Source: Peribacillus asahii (GTDB lineage: Bacteria; Bacillota; Bacilli; Bacillales; DSM-1321). From it: DNA of 64,000 bases. The position numbers were made by a program, and so were the translations under genes. A model generated the notes under the pieces. It did not search any database, was not told where the DNA came from, and worked only from the letters and a program-made list of their open reading frames with translations. Below are positions 1-64,000 of this stretch, one piece after another; the stretch's first letter is position 1; the number at the start of each line of letters is the position of its first letter. The stretch spans positions 1,040,001-1,104,000 of the forward strand of contig NZ_CP026095.1 of the NCBI RefSeq assembly GCF_004006295.1, in the 5' to 3' direction.

Positions 1-16
1 TTAAATCAAAAATTTC

Positions 17-155
17 ATATCGGCCTAATCTCAGAATCATCTGAGAACGGAGGACCCATTATTTTGGGGTTAATTCTGCCATTGTAGAAGGGATGAGAAA
101 CTCTTTCGCCATCCTACCCGTCAGCTAACTTCGTCGGTTAAAGCGAAAGGGGGTA
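17..155 (+). promoter_or_regulatory. c-di-AMP riboswitch (ydaO/yuaA type) upstream of ktrB-ktrA
   Basis: The segment carries the conserved landmarks of the ydaO/yuaA riboswitch: TCATCTGAGAACGG near 36-51, GGACCCATT near 52-60, TTGGGGT near 64-70, CCCGTCAGCTAAC near 117-129 and GCGAAAGGGGG near 143-152. This class binds cyclic di-AMP and shuts off potassium-uptake genes in Bacillus, which fits the ktr genes that follow. The promoter would lie before base 1 and is not visible. Ligand and target are inferred from the family. Confidence 0.93.
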
Positions 156-157
156 TA

Positions 158-190
158 AGACCGCCTTAATTCAGGAGGCTTTTTTGTTGT
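158..190 (+). terminator. riboswitch-controlled terminator
   Basis: A stem of CCGCCT with AGGAGG (one G-A mismatch) and loop TAATTC is followed by TTTTTT. It sits directly after the aptamer, where this riboswitch class places its expression platform. About 300 bases of untranslated leader follow before ktrB; within them GCAGCCT (206-212) and AGGCTGC (251-257) could pair. Confidence 0.7.
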
Positions 191-497
191 GTTTAAAACA
201 AAATGGCAGCCTGATATATTTGTAGGTCTTTTTATTATGCCTATAATTAGAGGCTGCTTTGAAAACATATAGCAAAGAAAGCTGTATAGCTTACTAGGCG
301 TTAAATAGAGTAACGAGTACTTAAAAGCTTATTCAATAAGTGAATCGTATTGTTCACCTCAGAGAAAGTATACATCGGTCTTTTTCCATGTTCAGCCCAT
401 CTTTATCTTAATAACTGTGGGACAAATATTTAGATACAGTAATGGAAAAAGTAAACTGGATACTAAATTTTTTTATGAGGTCAGTTAGGAGATAACG

Positions 498-1832
498 ATG
501 AAAAAAATAAAAGAGGTTAACCCTCCAAAAGTCCTTGTATTAGGTTTTGCAACTGTCATCCTTATCGGAGCCTTTTTATTGACTCTTCCCATTGCCACTG
601 AGGATGGAAAGGGTCTCTCATTTTTAAATGCTTTATTTACTGCTACATCTGCTACATGTGTAACAGGGCTTGTCGTCGTAGATACTGGGGATACATTTTC
701 TATGTTTGGTGAATTGGTCATTTTAACACTCATTCAAATCGGTGGATTAGGATTTATGACATTTGCAACTTTTTTATTTTTGCTGTTAGGTAAAAAAATC
801 TCTTTAAAAGAAAGGCTGCTATTGAAGGAGGCTTTCAATAACGTATCCATTACGGGGCTTGTAAGATTAGTAAAAAGAATATTGATATTCACCGCAGTGA
901 TTGAACTTGTCGGTGGGATCATTTTATCGATTCGTTTTTCTTACGATATGCCATTAGGTAAAGCCATCTATTTTGGATTTTTCCATACTATATCCAATTT
1001 CAATAATGCCGGTTTTGATTTAATGGGAGAATTTCGGAGTTTAACTCCTTATGTAGATGATCCTATTGTCGTCTTAACCGTATGCGCTCTCATCACACTC
1101 GGTGGATTAGGATTTATTGTGATGAACGAACTTTATGAATACCGTAATACTCGCCGCTTATCTGTGCATACGAAGGTAGTATTACTAGCAACCGTTATTC
1201 TAACAGTAGGGGCAACCTTGTTAATCTTCATATTTGAATATGGAAATGCTAAGACATTAGGGCCTTTATCCGAAACTGGAAAAGTATTAGGTTCATTGTT
1301 TCAAGCAGTGACTCCAAGGACGGCAGGTTCTAATACATTACCAATTGGAGATTTAACACATTCTACTTTGTTCTTAATCACTTTTCTTATGTTTATTGGA
1401 GCAGGTTCAGGATCCACAGCTGGAGGAATTAAAATAACGACCTTTGCTGTTTTAGTAGCTACCGTATGGTCTCAAATTAAAGGAAAAGAAGATGTTGTCT
1501 TATTTAGGCGCAGAATTGTGACTGAAACGATATTAAAAGCACTGACAGTTGCTTTGTGCGGATTGAGCATTGTTGTATTCATGACTATGGCGCTTAGCAT
1601 TACAGAACCCGGTCACGATTTTATGATGTATTTATTTGAAGCTACTTCTGCGTTTGGTACAGTGGGACTGTCCATGGGATTAACTCCAGAGCTATCTTCT
1701 ATTGGTCGTATACTTATCATTTTCACGATGTTTGCAGGAAGATTAGGTCCTTTAACAGTTGCTTTTGCTATTACAAAGAGACGTAAATCAGATACTTTCC
1801 GTCATATTAAAGGAAATATAATGATTGGTTAA
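498..1832 (+). CDS. ktrB: KtrB potassium channel subunit
   Basis: The 444-aa product is a polytopic membrane protein of the TrkH/KtrB/HKT superfamily. It forms the ion-conducting subunit of the Ktr potassium uptake system in the cytoplasmic membrane. Four repeated membrane-pore-membrane units are visible, with pore-loop signatures such as SATCVTGL (about residues 51-58), FNNAGFD, TAGSN and SAFGTVGLS. The ATG at 498 has a TTAGGAGA ribosome binding site. The regulatory subunit gene ktrA follows after 19 bases, so both belong to one transcript behind the c-di-AMP riboswitch. In B. subtilis ktrA precedes ktrB; here the order is reversed. The family call is secure. KtrB versus KtrD cannot be separated by eye, but the pairing with ktrA favours a KtrAB-type system. 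Confidence 0.93.
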   Translation: MKKIKEVNPPKVLVLGFATVILIGAFLLTLPIATEDGKGLSFLNALFTATSATCVTGLVVVDTGDTFSMFGELVILTLIQIGGLGFMTFATFLFLLLGKKISLKERLLLKEAFNNVSITGLVRLVKRILIFTAVIELVGGIILSIRFSYDMPLGKAIYFGFFHTISNFNNAGFDLMGEFRSLTPYVDDPIVVLTVCALITLGGLGFIVMNELYEYRNTRRLSVHTKVVLLATVILTVGATLLIFIFEYGNAKTLGPLSETGKVLGSLFQAVTPRTAGSNTLPIGDLTHSTLFLITFLMFIGAGSGSTAGGIKITTFAVLVATVWSQIKGKEDVVLFRRRIVTETILKALTVALCGLSIVVFMTMALSITEPGHDFMMYLFEATSAFGTVGLSMGLTPELSSIGRILIIFTMFAGRLGPLTVAFAITKRRKSDTFRHIKGNIMIG

Positions 1833-1851
1833 TTAAATTCAGGGAGTGTAG

Positions 1852-2517
1852 ATGGAAATGGCTATAAAACAATATGCTGTAATTGGTTTAGGGAGATTTG
1901 GAACAAGTGTAGCTCGAAGACTATATGAGGCTGGACAAGAGGTGCTAGGAATTGATGCAAATGAGGAAAAAGTCGAGGATGCTGAATTATTCGTCACTCA
2001 TGCAGTAGTGGCTGATGCGACAGAAACGAAGGCACTTAGAGCGATTGGGATAAGCAATTTTGATTGTGTAATCGTAGCCATTGGAAATGATATGCAATCT
2101 AGCATTTTAACTGTTTCACTACTTAAAGAGCTAGGGGTTAAAAAAGTCATTGCAAAGGCTCTTGGAAAGCGACATGGGCAGGTTTTAGAGAAAGTAGGGG
2201 CTGATTGGATTATCTATCCTGAGAGAGACATGGGAGAACGTGTGGCCAATCAGCTCCTATCACCAAATATGTTGAACTATATTGAGTTATCAAAAGAACA
2301 CAGTATAGAGGAGATTATGATTCCTTTAAAAATGGCTGAAAAAAGTCTGCGTGACCTTGACATTCGTGCCCAATATAATGTCAGTGTTATTGCTATCGTT
2401 AGAGAAGGAGATATTATTATTTCTCCTTCTCCAGATCGTATTATTCACAAGGAAGATTTATTAGTGATGATTGGGAAGAAAGAGGATATTGCTAAATTTG
2501 CGAATATAGGACAATAA
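1852..2517 (+). CDS. ktrA: KtrA/TrkA-type potassium uptake regulatory subunit
   Basis: The 221-aa cytosolic RCK protein forms a ring under the KtrB channel and gates it in response to bound nucleotide. An N-terminal Rossmann fold is seen with the dinucleotide motif GLGRFG at residues 12-17 and an acidic residue after strand 2 (GIDANEEKV). The RCK_C domain covers roughly residues 135-221; in relatives this part also binds c-di-AMP. It starts at ATG 1852 behind GGGAGTG; ATG 1858 is an alternative. It ends just before a strong terminator, so ktrB-ktrA forms a two-gene operon. Control is probably double, by riboswitch on the RNA and by c-di-AMP on the protein; the second point is inferred from the family. 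Confidence 0.93.
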   Translation: MEMAIKQYAVIGLGRFGTSVARRLYEAGQEVLGIDANEEKVEDAELFVTHAVVADATETKALRAIGISNFDCVIVAIGNDMQSSILTVSLLKELGVKKVIAKALGKRHGQVLEKVGADWIIYPERDMGERVANQLLSPNMLNYIELSKEHSIEEIMIPLKMAEKSLRDLDIRAQYNVSVIAIVREGDIIISPSPDRIIHKEDLLVMIGKKEDIAKFANIGQ

Positions 2518-2545
2518 GCGAACAGTGCCTGGCACTGTTCGCTTT
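2516..2545 (+). terminator. terminator after ktrA
   Basis: A near-perfect hairpin of AAGCGAACAGTGCC and GGCACTGTTCGCTT overlaps the ktrA stop codon and runs into a T-rich tract. Its core, CAGTGCCTGGCACTG, recurs at the next terminator (3473) and in modified form at 33901. Confidence 0.85.
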
Positions 2546-2637
2546 ATTTCTTTTCCACAATAGCATCCTTTGATAAATATTTTCCTTCAAATGAACAATA
2601 ATAAAAATAAATGTCAAAAAGTAAAACGGTGTAAAGA

Positions 2638-3474
2638 ATGGGAAAAAAGAAAAAATGTTTCAATAAGAACTCAATCCCTTTTTGGTTGTTAGCAGTTATT
2701 CACTTAGGTATGTTTTTGCTAGTGTTAAAACGTAAAAAACAAAAGGATACGTGGATTTTACTATTATCAAATATGGGTTTTGCTTATTTATTTGAGTATC
2801 TGGTTCTCAACTTATTTCATGGTTATAGATACAAACCGTCAATTATGAAAAAGCGTGCTTTTGATTCAGTCTTAGGAGCAATCTTCTCTCAAGCGATTTA
2901 TGTACCAATTACAGCTACTTTTCTAACCTTACTGAACAAAAACTGGAAGTGGAAAATTAGTTTCAGCCTTTTTTATTATTGTATTGAGAACTTATTTTTA
3001 CGACTAAATATTTATAAAGTATATTGGTGGAGGCCTATATACACTGTGGTCTTATTAAATGTATATTTTAATATTAGTGATGCGTTTTATAAGGCGCTTT
3101 CAACCCAAAAACGATGGGCAATGGTCATTGCTCATTACTTGGCTATTCAAGTAGTTTGGAGTACTTTATTGTATGTTTCTGCAGTGAAACGTTATATTCG
3201 ATTTGGGCGTGGATATTTCCATACGTGGACTGAACATTTTAAAATAGTACCTTTATACAGTTTAATACTCTCTTTTATCGCTGCCATTACGTCTTCAAAG
3301 GCTGGGTTGTTTTATAGGATGCCACTACCATTAAGCCATATTATTATTGATATAACTTTGGTGAAAATGGGTATTTTAAAAGTGAATATCAACCGATTTT
3401 TGGTTACTTGCTTTCGATACTTGCCAATGACATTTATTTCAAGATTTTTTTATAAAACAATTTACAAAGAATAG
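2638..3474 (+). CDS. uncharacterised multi-pass membrane protein
   Basis: I do not recognise this 278-aa protein. It is strongly hydrophobic, with about six or seven predicted membrane segments, short basic loops and many aromatic residues (for example KVYWWRP near residue 128). The N-terminus is very basic (MGKKKKCF), and the ribosome binding site before ATG 2638 is weak, so the start is uncertain. The gene is bounded by terminators carrying the same CAGTGCCTGGCACT core (2516 and 3473), so it appears to be a single-gene unit. It lies between potassium transport genes and a DUF421 protein, but nothing links it to either. No signal peptide cleavage site is evident. Confidence 0.6.
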   Translation: MGKKKKCFNKNSIPFWLLAVIHLGMFLLVLKRKKQKDTWILLLSNMGFAYLFEYLVLNLFHGYRYKPSIMKKRAFDSVLGAIFSQAIYVPITATFLTLLNKNWKWKISFSLFYYCIENLFLRLNIYKVYWWRPIYTVVLLNVYFNISDAFYKALSTQKRWAMVIAHYLAIQVVWSTLLYVSAVKRYIRFGRGYFHTWTEHFKIVPLYSLILSFIAAITSSKAGLFYRMPLPLSHIIIDITLVKMGILKVNINRFLVTCFRYLPMTFISRFFYKTIYKE

Positions 3475-3508
3475 CGAACAGTGCCTGGCACTATTCGTTA
3501 TTTTTTTT
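3473..3508 (+). terminator. terminator after the 278-aa membrane protein
   Basis: A hairpin of AGCGAACAGTGCC with GGCACTATTCGTT is followed by TATTTTTTTT. It overlaps the upstream stop codon in the same way as the ktrA terminator. Confidence 0.85.
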
Positions 3509-3583
3509 GCGGAATAAAGAGCTTTCTACAAGAACATACTATCACAAACGAACTGTCTGGATTGTTGTAAGGGGGAAATCGCG

Positions 3584-4273
3584 ATGCAGCTATCTGTTGA
3601 AATCATCTTTCGAACCTTTACCGCCTTTATTTTGTTATGGATATTTGTTCATTTGCTCGGTAAACAGACGATTACTCAAAGGTCCTATCACCTTTATATA
3701 GCTTCAATCACGATGGGGACCATTGCAGGAAATCTAGCATTCAATATTAGAATTGAATTCCCGTATTTTATCGTCGCATTCATGATTATGGGGATTATCG
3801 TGTTTATACTGAATTTTGTTGCGGTTCGAAATGCGCGATTCCGGAAATGGATTGCAGGAAAACCTACTACTTTAATTGAAAAGGGACAAATTCTCGAACA
3901 ATCAATGAAACGAATGGGGTATTCAATAGATTCTCTGAAACAGGCTTTGCGGGCTAAAGATATCTTCAACATAGAAGAGGTAGAGTGCGCCATTTTAGAG
4001 ACAAGTGGCGCACTCTCTGTATTAAAAAAACCTCAGTACCAACATACAACCAAGCAGGATTTAAATTTATCTCCCTCAGCAGAAACCATACCGGTAGAGC
4101 TCGTCTATAATGGGAAAATCTTATATGAAAACTTATCAAAAAACACCTACGACGAAGACTGGTTAATGGCGGAGCTTAAAAAAAGAAATCTCGCTATTGT
4201 TGACATTTCGTATGCGGTTGTAGGGACTAAAGGGAATTTATATATTGATTTGTTTAGGGATGAATTACGTTAA
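3584..4273 (+). CDS. DUF421 (YetF-like) membrane protein
   Basis: The 229-aa protein has three membrane segments in the first 80 residues, then a cytosolic DUF421 domain (about residues 85-165) containing the typical string KPTTLIEKGQ and the MKRMGYSIDSLKQALRAK region. The C-terminal part (about 170-229) resembles the domain that often ends YetF-family proteins. B. subtilis has several paralogs (YetF, YdfS, YkjA, YrbG), and members are linked to spores and germination, but the biochemical role is not settled. ATG 3584 follows an AAGGGGG ribosome binding site 8 bases upstream. The gene converges on the reverse-strand gene at 4291. Assignment to one paralog is not possible by eye. Confidence 0.85.
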   Translation: MQLSVEIIFRTFTAFILLWIFVHLLGKQTITQRSYHLYIASITMGTIAGNLAFNIRIEFPYFIVAFMIMGIIVFILNFVAVRNARFRKWIAGKPTTLIEKGQILEQSMKRMGYSIDSLKQALRAKDIFNIEEVECAILETSGALSVLKKPQYQHTTKQDLNLSPSAETIPVELVYNGKILYENLSKNTYDEDWLMAELKKRNLAIVDISYAVVGTKGNLYIDLFRDELR

Positions 4274-4291
4274 TGATTCTTGTTTCATCCC
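4257..4291. terminator. possible bidirectional terminator between convergent genes
   Basis: GGGATGAA (4257-4264) and TTCATCCC (4284-4291) can pair across the ends of the DUF421 gene and the reverse-strand gene. There is no long T tract, so the function is uncertain. Confidence 0.4.
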
Positions 4292-5226
4292 TAAGAACAG
4301 TTAGATTCTTTCCCGCTCGATGAATTAATCAGCTTCATCAATTCGAAGTATCTAGGACCGCGCTCTTCCTCTGGAACAGGAGAGAGGTTTTGATAGGGAT
4401 CAACGTAGTCTTCCTTCAGCCAATGCGGTACGATTTCTTTACTTGCTGTCTTTTTAGGCAAAGGAGATTCTTTCGTAGTCATTGGTGCAGGAGATAATTC
4501 GTTTTTCACCGCTTGTTCTAAGTACTTTTCAAATCGTGTAATTCGAGCGGCATGTTCACTTATATTTTTTAAAACGCGTTTATAGGCGGGTAAAGAGAGT
4601 TCTTCACAATAGGATTGATAAACGGTATGAATACTTTCTTTTCGATCTTGTTTTAATTCATAAGGAAATACGTCACGAATGATAGAGTCAATCTCATCTG
4701 TTTTAGATGTGTCAGTAGTCTTTGTTAAGGAAGCAGGTTCTTCGTTGGGTGGATGATGATGGATTTCTGTTTTTGAAGTATTCTTTGTAGGATTATTTGA
4801 AGTACTTTCTGGTATTGCTTGGGCAAATGTAGCTTCTCCAGCAGGGTAAGCTGTATGGGTGGAAGGGTCATCTTGACCTTTCGAAGGGGTCTCAATCGCT
4901 TGGAGTTCGGCGACTTTTTTATAATTAATGGTGTACCATTTCGTTTTATCTATTTTGAGTCGATTATAATTCGCAGAGAGTAAGTATCCGTCTTTTTCTA
5001 AACTTCTAATAATTCGCTTAATCGTTTCAACAGACCAAAAGGGCAATTGCTCCTGCCAGCTTTGATATGTATTGTACACCCACGGTCGTCCATCTCGATC
5101 ATGCTTGCTTTCTTTTAGCCAATAATGGATATGCTGCAGCATAATCGCTTGGTTTACCCCGATTTTCGCCGCTAATCTTGGATATAAAATGACCATCTTT
5201 TTCTCATTTACTAGGTTCTTCATCAT
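4291..5226 (-). CDS. DnaD/replisome-organizer-like winged-helix protein
   Basis: The product is 311 aa from the chosen start. Its N-terminal 120 residues form a winged-helix domain of the kind found in phage and plasmid replication proteins of Bacillus, with the signatures AAKIGVNQAIMLQHIHYWL, RPWVYNTYQSWQEQLPFWS, TIKRIIRSLEKDGYL and TKWYTINY. A Thr/Ser/Pro-rich linker follows, then a helical C-terminal segment (about 170-240). The frame opens at 5238, but GGAGG at 5232-5236 (reverse strand) lies inside that extension and points to ATG 5226 or 5223. No phage genes lie nearby, so it is an orphan of likely phage or plasmid origin. Helper functions in replication loading are known for the family; any role here is inference. 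Confidence 0.75.
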   Translation of the reverse strand: MMKNLVNEKKMVILYPRLAAKIGVNQAIMLQHIHYWLKESKHDRDGRPWVYNTYQSWQEQLPFWSVETIKRIIRSLEKDGYLLSANYNRLKIDKTKWYTINYKKVAELQAIETPSKGQDDPSTHTAYPAGEATFAQAIPESTSNNPTKNTSKTEIHHHPPNEEPASLTKTTDTSKTDEIDSIIRDVFPYELKQDRKESIHTVYQSYCEELSLPAYKRVLKNISEHAARITRFEKYLEQAVKNELSPAPMTTKESPLPKKTASKEIVPHWLKEDYVDPYQNLSPVPEEERGPRYFELMKLINSSSGKESNCS

Positions 5227-5238
5227 GTCTGCCTCCAT

Positions 5239-5667
5239 TTATATTTGAAAGATTCCTTTTGACCTGTCGAGCGGGTTAATCTGGCCCGTCGTTAAGTAAA
5301 AAGTATCAGATGAAAAACAGCGATTCAAAGAGCCTTTTAAGCTGAAAACGAGCGTATTTCGCGTTAAAAAGTGAGTTTTTCACTAAAAGCTTTCGATTTA
5401 GCCTGTTTTCACGCTGTAAACACTGTATTGGACAAATGGAGGTATCTATATCGCATATTTAGTTCAATTGAACAACGTAGTAATGAAACCGAATGTGGGG
5501 TTCTTATAGAATTAATTTAAACGATGTGAAGTATTTTCTTTAATCGGTTACTTAAATAGAAGATGAGGGTTCGATGACAATGACCAAGTTAAGAATCTAA
5601 AAGTTATTTTTGAATTTAAAAATACAGAAAGTATATAAACTACTCTTGTTTATAGGAGGACAAACCA
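5239..5667. other. 430-base region without a gene
   Basis: This stretch lies between a reverse-strand gene and a forward-strand gene and must hold promoters for both. No open frame of note is present. It contains one copy of the 15-mer GTTTTCACGCTGTAA (5405-5419), repeated at 6320-6334. Confidence 0.5.
5405..5419 (+). repeat. 15-bp direct repeat, copy 1 (copy 2 at 6320-6334)
   Basis: GTTTTCACGCTGTAA occurs identically at 5405-5419 and 6320-6334 and flanks the haem-type membrane protein gene. It could be a chance intergenic motif or a scar of past insertion. Confidence 0.5.
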
Positions 5668-6216
5668 ATGAATGCACGGGAAAACAAGGTCCAAAAACAA
5701 GGATGGATTCCTAAAAAGGAACGAATATGGTTAATCGTGGCGATCATTATCGCTGCTTTGATAATGCTTTGGGAACTTAAGGGACTATTACAGCTTTCAT
5801 TAACCACTCCGCACAGCGAGCAGTTCGAACATACATTTGAAAGTTTTGGCTCCATTGCAAGAATTGTCTTATTCTTTGTACTTGCTTATTATGTGCTTCT
5901 TCGTGTTATTAGGCTTCGTATGCTGAAAGGTCAAGGCAAGGTGAAACAATGGTTGTCCACTTTGCTGCGTTTTGCCCGAAGATGGCATACTCCGGCAGCG
6001 ATTATTGCCATCGCTTTTATTATCCTACATGCGGTAGCTGTCTTCATGTACGGCTTCAAATTTGATTTTGATAATATAAGTGGATTGCTTTCCTTGATGG
6101 TCTTGCTTCCAGTTCCTATCTCAGGACTATTTCGATATCAGAGGATGGACCGGAAATGGCATTTGCGGTCTGGTGTTGCTTTTGCAATTCTATTTTTAAT
6201 TCATTCTTTTTTATAA
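5668..6216 (+). CDS. putative b-type haem membrane protein (ferric-reductase/cytochrome b-like)
   Basis: The 182-aa protein has about five membrane segments. Histidines sit where haem ligands would be expected in a four-helix cytochrome b fold: WHTPAA and ILHAVAVF in one helix, and KWHLRSG with LIHSF in the last helix (spacings of 13-14 residues). This resembles the ferric-reductase-like or cytochrome b561-like transmembrane domain. A strong AGGAGG lies 7 bases before ATG 5668. It stands alone without a flavin or NADPH partner gene in the window. The haem idea is inferred from histidine pattern and topology only. Confidence 0.55.
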   Translation: MNARENKVQKQGWIPKKERIWLIVAIIIAALIMLWELKGLLQLSLTTPHSEQFEHTFESFGSIARIVLFFVLAYYVLLRVIRLRMLKGQGKVKQWLSTLLRFARRWHTPAAIIAIAFIILHAVAVFMYGFKFDFDNISGLLSLMVLLPVPISGLFRYQRMDRKWHLRSGVAFAILFLIHSFL

Positions 6217-6376
6217 CCAACATGCTATAAACCGTATTCCTAATTTAGTATGTGAAGCAGAGTGGAATCATTTTGTTGTGCAAAATGAATATTTTAGAAA
6301 AAAACCGTATATTTAATGAGTTTTCACGCTGTAAGCCCCTAAATAAAAAAGCAAATATAAAGAGGCAATTTTTTGT

Positions 6377-6598
6377 GAGCATATCAGCAAAGAGGAACAA
6401 GGAATGGCAGGGAAAAGCAACATGAATAAGGTAAGCTTTGTTCCTTCGCTGAAATGGGCTGTGGCAGGCGGCATTACGATAGATTCAATTAAGCACCTAA
6501 TGGAATCGCGTCCTCATATTGTCATTATCGGATTAGCCATTACGAAAGCAGATCATCCCGAAAAGATAGCAGCAGCATTTAGAGAAATAATCGGATAA
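6377..6598 (+). pseudogene. hxlA: 3' fragment of hexulose-6-phosphate synthase gene
   Basis: An open frame running from about 6377 through the ATG at 6404 encodes only the last 65-75 residues of an HPS/KGPDC-family decarboxylase. The phosphate-binding end of the barrel is recognisable: WAVAGGITIDS, then PHIVIIGLAIT and a helix ending in AAFREIIG. The N-terminal two thirds (catalytic residues included) are missing, and no trace of them is seen upstream. The intact enzyme condenses ribulose 5-phosphate with formaldehyde in the ribulose monophosphate detoxification pathway. The broken partner hxlB follows after 16 bases, as in the intact operon. Confidence 0.75.
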
Positions 6599-6614
6599 GG
6601 GAGGTAGAAAAGCG

Positions 6615-6845
6615 ATGAATCAATTAGAAACGATACGATACTATCGGAGATTTCGGTTGTTATGAAAAGAATAAACGTTCAGGACATTGAAGCGTTATCC
6701 CTGATCTTACAGGAAGGGCGACGGATTTTTGTTGTCGGTGAGGAACGTTCGGGATTCATGGCGAAATCCTTTGCGATGCGCTTAATGCATTTGGGTGCTG
6801 ACGTATATGTCATAGGTGAGACCATTACAGAATTTTCCGAACGAG
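6615..6845 (+). pseudogene. hxlB: 5' fragment of 6-phospho-3-hexuloisomerase gene, frameshifted
   Basis: ATG 6615 has the ribosome binding site GGGAGGTAG and starts MNQLETIR, but this frame stops at once after TGTTATGA. The continuation LSEISVVMKRINVQDIEALS, then GRRIFVVGEERSGFMAKSFAMRL and ADVYVIGETIT, is in another frame, so about one base is lost near 6635-6645. The SIS-domain motif (G-x-E-R-S-G) is recognisable and matches HxlB. Homology ends near 6830, where insertion-sequence-like DNA begins, and the C-terminal two thirds do not reappear beyond the element. The gene is dead twice over: frameshift and truncation. Confidence 0.8.
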
Positions 6846-6968
6846 AAAGCCCATTACGGTGCGTTAGCACCCCCTTTAGGGATGGGATGAAAGTGAGGTC
6901 AGATACGGAGTGCCACAAAAAATCGAAGATTTGTGGTACTTCAAGTATCTGAAATGAATAAAGCCTAG

Positions 6969-6997
6969 ACAAGAGTTTTCTCTTGTTTTTTTATTTT
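6969..6997 (+). terminator. hairpin terminator before tnpB
   Basis: ACAAGAG, TTTT loop, CTCTTGT, then a run of T. It insulates tnpB from the broken hxl genes. A TATAAT at about 7006-7011 lies just after it and may be the tnpB -10 box. A second hairpin lies at 6902-6949 (GATAC and AGTGCCACAAA arms). Confidence 0.75.
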
Positions 6998-7047
6998 TCA
7001 CTATTGTATAATTATGGAAACTGACGTTCGGGAAGAAGGCGGGTAAA

Positions 7048-8259
7048 GTGGATGATATAAAAGAGAAAAGCGATACCTACCATAAAGGTTTTAAATTTCG
7101 TTTATACCCAACAAACGAACAAACTATTCAATTTAATAAAACGATTGGATGCTGCCGGTATTCGTTTAATTTGGCATTAAAAAAACAAAAAGAGAAAGAC
7201 TTTCTATGGTGGATCACGGAGGAAATGTTTCAAAATGGTCAACTTCTTTCGAACGAATGGAAAGGCCCGAGATTTAGTGCCAACGCTTCTATGAAAGATA
7301 ATACTCAATTTAAGAAAACTACTCCGTGGCTAAAAGAAGTGGATTCTACAGCTATCCAAAACGCTATTCAGTACTTGGGAGAAGCCTATGATTCGTATTA
7401 TAAAAAAGAAAAAGGCAGACCTAAATTCAAATCCAAAAAGAATGCTATCCAGTCCTATACATCAAAGTGTAACTACAACAAAGGTGTAGGGACCATACGC
7501 ATTGTAGACGAAAATTATATCATCCTACCAAAAGTGGGAAAAGTTCGTTTTGCTAAATCAAAAGAAATTGATGGCAAAATTATTAATGCAACCGTCCGAA
7601 GAACACCTTCTGGGAAGTATTTTGTTTCTGTTTTATGCGAAGTCAAAAAAGAGTTTACTCAATTGAGTATGTTTGAGACTGGAATTGATGTTGGCTTAAA
7701 AGACTTTGCCACTCTTTCCGATGGTACTGTGATACATAATCCTAAACATTTCTATAGCTTAGAAGAAAAACTAAAAAAAGAACAACGTATTCTTTCTAGA
7801 AGAATAGTGGGTAGCCAAAATTGGCACAAACAAAAGAGAAAAGTAGCTAAAGTTCACGAAAAAATTGCAAACGCCAGAGAAGATTTTTTGCAAAAACTAT
7901 CAACAATGCTGGTTCACGAAAACCAAGTAATTAGCATTGAAGATATTCGCGTAAAAAATCTATTAAAGAATGGGAATTTGGCAAAAGCGATTTCCGATGT
8001 TTCGTGGTCTGAGTTTAGGAGAATGGTAACCTATAAATGCAAATGGTATGGCAAAACACTTGTAGTTGTAGGTTCTAATTATGCTTCTTCTCAGCTATGC
8101 AATAAGTGTAAGTATAAAAACAAAGCAGTAAAAGATTTAGCTGTTCGTGAATGGGAATGTCCAAATTGCCGTACAACACACGACAGGGATCACAATGCTG
8201 CTAAAAATATTTTGGCCGAAGGGCTGAGAATCCTTTCAGAAATGGACGAAGCTGTTTGA
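7048..8259 (+). CDS. tnpB: TnpB RNA-guided nuclease of an IS605-type element
   Basis: The 403-aa protein has the full TnpB layout: an N-terminal OrfB/WED-like part beginning KGFKFRLYPTNEQ, a helical REC part, and a RuvC domain split in three. The RuvC acids are all present: D214 in GIDVGLKDF, E298 in ISIEDIRV, and D381 in HDRDHNAAKNI. The zinc ribbon (CNKCKYKNK and CPNCR) lies between RuvC-II and RuvC-III. TnpB proteins are RNA-guided DNA endonucleases, ancestors of Cas12, that favour retention of their element. The start is GTG 7048 with AAGGCGGG upstream. All motifs are intact, so an active enzyme is plausible. The family is certain; activity is inferred. Confidence 0.93.
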   Translation: MDDIKEKSDTYHKGFKFRLYPTNEQTIQFNKTIGCCRYSFNLALKKQKEKDFLWWITEEMFQNGQLLSNEWKGPRFSANASMKDNTQFKKTTPWLKEVDSTAIQNAIQYLGEAYDSYYKKEKGRPKFKSKKNAIQSYTSKCNYNKGVGTIRIVDENYIILPKVGKVRFAKSKEIDGKIINATVRRTPSGKYFVSVLCEVKKEFTQLSMFETGIDVGLKDFATLSDGTVIHNPKHFYSLEEKLKKEQRILSRRIVGSQNWHKQKRKVAKVHEKIANAREDFLQKLSTMLVHENQVISIEDIRVKNLLKNGNLAKAISDVSWSEFRRMVTYKCKWYGKTLVVVGSNYASSQLCNKCKYKNKAVKDLAVREWECPNCRTTHDRDHNAAKNILAEGLRILSEMDEAV

Positions 8260-8465
8260 TTCATTTCTTAACCGTGGGGCACACGGGGATAGCCTAATGA
8301 AGTTCGCTAGAGATTAGAACTTTTTTGCGAACCGGAGGTTCGTATGACATAGGAAAACTCACGGCAAATAGATTCTGTGAAAGAAAAATCTATTTAACAA
8401 GCTTTGGGGTGGGAATCCCACTGCTTCAGCTGTGGGAGCAGTCAAAAAACATATTTAATAGATTA
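8240..8465 (+). ncRNA. candidate omega RNA (reRNA) of TnpB with its guide
   Basis: TnpB guide RNAs overlap the tnpB 3' end and run through the element's right end, with the guide taken from flanking DNA. Here 8240-8445 holds strong pairings: CGAACCGGAGGTTCG (8329-8343), GTGGGAATCCCAC and CTGCT...AGCAG (8409-8440). The guide would be the bases just after about 8445 (A-rich, followed by ATATTTAATAG). The 5' end and the exact boundary are estimates. Confidence 0.6.
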
Positions 8466-8593
8466 AAATCTGAATAATTGGTAAAATAAGGATATTTAAT
8501 AGAGGATGATTCATGGGGAAATCCGATATCTGTATTCATTTTTTTCTAACTAGGCTTTGTAAAGGGTAAATTGAATTCGTACTTATTGATACT

Positions 8594-8643
8594 AAGGAGG
8601 GGTTTTTACTATGCTTAGAAACCCCTGCACGTTTCGTATGTGA
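8594..8643 (+). promoter_or_regulatory. possible leader peptide in a self-sequestering hairpin
   Basis: AAGGAGGGG (8594-8602) precedes ATG 8611, which opens a 10-codon frame (MLRNPCTFRM). GGGGTTT (8599-8605) can pair with AAACCCC (8619-8625), hiding the ribosome binding site with the start codon in the loop. It lies in the 5' region of the crotonase gene. Whether it is translated is unknown. Confidence 0.35.
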
Positions 8644-8644
8644 G

Positions 8645-8683
8645 GGTTTTGTATCATGCCAGAACCCGGCATGGTACAAAACC
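8645..8683 (+). repeat. 16-bp inverted repeat upstream of the crotonase gene
   Basis: GGTTTTGTATCATGCC (8645-8660) pairs with GGCATGGTACAAAACC (8668-8683), with one T-G wobble and a 7-base loop. No T run follows on the forward strand, so it is a poor terminator. It may be an operator or an RNA switch for the gene at 8773. Confidence 0.6.
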
Positions 8684-8772
8684 AATAAAACACAAGTAAG
8701 CACATACATAATACAAAGACAGCGAAAGAAGGTACCCGAATTCAAAATCAAATTATTTAGGAGAGATAAAAG

Positions 8773-9561
8773 ATGGAACATATTATTGTCGAAACGAAAG
8801 ATGGGGTCCGTAAACTGACACTAAACAGACCTGAACGTCTTAATGCTGTAAATGATACACTTAGTAATGAGATTATCCAGGCAATTTCAGAGGCTTCTGC
8901 TGACGATGAAGTCCGTGTCATTGTTATTACCGGCAGTGGACGAGGATTCTGTGCAGGTCTTGATTTGACCGATCGTGCGAAGAGAAATCCAGACGCTCAA
9001 TCCCGTCATCAAAAATTAGATGAATTGGGTTGGGTTGGTCATCAAGCATTGGGGATTGTTCATTGTGATAAGCCAGTTATTGCTGCAATCAATGGGATTG
9101 CGGCTGGTGCAGGACTCGCATTAGCTCTGGCTTGCGACATCCGCTTCATGTCTGCTGATGCAAGGGTAACGACTGGATACATTCGCCGTGGTCTCAGTCC
9201 TGATGCGGGAATGAGTTATTTTTTACCGCGGTTGGTCGGGCAGACAAGGGCCGCCGAATTGATTTTAACGGGTAGGGACATTTACCCTGAGGAAGCAGAA
9301 CGAATTGGGTTGGTGAACCGGATATTCTCTGATGAAGAATTGCAGGAACAGGTAATGAACTTTGCACGGGAATTAGCCGCAGGACCGCCGGTAGCGATGA
9401 CGCTTTCTAAAAGATTGCTTGCTGCAAGCCCTGACACGGATCTTACAACGATTCTTAAACAAGAGTATGCATTTATTAAACAATGTTTTGGAACCAAAGA
9501 TGTCCAGGAAGGGATGCAAGCCTTTGCTGAGAAAAGAAAGCCCGTGTTCCAAGGGGAATAG
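8773..9561 (+). CDS. enoyl-CoA hydratase/isomerase family protein
   Basis: The 262-aa crotonase-fold enzyme would act on an acyl-CoA, hydrating or isomerising a double bond. Family features are clear: LNRPERLNAVND (about 18-29), the oxyanion-hole segments SGRGFCAGLDL (about 55-66) and AINGIAAGAGLALALACDIRF (about 108-128), and a C-terminal helix ending EGMQAFAEKRKPVF. At the usual second catalytic acid position it reads RRGLSPDAGMSYFLPR, so an acidic residue (Asp) is present. ATG 8773 has an AGGAGAG site. It stands alone with no beta-oxidation partners, so the substrate is unknown. PaaG-like enzymes are the closest look-alikes. Confidence 0.88.
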   Translation: MEHIIVETKDGVRKLTLNRPERLNAVNDTLSNEIIQAISEASADDEVRVIVITGSGRGFCAGLDLTDRAKRNPDAQSRHQKLDELGWVGHQALGIVHCDKPVIAAINGIAAGAGLALALACDIRFMSADARVTTGYIRRGLSPDAGMSYFLPRLVGQTRAAELILTGRDIYPEEAERIGLVNRIFSDEELQEQVMNFARELAAGPPVAMTLSKRLLAASPDTDLTTILKQEYAFIKQCFGTKDVQEGMQAFAEKRKPVFQGE

Positions 9562-9610
9562 GTAAAATAAAAGCATGCGGGAATAGAGGAGTATCTTACA
9601 TCAAAGATTA

Positions 9611-9656
9611 AATAAGCATACCCCCTTTCTACATTTAGAGAGGGGGTATGCTTATT
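9611..9656. terminator. bidirectional terminator between convergent genes
   Basis: A 20-bp stem, AATAAGCATACCCCCTTTCT with AGAGAGGGGGTATGCTTATT, and a 6-base loop lie between the crotonase gene and the reverse-strand pirin gene. T-rich tracts are present on both strands. Confidence 0.88.
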
Positions 9657-9690
9657 TGATTTTAAAAATTAAATAACTTTTTCATTACAA

Positions 9691-10389
9691 CTATAGTTTT
9701 ACCATTTCAATAACTAATACATGTGAAGTGTCATTTGCTTTAATGTGAATATCTTCTTCAACGATTTCTAAAGCATCTCTAGCATTTAACGTTAGCTCAT
9801 TAATAGTTGAACTTCCTTCAATTTGAACGAGATATGCTTGTCTGCCTTCTTTGACAGGGAAGCTGATTTCTTTACCTGGATCGAGTTCTAGAGCGTAAAG
9901 GTTAGCGTCTTGATTAATTTGAATCGGTGCAGAACCTTCTTTACTCGATACCATATGAAGCCACTTGTTATGTCGGGCTTCCATATCAAAACGAAAATCG
10001 CCATAGTGAGGAGTATGGCCCGAGTGATCGGGAATAATCCAAATTTGCAGCATTCTTAATGTGTTGTCACCCATATTATGCTCGCTATGATACACGCCTG
10101 TTCCAGCACTCATATATTGAACTTGTCCGCGAGTAATCGTACTTTTATTGCCCATGCTGTCTTGGTGAGTCAGCCCGCCATCTACAACATAAGAAATAAT
10201 CTCCATATCTTGATGAGGATGCATGTTGAATCCTGTTTGAGCAGCGATTAAATCGTCGTTAATCACTCGCAAAGCGCCGAAGTGGATGTTTTCTGGATTA
10301 TAGTACTCGGCAAAAGAGAAGTGGAATAAGCTTTGCAGCCAACCGAGATTGCTTTTGCCCATATTGTTGTGGTCTAGTTTTCTTAGCAT
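9691..10389 (-). CDS. pirin family protein
   Basis: The 232-aa bicupin has the N-terminal pirin signature: LGWLQSLFHFSFAEYY, FGALRVINDD, then the metal-binding HPHQDMEI (about residues 57-64) and the paired MSAGTGVYHSE (about 93-103), giving three histidines and a glutamate for a ferrous iron. Some pirins (E. coli YhhW) cleave quercetin, others modulate regulators or redox enzymes. ATG 10389 is preceded by AGGAAG. The gene is monocistronic and diverges from the secreted protein at 10556. Family certain; substrate unknown. Confidence 0.9.
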   Translation of the reverse strand: MLRKLDHNNMGKSNLGWLQSLFHFSFAEYYNPENIHFGALRVINDDLIAAQTGFNMHPHQDMEIISYVVDGGLTHQDSMGNKSTITRGQVQYMSAGTGVYHSEHNMGDNTLRMLQIWIIPDHSGHTPHYGDFRFDMEARHNKWLHMVSSKEGSAPIQINQDANLYALELDPGKEISFPVKEGRQAYLVQIEGSSTINELTLNARDALEIVEEDIHIKANDTSHVLVIEMVKL

Positions 10390-10555
10390 CGTAAAACTTC
10401 CTTTTATATTTTATTTAAGTATCTTTAATTCGAGATAAATTTTATACCTTATTTTAGTACAGGTCAATTAAAGATAGTATGTGCAGTTCGTGAATAATTA
10501 TTTCCTGTATTTGTACAATTAGGTATAATTTATAATGAGGTTGGAGGGGATATAG

Positions 10556-11251
10556 TTGAATAGCAAATTATTAAAAGTTTTACTAGTATCGATTGTATTT
10601 ATATTCATGCTCATTCCAGTAAGTATTGATTCAGCAGATGCTTCATCCGTAAACACGAAGAAAAGCCGAGTAACCTATATATTGAAGGACTCAGCAGGAA
10701 AGAAATATACGGTTTATGTGATTCCAACTAGTGAAAAGAAAGCAAAGGCTTCTTATGATTCTAATGATGGCTGGTCATTTGTGTGGGCAGGTGCTAATCC
10801 AGGTGACACGCTGTATAAAGGGGATTACAAGCTATATCTTAAAAAGTCAGGGTCTAAAAGTGTTGTCTATACAGGTATTCAATTGAAGGATTATACGTAC
10901 AATGCGTCGCGAAAAATGATCTATTCGATTCCTTCAAAGTATAAAGGCCAGCCCGATTTGCTGATTGTTGCAGAGACAGAATCCTCAAATTATGAATATG
11001 GGATGATTCATTATGTATATAAAGGAAAGCTCAAAATAGCTAAATCTGGTTTTGATTATACATTGAGACCGCAAAACATTGGCAAAAACAGCTTTAGGAT
11101 AACAGGTTATAATAATGCGAATGGAAAATGGTATACGAGAGATTACAAATTGAATCTATCAAGTGGGAAATTAACGGAAACTCAATTGCTTGTTAAAAGA
11201 TATAATGATATGAATAAGTTTATCAAAAGCTGGCGGAAAGATTGGAAATAG
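10556..11251 (+). CDS. uncharacterised secreted protein
   Basis: The 231-aa product begins with a signal peptide: MNSKLLK, a hydrophobic core of about 20 residues and a likely cleavage after SADA near residue 29. The mature part is basic, rich in Lys, Tyr and Ser, and probably beta-rich, with no motif I know. It starts at TTG 10556, chosen because GGAGGGGA lies 6 bases upstream and no in-frame ATG fits. A weak hairpin terminator follows at 11271. There is no functional clue from the neighbours. Confidence 0.7.
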   Translation: MNSKLLKVLLVSIVFIFMLIPVSIDSADASSVNTKKSRVTYILKDSAGKKYTVYVIPTSEKKAKASYDSNDGWSFVWAGANPGDTLYKGDYKLYLKKSGSKSVVYTGIQLKDYTYNASRKMIYSIPSKYKGQPDLLIVAETESSNYEYGMIHYVYKGKLKIAKSGFDYTLRPQNIGKNSFRITGYNNANGKWYTRDYKLNLSSGKLTETQLLVKRYNDMNKFIKSWRKDWK

Positions 11252-11270
11252 AACGCTAATATGTTTGAGG

Positions 11271-11292
11271 GAGCTGAAAGGCTCTTTTTTGT
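11271..11292 (+). terminator. short terminator
   Basis: GAGC, loop TGAAAG, GCTC, then TTTTTT. It falls within the region that a longer reading of the next frame (from 11261) would include, which argues for the later start at 11345. Confidence 0.6.
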
Positions 11293-11344
11293 TAAGCTTA
11301 TAAAGGATTTGAAAAATCTATATAGGCAGTGTAGAGGTGAGGCT

Positions 11345-11761
11345 ATGGAATTTTCATCAAAAAGAGATATGTGGATGGGACTGATTATTTGGGCTTTAAT
11401 CGGAGTGTTTATTTGGATTTTCTATGAATCAACATTTATTGAATTTAATCTTGCAGGAATCATTGTGATGACAATAATGGTTGGGCTGTTGCTATCGATT
11501 TGGTTTTGTACACACTACAAAATTGAACAAGGCATATTGAAAATTTCCTGTGGACCGATAAAAAAGAGTATTACTATTGAAGACATTCAATCGATTCGTT
11601 TAACAGTCAATCCATTTACAGCTCCAGCACTTTCAATGTACAGAATTGAAATTAATTATTGGAAGTATAAGACCATTTCCATTTCTCCTATTAACCAAGA
11701 ACGATTTATAAAAGAATTGCAAAAGTTGAATCCCAAAATTCGAATTATGAGTAATGAATAG
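11345..11761 (+). CDS. small membrane protein with PH-like domain
   Basis: The 138-aa protein has two membrane helices (about residues 12-55), then a soluble part beginning CTHYKIEQGILKISCGPIKKSITIEDIQSIR, the usual pattern of bacterial PH-domain proteins (a hydrophobic hairpin followed by a PH fold). Function is unknown in most such proteins. ATG 11345 is chosen for its GAGGTGAGG site; the frame stays open from 11261, but that part overlaps a terminator. Confidence 0.65.
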   Translation: MEFSSKRDMWMGLIIWALIGVFIWIFYESTFIEFNLAGIIVMTIMVGLLLSIWFCTHYKIEQGILKISCGPIKKSITIEDIQSIRLTVNPFTAPALSMYRIEINYWKYKTISISPINQERFIKELQKLNPKIRIMSNE

Positions 11762-11794
11762 AGCCTTGCTCCAAGTAAAGAGAGGGAGATTTCC

Positions 11795-12760
11795 ATGAAA
11801 CAAAAAGTGTTGGTTACGAGAAAACCGCCAGAGCATATTTTTCAATTACTGAATGATCGTTTTGAAGTAACGCTTTGGGATTGTGAGGAAGAACAGATTC
11901 CGCGTGGATTTTTGTTAGAACAGATTGCAGAAGTAGATGGAGTTCTTTGTCTGTTAACGGAACATATCGACGAAGAAGTGATCAACAAAGGAAAAGGGTT
12001 AAAGGTCATTAGCAATTTAGCTGTCGGCTATAACAATATTAATGTGGAATATGCTTCGTCAAAGGGAATGATGGTGACGAACACGCCAGGTGTCTTAACG
12101 GAGACGACGGCTGATCTAACCTTTGCTCTGTTAATGGCGACTTCTAGAAGATTAGTAGAAGCTTCCGATGTGCTAAGAGAAGGGAAATGGAAAACATGGT
12201 CACCGATGTTTTTAACGGGAATGGATGTGTATGGAGCGACAATTGGCATTATCGGTTTAGGGGAAATTGGAGCGGCAGTTGCTAGGAGAGCAAAAGGCTT
12301 TGGAATGGAGTTATTGTATTACAGTCGTACGCAGAAGTCTGCATTAGAACAAGAATTAGGCATCCAATATGTTTCTCAAGAAGAGTTGCTTAGAAGGTCT
12401 GATTTTGTTTGCCTATTAACTCCGTATACGAAAGACACCGAGAATTTGATTACGTTAAAAGAGTTAAACATGATGAAGAAAACGGCCATCCTGATTAATA
12501 CAGCAAGAGGCGGCATTGTAAATGAGGATGATTTGGTCACGGCCTTAACAGAAGGAATCATTTGGGGGGCTGGCTTAGATGTATTTGCAGAGGAGCCGAT
12601 TCCAGTGGACCATCCATTATTAACAGCACCAAATGTAGTGGCTCTTCCGCATATCGGCAGTGCAAGTGTGCAAACAAGAACGAAAATGTGGGAACTGGCA
12701 GCACGAAATCTAATTGAAGCTTTGGAGGGGAGAACTCCGCCTCATTTGGTGAATAAGTGA
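11795..12760 (+). CDS. D-isomer 2-hydroxyacid dehydrogenase (glyoxylate/hydroxypyruvate reductase type)
   Basis: The 321-aa NAD(P)-dependent enzyme interconverts 2-hydroxy and 2-keto acids, probably glycerate/hydroxypyruvate or glycolate/glyoxylate. The coenzyme motif GLGEIG lies near residues 154-159, followed by the SRT cap typical of NADP preference. The catalytic set is visible: Arg in INTARGG (about 240), Glu in FAEEP (about 268) and His in LPHIGSAS (about 287). NLAVGYNNINVEYA and NTPGVLTETTADL match the GyaR/YvcT group. ATG 11795 follows GAGAGGGAG. It appears monocistronic. Confidence 0.9.
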   Translation: MKQKVLVTRKPPEHIFQLLNDRFEVTLWDCEEEQIPRGFLLEQIAEVDGVLCLLTEHIDEEVINKGKGLKVISNLAVGYNNINVEYASSKGMMVTNTPGVLTETTADLTFALLMATSRRLVEASDVLREGKWKTWSPMFLTGMDVYGATIGIIGLGEIGAAVARRAKGFGMELLYYSRTQKSALEQELGIQYVSQEELLRRSDFVCLLTPYTKDTENLITLKELNMMKKTAILINTARGGIVNEDDLVTALTEGIIWGAGLDVFAEEPIPVDHPLLTAPNVVALPHIGSASVQTRTKMWELAARNLIEALEGRTPPHLVNK

Positions 12761-12904
12761 ATGGTCAGTAGGACATATATACCACTATTTTACAATCCTT
12801 AATATATTCTTTATCAATCTTCACGTTCTCCTAAATGAAAATTAATAGTTTACTGGTATTTTTAAGAAGTAATCTATTAGACAAAGAGATAGGAGATGTG
12901 TAGA

Positions 12905-13759
12905 GTGAAAAGAAAATGGTTAGCAGCTTGTGGTGCTCTTGTAATGGCAATTGGTGTGACGACAGGAGGAGGAGAGGCTTTGGCTAAGGAAAAACATAAA
13001 GATATCGTAAATGTTTCCCATCGAGGTGCTTCAGGCTATGCACCGGAACATACTCTTGTATCCTATCAAATGGGAGAAAAAATGCATGGCGACTATATTG
13101 AAATAGATTTGCAAATGACAAAGGACGGACAGTTAATCGCAATGCATGATGAGAAATTGGACCGGACGACAAATGGGACAGGCCTTGTTAAAGATTATAC
13201 ATTAGCGGAAATTAAACAACTTGATGCAGGCAGCTGGTTTAATAAAAAATATCCAGAGAGTGCTAATCCGAATTATGAAGGGTTGCAAGTACCAACGCTT
13301 GAAGAAGTGTTTAAAAAGTTCGGAAAAAATGCTAGCTACTATATTGAAACAAAATCACCAGAAACATATCCAGGCATGGAAAAAGAACTTTTACGCTTAA
13401 TCGATAAATATGACATTAATAAAAAGAGCCTTCTTATTCAGTCTTTTAGCCCTCAGAGCTTAAAAATCATGAATGAATTAGATCCATCCGTTAAGCTTGT
13501 TCAATTAATCTCGTATAAAAATTATGCGGTCATTACAGATGATGAACTTGCAGCGATTAAAGAATATGCGATGGGAGTTGGGCCTAATCATACATATTTG
13601 AACGAAGAATATGTACAAAAAGTCGTTAACAGCGGCCTTGAACTCCATCCATACACTGTGAATGATAAGGACAGAATGAAGCAGCTTATTGATTGGGGAG
13701 TAACGGGAATGTTTACGAATTTCCCAGACAGACTGCATGAAGTGAAGAAAGGGAAATAA
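12905..13759 (+). CDS. glpQ: secreted glycerophosphodiester phosphodiesterase
   Basis: The 284-aa enzyme hydrolyses glycerophosphodiesters to glycerol 3-phosphate and an alcohol. After a signal peptide ending near GEALAKE, the GDPD barrel shows the catalytic and calcium-binding set: SHRGASGYAPEHT, then EIDLQMTKDG and MHDEKLDRTT. The C-terminus ends HPYTVNDKDRMKQLIDWGVTGMFTNFP, as in B. subtilis GlpQ. The frame opens at ATG 12896, but that codon overlaps the AGGAGAT site (12891-12897); GTG 12905 has correct spacing and is preferred. A terminator follows at 13787. In relatives it feeds glycerol-phosphate and teichoic-acid scavenging. Confidence 0.92.
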   Translation: MKRKWLAACGALVMAIGVTTGGGEALAKEKHKDIVNVSHRGASGYAPEHTLVSYQMGEKMHGDYIEIDLQMTKDGQLIAMHDEKLDRTTNGTGLVKDYTLAEIKQLDAGSWFNKKYPESANPNYEGLQVPTLEEVFKKFGKNASYYIETKSPETYPGMEKELLRLIDKYDINKKSLLIQSFSPQSLKIMNELDPSVKLVQLISYKNYAVITDDELAAIKEYAMGVGPNHTYLNEEYVQKVVNSGLELHPYTVNDKDRMKQLIDWGVTGMFTNFPDRLHEVKKGK

Positions 13760-13786
13760 AGCAAGCGATCATAATGTTATCAACAA

Positions 13787-13825
13787 GGAGATTACATATA
13801 AACAATATGTAGTCTCCTTTTCTTA
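13787..13825 (+). terminator. terminator after glpQ
   Basis: GGAGATTACATAT (13787-13799) pairs with ATATGTAGTCTCC (13805-13817), one wobble, followed by TTTTC. Confidence 0.85.
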
Positions 13826-14033
13826 CTGTTAGCAGTACTTTCTTTTCGAATTCTTAATATCCTCCATTCCTTCAAATATGGGACAGCATATAGAAAGGAT
13901 AGATGACATACAAAACGATTTAAGGAAGATTGTTAACTTATATAAAGCAAAACCTTATCTTCCGTTCTAGGGAGAACTCTTCTCCGTCTTTCAAACATTT
14001 AAGAAGGAGCTTAATCAAAATAAAAAGTCGGAT

Positions 14034-14651
14034 TTACTTTTTTAAACCAGCTGCAAAGAAGGGACCATTAGCTGTAATGGTTGATAGGATACGAGCCATT
14101 TCTTGAGGGGATTCTTTCCTGCCGCTATTCAACCATTGTTGAATTACCCCTATATGTGCCGATGCAACATAAGAAGCTAAATATTGTCCTGGAACAAGTA
14201 AATTTTCCTCCTTAACAAGTGCCTCTGAATTATTTCCAAACAGTGTTTTCCACATAAAATCTTTCAGTCTTGTTTGAAATGATAAATCTCCTTTGGGACC
14301 TAGCACAGCTTTCATAAATCCACTATTTTCATTTAGATACTCAAATATTAAAATTACAAGAGGAAATGGTGTTACAGTCGGTGAGTTCGTTTCAAGTGCG
14401 GCAATAACACTCGGGAAGTTCTGTTTTGCAATTCTGGACATTTCCAACATAACTTCTTCTTCGCATTTAGTCATTAAATCAAATTTATCCTGATAATGTG
14501 CATAAAATGTTCCTCGATTAATTTTCGCTCTGGTCGTTATATCTTTAACGGATATTGCTTCAAAACCTTTTTCTTCTATTAATTCTACTAGTGCATCACG
14601 GATTGATTGTCTTGTCCGAATGACCCTTAAATCCGTATTACTATCTCGCAA
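14034..14651 (-). CDS. TetR/AcrR family regulator
   Basis: The 205-aa protein has a typical TetR N-terminal helix-turn-helix (TRQSIRDALVELIEEKGFEAISVKDITTRAKINRGTFYAHYQDKFDL, about residues 13-58, in which TYAHY-type helix 3 is seen as TFYAHYQ). The C-terminal part is helical and would bind a ligand. It starts at TTG 14651 behind GGGGGGAG. It diverges from the export-type protein at 14818, and two short inverted repeats lie between them, so it most likely represses that gene and itself. Ligand unknown. Confidence 0.88.
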   Translation of the reverse strand: MRDSNTDLRVIRTRQSIRDALVELIEEKGFEAISVKDITTRAKINRGTFYAHYQDKFDLMTKCEEEVMLEMSRIAKQNFPSVIAALETNSPTVTPFPLVILIFEYLNENSGFMKAVLGPKGDLSFQTRLKDFMWKTLFGNNSEALVKEENLLVPGQYLASYVASAHIGVIQQWLNSGRKESPQEMARILSTITANGPFFAAGLKK

Positions 14652-14691
14652 GTTACTCCCCCCTTATTATTATCCAACACATTTGTAAAAG

Positions 14692-14783
14692 GTGTCTTAT
14701 AACCGACACATCTACGATTTTTGATTATTGAACAGAAAAGGATTCAATTTTATAATTTGAAATGAAATAAACAACAGGTTGTT
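14692..14783. promoter_or_regulatory. candidate TetR operators between divergent genes
   Basis: Two inverted repeats lie here: GTGTC, eight bases, GACAC (14692-14709), and AACAA, CAGG, TTGTT (14770-14783). Either could bind the TetR protein. The second lies just before the ribosome binding site of the 14818 gene. No direct evidence chooses between them. Confidence 0.4.
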
Positions 14784-14817
14784 CGTTATTATAACTCAAA
14801 ATCAAGGAGGATAAAAT

Positions 14818-16008
14818 ATGTTTAAAAACAAACTCGTATTGTTATCACCGATCATCGCATTAGCAGTTATTTTTATCTTTTCACTAACATTATTTCCATC
14901 GGTTCAACCACAACCGAAAAATCTGCCTATTGCAATCGTAAATGAGGATGAGGGAGTGGAAATTCCTAATCAACCAAAGTTGAATATGGGGCAAACAATT
15001 GTTGAAATGATGCAAAAAGATTCAAAAGCAACAACAGATGAAGAGCCTGCTGTGAAATGGATTAAAGTAAAAACAGCAGAAGATGCACAAAAAGGAATGG
15101 ATAACCGAAAATATTATGCAACATTGGTCATTCCGAAAGATTTCAGTGCTAAACAGGCATCATTAAGGACACCGGCACCTTCTTCACCTGAAGTTCAAAT
15201 ATATATCAATCAGGGAATGAATACAGCAGCTTCAACAATGGCAGGACAGGTATTGAATGGGATAGTTGACAATATGAACAACAATGTCCGTAAACAACTC
15301 CTTGATGGTTTTGAAAAACAAGGAGCAACTTTAACGACAAAACAAGCTGCAAGCTTAGTGACTCCTATTACAAAAACAGTTACTAATGTAAATGAAATTG
15401 GTTCTAATAGTGCAAACGGCAATTCTCCTGTTTCCTTATTCCAGCCACTATGGATGGCAAGCTTAGCAAGTGCAGCTATTATCTTCGTTGCTGTTAGCAA
15501 ACTATCAATTACTAATCGAAAAGAGAACCTTGCTGCAAAATTTGTACAAATTTTAATGGGAGCAATTGTTGCTCTTTTCATCGGATTTGGATTAACGTGG
15601 TTGGCAGATGGATTGGTAGGATTCAATATCCCACAATTTATAGATACGGCTTTGTTCCTGACGATTACTTCTTTTAGCTTTTTCCTAATGATATTAGCTG
15701 TGCTTTCATTATTAGGTTTTAAAGGTATACCTATTTTTGTTTTAATGCTTTTCTTTGGTGCACCATTGCTTGCAGTCGCTCCAGAAATGCTGTCTCCATT
15801 TTACCGAGATTGGATTTACTCTTGGTTGCCGATGCGATTCATGGTGGAAGGTCTTCGAGAATTATTCTTCTTTGGGGAAGGATTAACCTGGAACACTCCT
15901 GTTTCTGTCCTTGTTTGGATTGGATTAGTAAGCATGATGGTCATACTGGGTACCGCTTTAAAACGTAATAGAGTGAAGGGAGCAGCATCCGATTCTCTAA
16001 ACAAGTAA
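14818..16008 (+). CDS. ABC-2/YhgE-type membrane export protein
   Basis: The 396-aa protein has one N-terminal membrane helix, a large extracellular domain (about 30-215, including LPIAIVNEDEGVE, typical of YhgE/Pip and ABC-2 type permeases) and about five C-terminal membrane helices from residue 220. This is the ABC-2 permease fold, but no ATPase gene is adjacent, as is common for the YhgE group. AGGAGG lies before ATG 14818. The divergent TetR gene suggests induction by a toxic compound, by analogy with other TetR-permease pairs. Substrate unknown. Confidence 0.8.
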   Translation: MFKNKLVLLSPIIALAVIFIFSLTLFPSVQPQPKNLPIAIVNEDEGVEIPNQPKLNMGQTIVEMMQKDSKATTDEEPAVKWIKVKTAEDAQKGMDNRKYYATLVIPKDFSAKQASLRTPAPSSPEVQIYINQGMNTAASTMAGQVLNGIVDNMNNNVRKQLLDGFEKQGATLTTKQAASLVTPITKTVTNVNEIGSNSANGNSPVSLFQPLWMASLASAAIIFVAVSKLSITNRKENLAAKFVQILMGAIVALFIGFGLTWLADGLVGFNIPQFIDTALFLTITSFSFFLMILAVLSLLGFKGIPIFVLMLFFGAPLLAVAPEMLSPFYRDWIYSWLPMRFMVEGLRELFFFGEGLTWNTPVSVLVWIGLVSMMVILGTALKRNRVKGAASDSLNK

Positions 16009-16058
16009 AAAGTAATTACATGGAGATAACATTGGACCATTTGTTGCCATGTTTACCA

Positions 16059-16097
16059 AAAGAGTCGTTTCTTTTATAAGAAAACGACTCTTTTTAT
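16059..16097 (+). terminator. terminator after the export protein gene
   Basis: AAGAGTCGTTTTCTT-type stem: AGAGTCGTTT (16061-16070) with AAACGACTCT (about 16082-16091), then TTTTTATT. Confidence 0.85.
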
Positions 16098-16173
16098 TAA
16101 GTATGCGAAAAAATGTACTTCAACAAACGGGAGCATATCAAAGCAGGAACGCTTTTTTCACTACGCGGTTAGC

Positions 16174-16284
16174 TCAATAAAATAAGGATTGCTCAAGTAA
16201 TGTAGCGTACCGTCTGCTATATTTATTATTTTTTTTCTTTAGTAAATATTCACGTTCAATGGCTTGAGCTACGTTCTTAATCAT
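16174..16284 (-). CDS. small open frame, possibly the remnant of a gene
   Basis: A 36-codon frame starts at ATG 16284 and reads MIKNVAQAIEREYLLKKKNN followed by KYSRRYATLLEQSLFY. The same frame continues upstream without a start (RFDGDVANL) to a stop near 16325. The composition looks coding (charged helices), but the ribosome binding site is too far away (GGAG about 14 bases off). I do not recognise it. It may be the tail of a decayed gene or a very small protein. Confidence 0.3.
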   Translation of the reverse strand: MIKNVAQAIEREYLLKKKNNKYSRRYATLLEQSLFY

Positions 16285-16342
16285 TAAATTTGCAACATCT
16301 CCATCAAATCGAAATGAGAGATAATTTTAAAGCAGAAAAATA

Positions 16343-16363
16343 AAAACCACTCAGAGTGGTTTT
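16343..16363 (-). terminator. terminator of the 52-aa spore-protein-like gene
   Basis: AAAACCACT and AGTGGTTTT form a hairpin directly after the reverse-strand stop codon, with TTTATTTTT following on that strand. Confidence 0.85.
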
Positions 16364-16522
16364 TTAATCGTGCATTGCTCCTGCCTCTCGGGAAGTCATT
16401 GCACCTTGTCCTTCACTTACATCTTTTTGAATTTGTTGTTTTACTTTTTGTGCATCTGTTCCGGCAAATTCTGGTTTCATAATAGAACCCAAATTCTCTT
16501 TTGCTTGTTGATTCTGTTGCAT
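16364..16522 (-). CDS. small gamma-type SASP-like protein
   Basis: The 52-aa product is hydrophilic and Gln-rich. The stretch PEFAGTDAQKVKQQIQ (about residues 26-41) matches the repeat of gamma-type small acid-soluble spore proteins (E-F-A-x-E-T-x-A-Q-x-V-x-x-Q-N-Q), here in a single copy. Gamma SASPs store amino acids in the spore core. ATG 16522 follows an excellent AGGAGG; a longer frame from 16552 reads through that site and is less likely. A strong terminator follows. The SASP link rests on this one motif, so it is tentative. Confidence 0.6.
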   Translation of the reverse strand: MQQNQQAKENLGSIMKPEFAGTDAQKVKQQIQKDVSEGQGAMTSREAGAMHD

Positions 16523-16667
16523 ACAAATCCTCCTCAATTTCTTGTTTAACAATCTTATTATTTACAAAAAAACACTCGGTATATCCCGAGGATTTGAGCG
16601 AATTTGACTTAAAGCAAGGGGGGCATTAGCACAATAACTAAAGCTCAATTTTTGAAGTCCTTTTTAA

Positions 16668-16835
16668 TTATTTAAAATAGCTCATGATCCATTCTCCAAC
16701 TAACCCGCCAAGGTAGACCCCGACGATACCTAACACTCCTGCTAAAACGGGCGGAGCTGGAATCGGAAGTTTTAAACATTTAAACAGAATACCCACTGCT
16801 AAACCGGCTACAATACTTAAAATAATTTCTTTCAT
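16668..16835 (-). CDS. XapX domain membrane protein
   Basis: The 55-aa frame reads MKEIILSIVAGLAVGILFK, then CLKLPIPAPPVLAGVLGIVG and a C-terminal helix ending SYFK. Two membrane helices separated by a Pro-rich PIPAPP loop are the hallmark of the XapX (DUF1427) family, whose members are about 50-60 aa and of unknown function. ATG 16835 has AAAGGCGG upstream. It is too short to stand out in an ordinary frame search. It appears to be its own unit. Confidence 0.8.
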   Translation of the reverse strand: MKEIILSIVAGLAVGILFKCLKLPIPAPPVLAGVLGIVGVYLGGLVGEWIMSYFK

Positions 16836-16982
16836 AAAAGCACCGCCTTTAAGATATGTGACATCTTAATAGTGGCCCAATTTTGCAATTCTTATTAATT
16901 TCCCCATTAGTGCATTAAAAAAAAGCCTTCTGAAATGGAAGCTGTATCTTGAAGGAAAGCGCCTGCTAGTTCAACAAGAAAA

Positions 16983-17003
16983 GGCTGTCTTAACGATAAC
17001 AGC
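16983..17003 (-). terminator. terminator of the Lrp-type gene
   Basis: On the reverse strand GGCTGTTA, TCGT, TAAGACAGCC forms a stem followed by TTTTCTTG. Confidence 0.7.
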
Positions 17004-17058
17004 CGGACTTTCATGTATCACATTCATTCCATTGCTATCCTTCTAGGAAAACAATCAT

Positions 17059-17505
17059 CTATTGCAATGTCGCAGTTAACGGATTATGTTGTTTGATCTC
17101 TTGTATGGATAGATTTACATTATAATTTCCATGTTCGAGAAGTTTATTAAGAAAAAGATTCAATTGCTCTTGGGATTTAACTTTTATTTTTAAATGGTAA
17201 CATCCTTGTCCAGATATCCGGTGAGCTTCAACTACCTCATTTCGATTATTAATAAAGTGGATAAACGAATCGTGATTTGCTGTTTTCATATAAACAATGA
17301 TAAACGCTGTAAAGGTCAGCCCTAATTTCATTTCATCGATGATTAAAGAGTAGGCTTTAATTACACCATTTTCCTCAAGTTTTTTAATGCGATTTCCTAC
17401 TGCTTGTCCAGTCATATGAATTTGTTCACCTAAGTCTTTCCATTGAATGCGTGAGTTTCCCATTAGATATTGGAGGATTTGAAAATCAGTTTGATCAAGT
17501 TTCAT
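17059..17505 (-). CDS. Lrp/AsnC family regulator
   Basis: The 148-aa protein has an N-terminal winged helix (LDQTDFQILQYLMGNSRIQWKDLGEQI, then GQAVGNRIKKLEENGVIKAY, residues about 2-60) and a C-terminal RAM-type alpha/beta domain that binds amino acids in this family. The start ATG 17505 has AAAGGAG in front; the longer reading from 17523 crosses that site. It diverges from the isochorismatase-family gene at 17623, so that gene is its probable target. Ligand unknown. Confidence 0.88.
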   Translation of the reverse strand: MKLDQTDFQILQYLMGNSRIQWKDLGEQIHMTGQAVGNRIKKLEENGVIKAYSLIIDEMKLGLTFTAFIIVYMKTANHDSFIHFINNRNEVVEAHRISGQGCYHLKIKVKSQEQLNLFLNKLLEHGNYNVNLSIQEIKQHNPLTATLQ

Positions 17506-17622
17506 ATAAACTCCTTTCACCATGAAATGATTTGATATAAAACAATTTCATCAACGTATCGATTAAATACAAGATATAATCTATGATTTTATTATAAATT
17601 ACTTTTGATGAGGTGGGAAAAA

Positions 17623-18177
17623 ATGAGCACAGCGTTGATTTTAGTTGATATTCAAAATGACTATTTTCCAAATGGAAAGATGGAATTAAGCAATCCTGTA
17701 AAAGCAGCCGCTAATGCTGCTAAAGTTCTTGAATGGTTTAGACAGAATAACAAAGATTATATTTTTCATGTTCAGCATATCGCAAGTGATCCAGGGCTAG
17801 GCTTCTTTCTACCGGATACGGAAGGAGTTAAACTAAATGAGGCTGTTCTACCATTAGAACACGAAAGCATTATCAAAAAACACTTTCCTAACAGCTTTTT
17901 AAAGACTGAATTAGAAAGCGAATTAAAAGAAACAGGAGTAACCAAGGTAGTGGTTGTAGGTATGATGACACATATGTGTATTGATGCTACAGTTAGAGCT
18001 GCAGTCGATCTAGGCTTTGAAACCACACTTATCGAAGATGCATGTACGACAAGAGAATTATCTTATCAAGATAAGGTCATCCCAGCTGAGCAGGTTCATT
18101 ATGCGTTTGTCAGTGCACTCAATGGAATGTATGCAAATGTTGTTTCGACAGAGGACTTCTTAAAGACACAAAGCTAA
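17623..18177 (+). CDS. isochorismatase-family cysteine hydrolase
   Basis: The 184-aa alpha/beta hydrolase has the catalytic triad of the family: Asp in LVDIQNDYF (about residue 9), Lys in IIKKHFPNSF (about 85) and Cys in GMMTHMCIDAT (about 117). The cis-peptide VVVGM segment precedes the Cys. Members include nicotinamidases, isochorismatases and N-carbamoyl hydrolases; the substrate cannot be told. ATG 17623 is chosen for GAGGTGG six bases upstream, rather than TTG 17605. Divergent from an Lrp-type regulator, so probably induced by an amino-acid-like effector. Confidence 0.88.
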   Translation: MSTALILVDIQNDYFPNGKMELSNPVKAAANAAKVLEWFRQNNKDYIFHVQHIASDPGLGFFLPDTEGVKLNEAVLPLEHESIIKKHFPNSFLKTELESELKETGVTKVVVVGMMTHMCIDATVRAAVDLGFETTLIEDACTTRELSYQDKVIPAEQVHYAFVSALNGMYANVVSTEDFLKTQS

Positions 18178-18621
18178 CGCAATCTCGAAAAACAACTGAT
18201 TAAATAGAAATAGGGGAGAGTGTTGAAAAAACAGTCTCCTTTCTTGTTGATGTTTAAATTCATAAACATACTATCCTTATTTAATATAGTCTAGTGCTTT
18301 CATTTAAAATATCAAAATTATGTATGAAGAAAAAACCCAACTTTCCATAAGAAAGCAGGGATTTTTGACGTTTTATTAGATTCAGGAATTTGAACAATTA
18401 AGTGGATCTTATTGAAGAAAAGCACTCAATCGTTGAATAGGCAAATACGCTTTTATTGCATATTATCTTTGAACTATGCAATTATTTTGCTACTAATAAC
18501 CTTAATTAAGAAGGGTGTACTACTCTTGTATGTACATAAAAATTCATCGAAATATAGCCTGTAATTTTCTAAATTTTGCTTGTATAGTTACGGTATTATA
18601 TTTTTAAAGGGAGTGTTTCAT
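18178..18621. other. 440-base region without a gene
   Basis: It contains a weak terminator-like hairpin after the hydrolase gene (GGAGAG near 18213 with GTCTCC near 18233) and A/T-rich DNA. I see no open frame, RNA gene or repeat that I can support. Confidence 0.4.
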
Positions 18622-18867
18622 TTGTTTTTTAAGCTTACAAAAGAGCAGCAACAATTAATGATTTCTGACATTCAATATTTCTTTTCACAAGAAAGAGACG
18701 AAGAAATAACTGAATTTGCTGCAGAAAGAGTATTAGACTTCGTTAAGGAGTCCCTTGCTCCTCATTTCTATAACGCTGCTGTGCTAGATGCTAAACAAGT
18801 AGTTGAACAGCAAATTTCTTCACTTGAAGATGAACTATTAACGCTTGAACGTCCAATAAAAAGATAA
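18622..18867 (+). CDS. DUF2164 family protein
   Basis: The 81-aa acidic, helical protein begins MFFKLTKEQQQLMISDIQYFF and contains ERDEEITEFAAERVLDFV and FYNAAVLDAKQVVEQQ, the pattern of the DUF2164 family (about 80 aa, function unknown). The TTG at 18622 has AAAGGGAG eight bases upstream; the ATG at 18580 would give an unusual hydrophobic extension without a ribosome binding site. A terminator follows. Confidence 0.8.
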   Translation: MFFKLTKEQQQLMISDIQYFFSQERDEEITEFAAERVLDFVKESLAPHFYNAAVLDAKQVVEQQISSLEDELLTLERPIKR

Positions 18868-18878
18868 ATAACTTTTTC

Positions 18879-18914
18879 AAGAGTGAATTTGATCATAGTT
18901 CACTCTTTTTATTT
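18879..18914 (+). terminator. terminator after the DUF2164 gene
   Basis: AAGAGTGAA and TTCACTCTT form the stem, followed by TTTATTTT. Confidence 0.85.
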
Positions 18915-19019
18915 TGTGGAATCATTTAATCGAACTGAACCTTCTTCAACCTGCTCCGTTTATCTTTTAAACTATTTCTTGAAGAGGCAGCTGTACAAGG
19001 AAGTTGTCTTATACAGCTT

Positions 19020-19805
19020 TTAGTTTTCCATAAAAAAAGCTTTTCTCTCTGTAGTAATCCATTGCTGTAAATCGTCCTGACTGCGTTGGACGAGTCGATT
19101 GACTAATACATCATGCCATACATAATCCTCTAATAAATAAATGTGAATCGGGTCATCTGTATAAAAGGCCATACTGCGCTCTTTAAAGGAAGGCCCATAA
19201 ATCATTTCTTTCGCATCTATCGAAAGAATAAACCAGTGCTCACTAGAAGTGGCTTCCGTAAAAGGGGTAATGCGATGAACGTCTACATGTTTAACGGGAT
19301 TTTCAACATGCAGGGTGATGCCTTGCACGGTAACTCGAGCAGCCGCCTCTTTCAAATCCTCCTTTAACACATCGTACATATCGTCCCACATTGAAATAAC
19401 AACGCGTTTTTCTGCTTTTTTGAGCAATACCTGACAGTAGCTAATAATCGTTTCACGATCTTTTAACGTCATGACACGATTGTCGGGCTTTTTGTCTGTT
19501 AGTTCCAGTTGCTTCAATGAATCGCTGACAATTTCATAATTAGATTGCCAGTCTGATTGAGCCTTCTTTAAAAAGATCTCAACAGGCAGCGGTGAATATT
19601 GCGTATTATTATTTATTTCTTCCTTCAAGACAATTCCCTTTTCAACAAGACTGCCTAAGACGTCATACACTCGTGCGCGTGGAATGCCCGAATCTTTGCT
19701 AACTTGATAGGCGGTAACCGTTCCTTGTTTAACAAGAGAAACATAGGATTTAGCTTCATATTCGTTAAAGCCTAGTTTTTTTAGCTGCTGTACTATGTTT
19801 TCCAC
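19020..19805 (-). CDS. TrmB family transcriptional regulator (first copy)
   Basis: The 261-aa protein has the N-terminal TrmB winged helix (LKKLGFNEYEAKSYVSLVKQG, then YQVSKDSGIPRARVYDVLGSLVEKGIV, residues about 8-60), a helical linker and a C-terminal effector domain (about 110-250). It diverges from a TauE-type exporter gene, with a 26-bp inverted repeat between them overlapping the exporter's -10 region. The second TrmB in the window (42439) has the same arrangement with a LysE-type exporter, and the two proteins are similar along their length. Effector unknown. Confidence 0.9.
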   Translation of the reverse strand: MENIVQQLKKLGFNEYEAKSYVSLVKQGTVTAYQVSKDSGIPRARVYDVLGSLVEKGIVLKEEINNNTQYSPLPVEIFLKKAQSDWQSNYEIVSDSLKQLELTDKKPDNRVMTLKDRETIISYCQVLLKKAEKRVVISMWDDMYDVLKEDLKEAAARVTVQGITLHVENPVKHVDVHRITPFTEATSSEHWFILSIDAKEMIYGPSFKERSMAFYTDDPIHIYLLEDYVWHDVLVNRLVQRSQDDLQQWITTERKAFFMEN

Positions 19806-19854
19806 TTCTTTTCCTCCAATAGTTATTTATCTTTATCATATCAAAATATAGCTA

Positions 19855-19898
19855 TTTACAATAATAAATATATTAGTTACTATTATAGTAGTAACTAA
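19855..19898 (+). promoter_or_regulatory. promoter of the TauE gene with TrmB operator
   Basis: A -35 TTTACA (19855-19860) and -10 TACTAT (19878-19883) are spaced by 17 bases. The arms TTAGTTACTA (19873-19882) and TAGTAACTAA (19889-19898) form a perfect inverted repeat over the -10 and start point. Each arm contains TAGTNACTA, itself palindromic. Related half-sites occur at 42322-42342 and 42399-42419 beside the other TrmB gene. Confidence 0.65.
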
Positions 19899-19915
19899 GA
19901 AGAGGGTTGAGTTAG

Positions 19916-20683
19916 ATGCTATTTGAATTGGATCCATCGTTATTAATAATTTTGCTTGTCTTTGGTTTTTTAGCCGCATTTATTGATTCAGTTGTCGGCG
20001 GGGGCGGGCTAATTGCCTTACCTGCATTGTTATTTACCGGTTTGACACCAGCGGGCGCTGTAGCAACGAATAAATTAGCAGGGACAATAGGTTCTTTAAC
20101 AAGTACCATTATGTTTTATCGTTCAGGGAAGCTTGATTTAAAATCGGTTTATAAGTTCTTTCCGCTTGTTTTTATTGGTTCGATGATTGGAGCTTGGACG
20201 GTTCATTTGATGAACCCTGAAGTACTAAAGCCATTGATGCTTGTCATGCTTGCAGATGTTGCAATTTATACGATTTTCAAGAAAGATTGGGGCAATAATT
20301 CTACCTATAAAAAATTATCCATTCGCGACTTTATTATTTTTATGATTTTGCTCGCCGCTATCGGTTTCTACGATGGATTTCTAGGTCCTGGAACAGGTTC
20401 ATTTTTAATCTTTGCTTTTTTAATGATGGGCTTTGATTTTTTAAAGGCGGCAGGGAATGCGAAGTTTTTAAACTTTGGCAGTAATATTGCGGCCTTGTTA
20501 ATGTTTATGTATTTAGGACAAATCAATTATGCCTATGGTTTAGTGATGGGGCTTGCGCAAATTGCTGGAGCGATCTGCGGTTCAAAATTTGCGATTAAAC
20601 GAGGAAGCAGCTATGTACGTGCACTGTTTATCGTAGTAACTTTTTTATTGTTAGCCAAAAATGTTTATGATTATCTTAAGTAA
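19916..20683 (+). CDS. TauE/SafE family membrane exporter
   Basis: The 255-aa protein has about seven to eight membrane helices and the family motifs FIDSVVGGGGLIALPAL (about residues 22-38) and FYDGFLGPGTGSF (about 153-165). Members are thought to export sulfite, sulfonates or other small anions; the substrate is not known here. It is preceded by a TrmB-type operator and transcribed away from the TrmB gene. GAGGGTTGAG lies before ATG 19916. A long hairpin terminator follows. Confidence 0.9.
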   Translation: MLFELDPSLLIILLVFGFLAAFIDSVVGGGGLIALPALLFTGLTPAGAVATNKLAGTIGSLTSTIMFYRSGKLDLKSVYKFFPLVFIGSMIGAWTVHLMNPEVLKPLMLVMLADVAIYTIFKKDWGNNSTYKKLSIRDFIIFMILLAAIGFYDGFLGPGTGSFLIFAFLMMGFDFLKAAGNAKFLNFGSNIAALLMFMYLGQINYAYGLVMGLAQIAGAICGSKFAIKRGSSYVRALFIVVTFLLLAKNVYDYLK

Positions 20684-20689
20684 TAAAGG

Positions 20690-20740
20690 AGCGTGATTCA
20701 AAAAGACATACATGTGTCTCTTTGAATCACGCTCTCTTTA
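20690..20740. terminator. bidirectional terminator
   Basis: GAGCGTGATTCAAA (20690-20703) pairs with TTTGAATCACGCTC (20721-20734), and AGACA/TGTCT extends the stem inward. It separates convergent genes. Confidence 0.88.
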
Positions 20741-20767
20741 ATCAGCATAAAGTTCTGCTAAATTCCT

Positions 20768-21535
20768 TTACTTTTTCTTCAACTGATACAACTCACCAGT
20801 CGTTTCTCCTTTGTAAGTCGTTTTGATTAGTCCGACGTTTTTAGCGTAATACATTTTCACGCCTTCTTCAGCCGTTACTTCGACTACTTGTTTGAACGTA
20901 CCGGCATGCGTTTTAACCGTTTTATTCACGGCCGTAATTTTATACGTGTTTAGTACGTCGCCTTCATAGATGATTTTCCAAGAGTAACCTACTTTGACCG
21001 GATATTTAATGAGCGCGTTATGAGTGTGTGGATCATCGGGATGAACGGTATATAGTCCATCTTTTGTTTCCCTTAAATACCATTGATATGTTGTTTTGTC
21101 AGGCATTGTCGTTGTCCAGAGCAACCAGCCTTTTCCGAAGTATTCGTGAGTATATTTCTTTCCGTTGCTTTTTTCGGTGTACAATCCATCTTCATACTTA
21201 TACACATAAATTTTATTTGGATCTTGTTGATAACTAGCTTGCGTGGAGATGAATGTTAAATACTTAGTCGCCACAAACGCTTTTTTCTTATTGTAGCGAA
21301 TTTCAGACCAGCCGCTTTTCGTTTTGGCATAAACGGTCACTTTGGCTCCTTTTTTCAGGGAACCGACCTTTTTGGATGAGGTTGATGGTTTTTCCCGAAC
21401 ATTTAATGTACCAGATTTAATATTAACTGTTGCAGTCAGTGTTTGTGCCGCTTCTGCTTGTTTGGATAGTGGGATACAGACTGTAAAGATGAGGGCGAAT
21501 GCGATCAGCCATTTTACTAGTTTGTTTGTCTTCAT
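20768..21535 (-). CDS. secreted SH3-domain protein
   Basis: The 255-aa protein starts with a signal peptide (MKTNKLVKWLIAFALIF..., cleavage probably after QAEA). A bacterial SH3 domain follows (about residues 30-95: SGTLNVREKPSTSSKKVGSLKKG), then an uncharacterised domain rich in Tyr and Lys ending LYQLKKK. Such SH3 domains bind peptidoglycan. The start at 21535 is fixed by AAGGAGG; the frame is open to 21631 but without a site there. Probably cell-wall associated. Confidence 0.8.
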   Translation of the reverse strand: MKTNKLVKWLIAFALIFTVCIPLSKQAEAAQTLTATVNIKSGTLNVREKPSTSSKKVGSLKKGAKVTVYAKTKSGWSEIRYNKKKAFVATKYLTFISTQASYQQDPNKIYVYKYEDGLYTEKSNGKKYTHEYFGKGWLLWTTTMPDKTTYQWYLRETKDGLYTVHPDDPHTHNALIKYPVKVGYSWKIIYEGDVLNTYKITAVNKTVKTHAGTFKQVVEVTAEEGVKMYYAKNVGLIKTTYKGETTGELYQLKKK

Positions 21536-21686
21536 TAGTGCCTCCTTATAGATTATTGAATTTATTTTACATAATTTAACATTATATGAGAATCCTCCTT
21601 TTGTTATGACTAAAAAATTGAATTTATACATGTTTATATAGTTTTTGAATAACTATGTAACAACATAGTCAATTAGGAGGGGAAGT

Positions 21687-22739
21687 ATGTCACGGTTACA
21701 AGAGTTCAAGGAGTTGTTTCAACAAATGAAACAAGCATGGGAACGGAATGAGCAGGCCGCTCTCGTGATGCTGATTAGTGCGAACGGTTCTGCTTATAGA
21801 CTTCCGGGGGCGAAAATGATGATGACAAGAGCTGGAGAGATGTTTGGCACCATCAGCGGTGGCTGTTTGGAAAGTGATTTATACCGATGGGCTGAACAGG
21901 CGGTGGACCGGAAAACCCCACATGTGCAAACGTACAATTTAAGCGAGCAGGACATTTGGGGACTAGGAATCGGTTGTAAAGGAGTACTGAACATACTCAT
22001 ATTGCCGATTGAACGTAAGGATGAATTTTGGCTGAAAATAAATGAAGTTCTCGAAAGGAATCAAGCTTTCTCACTTGTGCTGGAGATTCCGACTGGAAGA
22101 CGGTTAATCGTTCAAAAAGATGGAAAGAGGCTAGGGGATACGGCAAGTGTGCCAAATGAAGTAGTTGAACGTGCGAGAAGCGTCATGGAGAAGCAAACGC
22201 GTGCTGAAGTATTTGTGTATAAAGGCCATCCATATTGGATTGATGCTGTAAAACCTAGTGAATCGCTCATCGTCGCGGGTGCTGGACGAGATTCGATTCC
22301 GGTTGTGGAGCTTGCGACTAAAGCAGGCTTTGCGGTGACGGTATTAGACCCGCGTGAAGAGTTGAATAATCCTCGCTTTTTTCCTAGTGCTGCACATCAT
22401 ATCGTTAAACATTCTACAGCACTCTCCTCCAATGAAATGATGGATTGTTGGTGGGTCATTATGAATCATCATCAGCAGCATGATGAAGATGCCTTACAGC
22501 TTGCGCTTAACAGTCATCCGCGCTTTGTCGGTGTGCTTGGACCGATGTCTCGAACGGAAGAGATGCTTTCCAACATTGGACGGAATTTTTCCAGTGGTCC
22601 GATTCGTTCCCCATTAGGCTTAGACTTAGGAGCGGAAACGATGGAGGAAGTGGCCGTTAGTATTGTTTCTGAATTAATGGCTGTAAGAAGCGGGCGAAAT
22701 CCAAGGCCGCTCCACGGAAAGGCGAAAATTCATGAGTAA
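21687..22739 (+). CDS. XdhC/CoxI family molybdoenzyme maturation factor
   Basis: The 350-aa protein has the XdhC N-terminal motif GSAYRLPGAKMMMT...GTISGGCLESDL (about 31-65) and a C-terminal Rossmann domain (VAGAGRDSIPVVELATKAGF, about 195-215). XdhC proteins carry molybdenum cofactor, sulfurate it and insert it into xanthine dehydrogenases; B. subtilis PucA is an example. The next gene overlaps by 8 bases and encodes a MobA-like nucleotidyltransferase, the usual partner. No xanthine dehydrogenase genes lie in the window. AGGAGGGG precedes ATG 21687. Confidence 0.88.
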   Translation: MSRLQEFKELFQQMKQAWERNEQAALVMLISANGSAYRLPGAKMMMTRAGEMFGTISGGCLESDLYRWAEQAVDRKTPHVQTYNLSEQDIWGLGIGCKGVLNILILPIERKDEFWLKINEVLERNQAFSLVLEIPTGRRLIVQKDGKRLGDTASVPNEVVERARSVMEKQTRAEVFVYKGHPYWIDAVKPSESLIVAGAGRDSIPVVELATKAGFAVTVLDPREELNNPRFFPSAAHHIVKHSTALSSNEMMDCWWVIMNHHQQHDEDALQLALNSHPRFVGVLGPMSRTEEMLSNIGRNFSSGPIRSPLGLDLGAETMEEVAVSIVSELMAVRSGRNPRPLHGKAKIHE

Positions 22740-23346
22740 GATTGGAGCTGTTATCCTCGCTGCTGGTATGTCCAAACGAATGGGCAAGCCTAAACTTTTA
22801 TTGCCATTGCACGGTACACCTCTTTTTCATTATGTGCTTAAAGCGTCTATTTATCATTCCCTAGATCCAATCGTTTTAATTGCAGGCCCATATATAGAGG
22901 AAATGCGTAAGCTGCCTCACGAACTCAGTCAAATTGAAGTCCTATACAATCTAAACTACGCAACGGGAATGGCTTCTTCTTTAAAACTAGGGATGGAAGC
23001 GATGAAAGGCCGCGTCGATGCGGCGATTATTTTTTTAGCGGATCAGCCTTTTGTTCCGGCTGAGGTTGTTCAAACGTTAATCAAACAACATAAGAAAACG
23101 AGAAAAGAAGGAATTCGGATTATACGCCCTGCTTATGAAGGGGGAGTAGGTCATCCAATTTTGTTTGACGCTGAATTATTTTCAGCATTCGATTCTATAG
23201 AGGGAGATCAAGGGGGGAAACCAATTATTCAAGCACATCAGGATCGAATGAAAATCGTTTCTTTCAATCACTCTATGTGGGGGAGAGATGTGGATACTCC
23301 TGAAGATTTGATGCAAATGGAACTGTATTTGAAACAAAAGAAGTAA
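22732..23346 (+). CDS. MobA-like molybdenum cofactor nucleotidyltransferase
   Basis: The 204-aa protein begins IGAVILAAGMSKRMGKPKLLLPL, the nucleotide-binding signature of the MobA/MocA/PucB group, and continues with FLADQPFVP (metal-binding region) and GGVGHPILF. It would transfer CMP or GMP to molybdopterin so that a xanthine-dehydrogenase-type enzyme can be loaded. It overlaps the XdhC gene by 8 bases (start inside the upstream gene), so the two are co-translated. The target enzyme must be encoded elsewhere. Confidence 0.86.
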   Translation: MSKIGAVILAAGMSKRMGKPKLLLPLHGTPLFHYVLKASIYHSLDPIVLIAGPYIEEMRKLPHELSQIEVLYNLNYATGMASSLKLGMEAMKGRVDAAIIFLADQPFVPAEVVQTLIKQHKKTRKEGIRIIRPAYEGGVGHPILFDAELFSAFDSIEGDQGGKPIIQAHQDRMKIVSFNHSMWGRDVDTPEDLMQMELYLKQKK

Positions 23347-23427
23347 CGGGGAAGCAGTTTCCAAATATTAAAGGCTATTCAATTCATCATATCTTGAAAT
23401 AATAAGGAAAAACATAGGAGAAGTGAA

Positions 23428-24285
23428 ATGAGCAGCCAGAAAAATTACCTACTGTTATTGATTGTTTTCATGTTAACTTTCGCGTGTACTCCCTCCGTTT
23501 ATGCGATGAAATGGGAAGACGAAGATACTCCAATTAGCTTTAAAATTGAAATGCTGCCTTGGGAAGAAGTGAATAAACTAATCCCTAATAAAACGAAATT
23601 TACAATTATCGATGTTGAAACAGGACAAAAATTTAATGTTCAGCGAAGAGCAGGGAGCCAGCATGCCGATGTACAGCCATTAACGAGGAAAGATACTCGG
23701 ATTATGAAGGAAATTTATCATAATCAATGGAGTTGGAAAAGAAGAGCGATTGTGATTGTCATGAAAGATCAAGTGATTGCGGCTTCGATGCATGGCATGC
23801 CGCATGGTGCTGGGGCTCTTGATAATGGCTTTTCCGGTCACTTTTGTGTTCATTTCTCAGGAAGTATTACACATCGTTTGAGAAATGAAGACCTTGCTCA
23901 TAAATTAATGATTTTGAAAGCAGCCGGTAAGCTGGATGACTATGCAGCGACGGTTAGTCCTTCCGAATTAATTGATATATTTGCTATGGCCGTCAATCAA
24001 GGAGATTCCACAATATTAGCACAGACGGTATCAAATGCGCATCGTATGAAATATTTGAATAGTATTGTTAAAGATATTACATACTTGAACCTTTCGAAGG
24101 AGCGTCGTGAAGGTGAAGATGAGTTATTGCTCATTGATATACCAACTCAGGTGGCTATTTATACGGAGAAGAGGGGCAAGGTAAAAGATACGATTCACTT
24201 TATTATTCGAAGAGAAGGCGTAACAGATCGCTGGTTTATTGACCAAGATGCTCTTTATCAGCAATTAGCTTCGATATTGGGTTAA
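23428..24285 (+). CDS. exported protein with a possible L,D-transpeptidase-like core
   Basis: The 285-aa product has a signal peptide (MSSQKNYLLLLIVFMLTFAC..., cleavage near VYA-MK; the Cys at about residue 20 could instead mark a lipoprotein). The mature part contains QHADVQPLT, MHGMPHGAGA and GHFCVHFSGSITHR (about 140-155). The His/Cys pattern resembles the active-site region of L,D-transpeptidase-like proteins, but the match is loose and I do not assign an enzyme. The gene is monocistronic, between XdhC-MobA and yjzC. Confidence 0.6.
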   Translation: MSSQKNYLLLLIVFMLTFACTPSVYAMKWEDEDTPISFKIEMLPWEEVNKLIPNKTKFTIIDVETGQKFNVQRRAGSQHADVQPLTRKDTRIMKEIYHNQWSWKRRAIVIVMKDQVIAASMHGMPHGAGALDNGFSGHFCVHFSGSITHRLRNEDLAHKLMILKAAGKLDDYAATVSPSELIDIFAMAVNQGDSTILAQTVSNAHRMKYLNSIVKDITYLNLSKERREGEDELLLIDIPTQVAIYTEKRGKVKDTIHFIIRREGVTDRWFIDQDALYQQLASILG

Positions 24286-24365
24286 ACTCCTAAAATTAAA
24301 AGACATGATGAGTCGATTATCGGAAATAATAAAAATGCAACATATTAAAGAAAGAGGGGTTACGG

Positions 24366-24545
24366 ATGGGACAAAATCGTCAATTTAAACCAGGGCAAAA
24401 AGCGCCTAATAATGGATTTTATGTCGAGATTGGTGAAACAGGAAGCACAGTGAATAACCCAAAGCAAATTAAATTAGAGGCTGGAGATCATTTTCCTGAA
24501 AACTCTAATCATAATCGAGTGTGGACATATAAACGTAAGCCGTGA
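24366..24545 (+). CDS. yjzC: YjzC family small protein
   Basis: The 59-aa frame reads MGQNRQFKPGQKAPNNGFYV and continues with EIGETGSTVNNP, KLEAGDHFPENSNHNRVWTYKRKP, matching the B. subtilis YjzC family throughout. Function unknown. It has AAAGAGGGG before ATG 24366 and its own terminator. It begins the block that follows the B. subtilis gene order. Confidence 0.9.
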   Translation: MGQNRQFKPGQKAPNNGFYVEIGETGSTVNNPKQIKLEAGDHFPENSNHNRVWTYKRKP

Positions 24546-24554
24546 GTAGAGAAT

Positions 24555-24592
24555 AGGGTGTGAAATCATGATGATTTCGTGCCCTGTTTTTA
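24555..24592 (+). terminator. terminator after yjzC
   Basis: AGGGTGTGAAATC and GATTTCGTGCCCT pair around ATGAT, followed by GTTTTTAT. Confidence 0.8.
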
Positions 24593-24672
24593 TGTCAAAA
24601 TTAATAAATCGCTAATTTCGTTAATAAAACGAAAAAGTCGTCGATAAATCGCGAAAAATAATAATTCCAAAC

Positions 24673-24728
24673 TTTACATAATCCATAAAGCGAGTATAAT
24701 AAAAATATAAAGGTCAAAGATGGTCAAA
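24673..24728 (+). promoter_or_regulatory. clpB promoter with CtsR operator
   Basis: A sigma-A promoter is visible: TTTACA (24673-24678), 16 bases, TATAAT (24695-24700). Directly downstream, GGTCAAA-GAT-GGTCAAA (24712-24728) is a full match to the CtsR heptad direct repeat, overlapping the likely start of transcription. CtsR represses clp heat-shock genes in Bacillus, so clpB should be heat-inducible. Confidence 0.9.
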
Positions 24729-24750
24729 TTCTTATTTGGGAGGGATTAAG

Positions 24751-27342
24751 ATGGATCTAAATAAGATGACGGAAAGAACACAGCAAGCGTTAATACAAGG
24801 TCAGGAGTTAGCGAAAAAGCGCCGTAATCCTGAATTAACAGAATTGCATGTGCTGCACGCTTTAGCTGAGCAAGATGAAAGCATGCTGCTGCGCATATTA
24901 TCGGAGTCCAATGAGCCTTTCTCTACATTTGAGTCAGCGTTAGCGAAGGAATTGAATGGGCTGCCTGAAGTGGGCGGGACTGTGAGTCAAGTCTATATGT
25001 CGGCCTCTCTGCAGCAAATCTTAACAGCGGCCGAGCAAGAAATGGCTGCATGGAAAGATGAATATCTTTCGGTTGAGCATTTAGTGTTAGCGATGTTGAA
25101 AGAAAATAAACCAAATGTGAAGCGGTTGTTTAACGCCTTTCAAATAGAGTATCGTCAAGCAAAGGAAATCATTCAAGGAATAAGGGGGAACCAGCGCGTG
25201 ACAAGTCAAAATCCTGAGAGCACATATGAAGTATTAAAGAAATACGGCCGCGATCTCGTTGCGGAAGTACGAAATGGCAAAATGGATCCTGTTATTGGTC
25301 GTGACGCTGAAATTCGGAATGTGATTCGTATTTTGTCTCGAAAAACGAAAAATAACCCTGTGTTAATTGGAGAACCGGGTGTTGGGAAAACAGCCATTGT
25401 TGAAGGGCTTGCCCAACGAATTGTGCGTAAAGATGTTCCAGAAGGGTTAAAAGACAAAATTGTGTTTGCTCTTGATATGAGTGCGCTTGTAGCAGGTGCA
25501 AAATTCCGCGGTGAGTTTGAAGAGCGCTTAAAAGCCGTATTAAACGAAGTGAAAAAAAGCGAAGGAAATATTCTCTTATTTATTGATGAACTGCATACGA
25601 TTGTTGGAGCAGGACGTACGGACGGGGCTCTTGACGCAGGAAATATGTTAAAGCCTATGCTTGCGCGCGGAGAGCTGCATTGTATTGGTGCCACAACATT
25701 AGATGAGTACCGTCAATATATTGAGAAAGACCCAGCGCTTGAGCGACGTTTTCAACAAGTGCTTGTGCCTGAGCCAGATGTAGAAGATACGATTTCTATT
25801 TTACGAGGATTGAAGGAACGTTTTGAAGTCCATCATGGTGTGCGCATTCATGACCGAGCGCTTGTAGCTGCTTCTGTTCTGTCTAATCGTTATATTACCG
25901 AGCGTTTTTTACCGGATAAGGCAATTGATCTAGTCGATGAAGCCTGTGCGATGATTCGAATGGAAATTGACTCTATGCCATCAGAGCTTGATGAAATTAC
26001 ACGAAAAGTGATGCAGTTAGAAATTGAAGAAGCGGCGTTAAAAAATGAGTCAGATGAGCAAAGTCAAGCACGTCTTGAAGCGCTGCAAAAAGAGCTGTCT
26101 GAACTGCAAGATAAAGCGAATAGTATGAAAGCGAAATGGCAAATGGAAAAAGCTTCGCTGCAACAAGTACAGGATATGCGCGAACAGCTGGAGAAGCTTC
26201 GCCGTGAATTAGAGCAAGCGGAAAATGACTATGACTTAAATCGTGCTGCTGAATTACGTCATGGCAAAATTCCTGAGCTTGAGAAGGAACTGGCCCAGCT
26301 TGAAGATGATGTTGTAAAAGAAAAACAGGAGTCAAGGCTTCTTCGTGAAGAAGTAACAGAGGAAGAAATCGCAAGCATCGTCGCTCGTTGGACAGGTATC
26401 CCAGTCAGCAAGCTTGTCGAAGGAGAACGGGAGAAATTACTGCGCTTATCACAAATTCTTCACGAGCGCGTTGTTGGACAAGAAGAAGCAGTCGACCTAG
26501 TATCGGATGCAGTATTACGAGCTAGAGCAGGTATTAAAGACCCAAACCGACCAATTGGTTCGTTCATTTTCCTTGGGCCAACAGGGGTAGGGAAAACCGA
26601 GCTTGTAAAAGCATTAGCAGAAACATTATTTGATAGTGAAGAGCATATGATTCGCATTGATATGTCGGAGTATATGGAAAAGCATGCGGTTTCTCGCCTA
26701 ATTGGAGCACCTCCAGGATATGTCGGTTTTGAGGAAGGCGGACAATTAACAGAAGCGATTCGCCGAAACCCGTATTCCGTTGTTCTATTAGATGAAATTG
26801 AAAAAGCTCATCCTGAAGTGTTTAATATTTTACTGCAAATGTTGGATGATGGCCGCATTACTGATTCACAAGGGAGAACGATTAACTGTAAAAATACCGT
26901 CATTATTATGACATCGAATATCGGCTCTCATTTTTTATTGCAATCAGCGGCAGCAGATGGAGGATTAGAAGAGGAGATCAAAGACCAAGTATTTGCAGAA
27001 CTGCGCGGTCATTTCCGTCCGGAATTTTTAAACCGAGTCGATGATATTGTTCTCTTTAAACCATTAACAAAAGCAGACCTTGTGAAAATTGTAGAGAAAA
27101 TGATGAAGCAATTACAAAGTCGATTAGCGGAGCAAGGCTTTGCTTTACAATTAACAGAGACTGCGAAAGAACAGCTTGCTGAACAAGGCTATGATCCAGT
27201 ATACGGAGCAAGACCATTAAAACGATTCATTCAAAAACATATCGAAACGAAAATTGCTCGTGAAATTATTGCGGGTACACTAGCTGGTCAATCAACAATT
27301 ACGATTGATTTCGTTAATCAACAATTTACGTTACGGTCCTAA
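24751..27342 (+). CDS. clpB: ClpB disaggregase
   Basis: The 863-aa Hsp100 chaperone threads aggregated proteins through its hexameric pore, working with DnaK. Domains in order: Clp_N (about 1-145), first AAA+ with Walker A GEPGVGKT (207-214), the long coiled-coil middle domain (about 405-525, [13 protein letters not shown] to [11 protein letters not shown]) that distinguishes ClpB from ClpC, second AAA+ with GPTGVGKT (609-616) and the small C-terminal domain. ATG 24751 follows GGGAGGG; the frame could be read from TTG 24736 but that crosses the site. Control by CtsR is indicated by the operator upstream. B. subtilis 168 lacks clpB, so its presence here between yjzC and yjzD differs from that species. 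Confidence 0.96.
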
Positions 27343-27349
27343 CTATACA

Positions 27350-27384
27350 AAAAAGGTATCCGAATATAACATGGATACCTTTTT
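27350..27384. terminator. bidirectional terminator after clpB
   Basis: AAAAAGGTATCC and GGATACCTTTTT form a perfect 12-bp stem between convergent clpB and yjzD. Confidence 0.9.
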
Positions 27385-27390
27385 GTGCTC

Positions 27391-27579
27391 TTAATGATGA
27401 CTCTTTTCCACAGGGTCGTTTGGAAGGATGCTTGCTACGATGATAACAAGAACTGTAACAATTACGCTTAAAATCGTTGCAACAGTAAAATCGTACGCAA
27501 CTCCTGACATAGAAGAAACTACATATGTAGTCATATGAATTAACAAAAACGACCAAAAGAATGTCCACGTATAACTCAT
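27391..27579 (-). CDS. yjzD: YjzD (DUF2929) small membrane protein
   Basis: The 62-aa protein has two membrane helices (YTWTFFWSFLLIHMTTYVV and TILSVIVTVLVIIVASILP) and matches the DUF2929/YjzD family in length and pattern, including the Trp-Thr-Phe and the SM-x-V-x-Y-x-F motif. Function unknown. It lies on the reverse strand next to yjaU, as in B. subtilis. The GAGTGAGGTGA region upstream supplies the ribosome binding site. Confidence 0.82.
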   Translation of the reverse strand: MSYTWTFFWSFLLIHMTTYVVSSMSGVAYDFTVATILSVIVTVLVIIVASILPNDPVEKSHH

Positions 27580-27808
27580 TGAATTTCACCTCACTCTAGT
27601 ACAATCATTTTCATCTTATCATAATTAATATACAGTTAAAACGAGTTTTTTATAAGACTGTTAAAAAGTTGCGTGTATGGAGGGAGATGGGGGATAAAAA
27701 TCGAATGTATTCTAATATAAATTTCATGTAAATAGGCACCCCCCCTTACATTTCTTATATGTTCACATACATTAATAGTAGTAATTTTCCTGCAAAGGAG
27801 TAGACAAA

Positions 27809-28528
27809 ATGGAACAGCGAACTTTTCAAATTGATGACCAGTGGTGCATGATTCATTACCCTGAACAGCCGAGTGGTTTTGCTGTACTTGTGATTGGTGA
27901 CCGTGGTCATTTTGTTGAACAAGGAAGCAGCTTTTGGCTCCAGCACCCCGGGAGGTTACGTATTTTGGAACATTTGAAAGGCTATGGGTATACATTATTT
28001 TCATCGAATTTTTACGGAGCTAATTGGGGAAGTATAAAGTCGGTTGAACTTGCGGCGAAGCTGTATGATACGTTTATGAAAAGTGAGATTGCCAACGATA
28101 AAATACACATATTAGCCGAAGGGACAGGAGCGCTTGTTGCTTTTGAATTAATGAAAAAACTTGGTTCGAAAATTCGTTCGGTTGTGTTGAAGAACCCATG
28201 TTTATCATTAAAATGGCAGCTGAAAAAAGAAAAAGAAAACAAATTGTTTTATAAGAAAGTATTATATGAAGTGGCAGAAGCGTTTGAAATTGATTATACA
28301 GAAAGTGAATCCTTTATAAACCATTCAGAAGCAATACCGAGTTTAACAGATACACCTGTACAGATTATTCATGTGTTAAATAGTTTTCAAAAAGGTCAAT
28401 CTGCTCTTTATCGTCGATTGCAGCGATATAATAAAAATGTGCAGTTAGCCTATTTGCTTCCGGAGAAACGCTATAAAATTCCGTATATTATAAATAAGTT
28501 TTATAAAGAACATGAAACATATTTATAA
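27809..28528 (+). CDS. yjaU: YjaU-like alpha/beta-hydrolase-fold protein
   Basis: The 239-aa protein looks like an alpha/beta hydrolase without clear catalytic residues: the nucleophile elbow region reads LAEGTGALVAFELMKK (G-T-G instead of G-x-S-x-G), about residues 95-110. Position between yjzD and the epimerase-like gene matches B. subtilis yjaU. AAAGGAG precedes ATG 27809. The lost elbow serine suggests a non-enzymatic role or a different chemistry. Substrate unknown. Confidence 0.75.
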   Translation: MEQRTFQIDDQWCMIHYPEQPSGFAVLVIGDRGHFVEQGSSFWLQHPGRLRILEHLKGYGYTLFSSNFYGANWGSIKSVELAAKLYDTFMKSEIANDKIHILAEGTGALVAFELMKKLGSKIRSVVLKNPCLSLKWQLKKEKENKLFYKKVLYEVAEAFEIDYTESESFINHSEAIPSLTDTPVQIIHVLNSFQKGQSALYRRLQRYNKNVQLAYLLPEKRYKIPYIINKFYKEHETYL

Positions 28529-28599
28529 TATGAAAATATTCTCTCTGTTTGCCGCATACGATATAGGATACATGAGGGCAGGCGGGGAGGAGTTGAAAT

Positions 28600-29412
28600 A
28601 TGCAAACATTCGTTGTGATTGGGGCTTATCAGTTTGTTGGGTTTCATCTTGCCAAGTACTTGCTTGACCAAGGAGAGGAAGTACTTGGTGTAGATTGGGA
28701 AGACGTGTCCAGAGAAAGTATAGAAGACAAGGAAATGGAAATAGGGAGAAATAGTAACTTCTTATATATACCGATACATAAGCTAAAGTATTTATCGCTG
28801 GAAAAGCAAAAGACCATTTATGTGTCTTGTTATGATTTAAGTAAAAGCAAACGAGACAATCAAGCTGAAATTATTGAGGTGATTGCGGCTTTTTTGAAAG
28901 ACTTACACCTGAATAAAGAGTCACACATCATTATGCTTATGCCAATTGAAGAAGAGCGTTCGATGTATCAAGCTCTTTTGCAAAAAGCGGAGGAAATGAG
29001 TACAGTCAAAGTAGTGTTTCTACCGACTGTTTATGGACCTTGGCAGCCAGAAACAATGAGCTTTGAAGCAGCGATTCGCAAGAAAGCTCCGTCGGAAGTA
29101 AAGAAGGCGATTGAAGCGGAGGATCGATTGGATGCTCTGTTTGTTGCCGATCTTCCAAAAGTGTTAGTCGAACTCGCGACTCGAGATGAAAAGAACATTC
29201 AAGTGCAAAGTGAAGCAAGCAATCAGTGGTTAGAGTGTGCTCAATTAGTATTAGAAGACGAATATACGGGCATATATAAGGAATGCTTAAGGAAGCAGCG
29301 AGGAATGGTTTATACGATACAAAACAAAACAGCCCCAGCTGATGGAATAGATATGCAGCAAAAGCATTTTCGGCGCTGGCAGTTGTTGAAAAAATGGCGA
29401 GAGCTTGAATAG
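28600..29412 (+). CDS. yjaV: YjaV-like NAD(P)-binding epimerase-fold protein
   Basis: The 270-aa protein begins MQTFVVIGAYQFVGFHLAKYLL, a Rossmann motif with G-A-x-x-F-V-G in place of G-x-x-G-x-x-G, and has a segment FLPTVYGPWQPETMSFEAAI typical of sugar epimerases. The usual Tyr-x-x-x-Lys is not obvious. It corresponds in position to yjaV. In B. subtilis the competence gene med follows; here comZ comes next with no med. GGAGGAG lies before ATG 28600. Confidence 0.78.
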   Translation: MQTFVVIGAYQFVGFHLAKYLLDQGEEVLGVDWEDVSRESIEDKEMEIGRNSNFLYIPIHKLKYLSLEKQKTIYVSCYDLSKSKRDNQAEIIEVIAAFLKDLHLNKESHIIMLMPIEEERSMYQALLQKAEEMSTVKVVFLPTVYGPWQPETMSFEAAIRKKAPSEVKKAIEAEDRLDALFVADLPKVLVELATRDEKNIQVQSEASNQWLECAQLVLEDEYTGIYKECLRKQRGMVYTIQNKTAPADGIDMQQKHFRRWQLLKKWRELE

Positions 29413-29486
29413 CTCTTTTCTTTCAAATATAGAACGGCTAAAATGGATAATGAAAGAAAAGTGTCAAATGAGTAGGAGGAATTGAG

Positions 29487-29669
29487 ATGAGTGAAGATAA
29501 AACGCTTGAATTTATGGCGATTGCGATGAAGTACTTCCCAGAAGCAAAAGCGCAGTTAGAGGCAAACGGCATTCCTTTTTCAATGGAAATGGCGGCTCCG
29601 TTTATGGATTTATTTAAAAAAGTCATGCAAGAAGCATATGAGCTAGGAAAAAGCGACGCTCAGCAGTAA
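29487..29669 (+). CDS. comZ: ComZ competence regulator
   Basis: The 60-aa helical protein (EDKTLEFMAIAMKYFPEAKAQLE..., ending YELGKSDAQQ) matches ComZ of B. subtilis along its length. ComZ represses comG expression; med-comZ form an operon in B. subtilis, but med is missing here. AGGAGG precedes ATG 29487. It lies directly upstream of fabH, as in B. subtilis. Confidence 0.88.
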   Translation: MSEDKTLEFMAIAMKYFPEAKAQLEANGIPFSMEMAAPFMDLFKKVMQEAYELGKSDAQQ

Positions 29670-29770
29670 GAGAATGAAGAGCTGTTCTAAAAGGGACAGC
29701 TTTTTTAGATACATATCATATGCTCAAGATGGTTTTTATAGTAATCTTTAGATACCTTTTGCTTTTATTG

Positions 29771-29815
29771 TTGCATATCGGGCATTTTTTATATAAAATT
29801 AGTACCAGGTAATAA
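29771..29815 (+). promoter_or_regulatory. fabH-fabF promoter with FapR operator
   Basis: TTGCAT (29771-29776) and TATAAA (29792-29797) form a plausible promoter. The 17-bp TTAGTACC-A-GGTAATAA (29799-29815) matches the FapR operator. FapR represses fatty-acid synthesis genes unless malonyl-CoA is present. A second FapR-type site lies before fabI (55554-55570). Confidence 0.85.
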
Positions 29816-29858
29816 TATTTGATATTAATTTTTTTAAAATTAATAAGGGGTTGGCATA

Positions 29859-30794
29859 ATGAATGCTGGAATTATAGGAATTGGTCGTTATTTACCTGAA
29901 AAAATAGTAACGAACAGTGATTTGGAAAAACTAATGGATACTTCTGATGAGTGGATTCGAACACGAACAGGAATTGAAGCAAGAAGAGTAGCAAGTGATG
30001 ATGTGAATACGTCGGACATGGCATATAGAGCAGCTGCAAAAGCAATTGAAAACGCTGGCCTTACAGCAGAAGATATTGATTTAATTCTCGTTTCAACGGT
30101 AACACCAGATCAATCTTTCCCATCCGTTGCCTGCATGATTCAAGAGCAGTTAGGTGCAAAAAAAGCAGCTGCGATGGATCTTAGCGCGGCTTGTGCTGGG
30201 TTTATGTATGGGGTGGTAACGGGAGAACAATTTATTAAAAATGGTGTGTATAAACACGTCCTTATTGTCGGTGTTGAAAAGTTATCGAAAATCACCAACT
30301 GGGAAGATCGAAATACAGCTGTTTTATTTGGCGATGGGGCCGGAGCGGTTGTTTTAGGTCCTGTATCAGAAGGTAGAGGGATTTTATCCTTTGAGCTAGG
30401 TGCTGATGGTTCAGGCGGCAAGTACTTATTACAAGAAGGCGATTTTATTGCGATGAATGGTCGCGAAGTGTTTAAGTTTGCGGTTCGTCAAATGGGAGAG
30501 TCCAGCTTAAATGTACTAACAAAGGCTGGTTTAACTCGTGAAGATGTTGATTTACTAATCCCGCATCAAGCGAATATTCGCATTATGGAGTCCGCTCGTG
30601 AACGCTTGAATCTACCTGTGGAAAAGATGACAAAAACGATTCATAAATATGGAAATACTTCGGCTTCATCTATTCCAATTGCGATTGTAGAGGAGTTAGA
30701 AGCAGGTCGAATTAAAGATGATGATGTATTAGTCATGGTCGGATTTGGCGGCGGCTTAACATGGGGAGCCATTGCCATGAGATGGGGTAAATAA
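29859..30794 (+). CDS. fabH: beta-ketoacyl-ACP synthase III (FabH)
   Basis: The 311-aa enzyme starts fatty-acid synthesis by condensing an acyl-CoA primer with malonyl-ACP; in Bacillus branched primers are preferred. The Cys-His-Asn triad is visible: C112 in SAACAGF, His in [10 protein letters not shown] (about 238) and Asn in KYGNTSASS (about 268). It is the first gene of a fabH-fabF operon under a FapR-type operator. AAGGGGTTG precedes ATG 29859. Confidence 0.96.
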
Positions 30795-30838
30795 AACAAA
30801 TAACATGTAGGTATCGCGAAGCTTGAAAGGAGTTAAGG

Positions 30839-32083
30839 TTGAGTATGACAAATCGTCGAGTAGTTGTAACTGGGATTGGTTCTTTATCTTCAGTAGGAAA
30901 TGATGCACATACAGCATGGGAAAATATTAAAGCAGGTAAGTCGGGTGTAGGTCCGTTAACTCGCTTAAATGCTGATGAATTTCCGGTAAAAGTTGCTGCA
31001 GAAATTAAAGATTTTGATATTGAAACATACGTAGATCGAAAAGAAGCACGAAAAATGGATCGCTTCACACATTATGCAGTTGCCGCTTCGGCTATGGCTG
31101 TTAAGGATGCTAATCTTGATATTAATGAATCAAATGCTGAACGTGTTGGTGTTTGGGTTGGTTCTGGAATTGGCGGTCTTGAAACGTTAGAGATTCAACA
31201 TGAAACGTTTTTAAAACGAGGCTATAAACGAGTAAGTCCATTCTTCGTACCGATGATGATTCCTGATATGGCTACAGGTCAAGTATCGATTTTATTAGGT
31301 GCAAAAGGAGTTAACTCTTGTACGGTAACAGCTTGTGCGACAGGTACGAATTCAATTGGGGATGCGTTTAAAGTTATTCAGCGCGGCGATGCGGATGTCA
31401 TGATTTCAGGTGGAGCAGAAGCACCGATTACGAAAATGTCCGTTGCAGGATTCTGTGCGAATACAGCGCTTTCAACAAATCCAGATCCAAATACAGCAAG
31501 CAGACCATTTGATGTTAATCGCGATGGTTTTGTTATCGGTGAAGGAGCAGGAATTGTTGTTTTAGAAGAATTAGAGCATGCTCTAAAACGTGGTGCGAAA
31601 ATTTACGCTGAAATTGCTGGATATGGTGCAACAGGTGATGCTTATCATATTACAGCTCCAGCTCCTGGCGGTGAAGGCGGAGCGCGTGCGATGAAGGCTG
31701 CGATTGCAGATGCAGGACTGCAGCCTGAAGATATTCAATATATCAACGCACACGGAACAAGTACGCCATATAACGATAAATATGAAACGATGGCTATTAG
31801 AGAAGTATTCGGCGACCATGCATATAAACTAGCGGTTAGTTCAACAAAGTCGATGACTGGCCATTTACTAGGCGCAGCAGGTGGAATTGAAGCGATTTTC
31901 ACGGTTCAAGCGATTCAAGAGGGAATTATCCCGCCAACGATTCATATTGAAACACAAGATCCAGAATGTGATTTAGACTATGTACCAAATGAGGCGCGTA
32001 AGGCAGATATTCAAGCTGCTATCAGTAACTCATTAGGCTTTGGCGGACATAACGCAACGATTTTATTTAAGAAATATCAATAA
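30839..32083 (+). CDS. fabF: beta-ketoacyl-ACP synthase II (FabF)
   Basis: The 414-aa enzyme elongates acyl-ACP with malonyl-ACP. The catalytic Cys is in [11 protein letters not shown] (about 166), the two His in [11 protein letters not shown] and [13 protein letters not shown]. It follows fabH by 44 bases in one operon. TTG 30839 has AAAGGAG six bases upstream; the in-frame ATG 30845 would agree better with the usual protein start ([10 protein letters not shown]), so the exact start is open. A strong terminator ends the operon. Confidence 0.95.
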
Positions 32084-32089
32084 CTGATA

Positions 32090-32120
32090 GAAGAGGCTGT
32101 CTCGAACAGCCTCTTCTTTT
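32090..32120 (+). terminator. fabH-fabF operon terminator
   Basis: GAAGAGGCTGT, CTCGA, ACAGCCTCTTC, then TTTTG. Confidence 0.9.
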
Positions 32121-32135
32121 GCTTTAGCGATGAGG

Positions 32136-32219
32136 AATCATGCCAATTTGTTGAAGAATCGTGCCAAATTTGTAGAAAATCATGCGGATTCATTAAAAAA
32201 TCATGCCAAGTCACTTACT
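32136..32219 (+). repeat. four 21-bp tandem units
   Basis: The motif AATCATGCC (with variants AATCGTGCC and AATCATGCG) starts at 32136, 32157, 32178 and 32199, an exact 21-base period. The rest of each unit is degenerate and A/T-rich. It fills the gap between fabF and yjaZ. Confidence 0.75.
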
Positions 32220-32268
32220 AGCAGCCACACGCATAAAATGACATACCTAAATGTATGAGGTGAAGGAT

Positions 32269-33033
32269 ATGGGAATCATTCAAACAGATGAATGGATGGC
32301 TTCGGAGTTTGACCGCCCGTTAACGATGATGAATAACCTAGATATCATCGATGTCAAACCGGAACAACTGTATCGTCATTTACAAGCAAATGGAATGTAC
32401 ACACCAAATGAGAAAGCGAGAAAAGTCTATCATCATTTAGTGAAGCAGGATGTCTGGACAAAAGCTAGGCAGTTATTTACTACGTATCATGAGTTGTGGG
32501 CCGGTCCTGATGTTCCCGTTTATATTTTTCCGCTGCAGGCACCGGGTTTTTTGCAAAAGGCAAAGGAAGCGAAGTCCGGCCTTGCGTTTCAACATGCCGT
32601 ATTTCTTTTTTTAGATAGTCATATTACCAATCAAGAGCTAGAAGCGGTGTTGATTCATGAATATCATCATGTTTGCCGCTTGCATCGTACTAAGAAAGAA
32701 GCGAAGGACTATACGCTGTTAGATGCACTGGTTATGGAGGGGTTAGCAGAAAGAACGGTCGCCAAATATTTAGGAAGTAAATATTTAGCCCATTGGACTG
32801 CGTTATATCCTCAGTCCGACTATAAACGATTATGGAATCGGTATATAGAAGGGAAGTTGAACATTAATCGTTCCAATCCTCTGCACGATTCGATTATGCT
32901 TGGAAAAAAGGGGTATCCGCAGATGATTGGGTATTGGACTGGATATCAGCTTGTTAAACATGCTTCTCCATTGTCCGTTCGCCAATCGCTCGTTATTTCT
33001 GCAGAAGATATTTTAAAGAAACAAGTGCTATAG
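32269..33033 (+). CDS. yjaZ: YjaZ-like DUF2268 putative zinc metallopeptidase
   Basis: The 254-aa protein contains VLIHEYHHVCRLHR (about residues 127-140), an H-E-x-x-H zinc-peptidase-like motif, within a DUF2268 domain covering the C-terminal half; ALVMEGLAE lies where a third ligand (Glu) is expected. B. subtilis yjaZ occupies the same place after fabF. The start at ATG 32269 is chosen for GAGGTGAAGG; the frame opens at 32251. Substrate unknown. Confidence 0.82.
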   Translation: MGIIQTDEWMASEFDRPLTMMNNLDIIDVKPEQLYRHLQANGMYTPNEKARKVYHHLVKQDVWTKARQLFTTYHELWAGPDVPVYIFPLQAPGFLQKAKEAKSGLAFQHAVFLFLDSHITNQELEAVLIHEYHHVCRLHRTKKEAKDYTLLDALVMEGLAERTVAKYLGSKYLAHWTALYPQSDYKRLWNRYIEGKLNINRSNPLHDSIMLGKKGYPQMIGYWTGYQLVKHASPLSVRQSLVISAEDILKKQVL

Positions 33034-33144
33034 CCTAGTTTCCTCATCCAGTTTTGGAAAATTCCTGATTACAAATAGGAATAAATTTCATGCATTTTGC
33101 CTATACTGATGGACAAACAGAATTTTGTAAGTGAGGGATAGAAT

Positions 33145-33900
33145 ATGCTATATCTTCATGATGTATGGGTGAATTGGTTTGAAGGAGAAGAAAATGGCTA
33201 TAATGTTTGTCATTTTCATGAATGGAGAAAAGACGATGGAATTGAGCTGTTAGATCAAGTTCCGCTTTTGAAAGTCTCCTCCTCTATGTTTCATTACATA
33301 GAAAATGACTTATCAGATTTACCGAAATCTTTGCTCGATGATGTATATCAAAAAGCATATGCTAGAAAAAATCATGAACGAATTCAATTAGAATACTGCT
33401 TTGTTGTGACAGACGGCGACGGAATATTAGCAGTCGATACGATTGGGTATCATATTCCGATTCGTAAAAGTCGCCTGATTCCACGCCAAGAACAAATTGT
33501 CTATGAGATGGTTGAAAACCATGAAGCGTCCGACTATACATTTACTGAAAAACCGACATCTGAGAAGGAATATCATATTTTGTCGCCAGCTCCTTCATTT
33601 ATGAATGGGTTAACGCGAAAAGAGCGTCAATTAAAACAATTATTGTTCATGGCAATGGATCAATTATTTAATGCGAAGAATGTAGCTGAAATTCGTTATT
33701 GGTATACGGAGTGGGCTCCAGAAAAGTATGCGATGATTCAAGAATTAAACTTTGATTTAGCATGGCTTCAGCTGTATGAAGAAATTAAAGAAGGATGGTC
33801 CGATAAACATTTGCAGCTTTGTGAAAACTTAGTAAAAGGACAGCCGTTCTTCGAGAAGTTATGGGAAATGGAAGTTGGAGACAGTCCATCGATGTTATAA
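33145..33900 (+). CDS. yjbA: YjbA (DUF3603) family protein
   Basis: The 251-aa protein starts [20 protein letters not shown] and contains [11 protein letters not shown] and [12 protein letters not shown], agreeing with B. subtilis YjbA at both ends. Function is unknown; it is cytosolic, with no signal peptide or membrane segment. GTGAGGGA precedes ATG 33145. It is followed by a terminator that shares the CAGTGCC core with those at 2516 and 3473. Confidence 0.88.
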
Positions 33901-33932
33901 AAAACAGTGCCAGGTCAGTCTGGCGCTGTTTT
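33901..33932 (+). terminator. terminator after yjbA
   Basis: AAAACAGTGCCAG (33901-33913) pairs with CTGGCGCTGTTTT (33920-33932), then TTTAT. Confidence 0.85.
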
Positions 33933-34041
33933 TTATGCTGAATGGAAAGGATTTTCTATAAAAACTGCTCGTGTAAAGGAGATAGAAACGTGATTCCTAG
34001 CCATACTAAGAAAGATTAAAATTCCGTTAGGAGGCAATAGT

Positions 34042-34194
34042 ATGGGAAGAGCAGATACTCCAGCAACATCCAGTAAGAAACGTTCATTACCTCAAACTCC
34101 GAAGAACTTAAAAATAGCGCCGGACTGTGTGGACGAAGAGTTCGCTCGGGAGCTTGGTGAACTTCCAAAAATAAGACCTACAAGACCTAAGTGA
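34042..34194 (+). CDS. small YfhD-like protein
   Basis: The 50-aa frame reads MGRADTPATSSKKRSLPQTP and then KNLKIAPDCVDEEFARELGEL, ending RPTRPK. The pattern MGR..., LPQTPKNLKI and D-x-E-F-A-x-E resembles the YfhD family of small Bacillus proteins, possibly spore-linked. GGAGG lies before ATG 34042, and a terminator follows. It sits between yjbA and trpS. Confidence 0.7.
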   Translation: MGRADTPATSSKKRSLPQTPKNLKIAPDCVDEEFARELGELPKIRPTRPK

Positions 34195-34211
34195 AACCTT
34201 TCCTTAGTATT

Positions 34212-34244
34212 AAAAAACCCACGAATAATTTTTTCGTGGGTTTT
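34212..34244. terminator. bidirectional terminator between the YfhD-like gene and trpS
   Basis: AAAACCCACGAA and TTCGTGGGTTTT form a perfect stem between convergent genes. Confidence 0.88.
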
Positions 34245-34265
34245 CTGCATGCAACGAGGCTTGTC

Positions 34266-35258
<993 letters not shown>

Positions 35259-35461
35259 CTAGTCACTCCTCTAATTAAACGTCAATAATAAATTCTGCTT
35301 CTACTTTATTATTGTAGAGATAAATGGCTGATGAATCCAGCTTTTTGCGAAAAAAACGTTTGCTTAATAAGAGAAGGGCTATTCAGTTTCTTAGTATAGG
35401 CTTTGTTTAACAATTATTCTTCTCGGATTATTACTTTTTTGCCTTCCTCAAAGTGTGTTAA

Positions 35462-35635
35462 AGGATAAAATCCAGGCAGGGAAAAGTCCTTCATTCGGGT
35501 CATGAAGGACAAAATCCAGGAATCCAGGAAGGAAAAAGTTCTTCATCCGGGTCATGAAGGACAAAGTCCAGAAATCTAGAAAGGGAAAAGTCCTTCATCC
35601 GGGTTATGAAGGACAAGATCCAGGAGTTCAGCAAG
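35462..35635. repeat. 52-bp tandem repeat with internal hairpins
   Basis: Units at 35462-35505 (44 bp, short by 8), 35506-35557, 35558-35609 and a partial one to about 35635. Across each unit junction GTCCTTCAT, seven bases, ATGAAGGAC can pair, giving a row of hairpins. It lies between trpS and the small membrane protein gene at 35742, where B. subtilis has the opp operon. Confidence 0.85.
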
Positions 35636-35741
35636 AATGGGGCTGTCCATTAGATTTTCGTTGCTGCTTTTATCTCGGGACTTTTTAGACAGCCGCGGGC
35701 AGGGGGCAAAAATCAGCAGAGTCCTATAAGAGAGCCTTGTA

Positions 35742-35936
35742 TCAGGAAGTTTTCTCTGTATTTCCGCCTACTTGATTCCAATTTGTTTGAATCTTTTGGG
35801 AATGCTGATAAATATCTGCATGACGTTTGCCTCCAAATAGTTTCTCCGCAATGCCGTTTGTCAGTACACCATTTACAGCTGTAATCCCAATAATTAAACT
35901 AGCGACAATAAGGAAATCGATGAAAAAAAGAGCCAT
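35742..35936 (-). CDS. small single-helix membrane protein
   Basis: The 64-aa protein has an N-terminal membrane helix (MALFFIDFLIVASLIIGITAV, residues 1-21) and a polar tail (KRHADIYQHSQKIQTNW). I do not recognise it. AAGGAG precedes ATG 35936. It is on the same strand as trpS, but the 52-bp repeats and 480 bases separate them, so a shared transcript is doubtful. Confidence 0.6.
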   Translation of the reverse strand: MALFFIDFLIVASLIIGITAVNGVLTNGIAEKLFGGKRHADIYQHSQKIQTNWNQVGGNTEKTS

Positions 35937-36433
35937 TTAAACAACTCCTTATATGGTGATTTCGTTCAATTAGTTCATTATATGTTCGGGTTATATTATA
36001 TAGGTAATAAAAGAACATATTTTATAAAAACAAAAGGATTTCCCATTTTTTTGAAGAATATGTATAGTACAAGATAAGCAGCTGTTTACCTTGAAAGTTT
36101 AGGTAGATGTATTTTTTAAAAACTTATTATATTCATTCCAACATAATTGCAATTACATAAGAGTTAATTGAGAATATGAATGCATTTTTTCAATTAGTAG
36201 AAGTCTGTCGTAGTGTATTTAAAGAACATGAAATTGTACTATAGTACAGAAAAACCAACGTAATAAAAGGATTTTTGCAATTTTTAAAAAGGGTGTTCAT
36301 TTTTAAGTAATTAGTGTATAATTTAAAATAAGAATTATTTAATTAAAGTTATTTCAAATTAGAATGGTAAATATGAAAATATATTAGTCCCATCATAGAT
36401 CGCCGATTCTATACCTAGGGAGTGTGAGTGAAT
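35937..36433. other. about 490-base region upstream of spx
   Basis: No gene is seen. The DNA is A/T-rich and should hold promoters for the small membrane gene (reverse) and spx (forward). In B. subtilis spx has several promoters and is repressed by PerR and YodB; AATAAGAATTATTT near 36327 is a possible PerR-like element, which is only a guess. Confidence 0.4.
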
Positions 36434-36829
36434 ATGGTAACATTATATACATCACCAAGTTGTACTTCATGTAGAAAAGCAAAAGCATGGTTAGAAGAAC
36501 ATGAAATTTCATATAAAGAGCGGAACATTTTCTCGGAACCGCTTACAATTGAAGAGATTAAGGAAATTCTGCGTATGACAGAAGATGGTACGGATGAGGT
36601 CATCTCAACTAGATCGAAAACATTCCAAAAGCTGAATGTGAATCTAGAAACATTACCTCTTCAAGAGTTGTATAAATTAATTAAAGAAAATCCTGGATTA
36701 TTAAGAAGACCTATTATTCTTGATGAAAAACGACTTCAAGTTGGGTACAATGAAGATGAGATTCGTCGTTTCTTACCGCGTAAAGTTCGTACGTTCCATC
36801 TTCGAGAAGCACAACGATTAGTTAATTAA
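36434..36829 (+). CDS. spx: Spx global redox regulator
   Basis: The 131-aa ArsC-family protein binds the RNA polymerase alpha subunit and redirects transcription in disulfide stress. The redox switch CTSC is at residues 10-13, the RNA-polymerase contact region NIFSEPL near 33-39 and [26 protein letters not shown] near 91-116. The sequence is close to B. subtilis Spx throughout. ATG 36434 gives the standard N-terminus ([10 protein letters not shown]); GTG 36428 is nearer to the GGGAGTG site. Spx is degraded by ClpXP with the adaptor SpxH, encoded at 47604 in this window. Confidence 0.97.
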
Positions 36830-36843
36830 TAATGTATTTGATT

Positions 36844-36876
36844 GCTCTGCTGGAGATTGTCTGCAGAGCTTTTTCT
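36844..36876 (+). terminator. spx terminator
   Basis: GCTCTGC (36844-36850) pairs with GCAGAGC (36863-36869), followed by TTTTTCTTT. Confidence 0.82.
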
Positions 36877-37225
36877 TTACTTAGTTTTGAGAATCTTTAT
36901 TTTTTTAAGAGTACAATGTATGGGTAAGGGAAATTTTGAGTATATAATAGATAATGAATTTAAATATTTGGCTAAAATATTTGTCGTCGAACATGTCATA
37001 AAGTTGCAGAATGAGGAATTTTTCTATAAAATAAATGGCATATTAGGCAAACAATTGTTTTTTAATTAATGAAGTTTTTTATTTCCCTTCTTGTAGTTTT
37101 TATCATAAAATAGAGTAACACTTATATTCCTATCAAGTCCTCATTAACTAAAGCTGGTTTTAGAGTAATTTTTGCTTGGGGGTTTTTTATCCCTTCAAAA
37201 TGTGAAAGGAAGGGAGAGGAGATTT
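36877..37225. other. 350-base region between spx and mecA
   Basis: A/T-rich DNA with one frame (ATG 36920 to 37069, MGKGNFEYIIDNEF...) that lacks a ribosome binding site and that I do not call. It must contain the mecA promoter. Confidence 0.4.
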
Positions 37226-37894
37226 ATGGAAATTGAACGTATTAATGATGATACAGTGAAATTTTATATTTCCTATATAGATATTGAGGAACGAGGTTTC
37301 GATCGCGAAGAAATTTGGTATAGTCGTGAACGAAGTGAAGAACTTTTTTGGGAAATGATGGATGAAGTTCATCAAGAAGAGGAATTTGTTATTGAAGGTC
37401 CATTATGGATTCAAGTTCAAGCTCTTGAAAAAGGTCTAGAAATTCTTGTGACGCGAGCACAATTAGGGAAAGATGGACAAAAGCTGGATTTAGCTTTTTC
37501 AGATGAAAAACTGAAAAACTTCCAGATGGATGATAAAGTCGAAAGTCTCCTTGAAGAGCATTTCCAAGGAAAAGAAGACTATAGCGGCGTGGCCTTTGAA
37601 GACGGTATGATTGAATTTATTACGGAGTTCCCTGACTTCGAGGATGTAATTTCTCTCAGTAAGCGTTCCGGCTTAGATCAATGGACGACTAAACTGTATG
37701 CGTATGAGGGGAAATATTTTCTATATATTGAATTTGCTGAAGATAGTATTGAAGAAGAAGATATCGATAATGTATTGAGTGTGCTGTTGGAGTACAGTCA
37801 TGAATCTCCGGTAACGGTTCATGTTCTTGAAGAGTATGGCAAACTGGTGATTGACGGCAATGTGTTTGAAACAGTCTCCAATTATTTTTCATAA
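37226..37894 (+). CDS. mecA: MecA adaptor protein
   Basis: The 222-aa adaptor brings ComK and other proteins to ClpCP for degradation and so controls competence. The N-terminal substrate-binding domain (MEIERINDDTVKF..., EEIWYSRERSEELFWEMMDEV) and the C-terminal ClpC-binding domain (about 120-222, ending EYGKLVIDGNVFETV) are both present and close to B. subtilis MecA. ATG 37226 is preceded by GAGAGGAG; the upstream in-frame ATG 37172 lacks one. Confidence 0.96.
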   Translation: MEIERINDDTVKFYISYIDIEERGFDREEIWYSRERSEELFWEMMDEVHQEEEFVIEGPLWIQVQALEKGLEILVTRAQLGKDGQKLDLAFSDEKLKNFQMDDKVESLLEEHFQGKEDYSGVAFEDGMIEFITEFPDFEDVISLSKRSGLDQWTTKLYAYEGKYFLYIEFAEDSIEEEDIDNVLSVLLEYSHESPVTVHVLEEYGKLVIDGNVFETVSNYFS

Positions 37895-37900
37895 AATTAT

Positions 37901-37928
37901 GCCGATTTCAAATAGAAATCGGTTTTTT
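37901..37928 (+). terminator. mecA terminator
   Basis: GCCGATTTC and GAAATCGG pair, followed by TTTTTT. Confidence 0.88.
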
Positions 37929-37938
37929 GGTACATAGA

Positions 37939-37963
37939 AAAAAGCACCCAATTGGGTGCTTTT
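37939..37963 (-). terminator. terminator of the Fe-alcohol dehydrogenase gene
   Basis: AAAAGCACCCAATTGGGTGCTTTT is a perfect palindrome (37940-37963) just after the reverse-strand stop codon. Confidence 0.82.
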
Positions 37964-37964
37964 C

Positions 37965-39095
37965 TTATTTTAACCCGCTGTACAAAGCTTTCAGCGATTC
38001 TTTCGTGATCATAACAGGGTTATTCATCATATTAGGTGCGAAGCTATTGGCAACAAGATGGTCTAAATCGTCCTCTGTTTTGACACCGACTTCTTCTAGT
38101 GTTGTTCGTAATCCCATTTCCTTTTTCATTTCGTCAATGCGGTCGGCTAATTCTTCCGCATCTTTAAATCCTAGACGCTGACTAAAAGCGTGTAGACGTT
38201 CTGCTTCAGGTCCGGATTGGCTATTTAATTTCCAAAACGAAGGAAGCGTAAAGGCGCAAGCTTCGCCGTGTGGAATATCGAAATCTTGTGTTAATGGATA
38301 AGAACAAGCATGAGCTGCTGCTGTTTGAGTGAGATTAAACGCCATACCAGCTGTAACAGATGCTTCACTCATTTTTGCTCTTGCTTCCAAATTATCCGGT
38401 TCGTGATACGCTGTTAGTAAGTGCTCGAACACGAGAGAGGCCGCTCTTTCTGCTGCTAAATCTGTAAGCGGCTGATGTTTCTTGCCGTAGTATGCTTCAA
38501 GCGAATGAGCTAGGACATCAAGGCCGCTTGCTGCTGTAACGGCTGGTGGGCAAGTGACTGTCAACTCAGGGTCTACGAGTGCGTACATGGGATAGAAGTA
38601 ATCACTGCCGATTGGTGCTTTTATATCATTTTCAGTATCCGTTAACACCGAAACAGTAGTGATTTCGCTAGCTGTTCCTGATGTTGTTGGAATGGCGATC
38701 ATCGGAATACCTGGCTTGCTAATGGGACGTTTCCTAGAGAAGAAATCAGCTGTTGGGTACGGTGTTTTAGCAACAAAACAAGCTACCTTCGCGCAATCTA
38801 TAATGCTGCCGCCTCCAAGCGCAATAGCAAATTCACATTGATGTTCACGAATCATATCTGCGCAGGCATCCGTATTGTGAACGGTTGGATTTGGTTGAAT
38901 ATCAGAAAAGAGGGTAGTAATTCTTCCTTCTGATTGATCGATAATCTTTTGCGCGATTCCATTTCGAACCATGGAAGGGGCGCTGATTAATATGCCGTTT
39001 TTTAGGTTAGAGTCTTTTAAGATATCAGGTAATGTGTTTAGTTTGCCTACTCCGAAATCGATCGGGACAGGTTGTACATAGAAAAAGTTCTCCAT
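37965..39095 (-). CDS. iron-containing alcohol dehydrogenase
   Basis: The 376-aa type III dehydrogenase has the NAD-binding GGGSIIDCAK (about 94-103), TTSGTASEITTVSV (about 137-150) and the metal-binding Asp/His set (GLDVLAHSLEAYYGKKHQP near 188-206 and DIPHGEAC near 264-271). Substrate could be an alcohol, butanol or a phosphonate aldehyde; it cannot be told. AAGGGGGAG precedes ATG 39095. The gene stands alone and replaces nothing known in the B. subtilis order. Confidence 0.9.
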   Translation of the reverse strand: MENFFYVQPVPIDFGVGKLNTLPDILKDSNLKNGILISAPSMVRNGIAQKIIDQSEGRITTLFSDIQPNPTVHNTDACADMIREHQCEFAIALGGGSIIDCAKVACFVAKTPYPTADFFSRKRPISKPGIPMIAIPTTSGTASEITTVSVLTDTENDIKAPIGSDYFYPMYALVDPELTVTCPPAVTAASGLDVLAHSLEAYYGKKHQPLTDLAAERAASLVFEHLLTAYHEPDNLEARAKMSEASVTAGMAFNLTQTAAAHACSYPLTQDFDIPHGEACAFTLPSFWKLNSQSGPEAERLHAFSQRLGFKDAEELADRIDEMKKEMGLRTTLEEVGVKTEDDLDHLVANSFAPNMMNNPVMITKESLKALYSGLK

Positions 39096-39281
39096 TGTTG
39101 TTTCTCCCCCTTTGGTTTATGCGATTATGTTAATATAATGGTTTAGAACTAAAAATTAACATTTATTATAACACGGTTTATTTTGTAAGTAATGTTTGAT
39201 CTGTGAAAAGATATTGCTGTTTTCGAGTGCTCTTTATTAACTTGGGGATAAATCCTTTCTACTGTTTTTTAGACTAATGAA

Positions 39282-39488
39282 ATGAATAGTAAGATAATTA
39301 TACGTTACATTATATCACAATTAAAGGAAGAAAATGTTAAAATAAGTTGCGGTGAAGAAAAATTACGTAAGACCATTGAAACGTTTAATACATGTGGAAT
39401 TACTAAAACGGCGGTGTTACAGGGATTTTTATTGTTAAATGAAGAGTCATCGCTAGAAATTATTTTTGTGAATGCTGTAAAGGGTTGA
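39282..39488 (+). CDS. small uncharacterised protein, doubtful
   Basis: A 68-codon frame (MNSKIIIRYIISQLKEENVK..., ending IIFVNAVKG) has reasonable amino-acid composition but no clear ribosome binding site. It lies at the edge of a stretch of broken genes, so it may itself be a remnant. I recognise no family. Confidence 0.35.
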   Translation: MNSKIIIRYIISQLKEENVKISCGEEKLRKTIETFNTCGITKTAVLQGFLLLNEESSLEIIFVNAVKG

Positions 39489-39733
39489 ATGTTTATGTGA
39501 AGTTTTGTAACATTTTTAGTGTTTACACCGTATTACGAGGAAAGAAAGATGCACCGCCTATTGTAATGGGATTGTCCATGTCAGGCATCTAACTAAATGA
39601 AAAAGGGGAAGAAACCAAGAATTTGGATGGTGCTTTAGTAGAACTTGAAAAGAGTGAGAACTCATCTGAAAAGAAAAAGGAGATGCTAAACATTATAACC
39701 CCTAATGCAGGAAAATATCTTCCTGCTCTTTGA
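39489..39733 (+). pseudogene. decayed coding sequence with an internal stop
   Basis: One frame reads NIFSVYTVLRGKKDAPPIVM, then GLSMSGI and a TAA at about 39590, then continues LNEKGEETKNLDGALVELEK and ends NAGKYLPAL at a TGA near 39733. The composition on both sides of the stop is protein-like, and the frame is shared, so it looks like a gene with a nonsense mutation and a lost 5' end. I do not recognise the family. Confidence 0.45.
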
Positions 39734-39748
39734 GTTTATGATTTTAAC

Positions 39749-39900
39749 TTATTGTGCTGCATAGCCGTCGTCCACTGTTAACGTATTACCTGTCATAAAG
39801 AATGAACCGTCTGAAACCATGGATGGTACAATCCTTACCATTTCTTCTGATGTTCCAAGACACTGCATTGTAAGCTGCTGAACCAGGTCCGTACATAACA
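39749..39900 (-). pseudogene. remnant of a short-chain dehydrogenase gene
   Basis: On the reverse strand MYGPGSAAYNA (the active-site Tyr region of SDRs) is followed, in another frame, by LGTSEEMVRIV and the end FFMTGNTLTVDDGYAAQ with a TAA stop at 39749-39751. About 80 residues that normally separate these parts are missing, and the upstream part is gone. The signature of the SDR C-terminus (F-x-T-G-x-x-x-x-V-D-x-G) makes the family clear. Confidence 0.7.
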
Positions 39901-39932
39901 ACAGCATAGATAAACTAAGGAGATGCTATATT

Positions 39933-40034
39933 TTGGACTTTATCATGTCATTTGATATGCTTAGTGAAACTTCTAGTAAAGAACAGATAGAGAGAAATAT
40001 AAAGCTAATCGTTGTTGGAGGATTTCATAAGTAG
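39933..40034 (+). CDS. 33-aa open frame before the SMI1/KNR4 gene, doubtful
   Basis: AAGGAG (39917-39922) is followed at 10 bases by TTG 39933, giving MDFIMSFDMLSETSSKEQIE and RNIKLIVVGGFHK. It ends 32 bases before the next gene's start. It could be a small co-transcribed protein or chance; no family is recognised. Confidence 0.3.
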   Translation: MDFIMSFDMLSETSSKEQIERNIKLIVVGGFHK

Positions 40035-40066
40035 TTTTGAAAAAACACAATAAAGGAGCGAATAGT

Positions 40067-41134
40067 ATGATAACTGAGTATAACGGCTGGGAAGTTGTTT
40101 TTATGGGTGACTTACTGAAGGCTTATAATGGAGATACAGATGTGATTATCGATGGATTTAATATATTTAAAAGCGGCAGGAGAGGGACATTTGAAGGTTC
40201 TATTAAACTAATTGAACCTAATTATGGTGCTGAAAAGTGGTTTCAAAATTATAAAATTGAAACTGAAAAATTTGTCGTGTATTATGCGGAAGCAGAAGTG
40301 TATAATACGATTTATTGCATATGGGCCAAAAAGGAACCTAAGTCTATTGAAACAGTCATACCAACATTCAAGGAACCTGGTAATGAACAGACAGTAGAGG
40401 AATCTGACATTACACAAACACTAAAACACATTAAGCCAACATCCGCTGCAGTATCCGAGAAGATGGGGATATTTAGAAGAGTAGAAGGGTTAGAGACGTT
40501 TATAGAGAAATATAATGTACTAAGCTTTAAGGAAATATGGGATGAGTATGCTTCTTTTATGGAGAGTAAATATAAGGATAATCTAGTTTCATTAAAACCA
40601 GGCAATTCTAGAGAAAGAATCGAAAATGCGGTCAAGCAGTTACAGTTGAAAATTCCGGATGATTTTCTTGAATTATACACGATTTGTGATGGAAACGATA
40701 CAGACGAATGGATTGATAAAATAGAGGAAACCGGTGTTGCTTATGCACATATTTTTGGCAATCCACTGATGAGTATTGAAGAGATTGAGCAGGAGGTTAA
40801 AGGGAATTTAAATTGGGAAAAACCAGATGAGAGTATCAAGTCTATCCCAGCAGGCAAAGTAAAAACAAATCCTATGCTACATAAAAAAATTCCTATTTAT
40901 CACGATGGTGGAGGTAATTTTTTTGCTATTGACTTAGATCCTGATTTGCATGGAACATATGGACAAATCATTTGGGTAGACCACGAATACGAAGAGAGGG
41001 AAGTGTTTGCTTCAAGTCTCAAAGAGTTTATCGTTATTATTTACTTTTTTGTAAAGGAACTAGGGGTAATCGACAATGGGGAAGGTTACGATGGTGAAAT
41101 GAGCTATACAGAGTATATCGATAGAACCGTTTAA
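40067..41134 (+). CDS. SMI1/KNR4 (SUKH) domain protein
   Basis: The 355-aa protein has an N-terminal beta-rich part of about 120 residues and a C-terminal SMI1/KNR4 domain (about 190-340): IENAVKQLQLKIPDDFLELYTICDGNDT, then PMLHKKIPIYHDGGGNFFAIDLDPD and a helix ending EFIVIIYFFVKEL. In bacteria SUKH proteins are often immunity proteins of polymorphic toxins. No toxin gene lies nearby; the region upstream holds only broken pieces. ATG 40067 is chosen for AAAGGAG; the frame opens at TTG 40037. Immunity function is inference. Confidence 0.8.
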   Translation: MITEYNGWEVVFMGDLLKAYNGDTDVIIDGFNIFKSGRRGTFEGSIKLIEPNYGAEKWFQNYKIETEKFVVYYAEAEVYNTIYCIWAKKEPKSIETVIPTFKEPGNEQTVEESDITQTLKHIKPTSAAVSEKMGIFRRVEGLETFIEKYNVLSFKEIWDEYASFMESKYKDNLVSLKPGNSRERIENAVKQLQLKIPDDFLELYTICDGNDTDEWIDKIEETGVAYAHIFGNPLMSIEEIEQEVKGNLNWEKPDESIKSIPAGKVKTNPMLHKKIPIYHDGGGNFFAIDLDPDLHGTYGQIIWVDHEYEEREVFASSLKEFIVIIYFFVKELGVIDNGEGYDGEMSYTEYIDRTV

Positions 41135-41389
41135 AAAATGATAGAGTGCAGGGTTGGGAGATTATATTTATCCCATCTAGGAGGCAAAACTCACATCGTA
41201 TTCAAGTACACATTCTTATGTCGATTTAATAAGTTGAACAGATATATGAACATAAAGAGAACCCATTATATATGTAACGGGTTCGATTTTCGAGTACAAA
41301 ACTAAATTAACACACTAATTAGCGGTCCAGTTCGTATCAGAATTGGACTGCTTCTTTTTATTGATAGAAAAAGGTTTTTAACCACATAG

Positions 41390-41465
41390 CATACGAATTA
41401 CCACTCGAATTCGCAATCCTTTTGACAGGTGGACAGAAGTTATTGTCAATATGGGAATTCGTATG
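41390..41465. repeat. 76-bp segment with 10-bp inverted ends
   Basis: CATACGAATT (41390-41399) and AATTCGTATG (41456-41465) are exact inverted repeats. The inside is not symmetrical. It may be a small non-autonomous element or a chance pair; no target duplication is evident. Confidence 0.4.
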
Positions 41466-41614
41466 TTAATTGTGATGTGAATTACGGTTCTAATTTTAAA
41501 AAGGTTTATTGGATAGTTATGTTAAAAAAGAAGGTGTATTCAACTAACGTCACAGGTTAGTTGAACAATGAAGTTAGTTATACGTTTGAAGCAAATGAGG
41601 ACAAAAGAGAAAAA

Positions 41615-41640
41615 CCGTTCAGTTGTCTGAACGGAAAAGT
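41615..41640 (-). terminator. terminator of the LysE-type gene
   Basis: CCGTTCAG, TTGT, CTGAACGG; on the reverse strand it is followed by TTTTTCTCTTTT. Confidence 0.85.
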
Positions 41641-41667
41641 TGAATTAGGAGTGCTAATAAACGAAAT

Positions 41668-42297
41668 TTAAATCCCTGTTTTAACACCAAAACCTACTAA
41701 AATTAAGCCAGTTGATTTTTGGAATACTTTCTGGAATTTGGAGTTATTCAACCATTTTTTTGCGTAATCAATTACATAAACAAGGATTAGAAACCACAAT
41801 ACAGCAAGTAAAGTAAGGATTGATGCTAACACAATCAATTGCTGATTTACATTTCCGTTCAAATCGATAAATTGAGGCATGACAGTTATATAAACCAAAA
41901 CAGTTTTTGGATTAAGAACATTACTAAGTAATGCTTGCATAAAGGACTCTGTATTATGCCGACCTGAAGAATTAGTAGGTGCATTCGCTTGTGCTTGAAT
42001 TTCCTCTAAAGAAAACACACTTTTAGCAAAAAAACTTTTTATACCCAAATAAATTAAGTAAGCAGCTCCCAAATATTTGATTGTACTAAAAAGAATTACA
42101 GACTTTGCAATGACAACAGATAATCCAAGAATAGCAATAAGTGTCCAAAAAGAAAGTCCTGTTGCCATTCCGAGAACCGTATAACGTCCAGCTTTTGGAC
42201 CATAGCGGAGTGTGTTTTTCACCAAGAGCATAGTATCTGCCCCTGGTATAACAACCATCATTGCAGCAATTGAAATGTATGTTAGTAAGCTATCCAT
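41668..42297 (-). CDS. LysE family exporter
   Basis: The 209-aa protein has about six membrane helices and the LysE/RhtB signature near the N-terminus (MMVVIPGADTMLLVKNTLRYG, about 13-33, in which P-G-A-D replaces the common P-G-P). LGAAYLIYLGIKSF and NPKTVLVYITVMPQF are also typical. It would export an amino acid or a related compound. It diverges from the second TrmB gene, with related operator half-sites between them. AGAAGGGAG precedes ATG 42297. Confidence 0.9.
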   Translation of the reverse strand: MDSLLTYISIAAMMVVIPGADTMLLVKNTLRYGPKAGRYTVLGMATGLSFWTLIAILGLSVVIAKSVILFSTIKYLGAAYLIYLGIKSFFAKSVFSLEEIQAQANAPTNSSGRHNTESFMQALLSNVLNPKTVLVYITVMPQFIDLNGNVNQQLIVLASILTLLAVLWFLILVYVIDYAKKWLNNSKFQKVFQKSTGLILVGFGVKTGI

Positions 42298-42321
42298 GTT
42301 GCTTCTCCCTTCTTCCTCTGA

Positions 42322-42419
42322 TAGTGACTACCGAAGTAACTACTTATGTGAGTATATCAGAATCATTTGGAAACAATCAACAAATTTTGATAAAATATCA
42401 GTTACTAAGGTAGCGACTA
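42322..42419. promoter_or_regulatory. two TrmB-type operators and the lysE promoter
   Basis: TAGTGACTA-CCG-AAGTAACTA (42322-42342) and CAGTTACTA-AGG-TAGCGACTA (42399-42419) share 9-bp half-sites of form TAGTNACTA. On the reverse strand TTGATT (42375-42380), 18 bases, TATACT (42351-42356) is a good promoter for lysE, so the first site lies just after its start point. The TauE/TrmB region at 19873-19898 has the same half-sites with a 6-base spacer. Confidence 0.6.
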
Positions 42420-42438
42420 ATATTATGTTGGAGGGTTT

Positions 42439-43266
42439 ATGAAAGAAGTCATTTTCGAAACATTAAAGAAGCTAAATTTTACCGAATATGAAGCGAAAGC
42501 ATATCTTACCTTATTGGAGGAATCTCCATTAACTGGATATGCAGTAGCGAAAAATTCTGGTGTACCACGTTCAAAAATATATGAAGTTTTAGATAGTCTC
42601 ACCGTACGAGGAGATATTTTGGTTAGTCCTGGAAACACGCCACAGTATACCCCTGTTCCTGCAAAGGAGCTAATTAAAAACCGCCGAAGGGAAGCGGAAG
42701 AGAATTTTGAACTGGCAGAAAAATCATTAGCGGAGTTCGAACGTTCTGCAAATGACCGTGAAAATATCTGGAATATCACGGGACGCAATGAAATACTCGA
42801 TAAGGTAAAAGAGTGTATATTATCTGCAAAAAAAAGAATTCTCTTAGAGGTCTGGAAAGAAGAATTCGAGGAATTGGAGTCTGAACTAAGACAGGCAGAA
42901 AAAAGAGGAGTCAACGTAACAATTATTGCTTATGGGGAAATCGAATCTGATTTTGCGAATGTTTACCTTCATTATATGGGTCATGAAATTACAGAAGAGT
43001 ATGGTGGAAGATGGATTGTTATTAGTGCAGATGATTCAGAAGTAGTAGCAGGTATTGTCTCACTGGGGAAAGATAGCCGTGCAGCATGGACAAGGCATGT
43101 AGGTTTAGTAATGCCAATTACAGAAGTTATGATTCATGATTTGTATCTCATGGAAGTTATGGAGAGACATAGAGACCTTTTAGAGGAAAGTTTTGGGGAA
43201 AACCTCGTGAATTTACGCCGTAAATTTTCCATTCACCCAGATTTTAAAAAACATTATGTAAAATAA
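42439..43266 (+). CDS. TrmB family transcriptional regulator (second copy)
   Basis: The 275-aa protein has the TrmB winged helix (LKKLNFTEYEAKAYLTLLEE, then AVAKNSGVPRSKIYEVLDSLTVRGDIL, about 7-60) and a C-terminal effector domain. It is similar along its length to the TrmB at 19020 (for example the FEKR/KKR segment and the TEYEAK start). It diverges from the LysE-type exporter. GGAGGG precedes ATG 42439. Effector unknown; an amino acid or sulfur compound is a guess from the exporters. Confidence 0.9.
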   Translation: MKEVIFETLKKLNFTEYEAKAYLTLLEESPLTGYAVAKNSGVPRSKIYEVLDSLTVRGDILVSPGNTPQYTPVPAKELIKNRRREAEENFELAEKSLAEFERSANDRENIWNITGRNEILDKVKECILSAKKRILLEVWKEEFEELESELRQAEKRGVNVTIIAYGEIESDFANVYLHYMGHEITEEYGGRWIVISADDSEVVAGIVSLGKDSRAAWTRHVGLVMPITEVMIHDLYLMEVMERHRDLLEESFGENLVNLRRKFSIHPDFKKHYVK

Positions 43267-43377
43267 ATTTGTATTATTGTTTGTTTTATACAAAATAAGA
43301 AGAATAGCATTTCTTCATAGCAAATAGACTGTTCTTCTTTAACGGATGCTTATCTTCAATAAAGATTGATATATATA

Positions 43378-43410
43378 ATGCTTAGAGCTATATGCTCCAA
43401 GCATTTTTCT
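43378..43410 (+). terminator. terminator in the trmB-coiA gap
   Basis: ATGCTTAGAGC and GCTCCAAGCAT pair, followed by TTTTTC. The rest of the 380-base gap (43267-43648) shows no gene that I can support. Confidence 0.75.
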
Positions 43411-43648
43411 TTGCTGATCTACTTTCCCAATTGCTTGCTAATTTTTATGCGAAAGGCACCGTTAATTCGAATTTTGTACTTCAAAACCGAACCCGAGAGG
43501 CATATAGCCATTTCCTTACTTGATAAATGGGTTTTTCGCAGCAATATTCAACAGCTTTTTGAACGTTATGTAGCAGAACATATCTTTAGGAAAATAGTGG
43601 ATAACATATGTTATAGTATATATATCATTCTATATAAGGAGTGAAGGT

Positions 43649-44860
43649 ATGCTAACTGCCAAAAGCCGTGATGGGACGTTGATCACTTTGCCGGAAATAC
43701 TTACAGCAAACATGCTCGCTTTGATTAAAGCGTCTGCTCCCTATTATTGTCCTTGCTGTGCAACGGAGCTTGTTATTAAAGCAGGAGCTATGAAAATTCC
43801 TCATTTTGCCCACAAAAGTAATACCTCTTGTCATGCCTCGTCAGAACCTGAGTCACCTTATCATTTACTTGCGAAACGACAACTTTTTTCTTGGTTGAAG
43901 GATCATGGTTATCAAGCAGAATTAGAAGCTTATTTACCAGTTATTAAGAAGAGGGCGGATATTCTAGTAAAGAGTGAAGAAAAAACATACGCCTTTGAAT
44001 TTCAGTGCTCGACTATTAGTGAAGCCGTATTTATCGAACGAACAGAATCCTATAAAAGCCTCGATATTACACCAATTTGGATTTTAGCTGAGAAAAATAT
44101 AAAAAGAGTGGATGCTCAAGAGTTTAGACTATCCGCTTTTCAATGGCTGTTTGTAACAGGGGTCAGTGCCTATCCTTTTTTATGGACGTATTGTCCAGAG
44201 CGCAATCAAGTATTTTCCCTTAAAGGCATTACGCCTTTTTCTCCTGCAACCGTGTTTGCCGAAAGGACCGCTGCTTCATTACAGCTTCTTTCACCTAAAC
44301 ACCTTATTCCTCGAATCCATGAACAGTTCCCATTTATTACACTATGGCGTTATAAACGGAAAAGCTGGTGCCTTCATCGTGTGAAAACAGCTAATCTACA
44401 TAACCCATTTTTTCTCGCTTTATATAGACATCGTTTAACCGCAGCGACATTGCCTATTGAAGTCGGAATTCCAGTCAAAGGCATGACGCTGATTAAGACG
44501 GCTGCGATTGAGTGGCAAGCCTGGCTCTATTTAGATGTTTTACATAAAAGAGAGCTAGGGCAATTCGTGCAATTACGAACGTTTCTGCAGTCTTTTCAAA
44601 AAAGAGTCGCTAAAGGTGTGATTACATTAAGGACGTTACCGCTAGTAAAGCGTGATGCGTTTCATCCTGTTTATGAATACATCTCCTTTTTAGTACAAGC
44701 AGGTTATTTAATAGAGACGACAGCAGGCTGTTATAAGCTAACGAAAGCAATCACCATTCCCAAAACGATGATGGAACAGGAAGAACTGGAAAAGATGTTC
44801 TACCATGAGTATAAATGGATGCTTGAGAAGAACAATATCATTTATAATGAAAAAGCTTGA
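43649..44860 (+). CDS. coiA: CoiA competence protein
   Basis: The 403-aa protein starts with a zinc-binding part (YYCPCCATELVIK, then HFAHK, about residues 31-56). The nuclease-like core follows (KKRADILVKSEEKTYAFEFQCS, about 107-128), a PD-(D/E)XK-type pattern typical of CoiA. CoiA is a competence-induced protein linked to DNA processing during transformation. It matches B. subtilis yjbF in position (mecA-coiA-pepF). AAGGAGTG precedes ATG 43649. Details of the reaction are not settled. Confidence 0.88.
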   Translation: MLTAKSRDGTLITLPEILTANMLALIKASAPYYCPCCATELVIKAGAMKIPHFAHKSNTSCHASSEPESPYHLLAKRQLFSWLKDHGYQAELEAYLPVIKKRADILVKSEEKTYAFEFQCSTISEAVFIERTESYKSLDITPIWILAEKNIKRVDAQEFRLSAFQWLFVTGVSAYPFLWTYCPERNQVFSLKGITPFSPATVFAERTAASLQLLSPKHLIPRIHEQFPFITLWRYKRKSWCLHRVKTANLHNPFFLALYRHRLTAATLPIEVGIPVKGMTLIKTAAIEWQAWLYLDVLHKRELGQFVQLRTFLQSFQKRVAKGVITLRTLPLVKRDAFHPVYEYISFLVQAGYLIETTAGCYKLTKAITIPKTMMEQEELEKMFYHEYKWMLEKNNIIYNEKA

Positions 44861-44901
44861 TCTACTTCGTGTCATAGGGGAATAAGAGCAGGAGTTTCCT
44901 A

Positions 44902-44991
44902 GTGAATGAAGAAATAGTTAGTATGGAGAAGCTATACATGATCAAGGATCCATATCGAGGAAGTACTTTTGAATGGAGGAATGTGAAATGA
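44902..44991 (+). CDS. 29-aa upstream peptide overlapping the pepF start
   Basis: AGGAG (44890-44894) lies seven bases before GTG 44902, which opens a 29-codon frame (MNEEIVSMEKLYMIKDPYRG, then STFEWRNVK). Its stop overlaps the pepF start as ATGA (44988-44991), so ribosomes ending the peptide could restart on pepF. The pepF ribosome binding site GGAGG lies inside the small frame. I recognise no family; a translational-coupling role is inference. Confidence 0.45.
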   Translation: MNEEIVSMEKLYMIKDPYRGSTFEWRNVK

Positions 44992-46805
44992 CAAAGGAAA
45001 CATCGGTGAATACATTACCATCACGCCAAGATATTACGGTTGAGGATACATGGAGACTTGAGGATATTTTTGCATCAGATGAGGCTTGGGAAGCGGCTTA
45101 CAAGGAAGTAAAAGAAGAGTTAAAGAAAGCGAATCAATTCCAAGGCAAGTTAGGAGAGAGTGCAGATCAATTATATAATGCGCTGCAATTTCAAGATAAT
45201 GTGTTAGAGAAGTTAGGGAAAGTCTATGCGTACTCTCATATGCGTTATGATCAAGATACAACGAACTCTCTTTATCAAGGGTTCGATGACCGAGCGAAAA
45301 ATTTATATGCACAAGCATCCAGTGCATTTGCTTATATTGTGCCTGAACTGTTAAGCATTGAGGAAAGCACAATTTCTCAGTTTACGGCTGAAAAGAGTGA
45401 ATTGAAATTATATGAACATGCGATTGAAGAAATTAATTTACAGCGTCCGCATGTATTATCTGCGACAGAAGAGGCATTGTTAGCTCAAGCTTCAGAAGTG
45501 TTTGATGCCTCTAGTAATACGTTTGGAATGTTAAATAATGCGGATTTGAAATTCCCAACGATTAAAGATGAAGACGGCAATGATGCAGAGATTACGCATG
45601 GCCGCTATATTCGTTTTTTAGAAAGTACGGATTGTCGTGTTCGTCAGGAAGCTTTTGAAGGAGTATATAGTACGTATGGCAAGTTCCGTAATACATTTGC
45701 GAGCACGCTAGCCGGACAAGTGAAGAGCCAAAACTTTAATGCATCTGTCCGTAAATATGACAATGCTCGTCAAGCTGCTCTAAGCAATAATAATATTCCA
45801 GAAGCGGTGTATGATAATTTAGTGGAAACAGTGAATGAGCATCTTCCTTTACTACACCGCTATTTAGATTTACGCAAGAAAGTTCTAAAGCTTGATGAAC
45901 TTCATATGTACGATTTATTTACACCGCTTGTACAAGAAGTGAAGATGGAAGTAACGTATGAAGAAGCGAAAGACTATGTTTTAAAAGGTCTTGCGCCGCT
46001 TGGTGAAGATTATTTACAAGTTCTAAAAGAAGGATTTGAAAATCGTTGGGTCGATGTGCATGAGAATAAAGGAAAACGCAGCGGTGCGTATTCTTCAGGT
46101 ACATATGGCACAAATCCATATATTTTAATGAACTGGCAAAATAACGTGAACAACTTATTTACGCTTATTCATGAATTCGGTCATTCTGTTCATAGTTACT
46201 ACACGCGTAAATATCAGCCATATCCGTATGGAAACTACTCGATTTTCGTAGCGGAAGTAGCTTCGACATGTAATGAGAACTTATTAAATGATTATTTATT
46301 AAATACAATTGAGGACGAGAAGAAGCGAATTTATTTATTAAATCATTATTTAGAAGGCTTCCGAGGCACATTATTCCGTCAAACGATGTTTGCAGAGTTT
46401 GAGCATACAATTCACGTAAAAGCTCAAAATGGTGAGGCATTAACAGCGGATATGCTTACGGAAGAGTACTATGCGTTAAATAAGAAGTATTTTGGCGATA
46501 ACATGGTGATTGATGAAGAAATCGGCTTAGAGTGGGCGAGAATTCCGCATTTCTACTACAATTATTATGTGTATCAATATGCGACAGGTATTAGCGCAGC
46601 TACAGCATTAAGTAAACAAATTCTTGAAGAAGGAGAGCCAGCGGTTAACAGATATATTGAATTCTTAAAATCAGGCAGCTCTGATTATCCGATTGAAGTA
46701 TTGAAAAAAGCTGGAGTCGATATGACGCAAGCCGAGCCAGTTCGTGAAGCATTAAAAGTGTTTGAAGAGAAATTAAATGAATTAGAGTCACTTCTATTAA
46801 AGTAA
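44988..46805 (+). CDS. pepF: oligoendopeptidase F
   Basis: The 605-aa M3-family zinc metallopeptidase cleaves short peptides in the cytoplasm. The zinc motif is LIHEFGHSVHSYYT (about residues 390-403), with the third ligand Glu about 28 residues on in FVAEVASTCNE. The length and the N-terminal helical lobe (RQDITVEDTWRLEDIF) fit B. subtilis PepF (YjbG), whose overexpression inhibits sporulation initiation by degrading PhrA-type peptides. ATG 44988 follows GGAGG; the frame opens at 44973. A strong terminator follows. Confidence 0.95.
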   Translation: MTKETSVNTLPSRQDITVEDTWRLEDIFASDEAWEAAYKEVKEELKKANQFQGKLGESADQLYNALQFQDNVLEKLGKVYAYSHMRYDQDTTNSLYQGFDDRAKNLYAQASSAFAYIVPELLSIEESTISQFTAEKSELKLYEHAIEEINLQRPHVLSATEEALLAQASEVFDASSNTFGMLNNADLKFPTIKDEDGNDAEITHGRYIRFLESTDCRVRQEAFEGVYSTYGKFRNTFASTLAGQVKSQNFNASVRKYDNARQAALSNNNIPEAVYDNLVETVNEHLPLLHRYLDLRKKVLKLDELHMYDLFTPLVQEVKMEVTYEEAKDYVLKGLAPLGEDYLQVLKEGFENRWVDVHENKGKRSGAYSSGTYGTNPYILMNWQNNVNNLFTLIHEFGHSVHSYYTRKYQPYPYGNYSIFVAEVASTCNENLLNDYLLNTIEDEKKRIYLLNHYLEGFRGTLFRQTMFAEFEHTIHVKAQNGEALTADMLTEEYYALNKKYFGDNMVIDEEIGLEWARIPHFYYNYYVYQYATGISAATALSKQILEEGEPAVNRYIEFLKSGSSDYPIEVLKKAGVDMTQAEPVREALKVFEEKLNELESLLLK

Positions 46806-46810
46806 AAACA

Positions 46811-46850
46811 TAAAGCGAGGCCCTCCAGAACAAAAGGAGGGCTTCGCTTA
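46811..46850. terminator. bidirectional terminator after pepF
   Basis: AAGCGAGGCCCTCC and GGAGGGCTTCGCTT pair (one mismatch) around AGAACAAAA between convergent genes. Confidence 0.88.
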
Positions 46851-46856
46851 TTTTAG

Positions 46857-47024
46857 TTAAAACCCTTTAAAACGCTTACGTTCGTTCGCACTATGTAAAA
46901 AGAGAAACAGAACAAAAAATAAAATAGGGGAGGTAATATATAAAGGCATTAATTTCATAAATCCTAGCAGTTGGAAAAAAATAGAGAGGAATAGAAGGGC
47001 AAGTAAAATAATAAACTTAAACAT
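46857..47024 (-). CDS. small membrane protein
   Basis: The 55-aa protein is almost entirely hydrophobic, with two helices (MFKFIILLALLFLSIFFQLL and YITSPILFFVLFLFLH) and a basic end (NERKRFKGF). I do not recognise it. ATG 47024 is chosen because AAAGGAGAG sits 6-7 bases before it; the frame opens at 47045. It lies next to the RoxS genes but on the other strand. Confidence 0.6.
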   Translation of the reverse strand: MFKFIILLALLFLSIFFQLLGFMKLMPLYITSPILFFVLFLFLHSANERKRFKGF

Positions 47025-47151
47025 TGTATTTCTCTCCTTTGTCATATTAAAATAATATTTAACTTTATGTTCATGTATGGTTAAATAATGGTGAAATATA
47101 GTTTTATTTTACAGTGTATGTTGATTGTAAAAGAATATGATTATGACAAAT

Positions 47152-47203
47152 ATGTGAAGTCTCGCACATACTTATTGAAAAAACAGTATTTATCCGATAT
47201 AGT
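47152..47203 (+). promoter_or_regulatory. roxS copy 1 promoter with Rex-like site
   Basis: ATGTG, eight bases, CACAT (47152-47169) has the geometry of a Rex box. Five bases later comes a -35 TTGAAA (47175-47180), 17 bases, and a -10 TATAGT (47198-47203). In B. subtilis roxS is controlled by ResD and Rex. Copy 2 has the same layout. Confidence 0.75.
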
Positions 47204-47209
47204 ACAGAT

Positions 47210-47326
47210 ATGAAATAAATCACTACAAACTTATACCCCTTTGTTTGCATGTGAAATTTCTCCCATCCCCTTTGTTCGTATGAATAGATAAAAAGCCATG
47301 TAAATCATAGATTTACATGGCTTTTT
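47210..47326 (+). ncRNA. roxS: RoxS/RsaE small regulatory RNA, copy 1
   Basis: About 117 nt from the promoter to the terminator. The body matches the RsaE/RoxS consensus: TGAAATAAATCAC at the 5' end, ACCCCTTTGTTTG (47235-47247), GTGAAATTTCTCCCATCCCC (47251-47270) and CCTTTGTTCG after it. The two C-rich loops pair with Shine-Dalgarno regions of targets in S. aureus and B. subtilis, adjusting central metabolism to NADH/NO status. The terminator is AAAAGCCATGTAAAT, CATAG, ATTTACATGGCTTTT. Lying between pepF and spxH (yjbH) agrees with the expected location. Confidence 0.9.
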
Positions 47327-47420
47327 CGTTAGATACAGCGTTTGTAAAATAGGAAATAGAGAAGGGGGGATTACTGTTATACAATATATAAATATAATAA
47401 GTGAACGTTTTGTATATTTT

Positions 47421-47473
47421 TTGTGAAATTACACACAAACTACTTGATAAACGGTCTTGTTTTCTGTTATATT
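47421..47473 (+). promoter_or_regulatory. roxS copy 2 promoter with Rex-like site
   Basis: TTGTGAAATTACACACAA (47421-47438) is close to the Rex consensus TTGTGAAWWWWTTCACAA. After 5 bases come TTGATA (47444-47449), 18 bases and TATATT (47468-47473). The site-to-promoter spacing equals that of copy 1. Confidence 0.75.
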
Positions 47474-47479
47474 TATTGT

Positions 47480-47588
47480 GAAATGAATCTCAAACAAACT
47501 CATACCTTTTTGTTTAATTGTGAAAGATTTCTCCTACCCCTTATTTTCTATACAATGGCCATGCATATAAGATGTATGGCTCTTTATT
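47480..47588 (+). ncRNA. RoxS/RsaE-like small RNA, copy 2 (diverged)
   Basis: The second unit repeats the layout of copy 1 about 270 bases downstream: TGAAATGAATCTC, AAACTCATACCTTTTTGTTTA, TTGTGAAAGATTTCTCCTACCCC, then a terminator hairpin GCCATGCAT, ATAAG, ATGTATGGC with TCTTTATTT. The first C-rich loop (ACCCCTTTG) has lost its run of C (ACCTTTTTG), while the second keeps TCTCC-TACCCC. It would therefore have a partly different target set. RNA identity rests on the alignment with copy 1. Confidence 0.75.
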
Positions 47589-47593
47589 TGTGA

Positions 47594-47625
47594 AAAAAAG
47601 CAGTCATTCAGCTGACTGCTTTTTT
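47594..47625 (-). terminator. spxH-yjbI operon terminator
   Basis: AAAAGCAGTCA and TGACTGCTTTT pair; the stem overlaps the spxH stop codon, and a T run follows on the reverse strand. Confidence 0.85.
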
Positions 47626-48503
47626 GTATATTTCCAAAACGTTCCGTATTTAGCGGGGATTTTTTTTACGACTTGTTTGAGAACAAGTTTTTTCATTTCT
47701 CGTTCGACTGTACTTTTATTCATATTATAGACAGCTTCAATTTCTTTTGTAGCGACCAATGTAAAGCAACTCATAAATTGTTCAAGAGAAGGGGGAGCAC
47801 TCGGTTCGGGCAGACCTTTTAACATGTCATCCAAAATTTGAACATATACTTCATAAGGATACACGCCCGATAGCTTAATGCCTTCTTCTTCGATATTTTG
47901 GTTGAAGAAGACTAATGATGGAATTTCTTGAACATCCATTTCTGTTGTGATTTTTAGATCGCATTGAAATCCTTTCGAAGCGCTTGATGAAGTGATATCA
48001 TGCATGAATTCATCGACATCTAGTCCCACGCTTTTGGCACACTCCGTTAACACATCGATATTGGATATATTCTTCTTTTGAATAAAAATGTATTCCTGTA
48101 ATTTTCTTAAAAAATGAATAGCCAATTTTCTTCCTTGAAGTTCGGCTGCTTTTATCGCGATGGATACGATATGCGGGGAGGTGATAGGATCTTCCAACCA
48201 TAAATCACCATCACAAGACATACCGGAACGGCTCGCTGTTTTTTCCCAAGCTTGAGCAATCTGTTCAAAACTTTTATTTTTCCCGATATTAAGAGAGGCT
48301 AGTTTTCCGCTTACTACATGTCGTAAGCTAAATAATTGACCGTATTCAATTTGCAGTTTTCGAATAACTGGTTCCAATCCCCAGCATTCAGGACAAAGAG
48401 GGTCAATAAAGACATAAATCTCAATTGGCTTTTTTCCAATATCATAACAATGTTGTCGTTTACTCCAATCGGAAATGTTGAAAACGGATTTATGAACGCT
48501 CAA
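47604..48503 (-). CDS. spxH: SpxH (YjbH) ClpXP adaptor
   Basis: The 299-aa thioredoxin-fold (DsbA-like) protein targets Spx to ClpXP. The N-terminal CPECW motif (about residues 37-41) in YVFIDPLCPECWGLEP is the conserved Cys pair; a C-terminal helical part ends AKYGTFWKYT. It starts at TTG 48503 with AAAGGAGAAG, and overlaps yjbI by 4 bases, so the two genes are one operon. With spx (36434) and mecA in the same window it completes the control of Spx and competence proteolysis. Confidence 0.93.
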   Translation of the reverse strand: MSVHKSVFNISDWSKRQHCYDIGKKPIEIYVFIDPLCPECWGLEPVIRKLQIEYGQLFSLRHVVSGKLASLNIGKNKSFEQIAQAWEKTASRSGMSCDGDLWLEDPITSPHIVSIAIKAAELQGRKLAIHFLRKLQEYIFIQKKNISNIDVLTECAKSVGLDVDEFMHDITSSSASKGFQCDLKITTEMDVQEIPSLVFFNQNIEEEGIKLSGVYPYEVYVQILDDMLKGLPEPSAPPSLEQFMSCFTLVATKEIEAVYNMNKSTVEREMKKLVLKQVVKKIPAKYGTFWKYTKKQSAE

Positions 48504-48904
48504 CTGTCTTCTCCTTTCCCATCAGTGGAAGCTGTATTAACCATATGTTGTGCTGTCAAAAAGAGGCGATGATAGAAAAAGTCACGAATTTCACCTTCAA
48601 GACCGATTTCATCCATGGCTTCATACATACAGAAAAGCCATGCTTTTGCTCGTTCTGGTGTAATTTCAAATGGAAGATGTCGAGCTCTTAGCATTGGATG
48701 ACCATGTTCATCTGTATAAAGGGAAGGACCTCCCAAGTATTGAGTCATAAATTGTTTTTGTTTTCGAATGGTTTCAGTTAAGTCATCAGGAAAGATTGGA
48801 TGCAAATCGGGATGCTTTTGAACTTTGGAGTAAAATGCATCAATTAACCTGTGTAATTGCCCTTCTCCAATGGCTTCATATGGTGTAGGGTTCCCTTGCG
48901 TCAT
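48500..48904 (-). CDS. yjbI: truncated haemoglobin YjbI
   Basis: The 134-aa group II truncated haemoglobin has PTPYEAIGEG near the start, YLGGPSLYTDEHGHPMLRARHLPF (proximal His of the RARH motif, about residues 70-80) and PERAKAWLFCM. The Trp of group II globins is present. It binds O2, and in B. subtilis it forms an operon with yjbH. AAAGGAG precedes ATG 48904. Confidence 0.94.
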   Translation of the reverse strand: MTQGNPTPYEAIGEGQLHRLIDAFYSKVQKHPDLHPIFPDDLTETIRKQKQFMTQYLGGPSLYTDEHGHPMLRARHLPFEITPERAKAWLFCMYEAMDEIGLEGEIRDFFYHRLFLTAQHMVNTASTDGKGEDS

Positions 48905-49181
48905 GCTGATTACTCCTTTTATGAAAAGATAATCCGACGTTGTTTTAGTTTAGCCGGATATTTAATCATTATTTTAACAATGGACACTTAATATCACAAA
49001 TTTCTAGCTTGATGAAAATTTTATACAGACATGTTTGAAATCAGATTTCGTGTGATCGATTCAATTCAAACGACCATAAGTTTATAAGATTATTTCATAT
49101 GAATGAGCCTGAAATCAATAACAGAATTTAACAGGAATAACGATAAAAAAGTCGACTCATCTCATAGTCGACTGTAAAAGC
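48905..49181. other. gap with cwlQ terminator
   Basis: AGTCGAC (49150-49156) and GTCGACT (49167-49173) form the terminator of the reverse-strand cwlQ gene. The rest should hold the yjbI promoter; nothing else is seen. Confidence 0.6.
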
Positions 49182-49805
49182 TTAGCTTAAATATGTATCC
49201 ATGATTTTAGCTACATAATTTTGCGTTTCTTTAAAAGGAGGGATGCCACCGTATTTATCAACATTTCCAGGGCCAGCATTGTAGGCTGCTAAAGCTTTTT
49301 CAAGGTCCCCATCATACTTAGTGAGCATATTGCTTAAATATTTACTGCCTCCCATAATATTCTCTGCGGGGTCAAAAATGTTTTGCACCCCTAAACTTCT
49401 CGCTGTGGCAGGCATTAATTGCATTAATCCACTAGCACCTGCATAGCTTTTGGCATCTGAATTAAAATTAGACTCTTGTTGAATCACAGATTTAATTAAT
49501 TTCTCAGGCAGTTTATATAAAGCAGCAGCTTCTGTAATAATCGCATCATAATCTGTTTTTTTGTCTGAAGTTGAACTCGCTTGAGGGATTGCGTGAGATT
49601 GTGACGGCATGCGTATATTGTTAGAAAGCGTGCTCCATACAGAACCTAATGATTGAGCGGTCTTGTCTCCTAGTGTGTCACTTGACAGCACTTCTGTCAG
49701 CATATCTTGAAAAAGGGAATTAGAATGACTGCTTGTAGAATTCGTGCTTGAAAGTGATTGAAGAGCTTGTAGCTCAATAAGCGTTTTAATAGTATGGACA
49801 TTCAT
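49182..49805 (-). CDS. cwlQ: lytic transglycosylase CwlQ (YjbJ)
   Basis: The 207-aa protein has a Ser/Thr-rich N-terminal half and a C-terminal SLT domain (about 85-205): [14 protein letters not shown] with the catalytic Glu, [20 protein letters not shown] and [12 protein letters not shown], the four classic motifs. B. subtilis CwlQ cleaves peptidoglycan glycan strands. No classic signal peptide is seen. ATG 49805 has GGAGGTG; the frame opens at 49820. Terminator at 49150-49173. Confidence 0.93.
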
Positions 49806-49833
49806 CCATTTCACCTCCATTTATGAAGCGAAA

Positions 49834-50412
49834 TTATTCGCCAAAAGTTGCTTCGTAAAAGCGCTTAACTTTATTTTCGGTTTCTTGAAGCGGAATTTGA
49901 AGTGTTTCCAGCAGTTCCCCGAAAATCTTTTCTCCACTTTCTGCATCTTGCACTTCATATTCCAGTTCATAATCTTCTTTCCCAGCATAAAAGCTATGGT
50001 CAACGACGAGCAATCCATCTTGAAAGGGGAGCTCAGCCCGATCTGTCCGCAATGAACCGAAGCATATGAAATCCGACGGGTTCAGCTTAGCTTGAATAAG
50101 AAGAGCTTGTATAGGACCTTCAGGGAATAGTCCATTATGTAGAAAAGCTTCGGCTTCTTGTTTAGATAATGCTTGGTTAGATTCTAATAAGCCTTCTTTT
50201 GCCGGCTGTTTTAAAGTGAGCTCATATGCTTCGTTTTTCTCGCGAATCCGTAGAGCGGAATATTGTTTTTTTAAATCAAAATCTTTCGTATCGAAGTAAT
50301 GGTTTTGTTGCGTGATAAAAGAATCAGGTGTGATTTGGAAATAGCGTACGAGCCTCTCAAATGCTTCTTTAGAGAGCAGGTTTTTAAATTCAATTTCAAT
50401 ATGCTGGTCCAT
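49834..50412 (-). CDS. yjbK: CYTH domain protein YjbK
   Basis: The 192-aa protein begins with the CYTH motif EIEFKNLL (E-x-E-x-K) and keeps charged strands such as HYFDTKDFDLKK, ALRIREKNE and YELEYEV. CYTH proteins act on triphosphates; bacterial members are often triphosphatases. In B. subtilis yjbK lies next to yjbM, and YjbL between them; here yjbL is absent. It has an AAAGGAA-type site upstream. Confidence 0.9.
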   Translation of the reverse strand: MDQHIEIEFKNLLSKEAFERLVRYFQITPDSFITQQNHYFDTKDFDLKKQYSALRIREKNEAYELTLKQPAKEGLLESNQALSKQEAEAFLHNGLFPEGPIQALLIQAKLNPSDFICFGSLRTDRAELPFQDGLLVVDHSFYAGKEDYELEYEVQDAESGEKIFGELLETLQIPLQETENKVKRFYEATFGE

Positions 50413-50735
50413 CTGTAATTCCTTTCTTTGAGCCTTTTTATTTTAATGATATAAGAACGAACTTTTCTGTCAAATGTTCTTCAATTATTTTTCCAGATAA
50501 TTTTTCAATATTTAGGCATGGCCTGCAGGATATGATAAAATATAATCGTTAAGTGGAGAAATAATGTCTAAGATTATGCAGAATTATGTTCTCCCGAAAG
50601 GATTCTAGAAAAGAAGGATAAATATACATATATATTTGCAGGCTTAAAAGTATTAGGCTGTTTGTGAGCGAATGATAGGGGAAACTGCTATAACAAATAG
50701 TAGATTTTGTTTAGAGGGAATTAGGTGGTGCAGCA
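50413..50735. other. 320-base gap between yjbK and yjbM
   Basis: Divergent promoters are expected. No gene is seen; yjbL, found here in B. subtilis, is missing. TATGATAAAATATAAT near 50531-50546 is a possible promoter element. Confidence 0.5.
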
Positions 50736-51365
50736 ATGGAACAATGGGATGATTTTTTGGCGCCTTATAAACAGGCTGTTGAGGAACTGAAGGTTAAATT
50801 AAAGGGATTGAGAGTACAATTTGAACGTGCACAAGTTCATTCTCCAATTGAATTTGTGACAGGTCGGGTTAAGCCAATTTCTAGTATATTAGATAAGGCT
50901 AGTCAAAAAAATATTCCACTCGATAAGTTAGATACAGAAATACAAGATATTGCAGGCATTAGAATGATGTGCCAGTTTGTTGATGATATTAAGCAAGTTG
51001 TCGAGTTGCTGAGAAATAGAAATGATTTTGAGATTATAGAAGAGCGAGATTATATTTCGCATCAAAAAAATAGCGGCTATCGTTCATATCATGTTGTCAT
51101 TTGTTATCCAGTTCAAACGATTAATGGAGAGAAAAAAATCTTAGCAGAGATTCAAATTCGGACATTAGCTATGAATTTCTGGGCAACGATTGAACATTCT
51201 TTAAATTATAAATATAAAGGCGATTTCCCGAAAGACATTCAAATTCGTTTGAAGCGCGCAGCAGAAGCGGCCTTTTTATTAGATGAGGAAATGTCTCAAA
51301 TTCGATTAGAAATTCAAGAAGCACAACGGCTTTTTTCTAGAAAAAAAGACTCAAAGGACCATTGA
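50736..51365 (+). CDS. yjbM: small alarmone synthetase (RelQ/SasB type)
   Basis: The 209-aa protein has only the RelA/SpoT synthetase domain: RVKPISSILDKA (about 44-55), DIAGIRMMCQFVDDI (Mg-binding Asp, about 71-85), NSGYRSYHVVI, and ILAEIQIRTLAMNFWATIEHSLNYK (about 138-162). It makes (p)ppGpp from GTP/GDP and ATP. RelQ in B. subtilis is yjbM. TAGGTGG precedes ATG 50736, and yjbN follows 40 bases downstream, so they form an operon with yjbO. Confidence 0.95.
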   Translation: MEQWDDFLAPYKQAVEELKVKLKGLRVQFERAQVHSPIEFVTGRVKPISSILDKASQKNIPLDKLDTEIQDIAGIRMMCQFVDDIKQVVELLRNRNDFEIIEERDYISHQKNSGYRSYHVVICYPVQTINGEKKILAEIQIRTLAMNFWATIEHSLNYKYKGDFPKDIQIRLKRAAEAAFLLDEEMSQIRLEIQEAQRLFSRKKDSKDH

Positions 51366-51405
51366 TAGTTTAGTTAAACAAATATAACTAGTAGGGTGTG
51401 GGTGT

Positions 51406-52200
51406 ATGAAATTTGCAATTACTTCAAAAGGAGATACAAAATCGAATAATTTAATGCAACGGATGAGAACGTATCTTCAAGATTTTAATTTGAAATATGA
51501 TGAAGATCAACCAGACATCGTGATATCCGTTGGAGGGGATGGGACATTATTATATGCGTTTCATCGCTATAAAAACCGTCTGGATAAAACGGCTTTTGTC
51601 GGTGTTCATACAGGTCATCTTGGATTCTATGCGGACTGGACTCCTGATGAGATTGAAAAATTAGTGATTGCCTTGGCAAAAACACCATTTCAAGTTGTTG
51701 AATATCCATTGCTTGAAACGATTGTGCGTTATCAGCATGGCGGACGTGAAGCAAGATTTCTTGCTTTAAATGAATCAACGGTAAAGAGCGTGGAAGGGAC
51801 GCTTGTTATGGATGTAGAAATTCGCGGTCAGCATTTCGAAAGATTCCGCGGCGATGGCTTATGTATTGCAACGCCTTCGGGAAGTACGGCGTATAACAAG
51901 GCATTAGGAGGGGCTATTATCCACCCTTCTATTGATGCCATTCAAGTAACGGAACTCGCCTCGATTAACAATCGGGTGTTTAGAACGATCGGTTCCCCAT
52001 TATTGCTTCCTGCACATCATACATGTACGCTGCGTCCGGTCAATGATGTGAATTTCCAAATTACGGTCGACCATTTAACATTGCTTCAGGAAGATGTTAA
52101 ATCGATTCAATGTCGCGTAGCGGATGAAAAAATTCGTTTTGCAAGATTTAGACCATTTCCGTTTTGGAAAAGGGTACATGATTCATTTATTGCAAACTAA
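51406..52200 (+). CDS. nadK: NAD kinase
   Basis: The 264-aa enzyme phosphorylates NAD to NADP. The GGDGT motif (about 43-47, [13 protein letters not shown]), NGHLGFY-type [11 protein letters not shown], and [10 protein letters not shown] (about 161-170) are all visible. It is the B. subtilis yjbN (NadF) type, situated between yjbM and yjbO. GGGTGTG lies before ATG 51406. Confidence 0.95.
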
Positions 52201-52217
52201 AGGAGTTCAGTCAACTG

Positions 52218-53120
52218 ATGTCTAGTCAACCATGCTTCTCCTTAAGCTGGACGGTCACAGAAGAAGAAGCAGCAAGTCTATTACGAGAGTTTTTGATGAA
52301 GCAGGAGATTTCAAAAGCGGCTTTAACGGATATTAAATTTAAGGGCGGTAGAATCGAGGTAAACGGGATAGAAGTGACGGTAAGAGAAAAGCTTAAAGCG
52401 GGCGATCAAGTCGTTGTCACGTTTCCGAAAGAAGAACCGAGTTCAGGCTTGCGTGCCGAATCACTGCCGCTCGATATAATTTATGAGGATGAGTATCTTT
52501 TAGTTGTGAAAAAACCAGCTGGCATGAATACGATTCCTTCAAGAGAACATCCATATGGAAGTCTAGCAAATGCTTTAGCAGGCTATTATAAAGAACAAAA
52601 TATAGCGGCAACGATTCATATCGCAACGCGTCTGGACCGTGATACATCAGGTTTAGTTCTAATTGCTAAACATCGTCACATTCATCACTTGTTAAGTAAA
52701 CAACAGAAGCAAGGGGATGTTAAACGACGTTATCAAGCTGTTGCGGAAGGGACACTTGCTCTTGACCAAGGGAAAATTGAGGAACCAATTGGCCGGAAAA
52801 CAACGAGCATTATGGAACGAGAAGTGCGCGAAGATGGACAATATGCGTGTACGTTGTATCGTGTTTTAGAACGATTGCCTAATTACACATTTGTAGAACT
52901 TCAGCTGCTCACTGGCCGAACACATCAAATCCGTGTTCATATGGCATATATCGGTCATCCGCTGGCAGGGGATGATTTATACGGCGGGACGCGGGATAAA
53001 ATCTCTCGTCAAGCGCTGCATTGCTATGCCTTAATGTTTACACATCCAGTAACAAGGCGTACGATGAGCTTCACTGAAGACCTTCCAGAAGATATGAAAA
53101 CTTTAGTAGTACAGAAATAA
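52218..53120 (+). CDS. yjbO: RluA/RluD-type pseudouridine synthase YjbO
   Basis: The 300-aa enzyme converts uridine to pseudouridine in RNA. The catalytic Asp is in HIATRLDRDTSGLVLIAK (about residue 139), with an S4-like N-terminal part (KGGRIEVNGIEV) and GRTHQIRVHMAYIGHPLAGDDLYGG near the end. The position after nadK matches yjbO; the target RNA site is unknown. AAAGGAG lies 12 bases before ATG 52218, a wide spacing. A strong terminator follows. Confidence 0.94.
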   Translation: MSSQPCFSLSWTVTEEEAASLLREFLMKQEISKAALTDIKFKGGRIEVNGIEVTVREKLKAGDQVVVTFPKEEPSSGLRAESLPLDIIYEDEYLLVVKKPAGMNTIPSREHPYGSLANALAGYYKEQNIAATIHIATRLDRDTSGLVLIAKHRHIHHLLSKQQKQGDVKRRYQAVAEGTLALDQGKIEEPIGRKTTSIMEREVREDGQYACTLYRVLERLPNYTFVELQLLTGRTHQIRVHMAYIGHPLAGDDLYGGTRDKISRQALHCYALMFTHPVTRRTMSFTEDLPEDMKTLVVQK

Positions 53121-53163
53121 GTTCAACATAAAAACTCGCTTGTGCGAGTTTTTTATGTTGAAC
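53121..53163 (+). terminator. yjbM-nadK-yjbO operon terminator
   Basis: GTTCAACATAAAAACTCGC and GCGAGTTTTTTATGTTGAAC pair with a TTGT loop, one of the strongest stems in the window. Confidence 0.92.
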
Positions 53164-53206
53164 GGCGATTGATAGTCATGGGAAATTCCTATACTAACAG
53201 AGACTC

Positions 53207-53950
53207 TCAATCAAAGGATGTTCTGAATTTTTCCGGTACATAAGGCATGGTGGATGGCACGGAAAATAACTGAAACTCTGGATAGCGAAGGGCTGTTAAT
53301 TTACCGCCAAAGACACATCCTGTATCAATATTATACGTATGATTCACTTGACGAGGTTCTGGAACAGGTGTATGACCATAGATAATCCATGCGTCTCCGT
53401 TATACTGCTTTGCCCAGTCCCGTCTAACAGGAGAGCCATCCGGATGCTTAGCTCCAGATATATCGCCGTAAAGAACAAAAGTTTTTACTTTATGATGAGT
53501 CTGTCCGATATAATCTTTACGAATGCCTGCATGGGCAATGACAAGTTTTCCTCCATCAATCACTTGATAGAGGGGAGCGTGTTCATATAAATCCATAAAC
53601 TTTTTGCGAATCTTTTTTTGTTCCCGAGTGGATAAAGCTTCATATTCTGCAACGGTCGTTTCTAGGCCGTGAGAAATGGTTACTTTATTTCCTAAGAAAT
53701 ATCGATATAGTTTATTGCAATGATTTCCAGGAGCATATAAGGCTGCTTGTTGAACGACGACTAACTGATGAATAACGTCAATTACTTTTAGCGAATCGGG
53801 GCCTCGGTCTGTTAAATCACCGACAAACCCTAGAATTCGACCATCCGGATGAATCGGTACACCACTTTCCCAAGAATACCCTAATTCTTTCGTTAATTGT
53901 TGAAGTTCTGTAAAACAGCCATGAATGTCACCAATTATATCAATTTTCAT
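53207..53950 (-). CDS. prpE: PrpE diadenosine-tetraphosphatase-type phosphatase
   Basis: The 247-aa metallophosphatase has the PPP motifs DIHGCF (about 7-12), [10 protein letters not shown] (about 43-52), GNHCNK (about 75-80), HAGIRKDY and YGHTPV. B. subtilis PrpE hydrolyses Ap4A-type nucleotides and affects germination. Reverse strand, ending after the yjbO terminator. AAAGGATGTG precedes ATG 53950. Confidence 0.95.
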
Positions 53951-54058
53951 AATTCACATCCTTTGTTTCATTTGTATAATGTATATGGTATTAGTATAGT
54001 GTTTTTTCATGAATATAAAACATAGATTGATTTTTACAGCATGAAAGGAGGGCAAGGC

Positions 54059-55435
54059 ATGCTAGTGGAGTTAGAGGAGAAAGAAGCGACATTAATTAAC
54101 GTAGGTTTATTAATAGAGGCTTTAAAAACGGAAAATCTCGATCAATTTCGAGCGGAGTTTACCGAGCTTCATCCATATGATCAAGCCCAGTTTTATACGC
54201 ATATTTCTGAAGAATTACGTGCTGTTTTATATCGCTATGTTGCACCGAAGGAAATGGCCGAGTTATTTGAGAATATTGAGATTGATGAAGAAGATTATGA
54301 AAAGTTTTTAGCCGAGATGGATCCTGTCTATGTAGCGGATATGCTCTCGCATATGTATGCGGATGATGCGGCTGATGTTCTGCATGAGCTTAATGAAGAA
54401 CAGGCTAGTAATTATTTAACGATGATGGACGATGATGCGGCTCAAGAGGTTCAAGAGCTGCTTGGTTACAAGGAGTATACAGCTGGTAGTTTGATGACAC
54501 CAGAGTTTATCTCTGTTGAAGCGAATGATACCGTATTATTTGCGATGAAAACCTTAAAGCAGGAAGCTCCAAATGCAGAGACGATTTACTATGTATTTGT
54601 AACAGATACTAACAAGAAGTTACTAGGCGTACTATCTCTTCGTACCCTTATCGTTGCTCCTGATGATGCCGTAATTGAAGACTTAATGGATGATCGGGTT
54701 GTATCGGTTCTAGTAACAGAAGATCAGGAAGAAGTCGCTCATAAGATGCGAGATTATAATCTTCTTGCTGTTCCTGTTGTCGATGAAAAACATCATTTGC
54801 TCGGTATTATTACAGTCGATGATATTATTGATGTAATGGATGAAGAAGCATCGGATGATTATTCTAAATTAGCGGGTGTGAGCGATTTAGATAGTGTCGA
54901 TAAAAGTCCGCTTTCTGCAGCGAAAAAAAGGCTGCCTTGGCTTATTATTTTGCTATTTCTCGGGATGATGACTGCAAGCTTAATCGGTCAGTTTGAAGAA
55001 GCGCTCAGTCAAAAAGCGATTTTAGCCGTGTTTATTCCGTTAATTGGTGGGATGGCAGGAAATACGGGTACACAAGCCTTGGCTGTTGCGGTTCGCGGGA
55101 TTGCGACAGGTGATTTAATCCATGAAAGCAAGTGGAAACTAGTTATGCGTGAAGCAGGAACAGGGCTGATTACAGGTGCTATTTGTGGTGTGGTCGTAAC
55201 GGGCATTGTCTATGTGTGGCAACAAGATTTGCTGCTTGGGGCATTAGTAGGGGCTTCTATTTTTATTACATTAATTGTCGCGACACTGGCAGGTTCGCTC
55301 GTTCCTTTATTCATGCATAAAATGAAGATTGATCCAGCCGTAGCCTCAGGGCCTTTTATTACGACGATTAATGATATTATTAGCATTTTAATTTACTTCG
55401 GACTAGCGACAACGTTTATGCATTATTTATTATAG
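54059..55435 (+). CDS. mgtE: MgtE magnesium transporter
   Basis: The 458-aa protein has an N domain (about 1-130), two CBS domains (about 140-260, GSLMTPEFISVEANDTV and MDDRVVSVLVTEDQEEV), a connecting helix and five C-terminal membrane helices with GGMAGNTGTQALAVAVRGIATG (about 335-356), the MgtE pore signature. Cytosolic magnesium closes the gate. It takes the place of B. subtilis yjbQ, a sodium/proton antiporter. No M-box riboswitch lies in the short upstream gap. ATG 54059 follows AAAGGAGGG. Confidence 0.95.
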   Translation: MLVELEEKEATLINVGLLIEALKTENLDQFRAEFTELHPYDQAQFYTHISEELRAVLYRYVAPKEMAELFENIEIDEEDYEKFLAEMDPVYVADMLSHMYADDAADVLHELNEEQASNYLTMMDDDAAQEVQELLGYKEYTAGSLMTPEFISVEANDTVLFAMKTLKQEAPNAETIYYVFVTDTNKKLLGVLSLRTLIVAPDDAVIEDLMDDRVVSVLVTEDQEEVAHKMRDYNLLAVPVVDEKHHLLGIITVDDIIDVMDEEASDDYSKLAGVSDLDSVDKSPLSAAKKRLPWLIILLFLGMMTASLIGQFEEALSQKAILAVFIPLIGGMAGNTGTQALAVAVRGIATGDLIHESKWKLVMREAGTGLITGAICGVVVTGIVYVWQQDLLLGALVGASIFITLIVATLAGSLVPLFMHKMKIDPAVASGPFITTINDIISILIYFGLATTFMHYLL

Positions 55436-55521
55436 CGATGAAAGAACGCAGCAGGCTTACCCCAGAAGAGAAGGTAGGTCTGTTTGGCGTGTTATTACAA
55501 AGCTAAAATACATAAAATAGT

Positions 55522-55570
55522 TTGTTTCTAGCGCGGCATTTGTTATACTGAGTTTAGTATCAGGTACTAA
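55522..55570 (+). promoter_or_regulatory. fabI promoter with FapR operator
   Basis: TTGTTT (55522-55527), 16 bases, TATACT (55544-55549), then the 17-bp TTAGTATCAGGTACTAA (55554-55570), an almost perfect FapR operator over the start point. It is similar to the one before fabH. Confidence 0.9.
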
Positions 55571-55604
55571 TAACTTGTATTAGAATATAGGAGGTCATCA
55601 ATTA

Positions 55605-56378
55605 ATGACTTTTTCATTAAAAGGAAAAACATATATCGTAATGGGCGTTGCAAATAAGCGAAGCATTGCTTGGGGAGTGGCACGCTCTTTACATAATGCC
55701 GGTGCACAATTGATTTTTACTTATGGCCAAGAGCGTACAGAAAAAAGCGTGCGAGAATTAGCAGCAACTCTTGAAGGAGCAGAGCCTTTAATTTTACAAT
55801 GTGATGTTACACAGGATGAAAGCATTGCTCATTGCTTCCAAACGATTAAAGAACAATATGGTGTCATTCACGGAATTGCGCACAGTGTAGCCTTTGCGAA
55901 CAGAGAAGAACTTGATGGAGAGTTTGTTGATACAAGCCGTGAAGGGTTCTTGCTTGCCCATAATATTAGCTCTTATTCTTTAACAGCGGTTGCTAAGGCT
56001 GCTCAAGATATGATGACAGAAGGCGGAAGCATTGTTACGATGACCTACTTAGGCGGTGAGCGAGTGCTGCCGAATTATAATATCATGGGTGTTGCAAAAG
56101 CTTCTCTTGAAGCGAGCGTTCGCTATTTAGCTAGCTCTCTTGGTAAGCATAACATTCGTGTGAATGCAATTTCAGCTGGTCCAATTCGTACTTTATCAGC
56201 TAAAGGGATTCGCGACTTCAATACAATCCTGAAGAAAATTGAAGAAGAAGCACCGCTAAGAAGAACGACAACACCAGAAGAAGTAGGCGATACAGCGCTA
56301 TTTTTATTTAGTGAATTATCACGTGGAATTACAGGCGAAAACATTCACGTTGATTCTGGTTATCATATTCTGGGGTAA
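55605..56378 (+). CDS. fabI: enoyl-ACP reductase FabI
   Basis: The 257-aa SDR reduces enoyl-ACP in the last step of each elongation cycle. GVANKRSIAWGVA (about 14-26) is the NADH-binding start, VTMTYLGGERVLPNYNIMGVAKASLEA (about 143-169) contains the catalytic Tyr and Lys spaced as in FabI. AGGAGG precedes ATG 55605. A FapR operator indicates joint control with fabH-fabF. A bidirectional terminator follows. Confidence 0.96.
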   Translation: MTFSLKGKTYIVMGVANKRSIAWGVARSLHNAGAQLIFTYGQERTEKSVRELAATLEGAEPLILQCDVTQDESIAHCFQTIKEQYGVIHGIAHSVAFANREELDGEFVDTSREGFLLAHNISSYSLTAVAKAAQDMMTEGGSIVTMTYLGGERVLPNYNIMGVAKASLEASVRYLASSLGKHNIRVNAISAGPIRTLSAKGIRDFNTILKKIEEEAPLRRTTTPEEVGDTALFLFSELSRGITGENIHVDSGYHILG

Positions 56379-56389
56379 TAAAGATAGTA

Positions 56390-56431
56390 GTGAAAAGAAA
56401 AAAGGGCCAAAGGGGTCCTTTTTCTTTTCAC
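56390..56431. terminator. bidirectional terminator after fabI
   Basis: GTGAAAAGAAAAAAGG and CCTTTTTCTTTTCAC pair around a GGCC-type centre. Confidence 0.85.
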
Positions 56432-56525
56432 TTATGTAACATTCCCGTTCCTTCAGGAGTAAATGAAGGAGCCCATTTCCGATTAATCCACTGGCTCCTG
56501 CAATAAGTGCTGTTTTTTCTTTCAT
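56432..56525 (-). pseudogene. N-terminal fragment of an NAD(P)-binding oxidoreductase
   Basis: On the reverse strand GGGAGAA precedes ATG 56525, which opens MKEKTALIAGASGLIGNGLL, then HLLLKERECYI. The Rossmann motif (G-A-S-G-L-I-G) is that of epimerase or oxidoreductase families. After about 31 residues the frame runs into the fabI terminator and loses homology. Only the first exon-like stub of the gene is left, probably after a deletion. Confidence 0.6.
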
Positions 56526-56646
56526 AAGCTAATTTCTCCCTTACGTTCAATCTTATTTCAATGCTAACTTAAACAATGTCCCTTATTCCATTAAAAGAGC
56601 TTTTAAAAAGAGCGGGAGATTCGGATCTCTTCTTTTATTTTTGATC

Positions 56647-57816
56647 TCATCGACCTTTTTTCTCTCCGATTATTGGAGATAATTCCATTTTACCGGAATT
56701 TTTCAATTGAACGTTTATGGAAAGTGATTTAATTGTATCTGCCTCTAAAGGAATAAGTCCGTTTTTCTGCACCTTTTTCCATGTTTTATTGTCATCCCGA
56801 TAAAGGGTTTCAGACAGCCTAAATATGTCAATTTTTTGTTTGCGTGTAAAATGATAGGTTCTATAGACTTCAGCACGCATTGCTTGGTTAATTTCTTTTT
56901 TCAATGCGTTTACTGTTTCTTGTTCTTTCAGCATTTGAATATTCGCGTTAATTTTCAATTTTATATCAAAACGTACCTTTCCGTCTTTATCCACTACAGG
57001 TTTGATTTTTAATTTTTTATCATAAACAAGAACAGAGACGTCGGCGTTCCTTCTCTTAGACAGGTATACACTATCACGAACAAATTCTTCATTAGTGAGT
57101 CTTGCTCCGTTCATAATCTCCTTAGGTAAGATGCTTATTAACTTATTACTTGAGATGATGGCAGCCTTTTCAATGAGCAGCTCCTTTTTCGGTCCATCTT
57201 GAGCGGTCCACTTTTTTGAAATTTGAAGAAAAGGTATCTGCGCTTGATGAGGAGGTTCATCAAAATTAATAATAAGCTCTCTTAAGTCAATCGGTGGGAT
57301 AAAGGAGCTTTGACGATAATTGTCATGCGGGTCACTTAACCTAGAAAATGCGAGTGGAATATTTTCAATCGGACTTACTAACATAATATCTTTAATCGAA
57401 TCCTTTGTTGCAAAGAAATACATTCGATATCGGGTTTCACGATAACGATCGAGAAAATCGGCTATATGTTCAAGCATGCCTGCTTTTATGGCCTGTTCAG
57501 AGAAAACAACAAAGGAAAGATGACCTAAATACATTCGACGATCCGATGTGTGATATAAATTAAATATCGCTTCTTCAAATGTATGTCCTTCAGCTCTCCC
57601 AACATCTGCTTTACTCGTTGAACCGCCTGCACCACTTTCTGCTTTGGCAAGGCTGCCTAAATTGATGATTTGTACATAGACAATCACTTTTCCATCTTTA
57701 TAATCCACCCCAAATCCATTGGCATAGACAAGCCGCTCTGGTTCATTGGCATCCCAACAGCCCGATAACAATAAGCTACATACAATCAAAAGCAAACATA
57801 GTTTCTTTTTTTTCAT
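56647..57816 (-). CDS. Ger(x)C family spore germination lipoprotein
   Basis: The 389-aa protein has a lipoprotein signal (MKKKKLCLLLIVCSLLLSGC) with Cys 20 as the lipid site, then WDANEPERLVYANGFGVDY, the classic GerAC start. It would sit on the inner spore membrane as the C subunit of a germinant receptor. Its start overlaps the end of the A-subunit gene by 4 bases (ATGA). It is the last gene of the operon; the gap downstream holds no obvious strong terminator. Confidence 0.93.
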   Translation of the reverse strand: MKKKKLCLLLIVCSLLLSGCWDANEPERLVYANGFGVDYKDGKVIVYVQIINLGSLAKAESGAGGSTSKADVGRAEGHTFEEAIFNLYHTSDRRMYLGHLSFVVFSEQAIKAGMLEHIADFLDRYRETRYRMYFFATKDSIKDIMLVSPIENIPLAFSRLSDPHDNYRQSSFIPPIDLRELIINFDEPPHQAQIPFLQISKKWTAQDGPKKELLIEKAAIISSNKLISILPKEIMNGARLTNEEFVRDSVYLSKRRNADVSVLVYDKKLKIKPVVDKDGKVRFDIKLKINANIQMLKEQETVNALKKEINQAMRAEVYRTYHFTRKQKIDIFRLSETLYRDDNKTWKKVQKNGLIPLEADTIKSLSINVQLKNSGKMELSPIIGEKKGR

Positions 57817-59366
57817 TGTTGTCCATCATTCCTTTGTTTAGTTGAATCTTTTGAAAAAAAAGTTCGAGCCCTTGTTGTGTCAAGTTTACTAGGTATTCGA
57901 AGCAGCCCTTTGAAAATCGTTTTAATATTTAAGTTCGCTGTTATGTCTAAAAATGGCGTCCCAAGAATACGGATATTGGCAATAAATGTGATATAAAAAT
58001 GGAGCGCATAGAGAAATCCAAATAAACCGAAAAAAGATGATAATAGAATACAGCCAAGTCGGAAAAGGCTGATGACTCCGATTAATGATTGATTAACTAG
58101 TGTAAAGGTGGCAATGGAAGATCCGGCAATGACGACAAGCATCGCAGGGCTTGTTAAGCCTGAACGAATGGCCGCATCCCCGATAATGAGTCCTCCTAAA
58201 ACACTTAGCGTTGTCCCAATCGCTGAAGGCATTCTCATTCCGGCTTCCTTAAACAGTTCAAAGAGCAGAAGCATAATAATCGCTTCTAATGCGGTAGGCA
58301 AGGGGAGCCCGCGCCTTGCTTCAACGACTGTTGCTAGTAAAATTAAAGGAAGCTGGTCTTGATGAAACGTTGTAATGGCAACCCAAAAACCTGGTAATAA
58401 AGTAGCCATTAAAATCCCTGTTAGACGAATTAATCTTTCAAAAGAAGTAAACGCATTTGCATATTCTACATCTTCACTGGTTTTAAGAAGAAACAAGATG
58501 TTAATCGGTGTAATATTTGCATAAGCGACTCCATCAATAATGATTATGATTCGCCCTTTTAGTAAACATTGAACAGCAAAGTCAGGTCTTCCTGTGTAAT
58601 GATGACGCGGCACGAAAGGAGACGTTTTCTCAATCAATTCCATTAATTGATTGCCGGAATAAATTCCATCTACATCGATTGCCTTAATTTCTTTTATAAG
58701 AGAAGCTACCATATCCATATTCGCGATCTCATCCATATAGAGGACGGAAACTCTTGTTAAAGTCCGCTTCCCTACTTCAAAATTTTTGATATGTAATGAA
58801 TTGGTACGTAATCGTTTTCTAATTAACGCAATATTAACCGATGCATCTTCAATAAAATTATCTCTAGGACCTTTAACGGTTACCTCTGTTGCTGTTTCTT
58901 CTGGGTTTCGTTGTGGACGCTTGGCGATATTTATGGAGTACAAAAACTGATACTCGTGAAAGAAAATGAGTAATCGACCGGAATAAATATCAGCAAACAT
59001 CATTTCTTTATCTTTAACTTCCATGAGCTGTGGCAAGTAAAGAGATTCACAAATCATGTCTTTTGTTAAATTTTCTGTTGGGTGTTTATCGAAAAATAAG
59101 TTTAAACGTTCAAATACTAAAGCATTTAATAATGTGCTATCGACCATTCCCTCACAGCCAATTAAAGTGATTTTAATCGGCGCTGTAGGACGATAGGTGT
59201 TAGGGTTTAAAAACACATCTTCTGTTTGTTCAAAGGTTTTTCGCAACTCCTCTTCTGTTATTGAAAAGTTGGATGAATTTGTTTTCTTTGTCTCTTTAGT
59301 TTTCTCGGTTTCTTTTTTCTTTATTTCTTTCAGTTTAAGTGGTTGTTTTTTCTTGATCTTGTACAT
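57813..59366 (-). CDS. GerA family germinant receptor A subunit
   Basis: The 517-aa protein starts with a long Lys-rich tail (PLKLKEIKKKETEK), followed by the soluble GerA N-terminal domain (about 40-290, DSTLLNALVFERLNLF, TNSLHIKNFEVGKRT) and about five membrane helices from about residue 300 (GILMATLLPGFWVAIT, GLPLPTALEA). AGGAGG overlaps the end of the B-subunit gene (32-base overlap). Together with the B and C subunits it would detect an unknown nutrient germinant. Confidence 0.93.
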   Translation of the reverse strand: MYKIKKKQPLKLKEIKKKETEKTKETKKTNSSNFSITEEELRKTFEQTEDVFLNPNTYRPTAPIKITLIGCEGMVDSTLLNALVFERLNLFFDKHPTENLTKDMICESLYLPQLMEVKDKEMMFADIYSGRLLIFFHEYQFLYSINIAKRPQRNPEETATEVTVKGPRDNFIEDASVNIALIRKRLRTNSLHIKNFEVGKRTLTRVSVLYMDEIANMDMVASLIKEIKAIDVDGIYSGNQLMELIEKTSPFVPRHHYTGRPDFAVQCLLKGRIIIIIDGVAYANITPINILFLLKTSEDVEYANAFTSFERLIRLTGILMATLLPGFWVAITTFHQDQLPLILLATVVEARRGLPLPTALEAIIMLLLFELFKEAGMRMPSAIGTTLSVLGGLIIGDAAIRSGLTSPAMLVVIAGSSIATFTLVNQSLIGVISLFRLGCILLSSFFGLFGFLYALHFYITFIANIRILGTPFLDITANLNIKTIFKGLLRIPSKLDTTRARTFFSKDSTKQRNDGQQ

Positions 59367-60456
59367 AATTCATCCTCCTTTTTGTTCGATTTTTTATGAA
59401 GACGAACAAACCGATAAGAATGGATAAAGCGAAGAGGAAATAAAAGGTTACTGGCATGAAAACCCTCCCAATAAGATGACGAAGCACAATATCATTAGTT
59501 GGAATTAAATTACCAGTAATGATGATCACTGAATAAATAAGCATGACCCATTTCCTTTTTCTAGCATCTTTTAATGCTAGAACTTCTATTGCAAGAAATA
59601 AAAAGAACGTAATTCGAATGAAGGAACCGGTAATCCATTGATAGATGGATAAAAAGTCAACATGCTCAATAAATCTTCCAAGGGAGACAAGTCCCCATTC
59701 CTCAAAGGCAGGATATTTTTGCCGTGCCGCTTCTAATGGCCCAAACTCAATGATTGCGCCTACTAGTGGACCAAGGATTAACCAAGCAAGAATGAAAACA
59801 TTAATCGCAAATGTTTTATATGTTACTTTTCCATGAAGTTTATGTTGAAGAAATAGGAACGCAATTAATTCAACGAGGCCAGATAATGGAAAAATCATCC
59901 CGTGTATAACGGGTTCAAGCCCATGTTCCAGAATAGGTTTTAAAAGGGTGAAATCTTTGTGTTGCAAGTTTGCAAAGCCTACAAAGAAACCAAAGACGAT
60001 GACAGCCATAAGAACAAGCGTATTCACCATGACGATTGTTTGTAAACTCGTCAAAGCGAGAAATAAACATAGAACAACGAGTGAAGTGATGAGAGCAAAA
60101 CTAGGTGTAAAAGGGAGATAGGTAACAGCTGTCCATGAAACTAGTTCTTTCAAAGATATAGTAGCTAAGAAAATACAGAAAAGGCTAGTGAGTATAGATA
60201 TTACCCTGCCAACTTTTTTATTGGTCTGTTCTCCAATCCACTCAAAAATGTTCTGTGGTGCGGTTGCTTTATAAATATATCTGAGTAGAAATCCCCAAAT
60301 AAGGATACATAGGACAGAGAATACGACAGACATCCAAGCGTCTCTTTTACCTGCACTTACTAAATGGGGGATGACGGTCACATGGTTTTTTAAACCAATA
60401 GCGGTCATAAATAAAAAAGAAACTTGGAGGATTGAAATGGTATCATATCTTTTCAT
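59335..60456 (-). CDS. GerB family germinant receptor B subunit
   Basis: The 373-aa protein is an amino acid/polyamine/organocation-type permease with ten membrane helices (TISILQVSFLFMTAIGL..., ISILTSLFCIFLA, ...). It is the B subunit, first in this operon; the order B-A-C differs from the usual A-B-C. The start at ATG 60456 follows AGGGAG; the frame opens at 60501 but has no site there. A sporulation (sigma-G) promoter would lie near 60460-60620, which I cannot define. Confidence 0.9.
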   Translation of the reverse strand: MKRYDTISILQVSFLFMTAIGLKNHVTVIPHLVSAGKRDAWMSVVFSVLCILIWGFLLRYIYKATAPQNIFEWIGEQTNKKVGRVISILTSLFCIFLATISLKELVSWTAVTYLPFTPSFALITSLVVLCLFLALTSLQTIVMVNTLVLMAVIVFGFFVGFANLQHKDFTLLKPILEHGLEPVIHGMIFPLSGLVELIAFLFLQHKLHGKVTYKTFAINVFILAWLILGPLVGAIIEFGPLEAARQKYPAFEEWGLVSLGRFIEHVDFLSIYQWITGSFIRITFFLFLAIEVLALKDARKRKWVMLIYSVIIITGNLIPTNDIVLRHLIGRVFMPVTFYFLFALSILIGLFVFIKNRTKRRMNYVQDQEKTTT

Positions 60457-60627
60457 TGCTAAAATACTCCCTTGTTCATCATTATTTTCTAGCCTATCCA
60501 AAGCGAGTATGATTATCCAATTTTGTCATGAAGGAAAGAAATGGAGCATACATTTGATACATAGTATAGAGAAATAAGAAATCTGTTTGCTTCTGACTTG
60601 ATTTCACATCATCTGAGGAGGGACATC

Positions 60628-60906
60628 ATGGACGGTAATAAGGAAAGTTCTTCTGTTACCGATGGAGTGCAAACAGTCAATACGAAACAGCAGCGCTTTA
60701 GTAATGAAGAGATGATTGAGTTGTTACTACGACTATCGAAATATGCACGACAACCGGTATGTAAATTCACGATTGAAGGTCAAGTGCTAGTTGGCAGGCT
60801 TGTTCATAAGCAGCAATCAACCATTTTTATTAAACACCGTTTTGGGAAAAAGGCCATACCATATAAGATGGAGAACCTACAGGCAATTGATATTCTACAT
60901 TTATAG
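60628..60906 (+). CDS. small protein with a CotO-like C-terminal domain
   Basis: The 92-aa protein begins MDGNKESSSVTDG and contains EMIELLLRLSKYARQPVCKFTIEGQ, then VGRLVHKQQSTIFIKHRFGKKAIPYKMENLQAIDI. The R-L...P-x-C-x(5)-G...G+(K/R)...L pattern aligns with the last 60 residues of the CotO-type protein that follows (ETITRLAHSREEPRPTCVAHLFGEE...). It is probably a spore coat or outer-layer protein. GAGGAGGGA precedes ATG 60628; the frame opens at 60598. It lies 11 bases before cotO. Confidence 0.6.
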   Translation: MDGNKESSSVTDGVQTVNTKQQRFSNEEMIELLLRLSKYARQPVCKFTIEGQVLVGRLVHKQQSTIFIKHRFGKKAIPYKMENLQAIDILHL

Positions 60907-60917
60907 GGGTTGGTCAT

Positions 60918-61481
60918 ATGTTAAATAACGAGAAAGGTAATAATCAGGCGAAGCCGCTTATTTATGATGTGCAGCCAGAGAGTACAAAACAAGTATTTTC
61001 AAATCAAGACAATCGTTTGCAGGAGCAAGAACAACGAGAAGAGAGTGAGCAAGAGCAGACGTTAAATAAAGAGGAAAAACTCGAAAAAGTTAAACGTGAA
61101 TTCGGTGTATATGAAGCGATGGCGGAAATAGAAAGGGAAATTCACACCGCTTCACAATGGATCGAACCTTATCGTGAACAAAAAAGACCCGAGCCACAGG
61201 TGATACAGGAAGAACAGCCTGTTGTAGAAGAAGTAGTAATTAAAAAGAAGAAGAGAAGACCAAAACAAAAACAAAAACAAGAGTCGGTCGTTGAGACGAT
61301 TACTCGGCTGGCTCATTCAAGGGAAGAACCAAGGCCGACGTGCGTGGCTCATTTATTCGGTGAAGAAAGAGAGTTTGAAGTATTAGGGATACGCGGAGAA
61401 ATGGTCAAAATTAGAATCGGTCGCCGCGTGCGCATTATTAGGCTATCGGATCTGGAAACAGTCAAAGTCATGAAGAGGTGA
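60918..61481 (+). CDS. cotO: CotO family spore coat protein
   Basis: The 187-aa protein starts LLNNEKGNNQAKPLIYDVQPE, then a strongly charged central part (Gln/Glu-rich 35-75, Lys-rich KKKKRRPKQKQKQ near 113-126) and the conserved C-terminal domain (about 128-187, TCVAHLFGEEREFEVLGIRGEM, IGRRVRIIRLSDLE). CotO is a coat morphogenetic protein between fabI and cotZ in B. subtilis; here no cot genes XYZ follow. GGGGTTGG lies before ATG 60918. Confidence 0.8.
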   Translation: MLNNEKGNNQAKPLIYDVQPESTKQVFSNQDNRLQEQEQREESEQEQTLNKEEKLEKVKREFGVYEAMAEIEREIHTASQWIEPYREQKRPEPQVIQEEQPVVEEVVIKKKKRRPKQKQKQESVVETITRLAHSREEPRPTCVAHLFGEEREFEVLGIRGEMVKIRIGRRVRIIRLSDLETVKVMKR

Positions 61482-61485
61482 AGGA

Positions 61486-61851
61486 ATGCTTTTGCATGAA
61501 ATAGGGATTACAGTTCTTCTTATATTAGGGTTAGCAGCATTTCGATTAACGCGATTAATTGTGTTTGACAAAATCACAGAGCCTATGCGGCGCCCTTTCT
61601 TTAATGAAGTGGAGGAAAAAGATGAAGGAGGGAACGTTACCGTTTATTTAGTTCCTAAAGAGCGGGGAATTCGAGGCTGGATAGGTGAATTATTAGCTTG
61701 CTATTGGTGCACAGGTGTATGGATGAGCTTATTGTTATTTGGCTTGTATATGAGTAAGTGGCCGGCCGGGGAATTTATCATTTTAATTCTAGCCATAGCT
61801 GCCATTGCTTCAATTCTCGAAGTTCTTGTTACGAAATGGCTGGGTGATTGA
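61486..61851 (+). CDS. yjcA: YjcA (DUF1360) sporulation membrane protein
   Basis: The 121-aa protein has about three membrane helices and contains FRLTRLIVFDKITEPMRRPF (about 20-39) and ELLACYWCTGVWMSLLLF (about 65-82), the DUF1360 signature with the W-C-x-G-x-W motif. In B. subtilis yjcA is a sporulation gene near the cot cluster. Its ATG at 61486 has GAGGTGAAGGA. Co-transcribed with cotO, 4 bases apart. Confidence 0.85.
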   Translation: MLLHEIGITVLLILGLAAFRLTRLIVFDKITEPMRRPFFNEVEEKDEGGNVTVYLVPKERGIRGWIGELLACYWCTGVWMSLLLFGLYMSKWPAGEFIILILAIAAIASILEVLVTKWLGD

Positions 61852-61915
61852 CGAGACCAACTTGTCTCCCTTTTCATAATATGAAGGTATAGGTAAAGAA
61901 AAGGAGGCGTTGTTG

Positions 61916-62041
61916 TTGAACACGAATAGACCGGAAGTATGGACCTATGCAAAACCAGTAAAAAAAGCAGAACCGACAAAGATCAAGAAAGGTTGCGGAT
62001 GTAATAAAAATAAAAGCCAAAATCAAAACCAAACATCTTAA
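61916..62041 (+). CDS. small Lys/Asn/Gln-rich GCGC protein, probably spore-related
   Basis: AAGGAGG (61901-61907) precedes TTG 61916, which opens MNTNRPEVWTYAKPVKKAEP, then TKIKKGCGCNKNKSQNQNQTS (41 aa). The Cys-rich GCGC core in a basic, Asn/Gln-rich tail recalls small spore coat proteins, but I cannot name the family. A strong terminator follows directly. Confidence 0.55.
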   Translation: MNTNRPEVWTYAKPVKKAEPTKIKKGCGCNKNKSQNQNQTS

Positions 62042-62048
62042 ATGATAA

Positions 62049-62087
62049 AAGGTTGTTCCAAAGAATAAATTTTGGAACAACTTTTTT
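62049..62087 (+). terminator. terminator after the cotO-yjcA region
   Basis: AAGGTTGTTCCAAA and TTTTGGAACAACTT pair, followed by TTTTT. Confidence 0.9.
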
Positions 62088-62318
62088 ATTTGGTCTCACA
62101 CGAGTAGGAGCCCCCAATCGTTTTATCAACAATATTGTTTAACACAGCCTTTATTTTTATCAGGTATGATTGGTAACAAAATTCTTTGTCTCGCAAGCAG
62201 TTCTCCTCATTTGCTCCATGCTTCTGCTAGTCTGTTCTAATTACCGAATCCTACCATTCATAAAATGTGCTATAAACAAGAAAATAATAGATAGAATGAT
62301 GATTTAGGAAGTGACAGG

Positions 62319-62813
62319 ATGAAGAAGATAGTCATGGTTTGGATAGCTGTTTTATTAATGATAACGGGATGTGCCAATAAGGAGGGAGGAAAGAAGGACG
62401 ATTTAGTCTTAATGGAGCGAACAAATCCAAAGCCGATGGATGTTATTTATGGGATGGACCACGACGACTATGGGAAAGAAAATCCCAATGAAGGGCTAAT
62501 TACCGATGTTAAGAAGACCGTAGCAAAGCATGAAGAAATCTATGATGTAATTGTTGTGAAAAAGGACAAAGACATTTTAGTAGCGTATAAAGTGAAGCAT
62601 ATGAAACGATTTCATATGAAAAAGATTGAAAAGAAAGTGAAAAAACAGTTAAAGGATAAGTATCCAGATTTTCATTTTATTGTGTCTAGTGACTATAAAA
62701 TCTTCTTAGAATTATTTCGTTTAAATGAAATGTTGAAAGCGAAAGATGTTCCTGAGAAAAAAGCAAAGAAAAAATATGAAGAAATTATTAGCTTGCATGA
62801 GGAATTAACATAA
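62319..62813 (+). CDS. YhcN/YlaJ-like sporulation lipoprotein
   Basis: The 164-aa protein has a lipoprotein signal (MKKIVMVWIAVLLMITGC, Cys 18) and a charged mature part with VKKTVAKHEEIYDVIVVKKDKDILVAYKVKH, the pattern of the YhcN/YlaJ family of forespore-membrane lipoproteins. It lies 22 bases before spoVAC, so the genes form an operon. TAGGAAG precedes ATG 62319. In spoVA2-type operons such a lipoprotein gene also precedes spoVAC. Confidence 0.8.
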   Translation: MKKIVMVWIAVLLMITGCANKEGGKKDDLVLMERTNPKPMDVIYGMDHDDYGKENPNEGLITDVKKTVAKHEEIYDVIVVKKDKDILVAYKVKHMKRFHMKKIEKKVKKQLKDKYPDFHFIVSSDYKIFLELFRLNEMLKAKDVPEKKAKKKYEEIISLHEELT

Positions 62814-62835
62814 GTGTGAGAAGGAAGGCGTTACT

Positions 62836-63303
62836 GTGTCAAAAGATCAAACAGCTAAACAGGAAGCCTATCAACAATTGCAAAGCAAGCATGAGCTGAA
62901 GCGGCCTGTTTTTAAAAACTGTGTGAAGGCGTTTCTAGTAGGTGGGATATTTTGTATAATTGGACAAGCGATTACGTATTTCTATATTTACTATTTTGAT
63001 TTTACCGAGCAGACAGCTGGAAATCCTACTGTTGCTACGATGATCTTCCTTTCTCTTTTATTAACAGGATTTGGTGTATATGACCGTATTGGTCAATTTG
63101 GTGGTGCAGGCAGTGCTGTTCCGGTTATAGGATTTGGAAATGCTGTTATATCAGCTGCAATTGAGCATCGTACCGAGGGCTTTGTATTAGGCGTTGGGGG
63201 GAATATGTTTAAATTAGCGGGCTCCGTTATTTTATTTGGGGTTTTTTCAGCCTTTGTCGTTGCGCTTATTAAAACGATTTATCTAAATATAGTTGGAGGG
63301 TAA
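62836..63303 (+). CDS. spoVAC: SpoVAC channel protein
   Basis: The 155-aa protein has about four membrane helices and the motifs FKNCVKAFLVGGIFCIIGQ, GFGVYDRIGQFGGAGSAVP and GNMFKLAGSVILFGV, typical of SpoVAC, a mechanosensitive channel that carries calcium-dipicolinate across the spore inner membrane. It starts at GTG 62836 behind AAGGAAGG. No spoVAA or spoVAB lies before it, so this is the short spoVAC-spoVAD type cluster rather than the seven-gene operon. Confidence 0.93.
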   Translation: MSKDQTAKQEAYQQLQSKHELKRPVFKNCVKAFLVGGIFCIIGQAITYFYIYYFDFTEQTAGNPTVATMIFLSLLLTGFGVYDRIGQFGGAGSAVPVIGFGNAVISAAIEHRTEGFVLGVGGNMFKLAGSVILFGVFSAFVVALIKTIYLNIVGG

Positions 63304-63306
63304 ACG

Positions 63307-64000
63307 ATGCTAATTGGAAAGCAGTCATGGGCGTTTCAGAATAAACCCGTTATTCTTGAAACAGGCGTGACGGGGGGACCGTTTGAATCCAATGGTGCCC
63401 TTCCTGAAGATTTCGATCTTTTATATGATGATTTATGGATGGAGCAAGAGTCTTATGAGAAAGCACATCGGCTCTTAATGGAAAAGGCAGTCGAGATTGC
63501 TTTGCAAAAAGGAAACGTACAAAAAGAAGATATCCAATTCTTTCTTGCGGGTGATTTAACGAATCAAATTACACCGACAAGCTTTGCGGCAAGAACGAAT
63601 GCGATTCCGTATTTCGGATTATATGGAGCTTGTTCAACGTCGATGGAAGGGCTGGCACTAGCATCGTTTATTGTTAATTATGGAGGAGCCCATTATCTAT
63701 TAACAGGTGCATCCAGTCATAATGCAGCGGCTGAAAGGCAGTTTCGTTATCCGACTGAATATGGAGGGCAAAAGCCGCCAACAGCTCAATGGACGATTAC
63801 AGGAGCGGGAGTTGCGCTTGTTACTCGTTCAGAGGGGCTTACCGGTCAGTTTCCCTATGCCGTATCAGCGACGATTGGAAAAGTCATCGACATGGGGTTG
63901 AAGGATCCCTTTAATATGGGGGGAGCAATGGCTCCAGCTGCTGTGGATACAATCTTGGCTCATTTTGAGGATACAGGTCTAACACCGGACGATTACGATT
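63307..64000 (+). CDS. spoVAD: SpoVAD dipicolinate-binding protein, cut by the window end
   Basis: At least 231 residues are seen: MLIGKQSWAFQNKPVILETG, then a thiolase-like fold with GDLTNQITPTSFAARTNAIPYFGLYGACSTSMEG (about 88-121). SpoVAD binds dipicolinic acid and directs it to the SpoVA channel. ATG 63307 uses the GGAGGG at the spoVAC stop codon. The frame is open at base 64000, so the 3' end is missing. Confidence 0.94.
   Translation, partial: MLIGKQSWAFQNKPVILETGVTGGPFESNGALPEDFDLLYDDLWMEQESYEKAHRLLMEKAVEIALQKGNVQKEDIQFFLAGDLTNQITPTSFAARTNAIPYFGLYGACSTSMEGLALASFIVNYGGAHYLLTGASSHNAAAERQFRYPTEYGGQKPPTAQWTITGAGVALVTRSEGLTGQFPYAVSATIGKVIDMGLKDPFNMGGAMAPAAVDTILAHFEDTGLTPDDYD

Follow-up and report, generated by a model that had tools for sequence, protein, structure and literature searches.

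Two tandem RoxS/RsaE-type small RNA genes lie on the plus strand of the window (the whole 64,000-nucleotide stretch of Peribacillus asahii DNA analysed here). They are flanked by a 62-codon ORF that follows a pepF-like gene and by a spxH/yjbH-like gene on the opposite strand. Judging by the B. subtilis locus, the ORF is presumably yizD-like, and we take the spxH/yjbH-like neighbour to be the same as at the roxS/rsaE locus of the known systems. Both units match the RsaE covariance model (RF01820) over its full length (model positions 1-112): the upstream copy, U, at 47210-47327 with 77.4 bits (E 5.3e-13), and the downstream copy, D, at 47478-47585 with 57.8 bits (E 7.4e-9). The copies start 268 bases apart, in agreement with the original prediction of two RoxS/RsaE units about 270 bases apart, and the second of these does match the RsaE model. 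The Rfam gathering score for this family, the curated annotation cut-off, is 79 bits; U misses it by 1.6 bits and D lies well below it, so a default Rfam scan names neither copy. The sole Rfam match above cut-off in the window is a c-di-AMP riboswitch (RF00379; 12-154, plus strand, 77.3 bits). A covariance search of the 4.9-Mb genome yielded no third RsaE copy at E ≤ 0.001. A chance origin of the two matches was rejected on the basis of their E-values and their recurrence across the genus.

Each copy is preceded by a predicted promoter on the plus strand. For U (47175-47203) this comprises a -35 TTGAAA from 47175, 17 bases and a -10 TATAGT ending at 47203; for D (47444-47473), a -35 TTGATA from 47444, 18 bases and a -10 TATATT ending at 47473. 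The promoter scan by itself is weak, with 8 sites found against 5.1 expected. An inverted repeat ends 5 bases before the -35 in both copies, and the order of elements is thus as originally described: an 18-bp repeat, 5 bases, the -35, 17 or 18 bases, the -10 and the RNA body. A hairpin terminator had also been proposed for each copy. The 3' end of U indeed forms a strong hairpin (fold z -6.9 versus shuffles), though it is absent from the terminator list; that of D (47557-47581, plus strand, supported by both terminator scan and fold) is weaker and has an interrupted T run. Window D as a whole folds moderately (z -2.2 versus shuffles), with a better value for the D copy of P. asahii MA001 (z -4.0). 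The latter strain, as which we take genome G002, is the nearest relative used for comparisons, and the window's spxH protein shares 98% identity with its counterpart there. Alignment with MA001 also reveals an 11-base insertion in the D promoter region (47408-47418, plus strand), directly 5' of the inverted repeat of D.

The two RNA bodies differ in their C-rich regions (CRRs). U contains the 5' hairpin, CRR1 (47236-47239), CRR2 and CRR3 (47262-47269) and the terminator, confirming that the first copy keeps its C-rich loops. The first loop reads ACCCCTTTG in U and ACCTTTTTG in D (47504-47512), so that the C run of CRR1 has been lost from the second copy, as noted previously. The second loop of D had likewise been described as changed; this is true of CRR2 (CCAUCCCC to CCUACCCC), while CRR3 is kept (CCCC, 47537-47540). 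Loss of CRR1 is restricted to the D copies of the two P. asahii genomes, a C run at this place being kept, by alignment, in all 21 D copies of the P. simplex group. From sequence features we file U as RoxS on the grounds of locus, structure and a full set of CRRs, its shortfall from the cut-off notwithstanding, and D as a divergent RoxS-derived paralogue rather than a full member.

A RoxS match was found in all 36 Peribacillus genomes, with two copies no more than 2 kb apart in 28 of them and one copy in the other 8; in 31 of the 36 at least one copy scores above 79 bits. The predicted duplication of the small RNA is borne out by this copy-number comparison, and the idea that the pair is unique to the window's genome was rejected. 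The window's arrangement is shared by 23 of the 28 pairs, all in P. asahii and the P. simplex group. Seven genomes from other genera of the family gave one RoxS match each. Across the order sample, a match was present in 248 of 397 genomes; two matches outside the genus occurred in five (G188, G336, G343, G382 and G408), and side-by-side pairs outside Peribacillus in three genomes only, all of one genus, under stricter filters with which weak second copies may be lost. These three (G188, G343 and G382; L078-L083) have tandem RoxS-like copies 373-480 bases apart that score 51-59 bits. In G336 a compact 84-base RoxS-like RNA (L084, G336:C23:360626-360709; 38 bits) with CRR1-like and CRR3-like motifs and a terminator occurs in addition to a normal RoxS. 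Four Peribacillus genomes (G001, G003, G021 and G031; L072, L069, L071 and L070, respectively) have a third RoxS-like copy on the opposite strand, separated from the pair by approximately 77 kb (38-83 bits); these third copies group with D copies in the copy tree and have a degraded start box. A literature search, covering mostly titles and the openings of abstracts, met no description of a second RoxS/RsaE copy or of a Peribacillus case.

A spxH tree built from 41 genomes unites P. asahii, the P. simplex group and G011 in one clade (support 100/98), all members of which have pairs. G031 (no match) and G034 (a 73-residue fragment) are outside this tree and were placed in the simplex group by their copy sequences; in G031 the spxH match is absent beside the RoxS pair (L026), within the 3.1 kb examined. 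The copy tree joins window U with simplex U (90/74) and window D with simplex D (89/85), although a separate duplication in P. asahii is not rejected by an AU test (p 0.295). Both copies carry signatures of their own: TATAGTACAGA at the start of 23/23 clade U copies and CCCCTTATTT at CRR3 of 23/23 D copies, each seen in 0/55 single copies. A single duplication is the simplest reading, most likely a tandem one that preceded the split between P. asahii and the P. simplex group. The pairs of G032 and of G009, G010 and G022 may represent separate duplication events.

The inverted repeats upstream of the promoters are ATGTGAAGTCTCGCACAT for U (47152-47169, plus strand; 4 mismatches to the Rex consensus, Rex/Fnr/ResD-type) and TTGTGAAATTACACACAA for D (47421-47438, plus strand; 2 mismatches). 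The element as a whole consists of TGACAA, then TTGTGAA, then a right arm at 4-base spacing. The TGACAA 5' of U (47144-47149, plus strand) is conserved order-wide in the consensus of 41 single-copy promoters and, on the model of B. subtilis, probably belongs to the ResD region near -65. A right arm with at most 2 mismatches occurs in 91% of the 23 clade U copies, 96% of the 23 clade D copies and 88% of the 8 genus single copies, versus 37% of the 41 order single copies. In a spacing control, the repeat averaged 3.17 mismatches at spacing 4, compared with 4.39-5.98 at other spacings except for 3.73 at spacing 15. This control used 41 of 47 single-copy promoters, six being left out for having over 1 mismatch even in the best-matching left half; under the same rule the start-box row used 30 of the 47. 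Fnr and ResD sites resemble Rex-type repeats, and the Rex pattern at 2 mismatches is near background in the genome (66 sites, versus 51 for a control pattern), so sequence alone cannot name the binder of the upstream repeat. Judged by its conservation, it is a real element, to which Rex, ResD or Fnr might bind. Of the four best genomic Rex-pattern sites, three (L138, L139 and L141) have no obvious fermentation genes close by, as judged from ORFs inspected by eye without homology search.

The original prediction assigned each copy its own Rex-like box on the strength of these upstream repeats. Their conservation and Rex-type spacing agree with that assignment; however, the predicted Rex site of B. 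subtilis roxS is placed directly 3' of the transcription start (PMC5419742), a position that the prediction did not name. Rex is reported to shift a roxS promoter fragment in vitro, and deletion of rex to raise RoxS levels in B. subtilis (PMC5419742). Activation of roxS by ResD is also described in this organism, with a conserved 8-base sequence near -65 pointed to (PMC4409812). Rex is encoded in the window's genome. At the start of the RNAs, a box of the form TTGTGAA-N4-TTCACAA keeps both arms in 47 single-copy promoters, with a mean of 2.51 mismatches (range 1-4). The putative start-site operator of U, ATATGAAATAAATCACTA (47208-47225, plus strand), appears eroded, with 4 mismatches, whereas that of D, TTGTGAAATGAATCTCAA (47476-47493, plus strand), has 2, and 1 in MA001. 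By itself, the D box at 2 mismatches is a weak match, given the genome background quoted above. The difference between the copies is nevertheless consistent: across the 23 P. asahii and simplex genomes, start-box mismatches number 4-7 in U and 1-2 in D (23/23 each), even though the count takes the offset with fewest mismatches, a choice that favours U.

A pattern for the start box, widened (TC[AT]CA) so that window D counts, is found in 23/23 D copies, 0/23 U copies, 1/55 single copies and 7/10 copies of the genus's other pairs. The D copies also have the TTGTGAA left arm, which goes beyond what the RNA hairpin needs, in 23/23 cases versus 1/55 single copies. The arms of the box are one base closer together in each of the 21 simplex U copies; arm spacing was set to 5 in four U copies by alignment, where a pattern accepting CTC gave 3. 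The hairpin around CRR1, which is formed from the same bases, persists in U: the mean number of predicted pairs is 17.6 in U, 14.2 in D and 14.9 in 40 single copies, with 14 in the two P. asahii U copies and 17-18 in simplex U. This argues that the simplex group lost the operator and not the RNA. Loss of the U operator is firmest in this group (5-7 mismatches), since P. asahii U has 4 mismatches, a number also reached by 3/47 single-copy promoters (G074, G104 and G037) and by the genus single copy of G033. The other five pairs of the genus lack the U/D split; in four of them the box is present in U and D alike, and in G032 it is D that has lost it. In the G032 pair (L032, G032:C2:915946-916257), where the downstream copy is without a start box, the sucC start region ACAAAGGGGG matches the ancestral CRR3. 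As the start-site Rex box separates the copies, the earlier suggestion that both had kept redox control is doubtful for U.

RoxS/RsaE is characterised by induction with NO or malate and by repression of sucCD and ppnKB; for the two window copies, target pairing was predicted. We compared the predicted targets of the two copies using 60 start regions, namely the 57 predicted starts of the window plus sucC, nadK2 and citZ. The pairing score was a home-made measure of duplex plus accessibility rather than IntaRNA, with U truncated to 85 bases and D to 80. A known RoxS target, sucC, ranked first of 60 for both copies (U -15.8, D -14.3; -13.9 when D is taken at 85 bases). The second NAD kinase gene, nadK2, a candidate for ppnKB, ranked fourth for U and tenth for D, and citZ pairing was weak (ranks 9 and 14). 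For the window's own NAD kinase gene, yjbN, U pairs weakly at the ribosome-binding site (-6.5) and D elsewhere (-9.1). Over the 60 starts, the energies of U and D correlate at 0.72. In both P. asahii genomes the sucC start region includes AAATAAGGGG, which is exactly complementary to 10 bases of the CRR3 of D; the 40 other family genomes with a sucC match all lack it, and one of the 43 genomes gave no match. This suggests that the sucC site and the CRR3 of D have co-changed in P. asahii, as a post hoc observation on one gene at which U pairs too. For RoxS of B. subtilis, CRR3 rather than CRR1 is stressed (PMC5419742, PMC10433868). With sucC ranked first for both copies and CRR1, not CRR3, being the region lost in D, the proposal that targets have begun to split is weakly supported.

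Both RNAs are constrained in the simplex group, since their divergence lies far below that of the spacer: over the first 75 bases in 21 genomes, the mean difference per site is 0.055 for U and 0.044 for D, compared with 0.412 for the spacer and 0.166 for the stretch 5' of U. Between the window and MA001, U has 0/118 changes and D 6/108 (Fisher p 0.011), and 54/675 third codon positions differ. U is significantly slower than third codon positions (p 5e-5); D is no slower than these (p 0.23), though slower than intergenic sequence (p 0.009). The predicted hairpin of window D is also less stable, at -6.2 versus -11.3 kcal/mol in MA001. With no change in U but six in D, relaxation of the latter is suspected, and D in P. 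asahii may be relaxed or changing.

We propose that U and D would be two separate transcripts, each driven by a promoter and ended by a terminator of its own, and that both retain the upstream redox element. With its start operator apparently lost, U would be synthesised as long as the upstream activator (ResD, by analogy) permits, largely without NADH gating. D, with its start operator retained and presumably occupied by Rex, would be released at high NADH. Both RNAs would act mainly via CRR3 on ribosome-binding sites, for example that of sucC. Given shared action through CRR3, the difference in control would be expected to provide a basal supply together with an NADH-triggered boost. In P. 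asahii, D is additionally short of CRR1 and of some hairpin strength; without CRR1, it might escape a RosA-like sponge. That the tandem pair consists of a U copy largely freed from Rex/NADH gating and a Rex-gated D copy with shared targets is, in our estimation, evenly balanced between right and wrong. We are more doubtful of a selective origin, which can only be put forward tentatively: selection would have removed the hairpin-overlapping operator from one copy while keeping the hairpin (longer in the simplex group) and sharpened the operator in the other, giving a Rex-free basal and an NADH-gated form with shared targets, the P. asahii sucC site having moved to match the D-type CRR3 too.

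The excess of changes in D could also mean that this copy is relaxing under weak selection and has partly decayed in P. asahii, whether transcribed or silent, and that U does the work. The length of the branch leading to D in the copy tree (0.43), the loss of CRR1, the operator mismatch that window D has in addition to that of MA001, the weakened hairpin with a modest fold z and a rate no slower than that of third positions would all fit such decay. However, D still changes more slowly than intergenic sequence, its CRR3 and promoter hexamers are intact in both P. asahii genomes, pairing with sucC is retained and, across the simplex group, D is under constraint and more canonical than U. We consider decay of D unlikely on balance.

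Two further explanations for the pair concern its targets and its upstream repeat. D may have been retuned to mRNAs pairing with CCCCUUAUUU, with CRR1 dispensable and U left on the ancestral targets. The D-specific motif at CRR3, the lower rank of nadK2 for D and the 10-base complement at sucC in P. asahii agree with this division, but sucC is the top candidate for both copies and somewhat better with U, the CRR1 C run persists in 21/21 simplex D copies, and the pairing energies of U and D are correlated; a split of targets is accordingly improbable to us. Alternatively, Rex might control both copies via the upstream repeat, the start box being a by-product of the RNA hairpin. The palindrome has Rex spacing and its right arm is well conserved in U, D and genus single copies alike, and that this repeat might itself bind Rex is a point against a split in control between U and D. 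Control of both copies by this route is nonetheless hard to reconcile with the downstream position given for the B. subtilis Rex site (PMC5419742), with a TTGTGAA left arm in D that exceeds the needs of the hairpin, and with the 4 mismatches in the repeat of window U, and we give it very little credence.

The pair resembles RoxS of B. subtilis and RsaE of S. aureus (RF01820) in its covariance match, C-rich regions, hairpin, terminator, spxH/yjbH-like neighbour, upstream element and Rex box at the start. It differs from these in being two tandem copies, both below the Rfam cut-off, with the U operator apparently eroded and the CRR1 of D lost. LhrC sRNAs have C-rich pairing motifs. LhrC1-5 of Listeria monocytogenes likewise form a multi-copy sRNA family in a Gram-positive organism, but belong to another family, reported to be activated via LisR and not Rex (PMC5880928). 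PrrF1/PrrF2, OmrA/OmrB and AbcR1/AbcR2 are described as related sRNA genes that lie next to each other and are in part redundant in function, and the same review names differential regulation as one route to non-redundancy of sibling sRNAs (PMC4211561). These are of other families and phyla, whereas the Peribacillus pair differs in a repressor operator that overlaps the 5' hairpin of the RNA.

By the sequence comparisons made here, a known sRNA is truly duplicated in tandem, the pair is common to most of a genus, and a difference in the putative start operator is conserved between its copies. In Bacillus and Staphylococcus, RoxS couples central metabolism to the NADH/NAD balance, and a pair whose copies differ in the presumed Rex operator would uncouple two inputs, the upstream activator and Rex, that are joined in one B. 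subtilis promoter. Operator and RNA structure share their bases, and the 23 paired genomes allow the two to be distinguished; the pair also makes the retention of sibling sRNAs a testable question.
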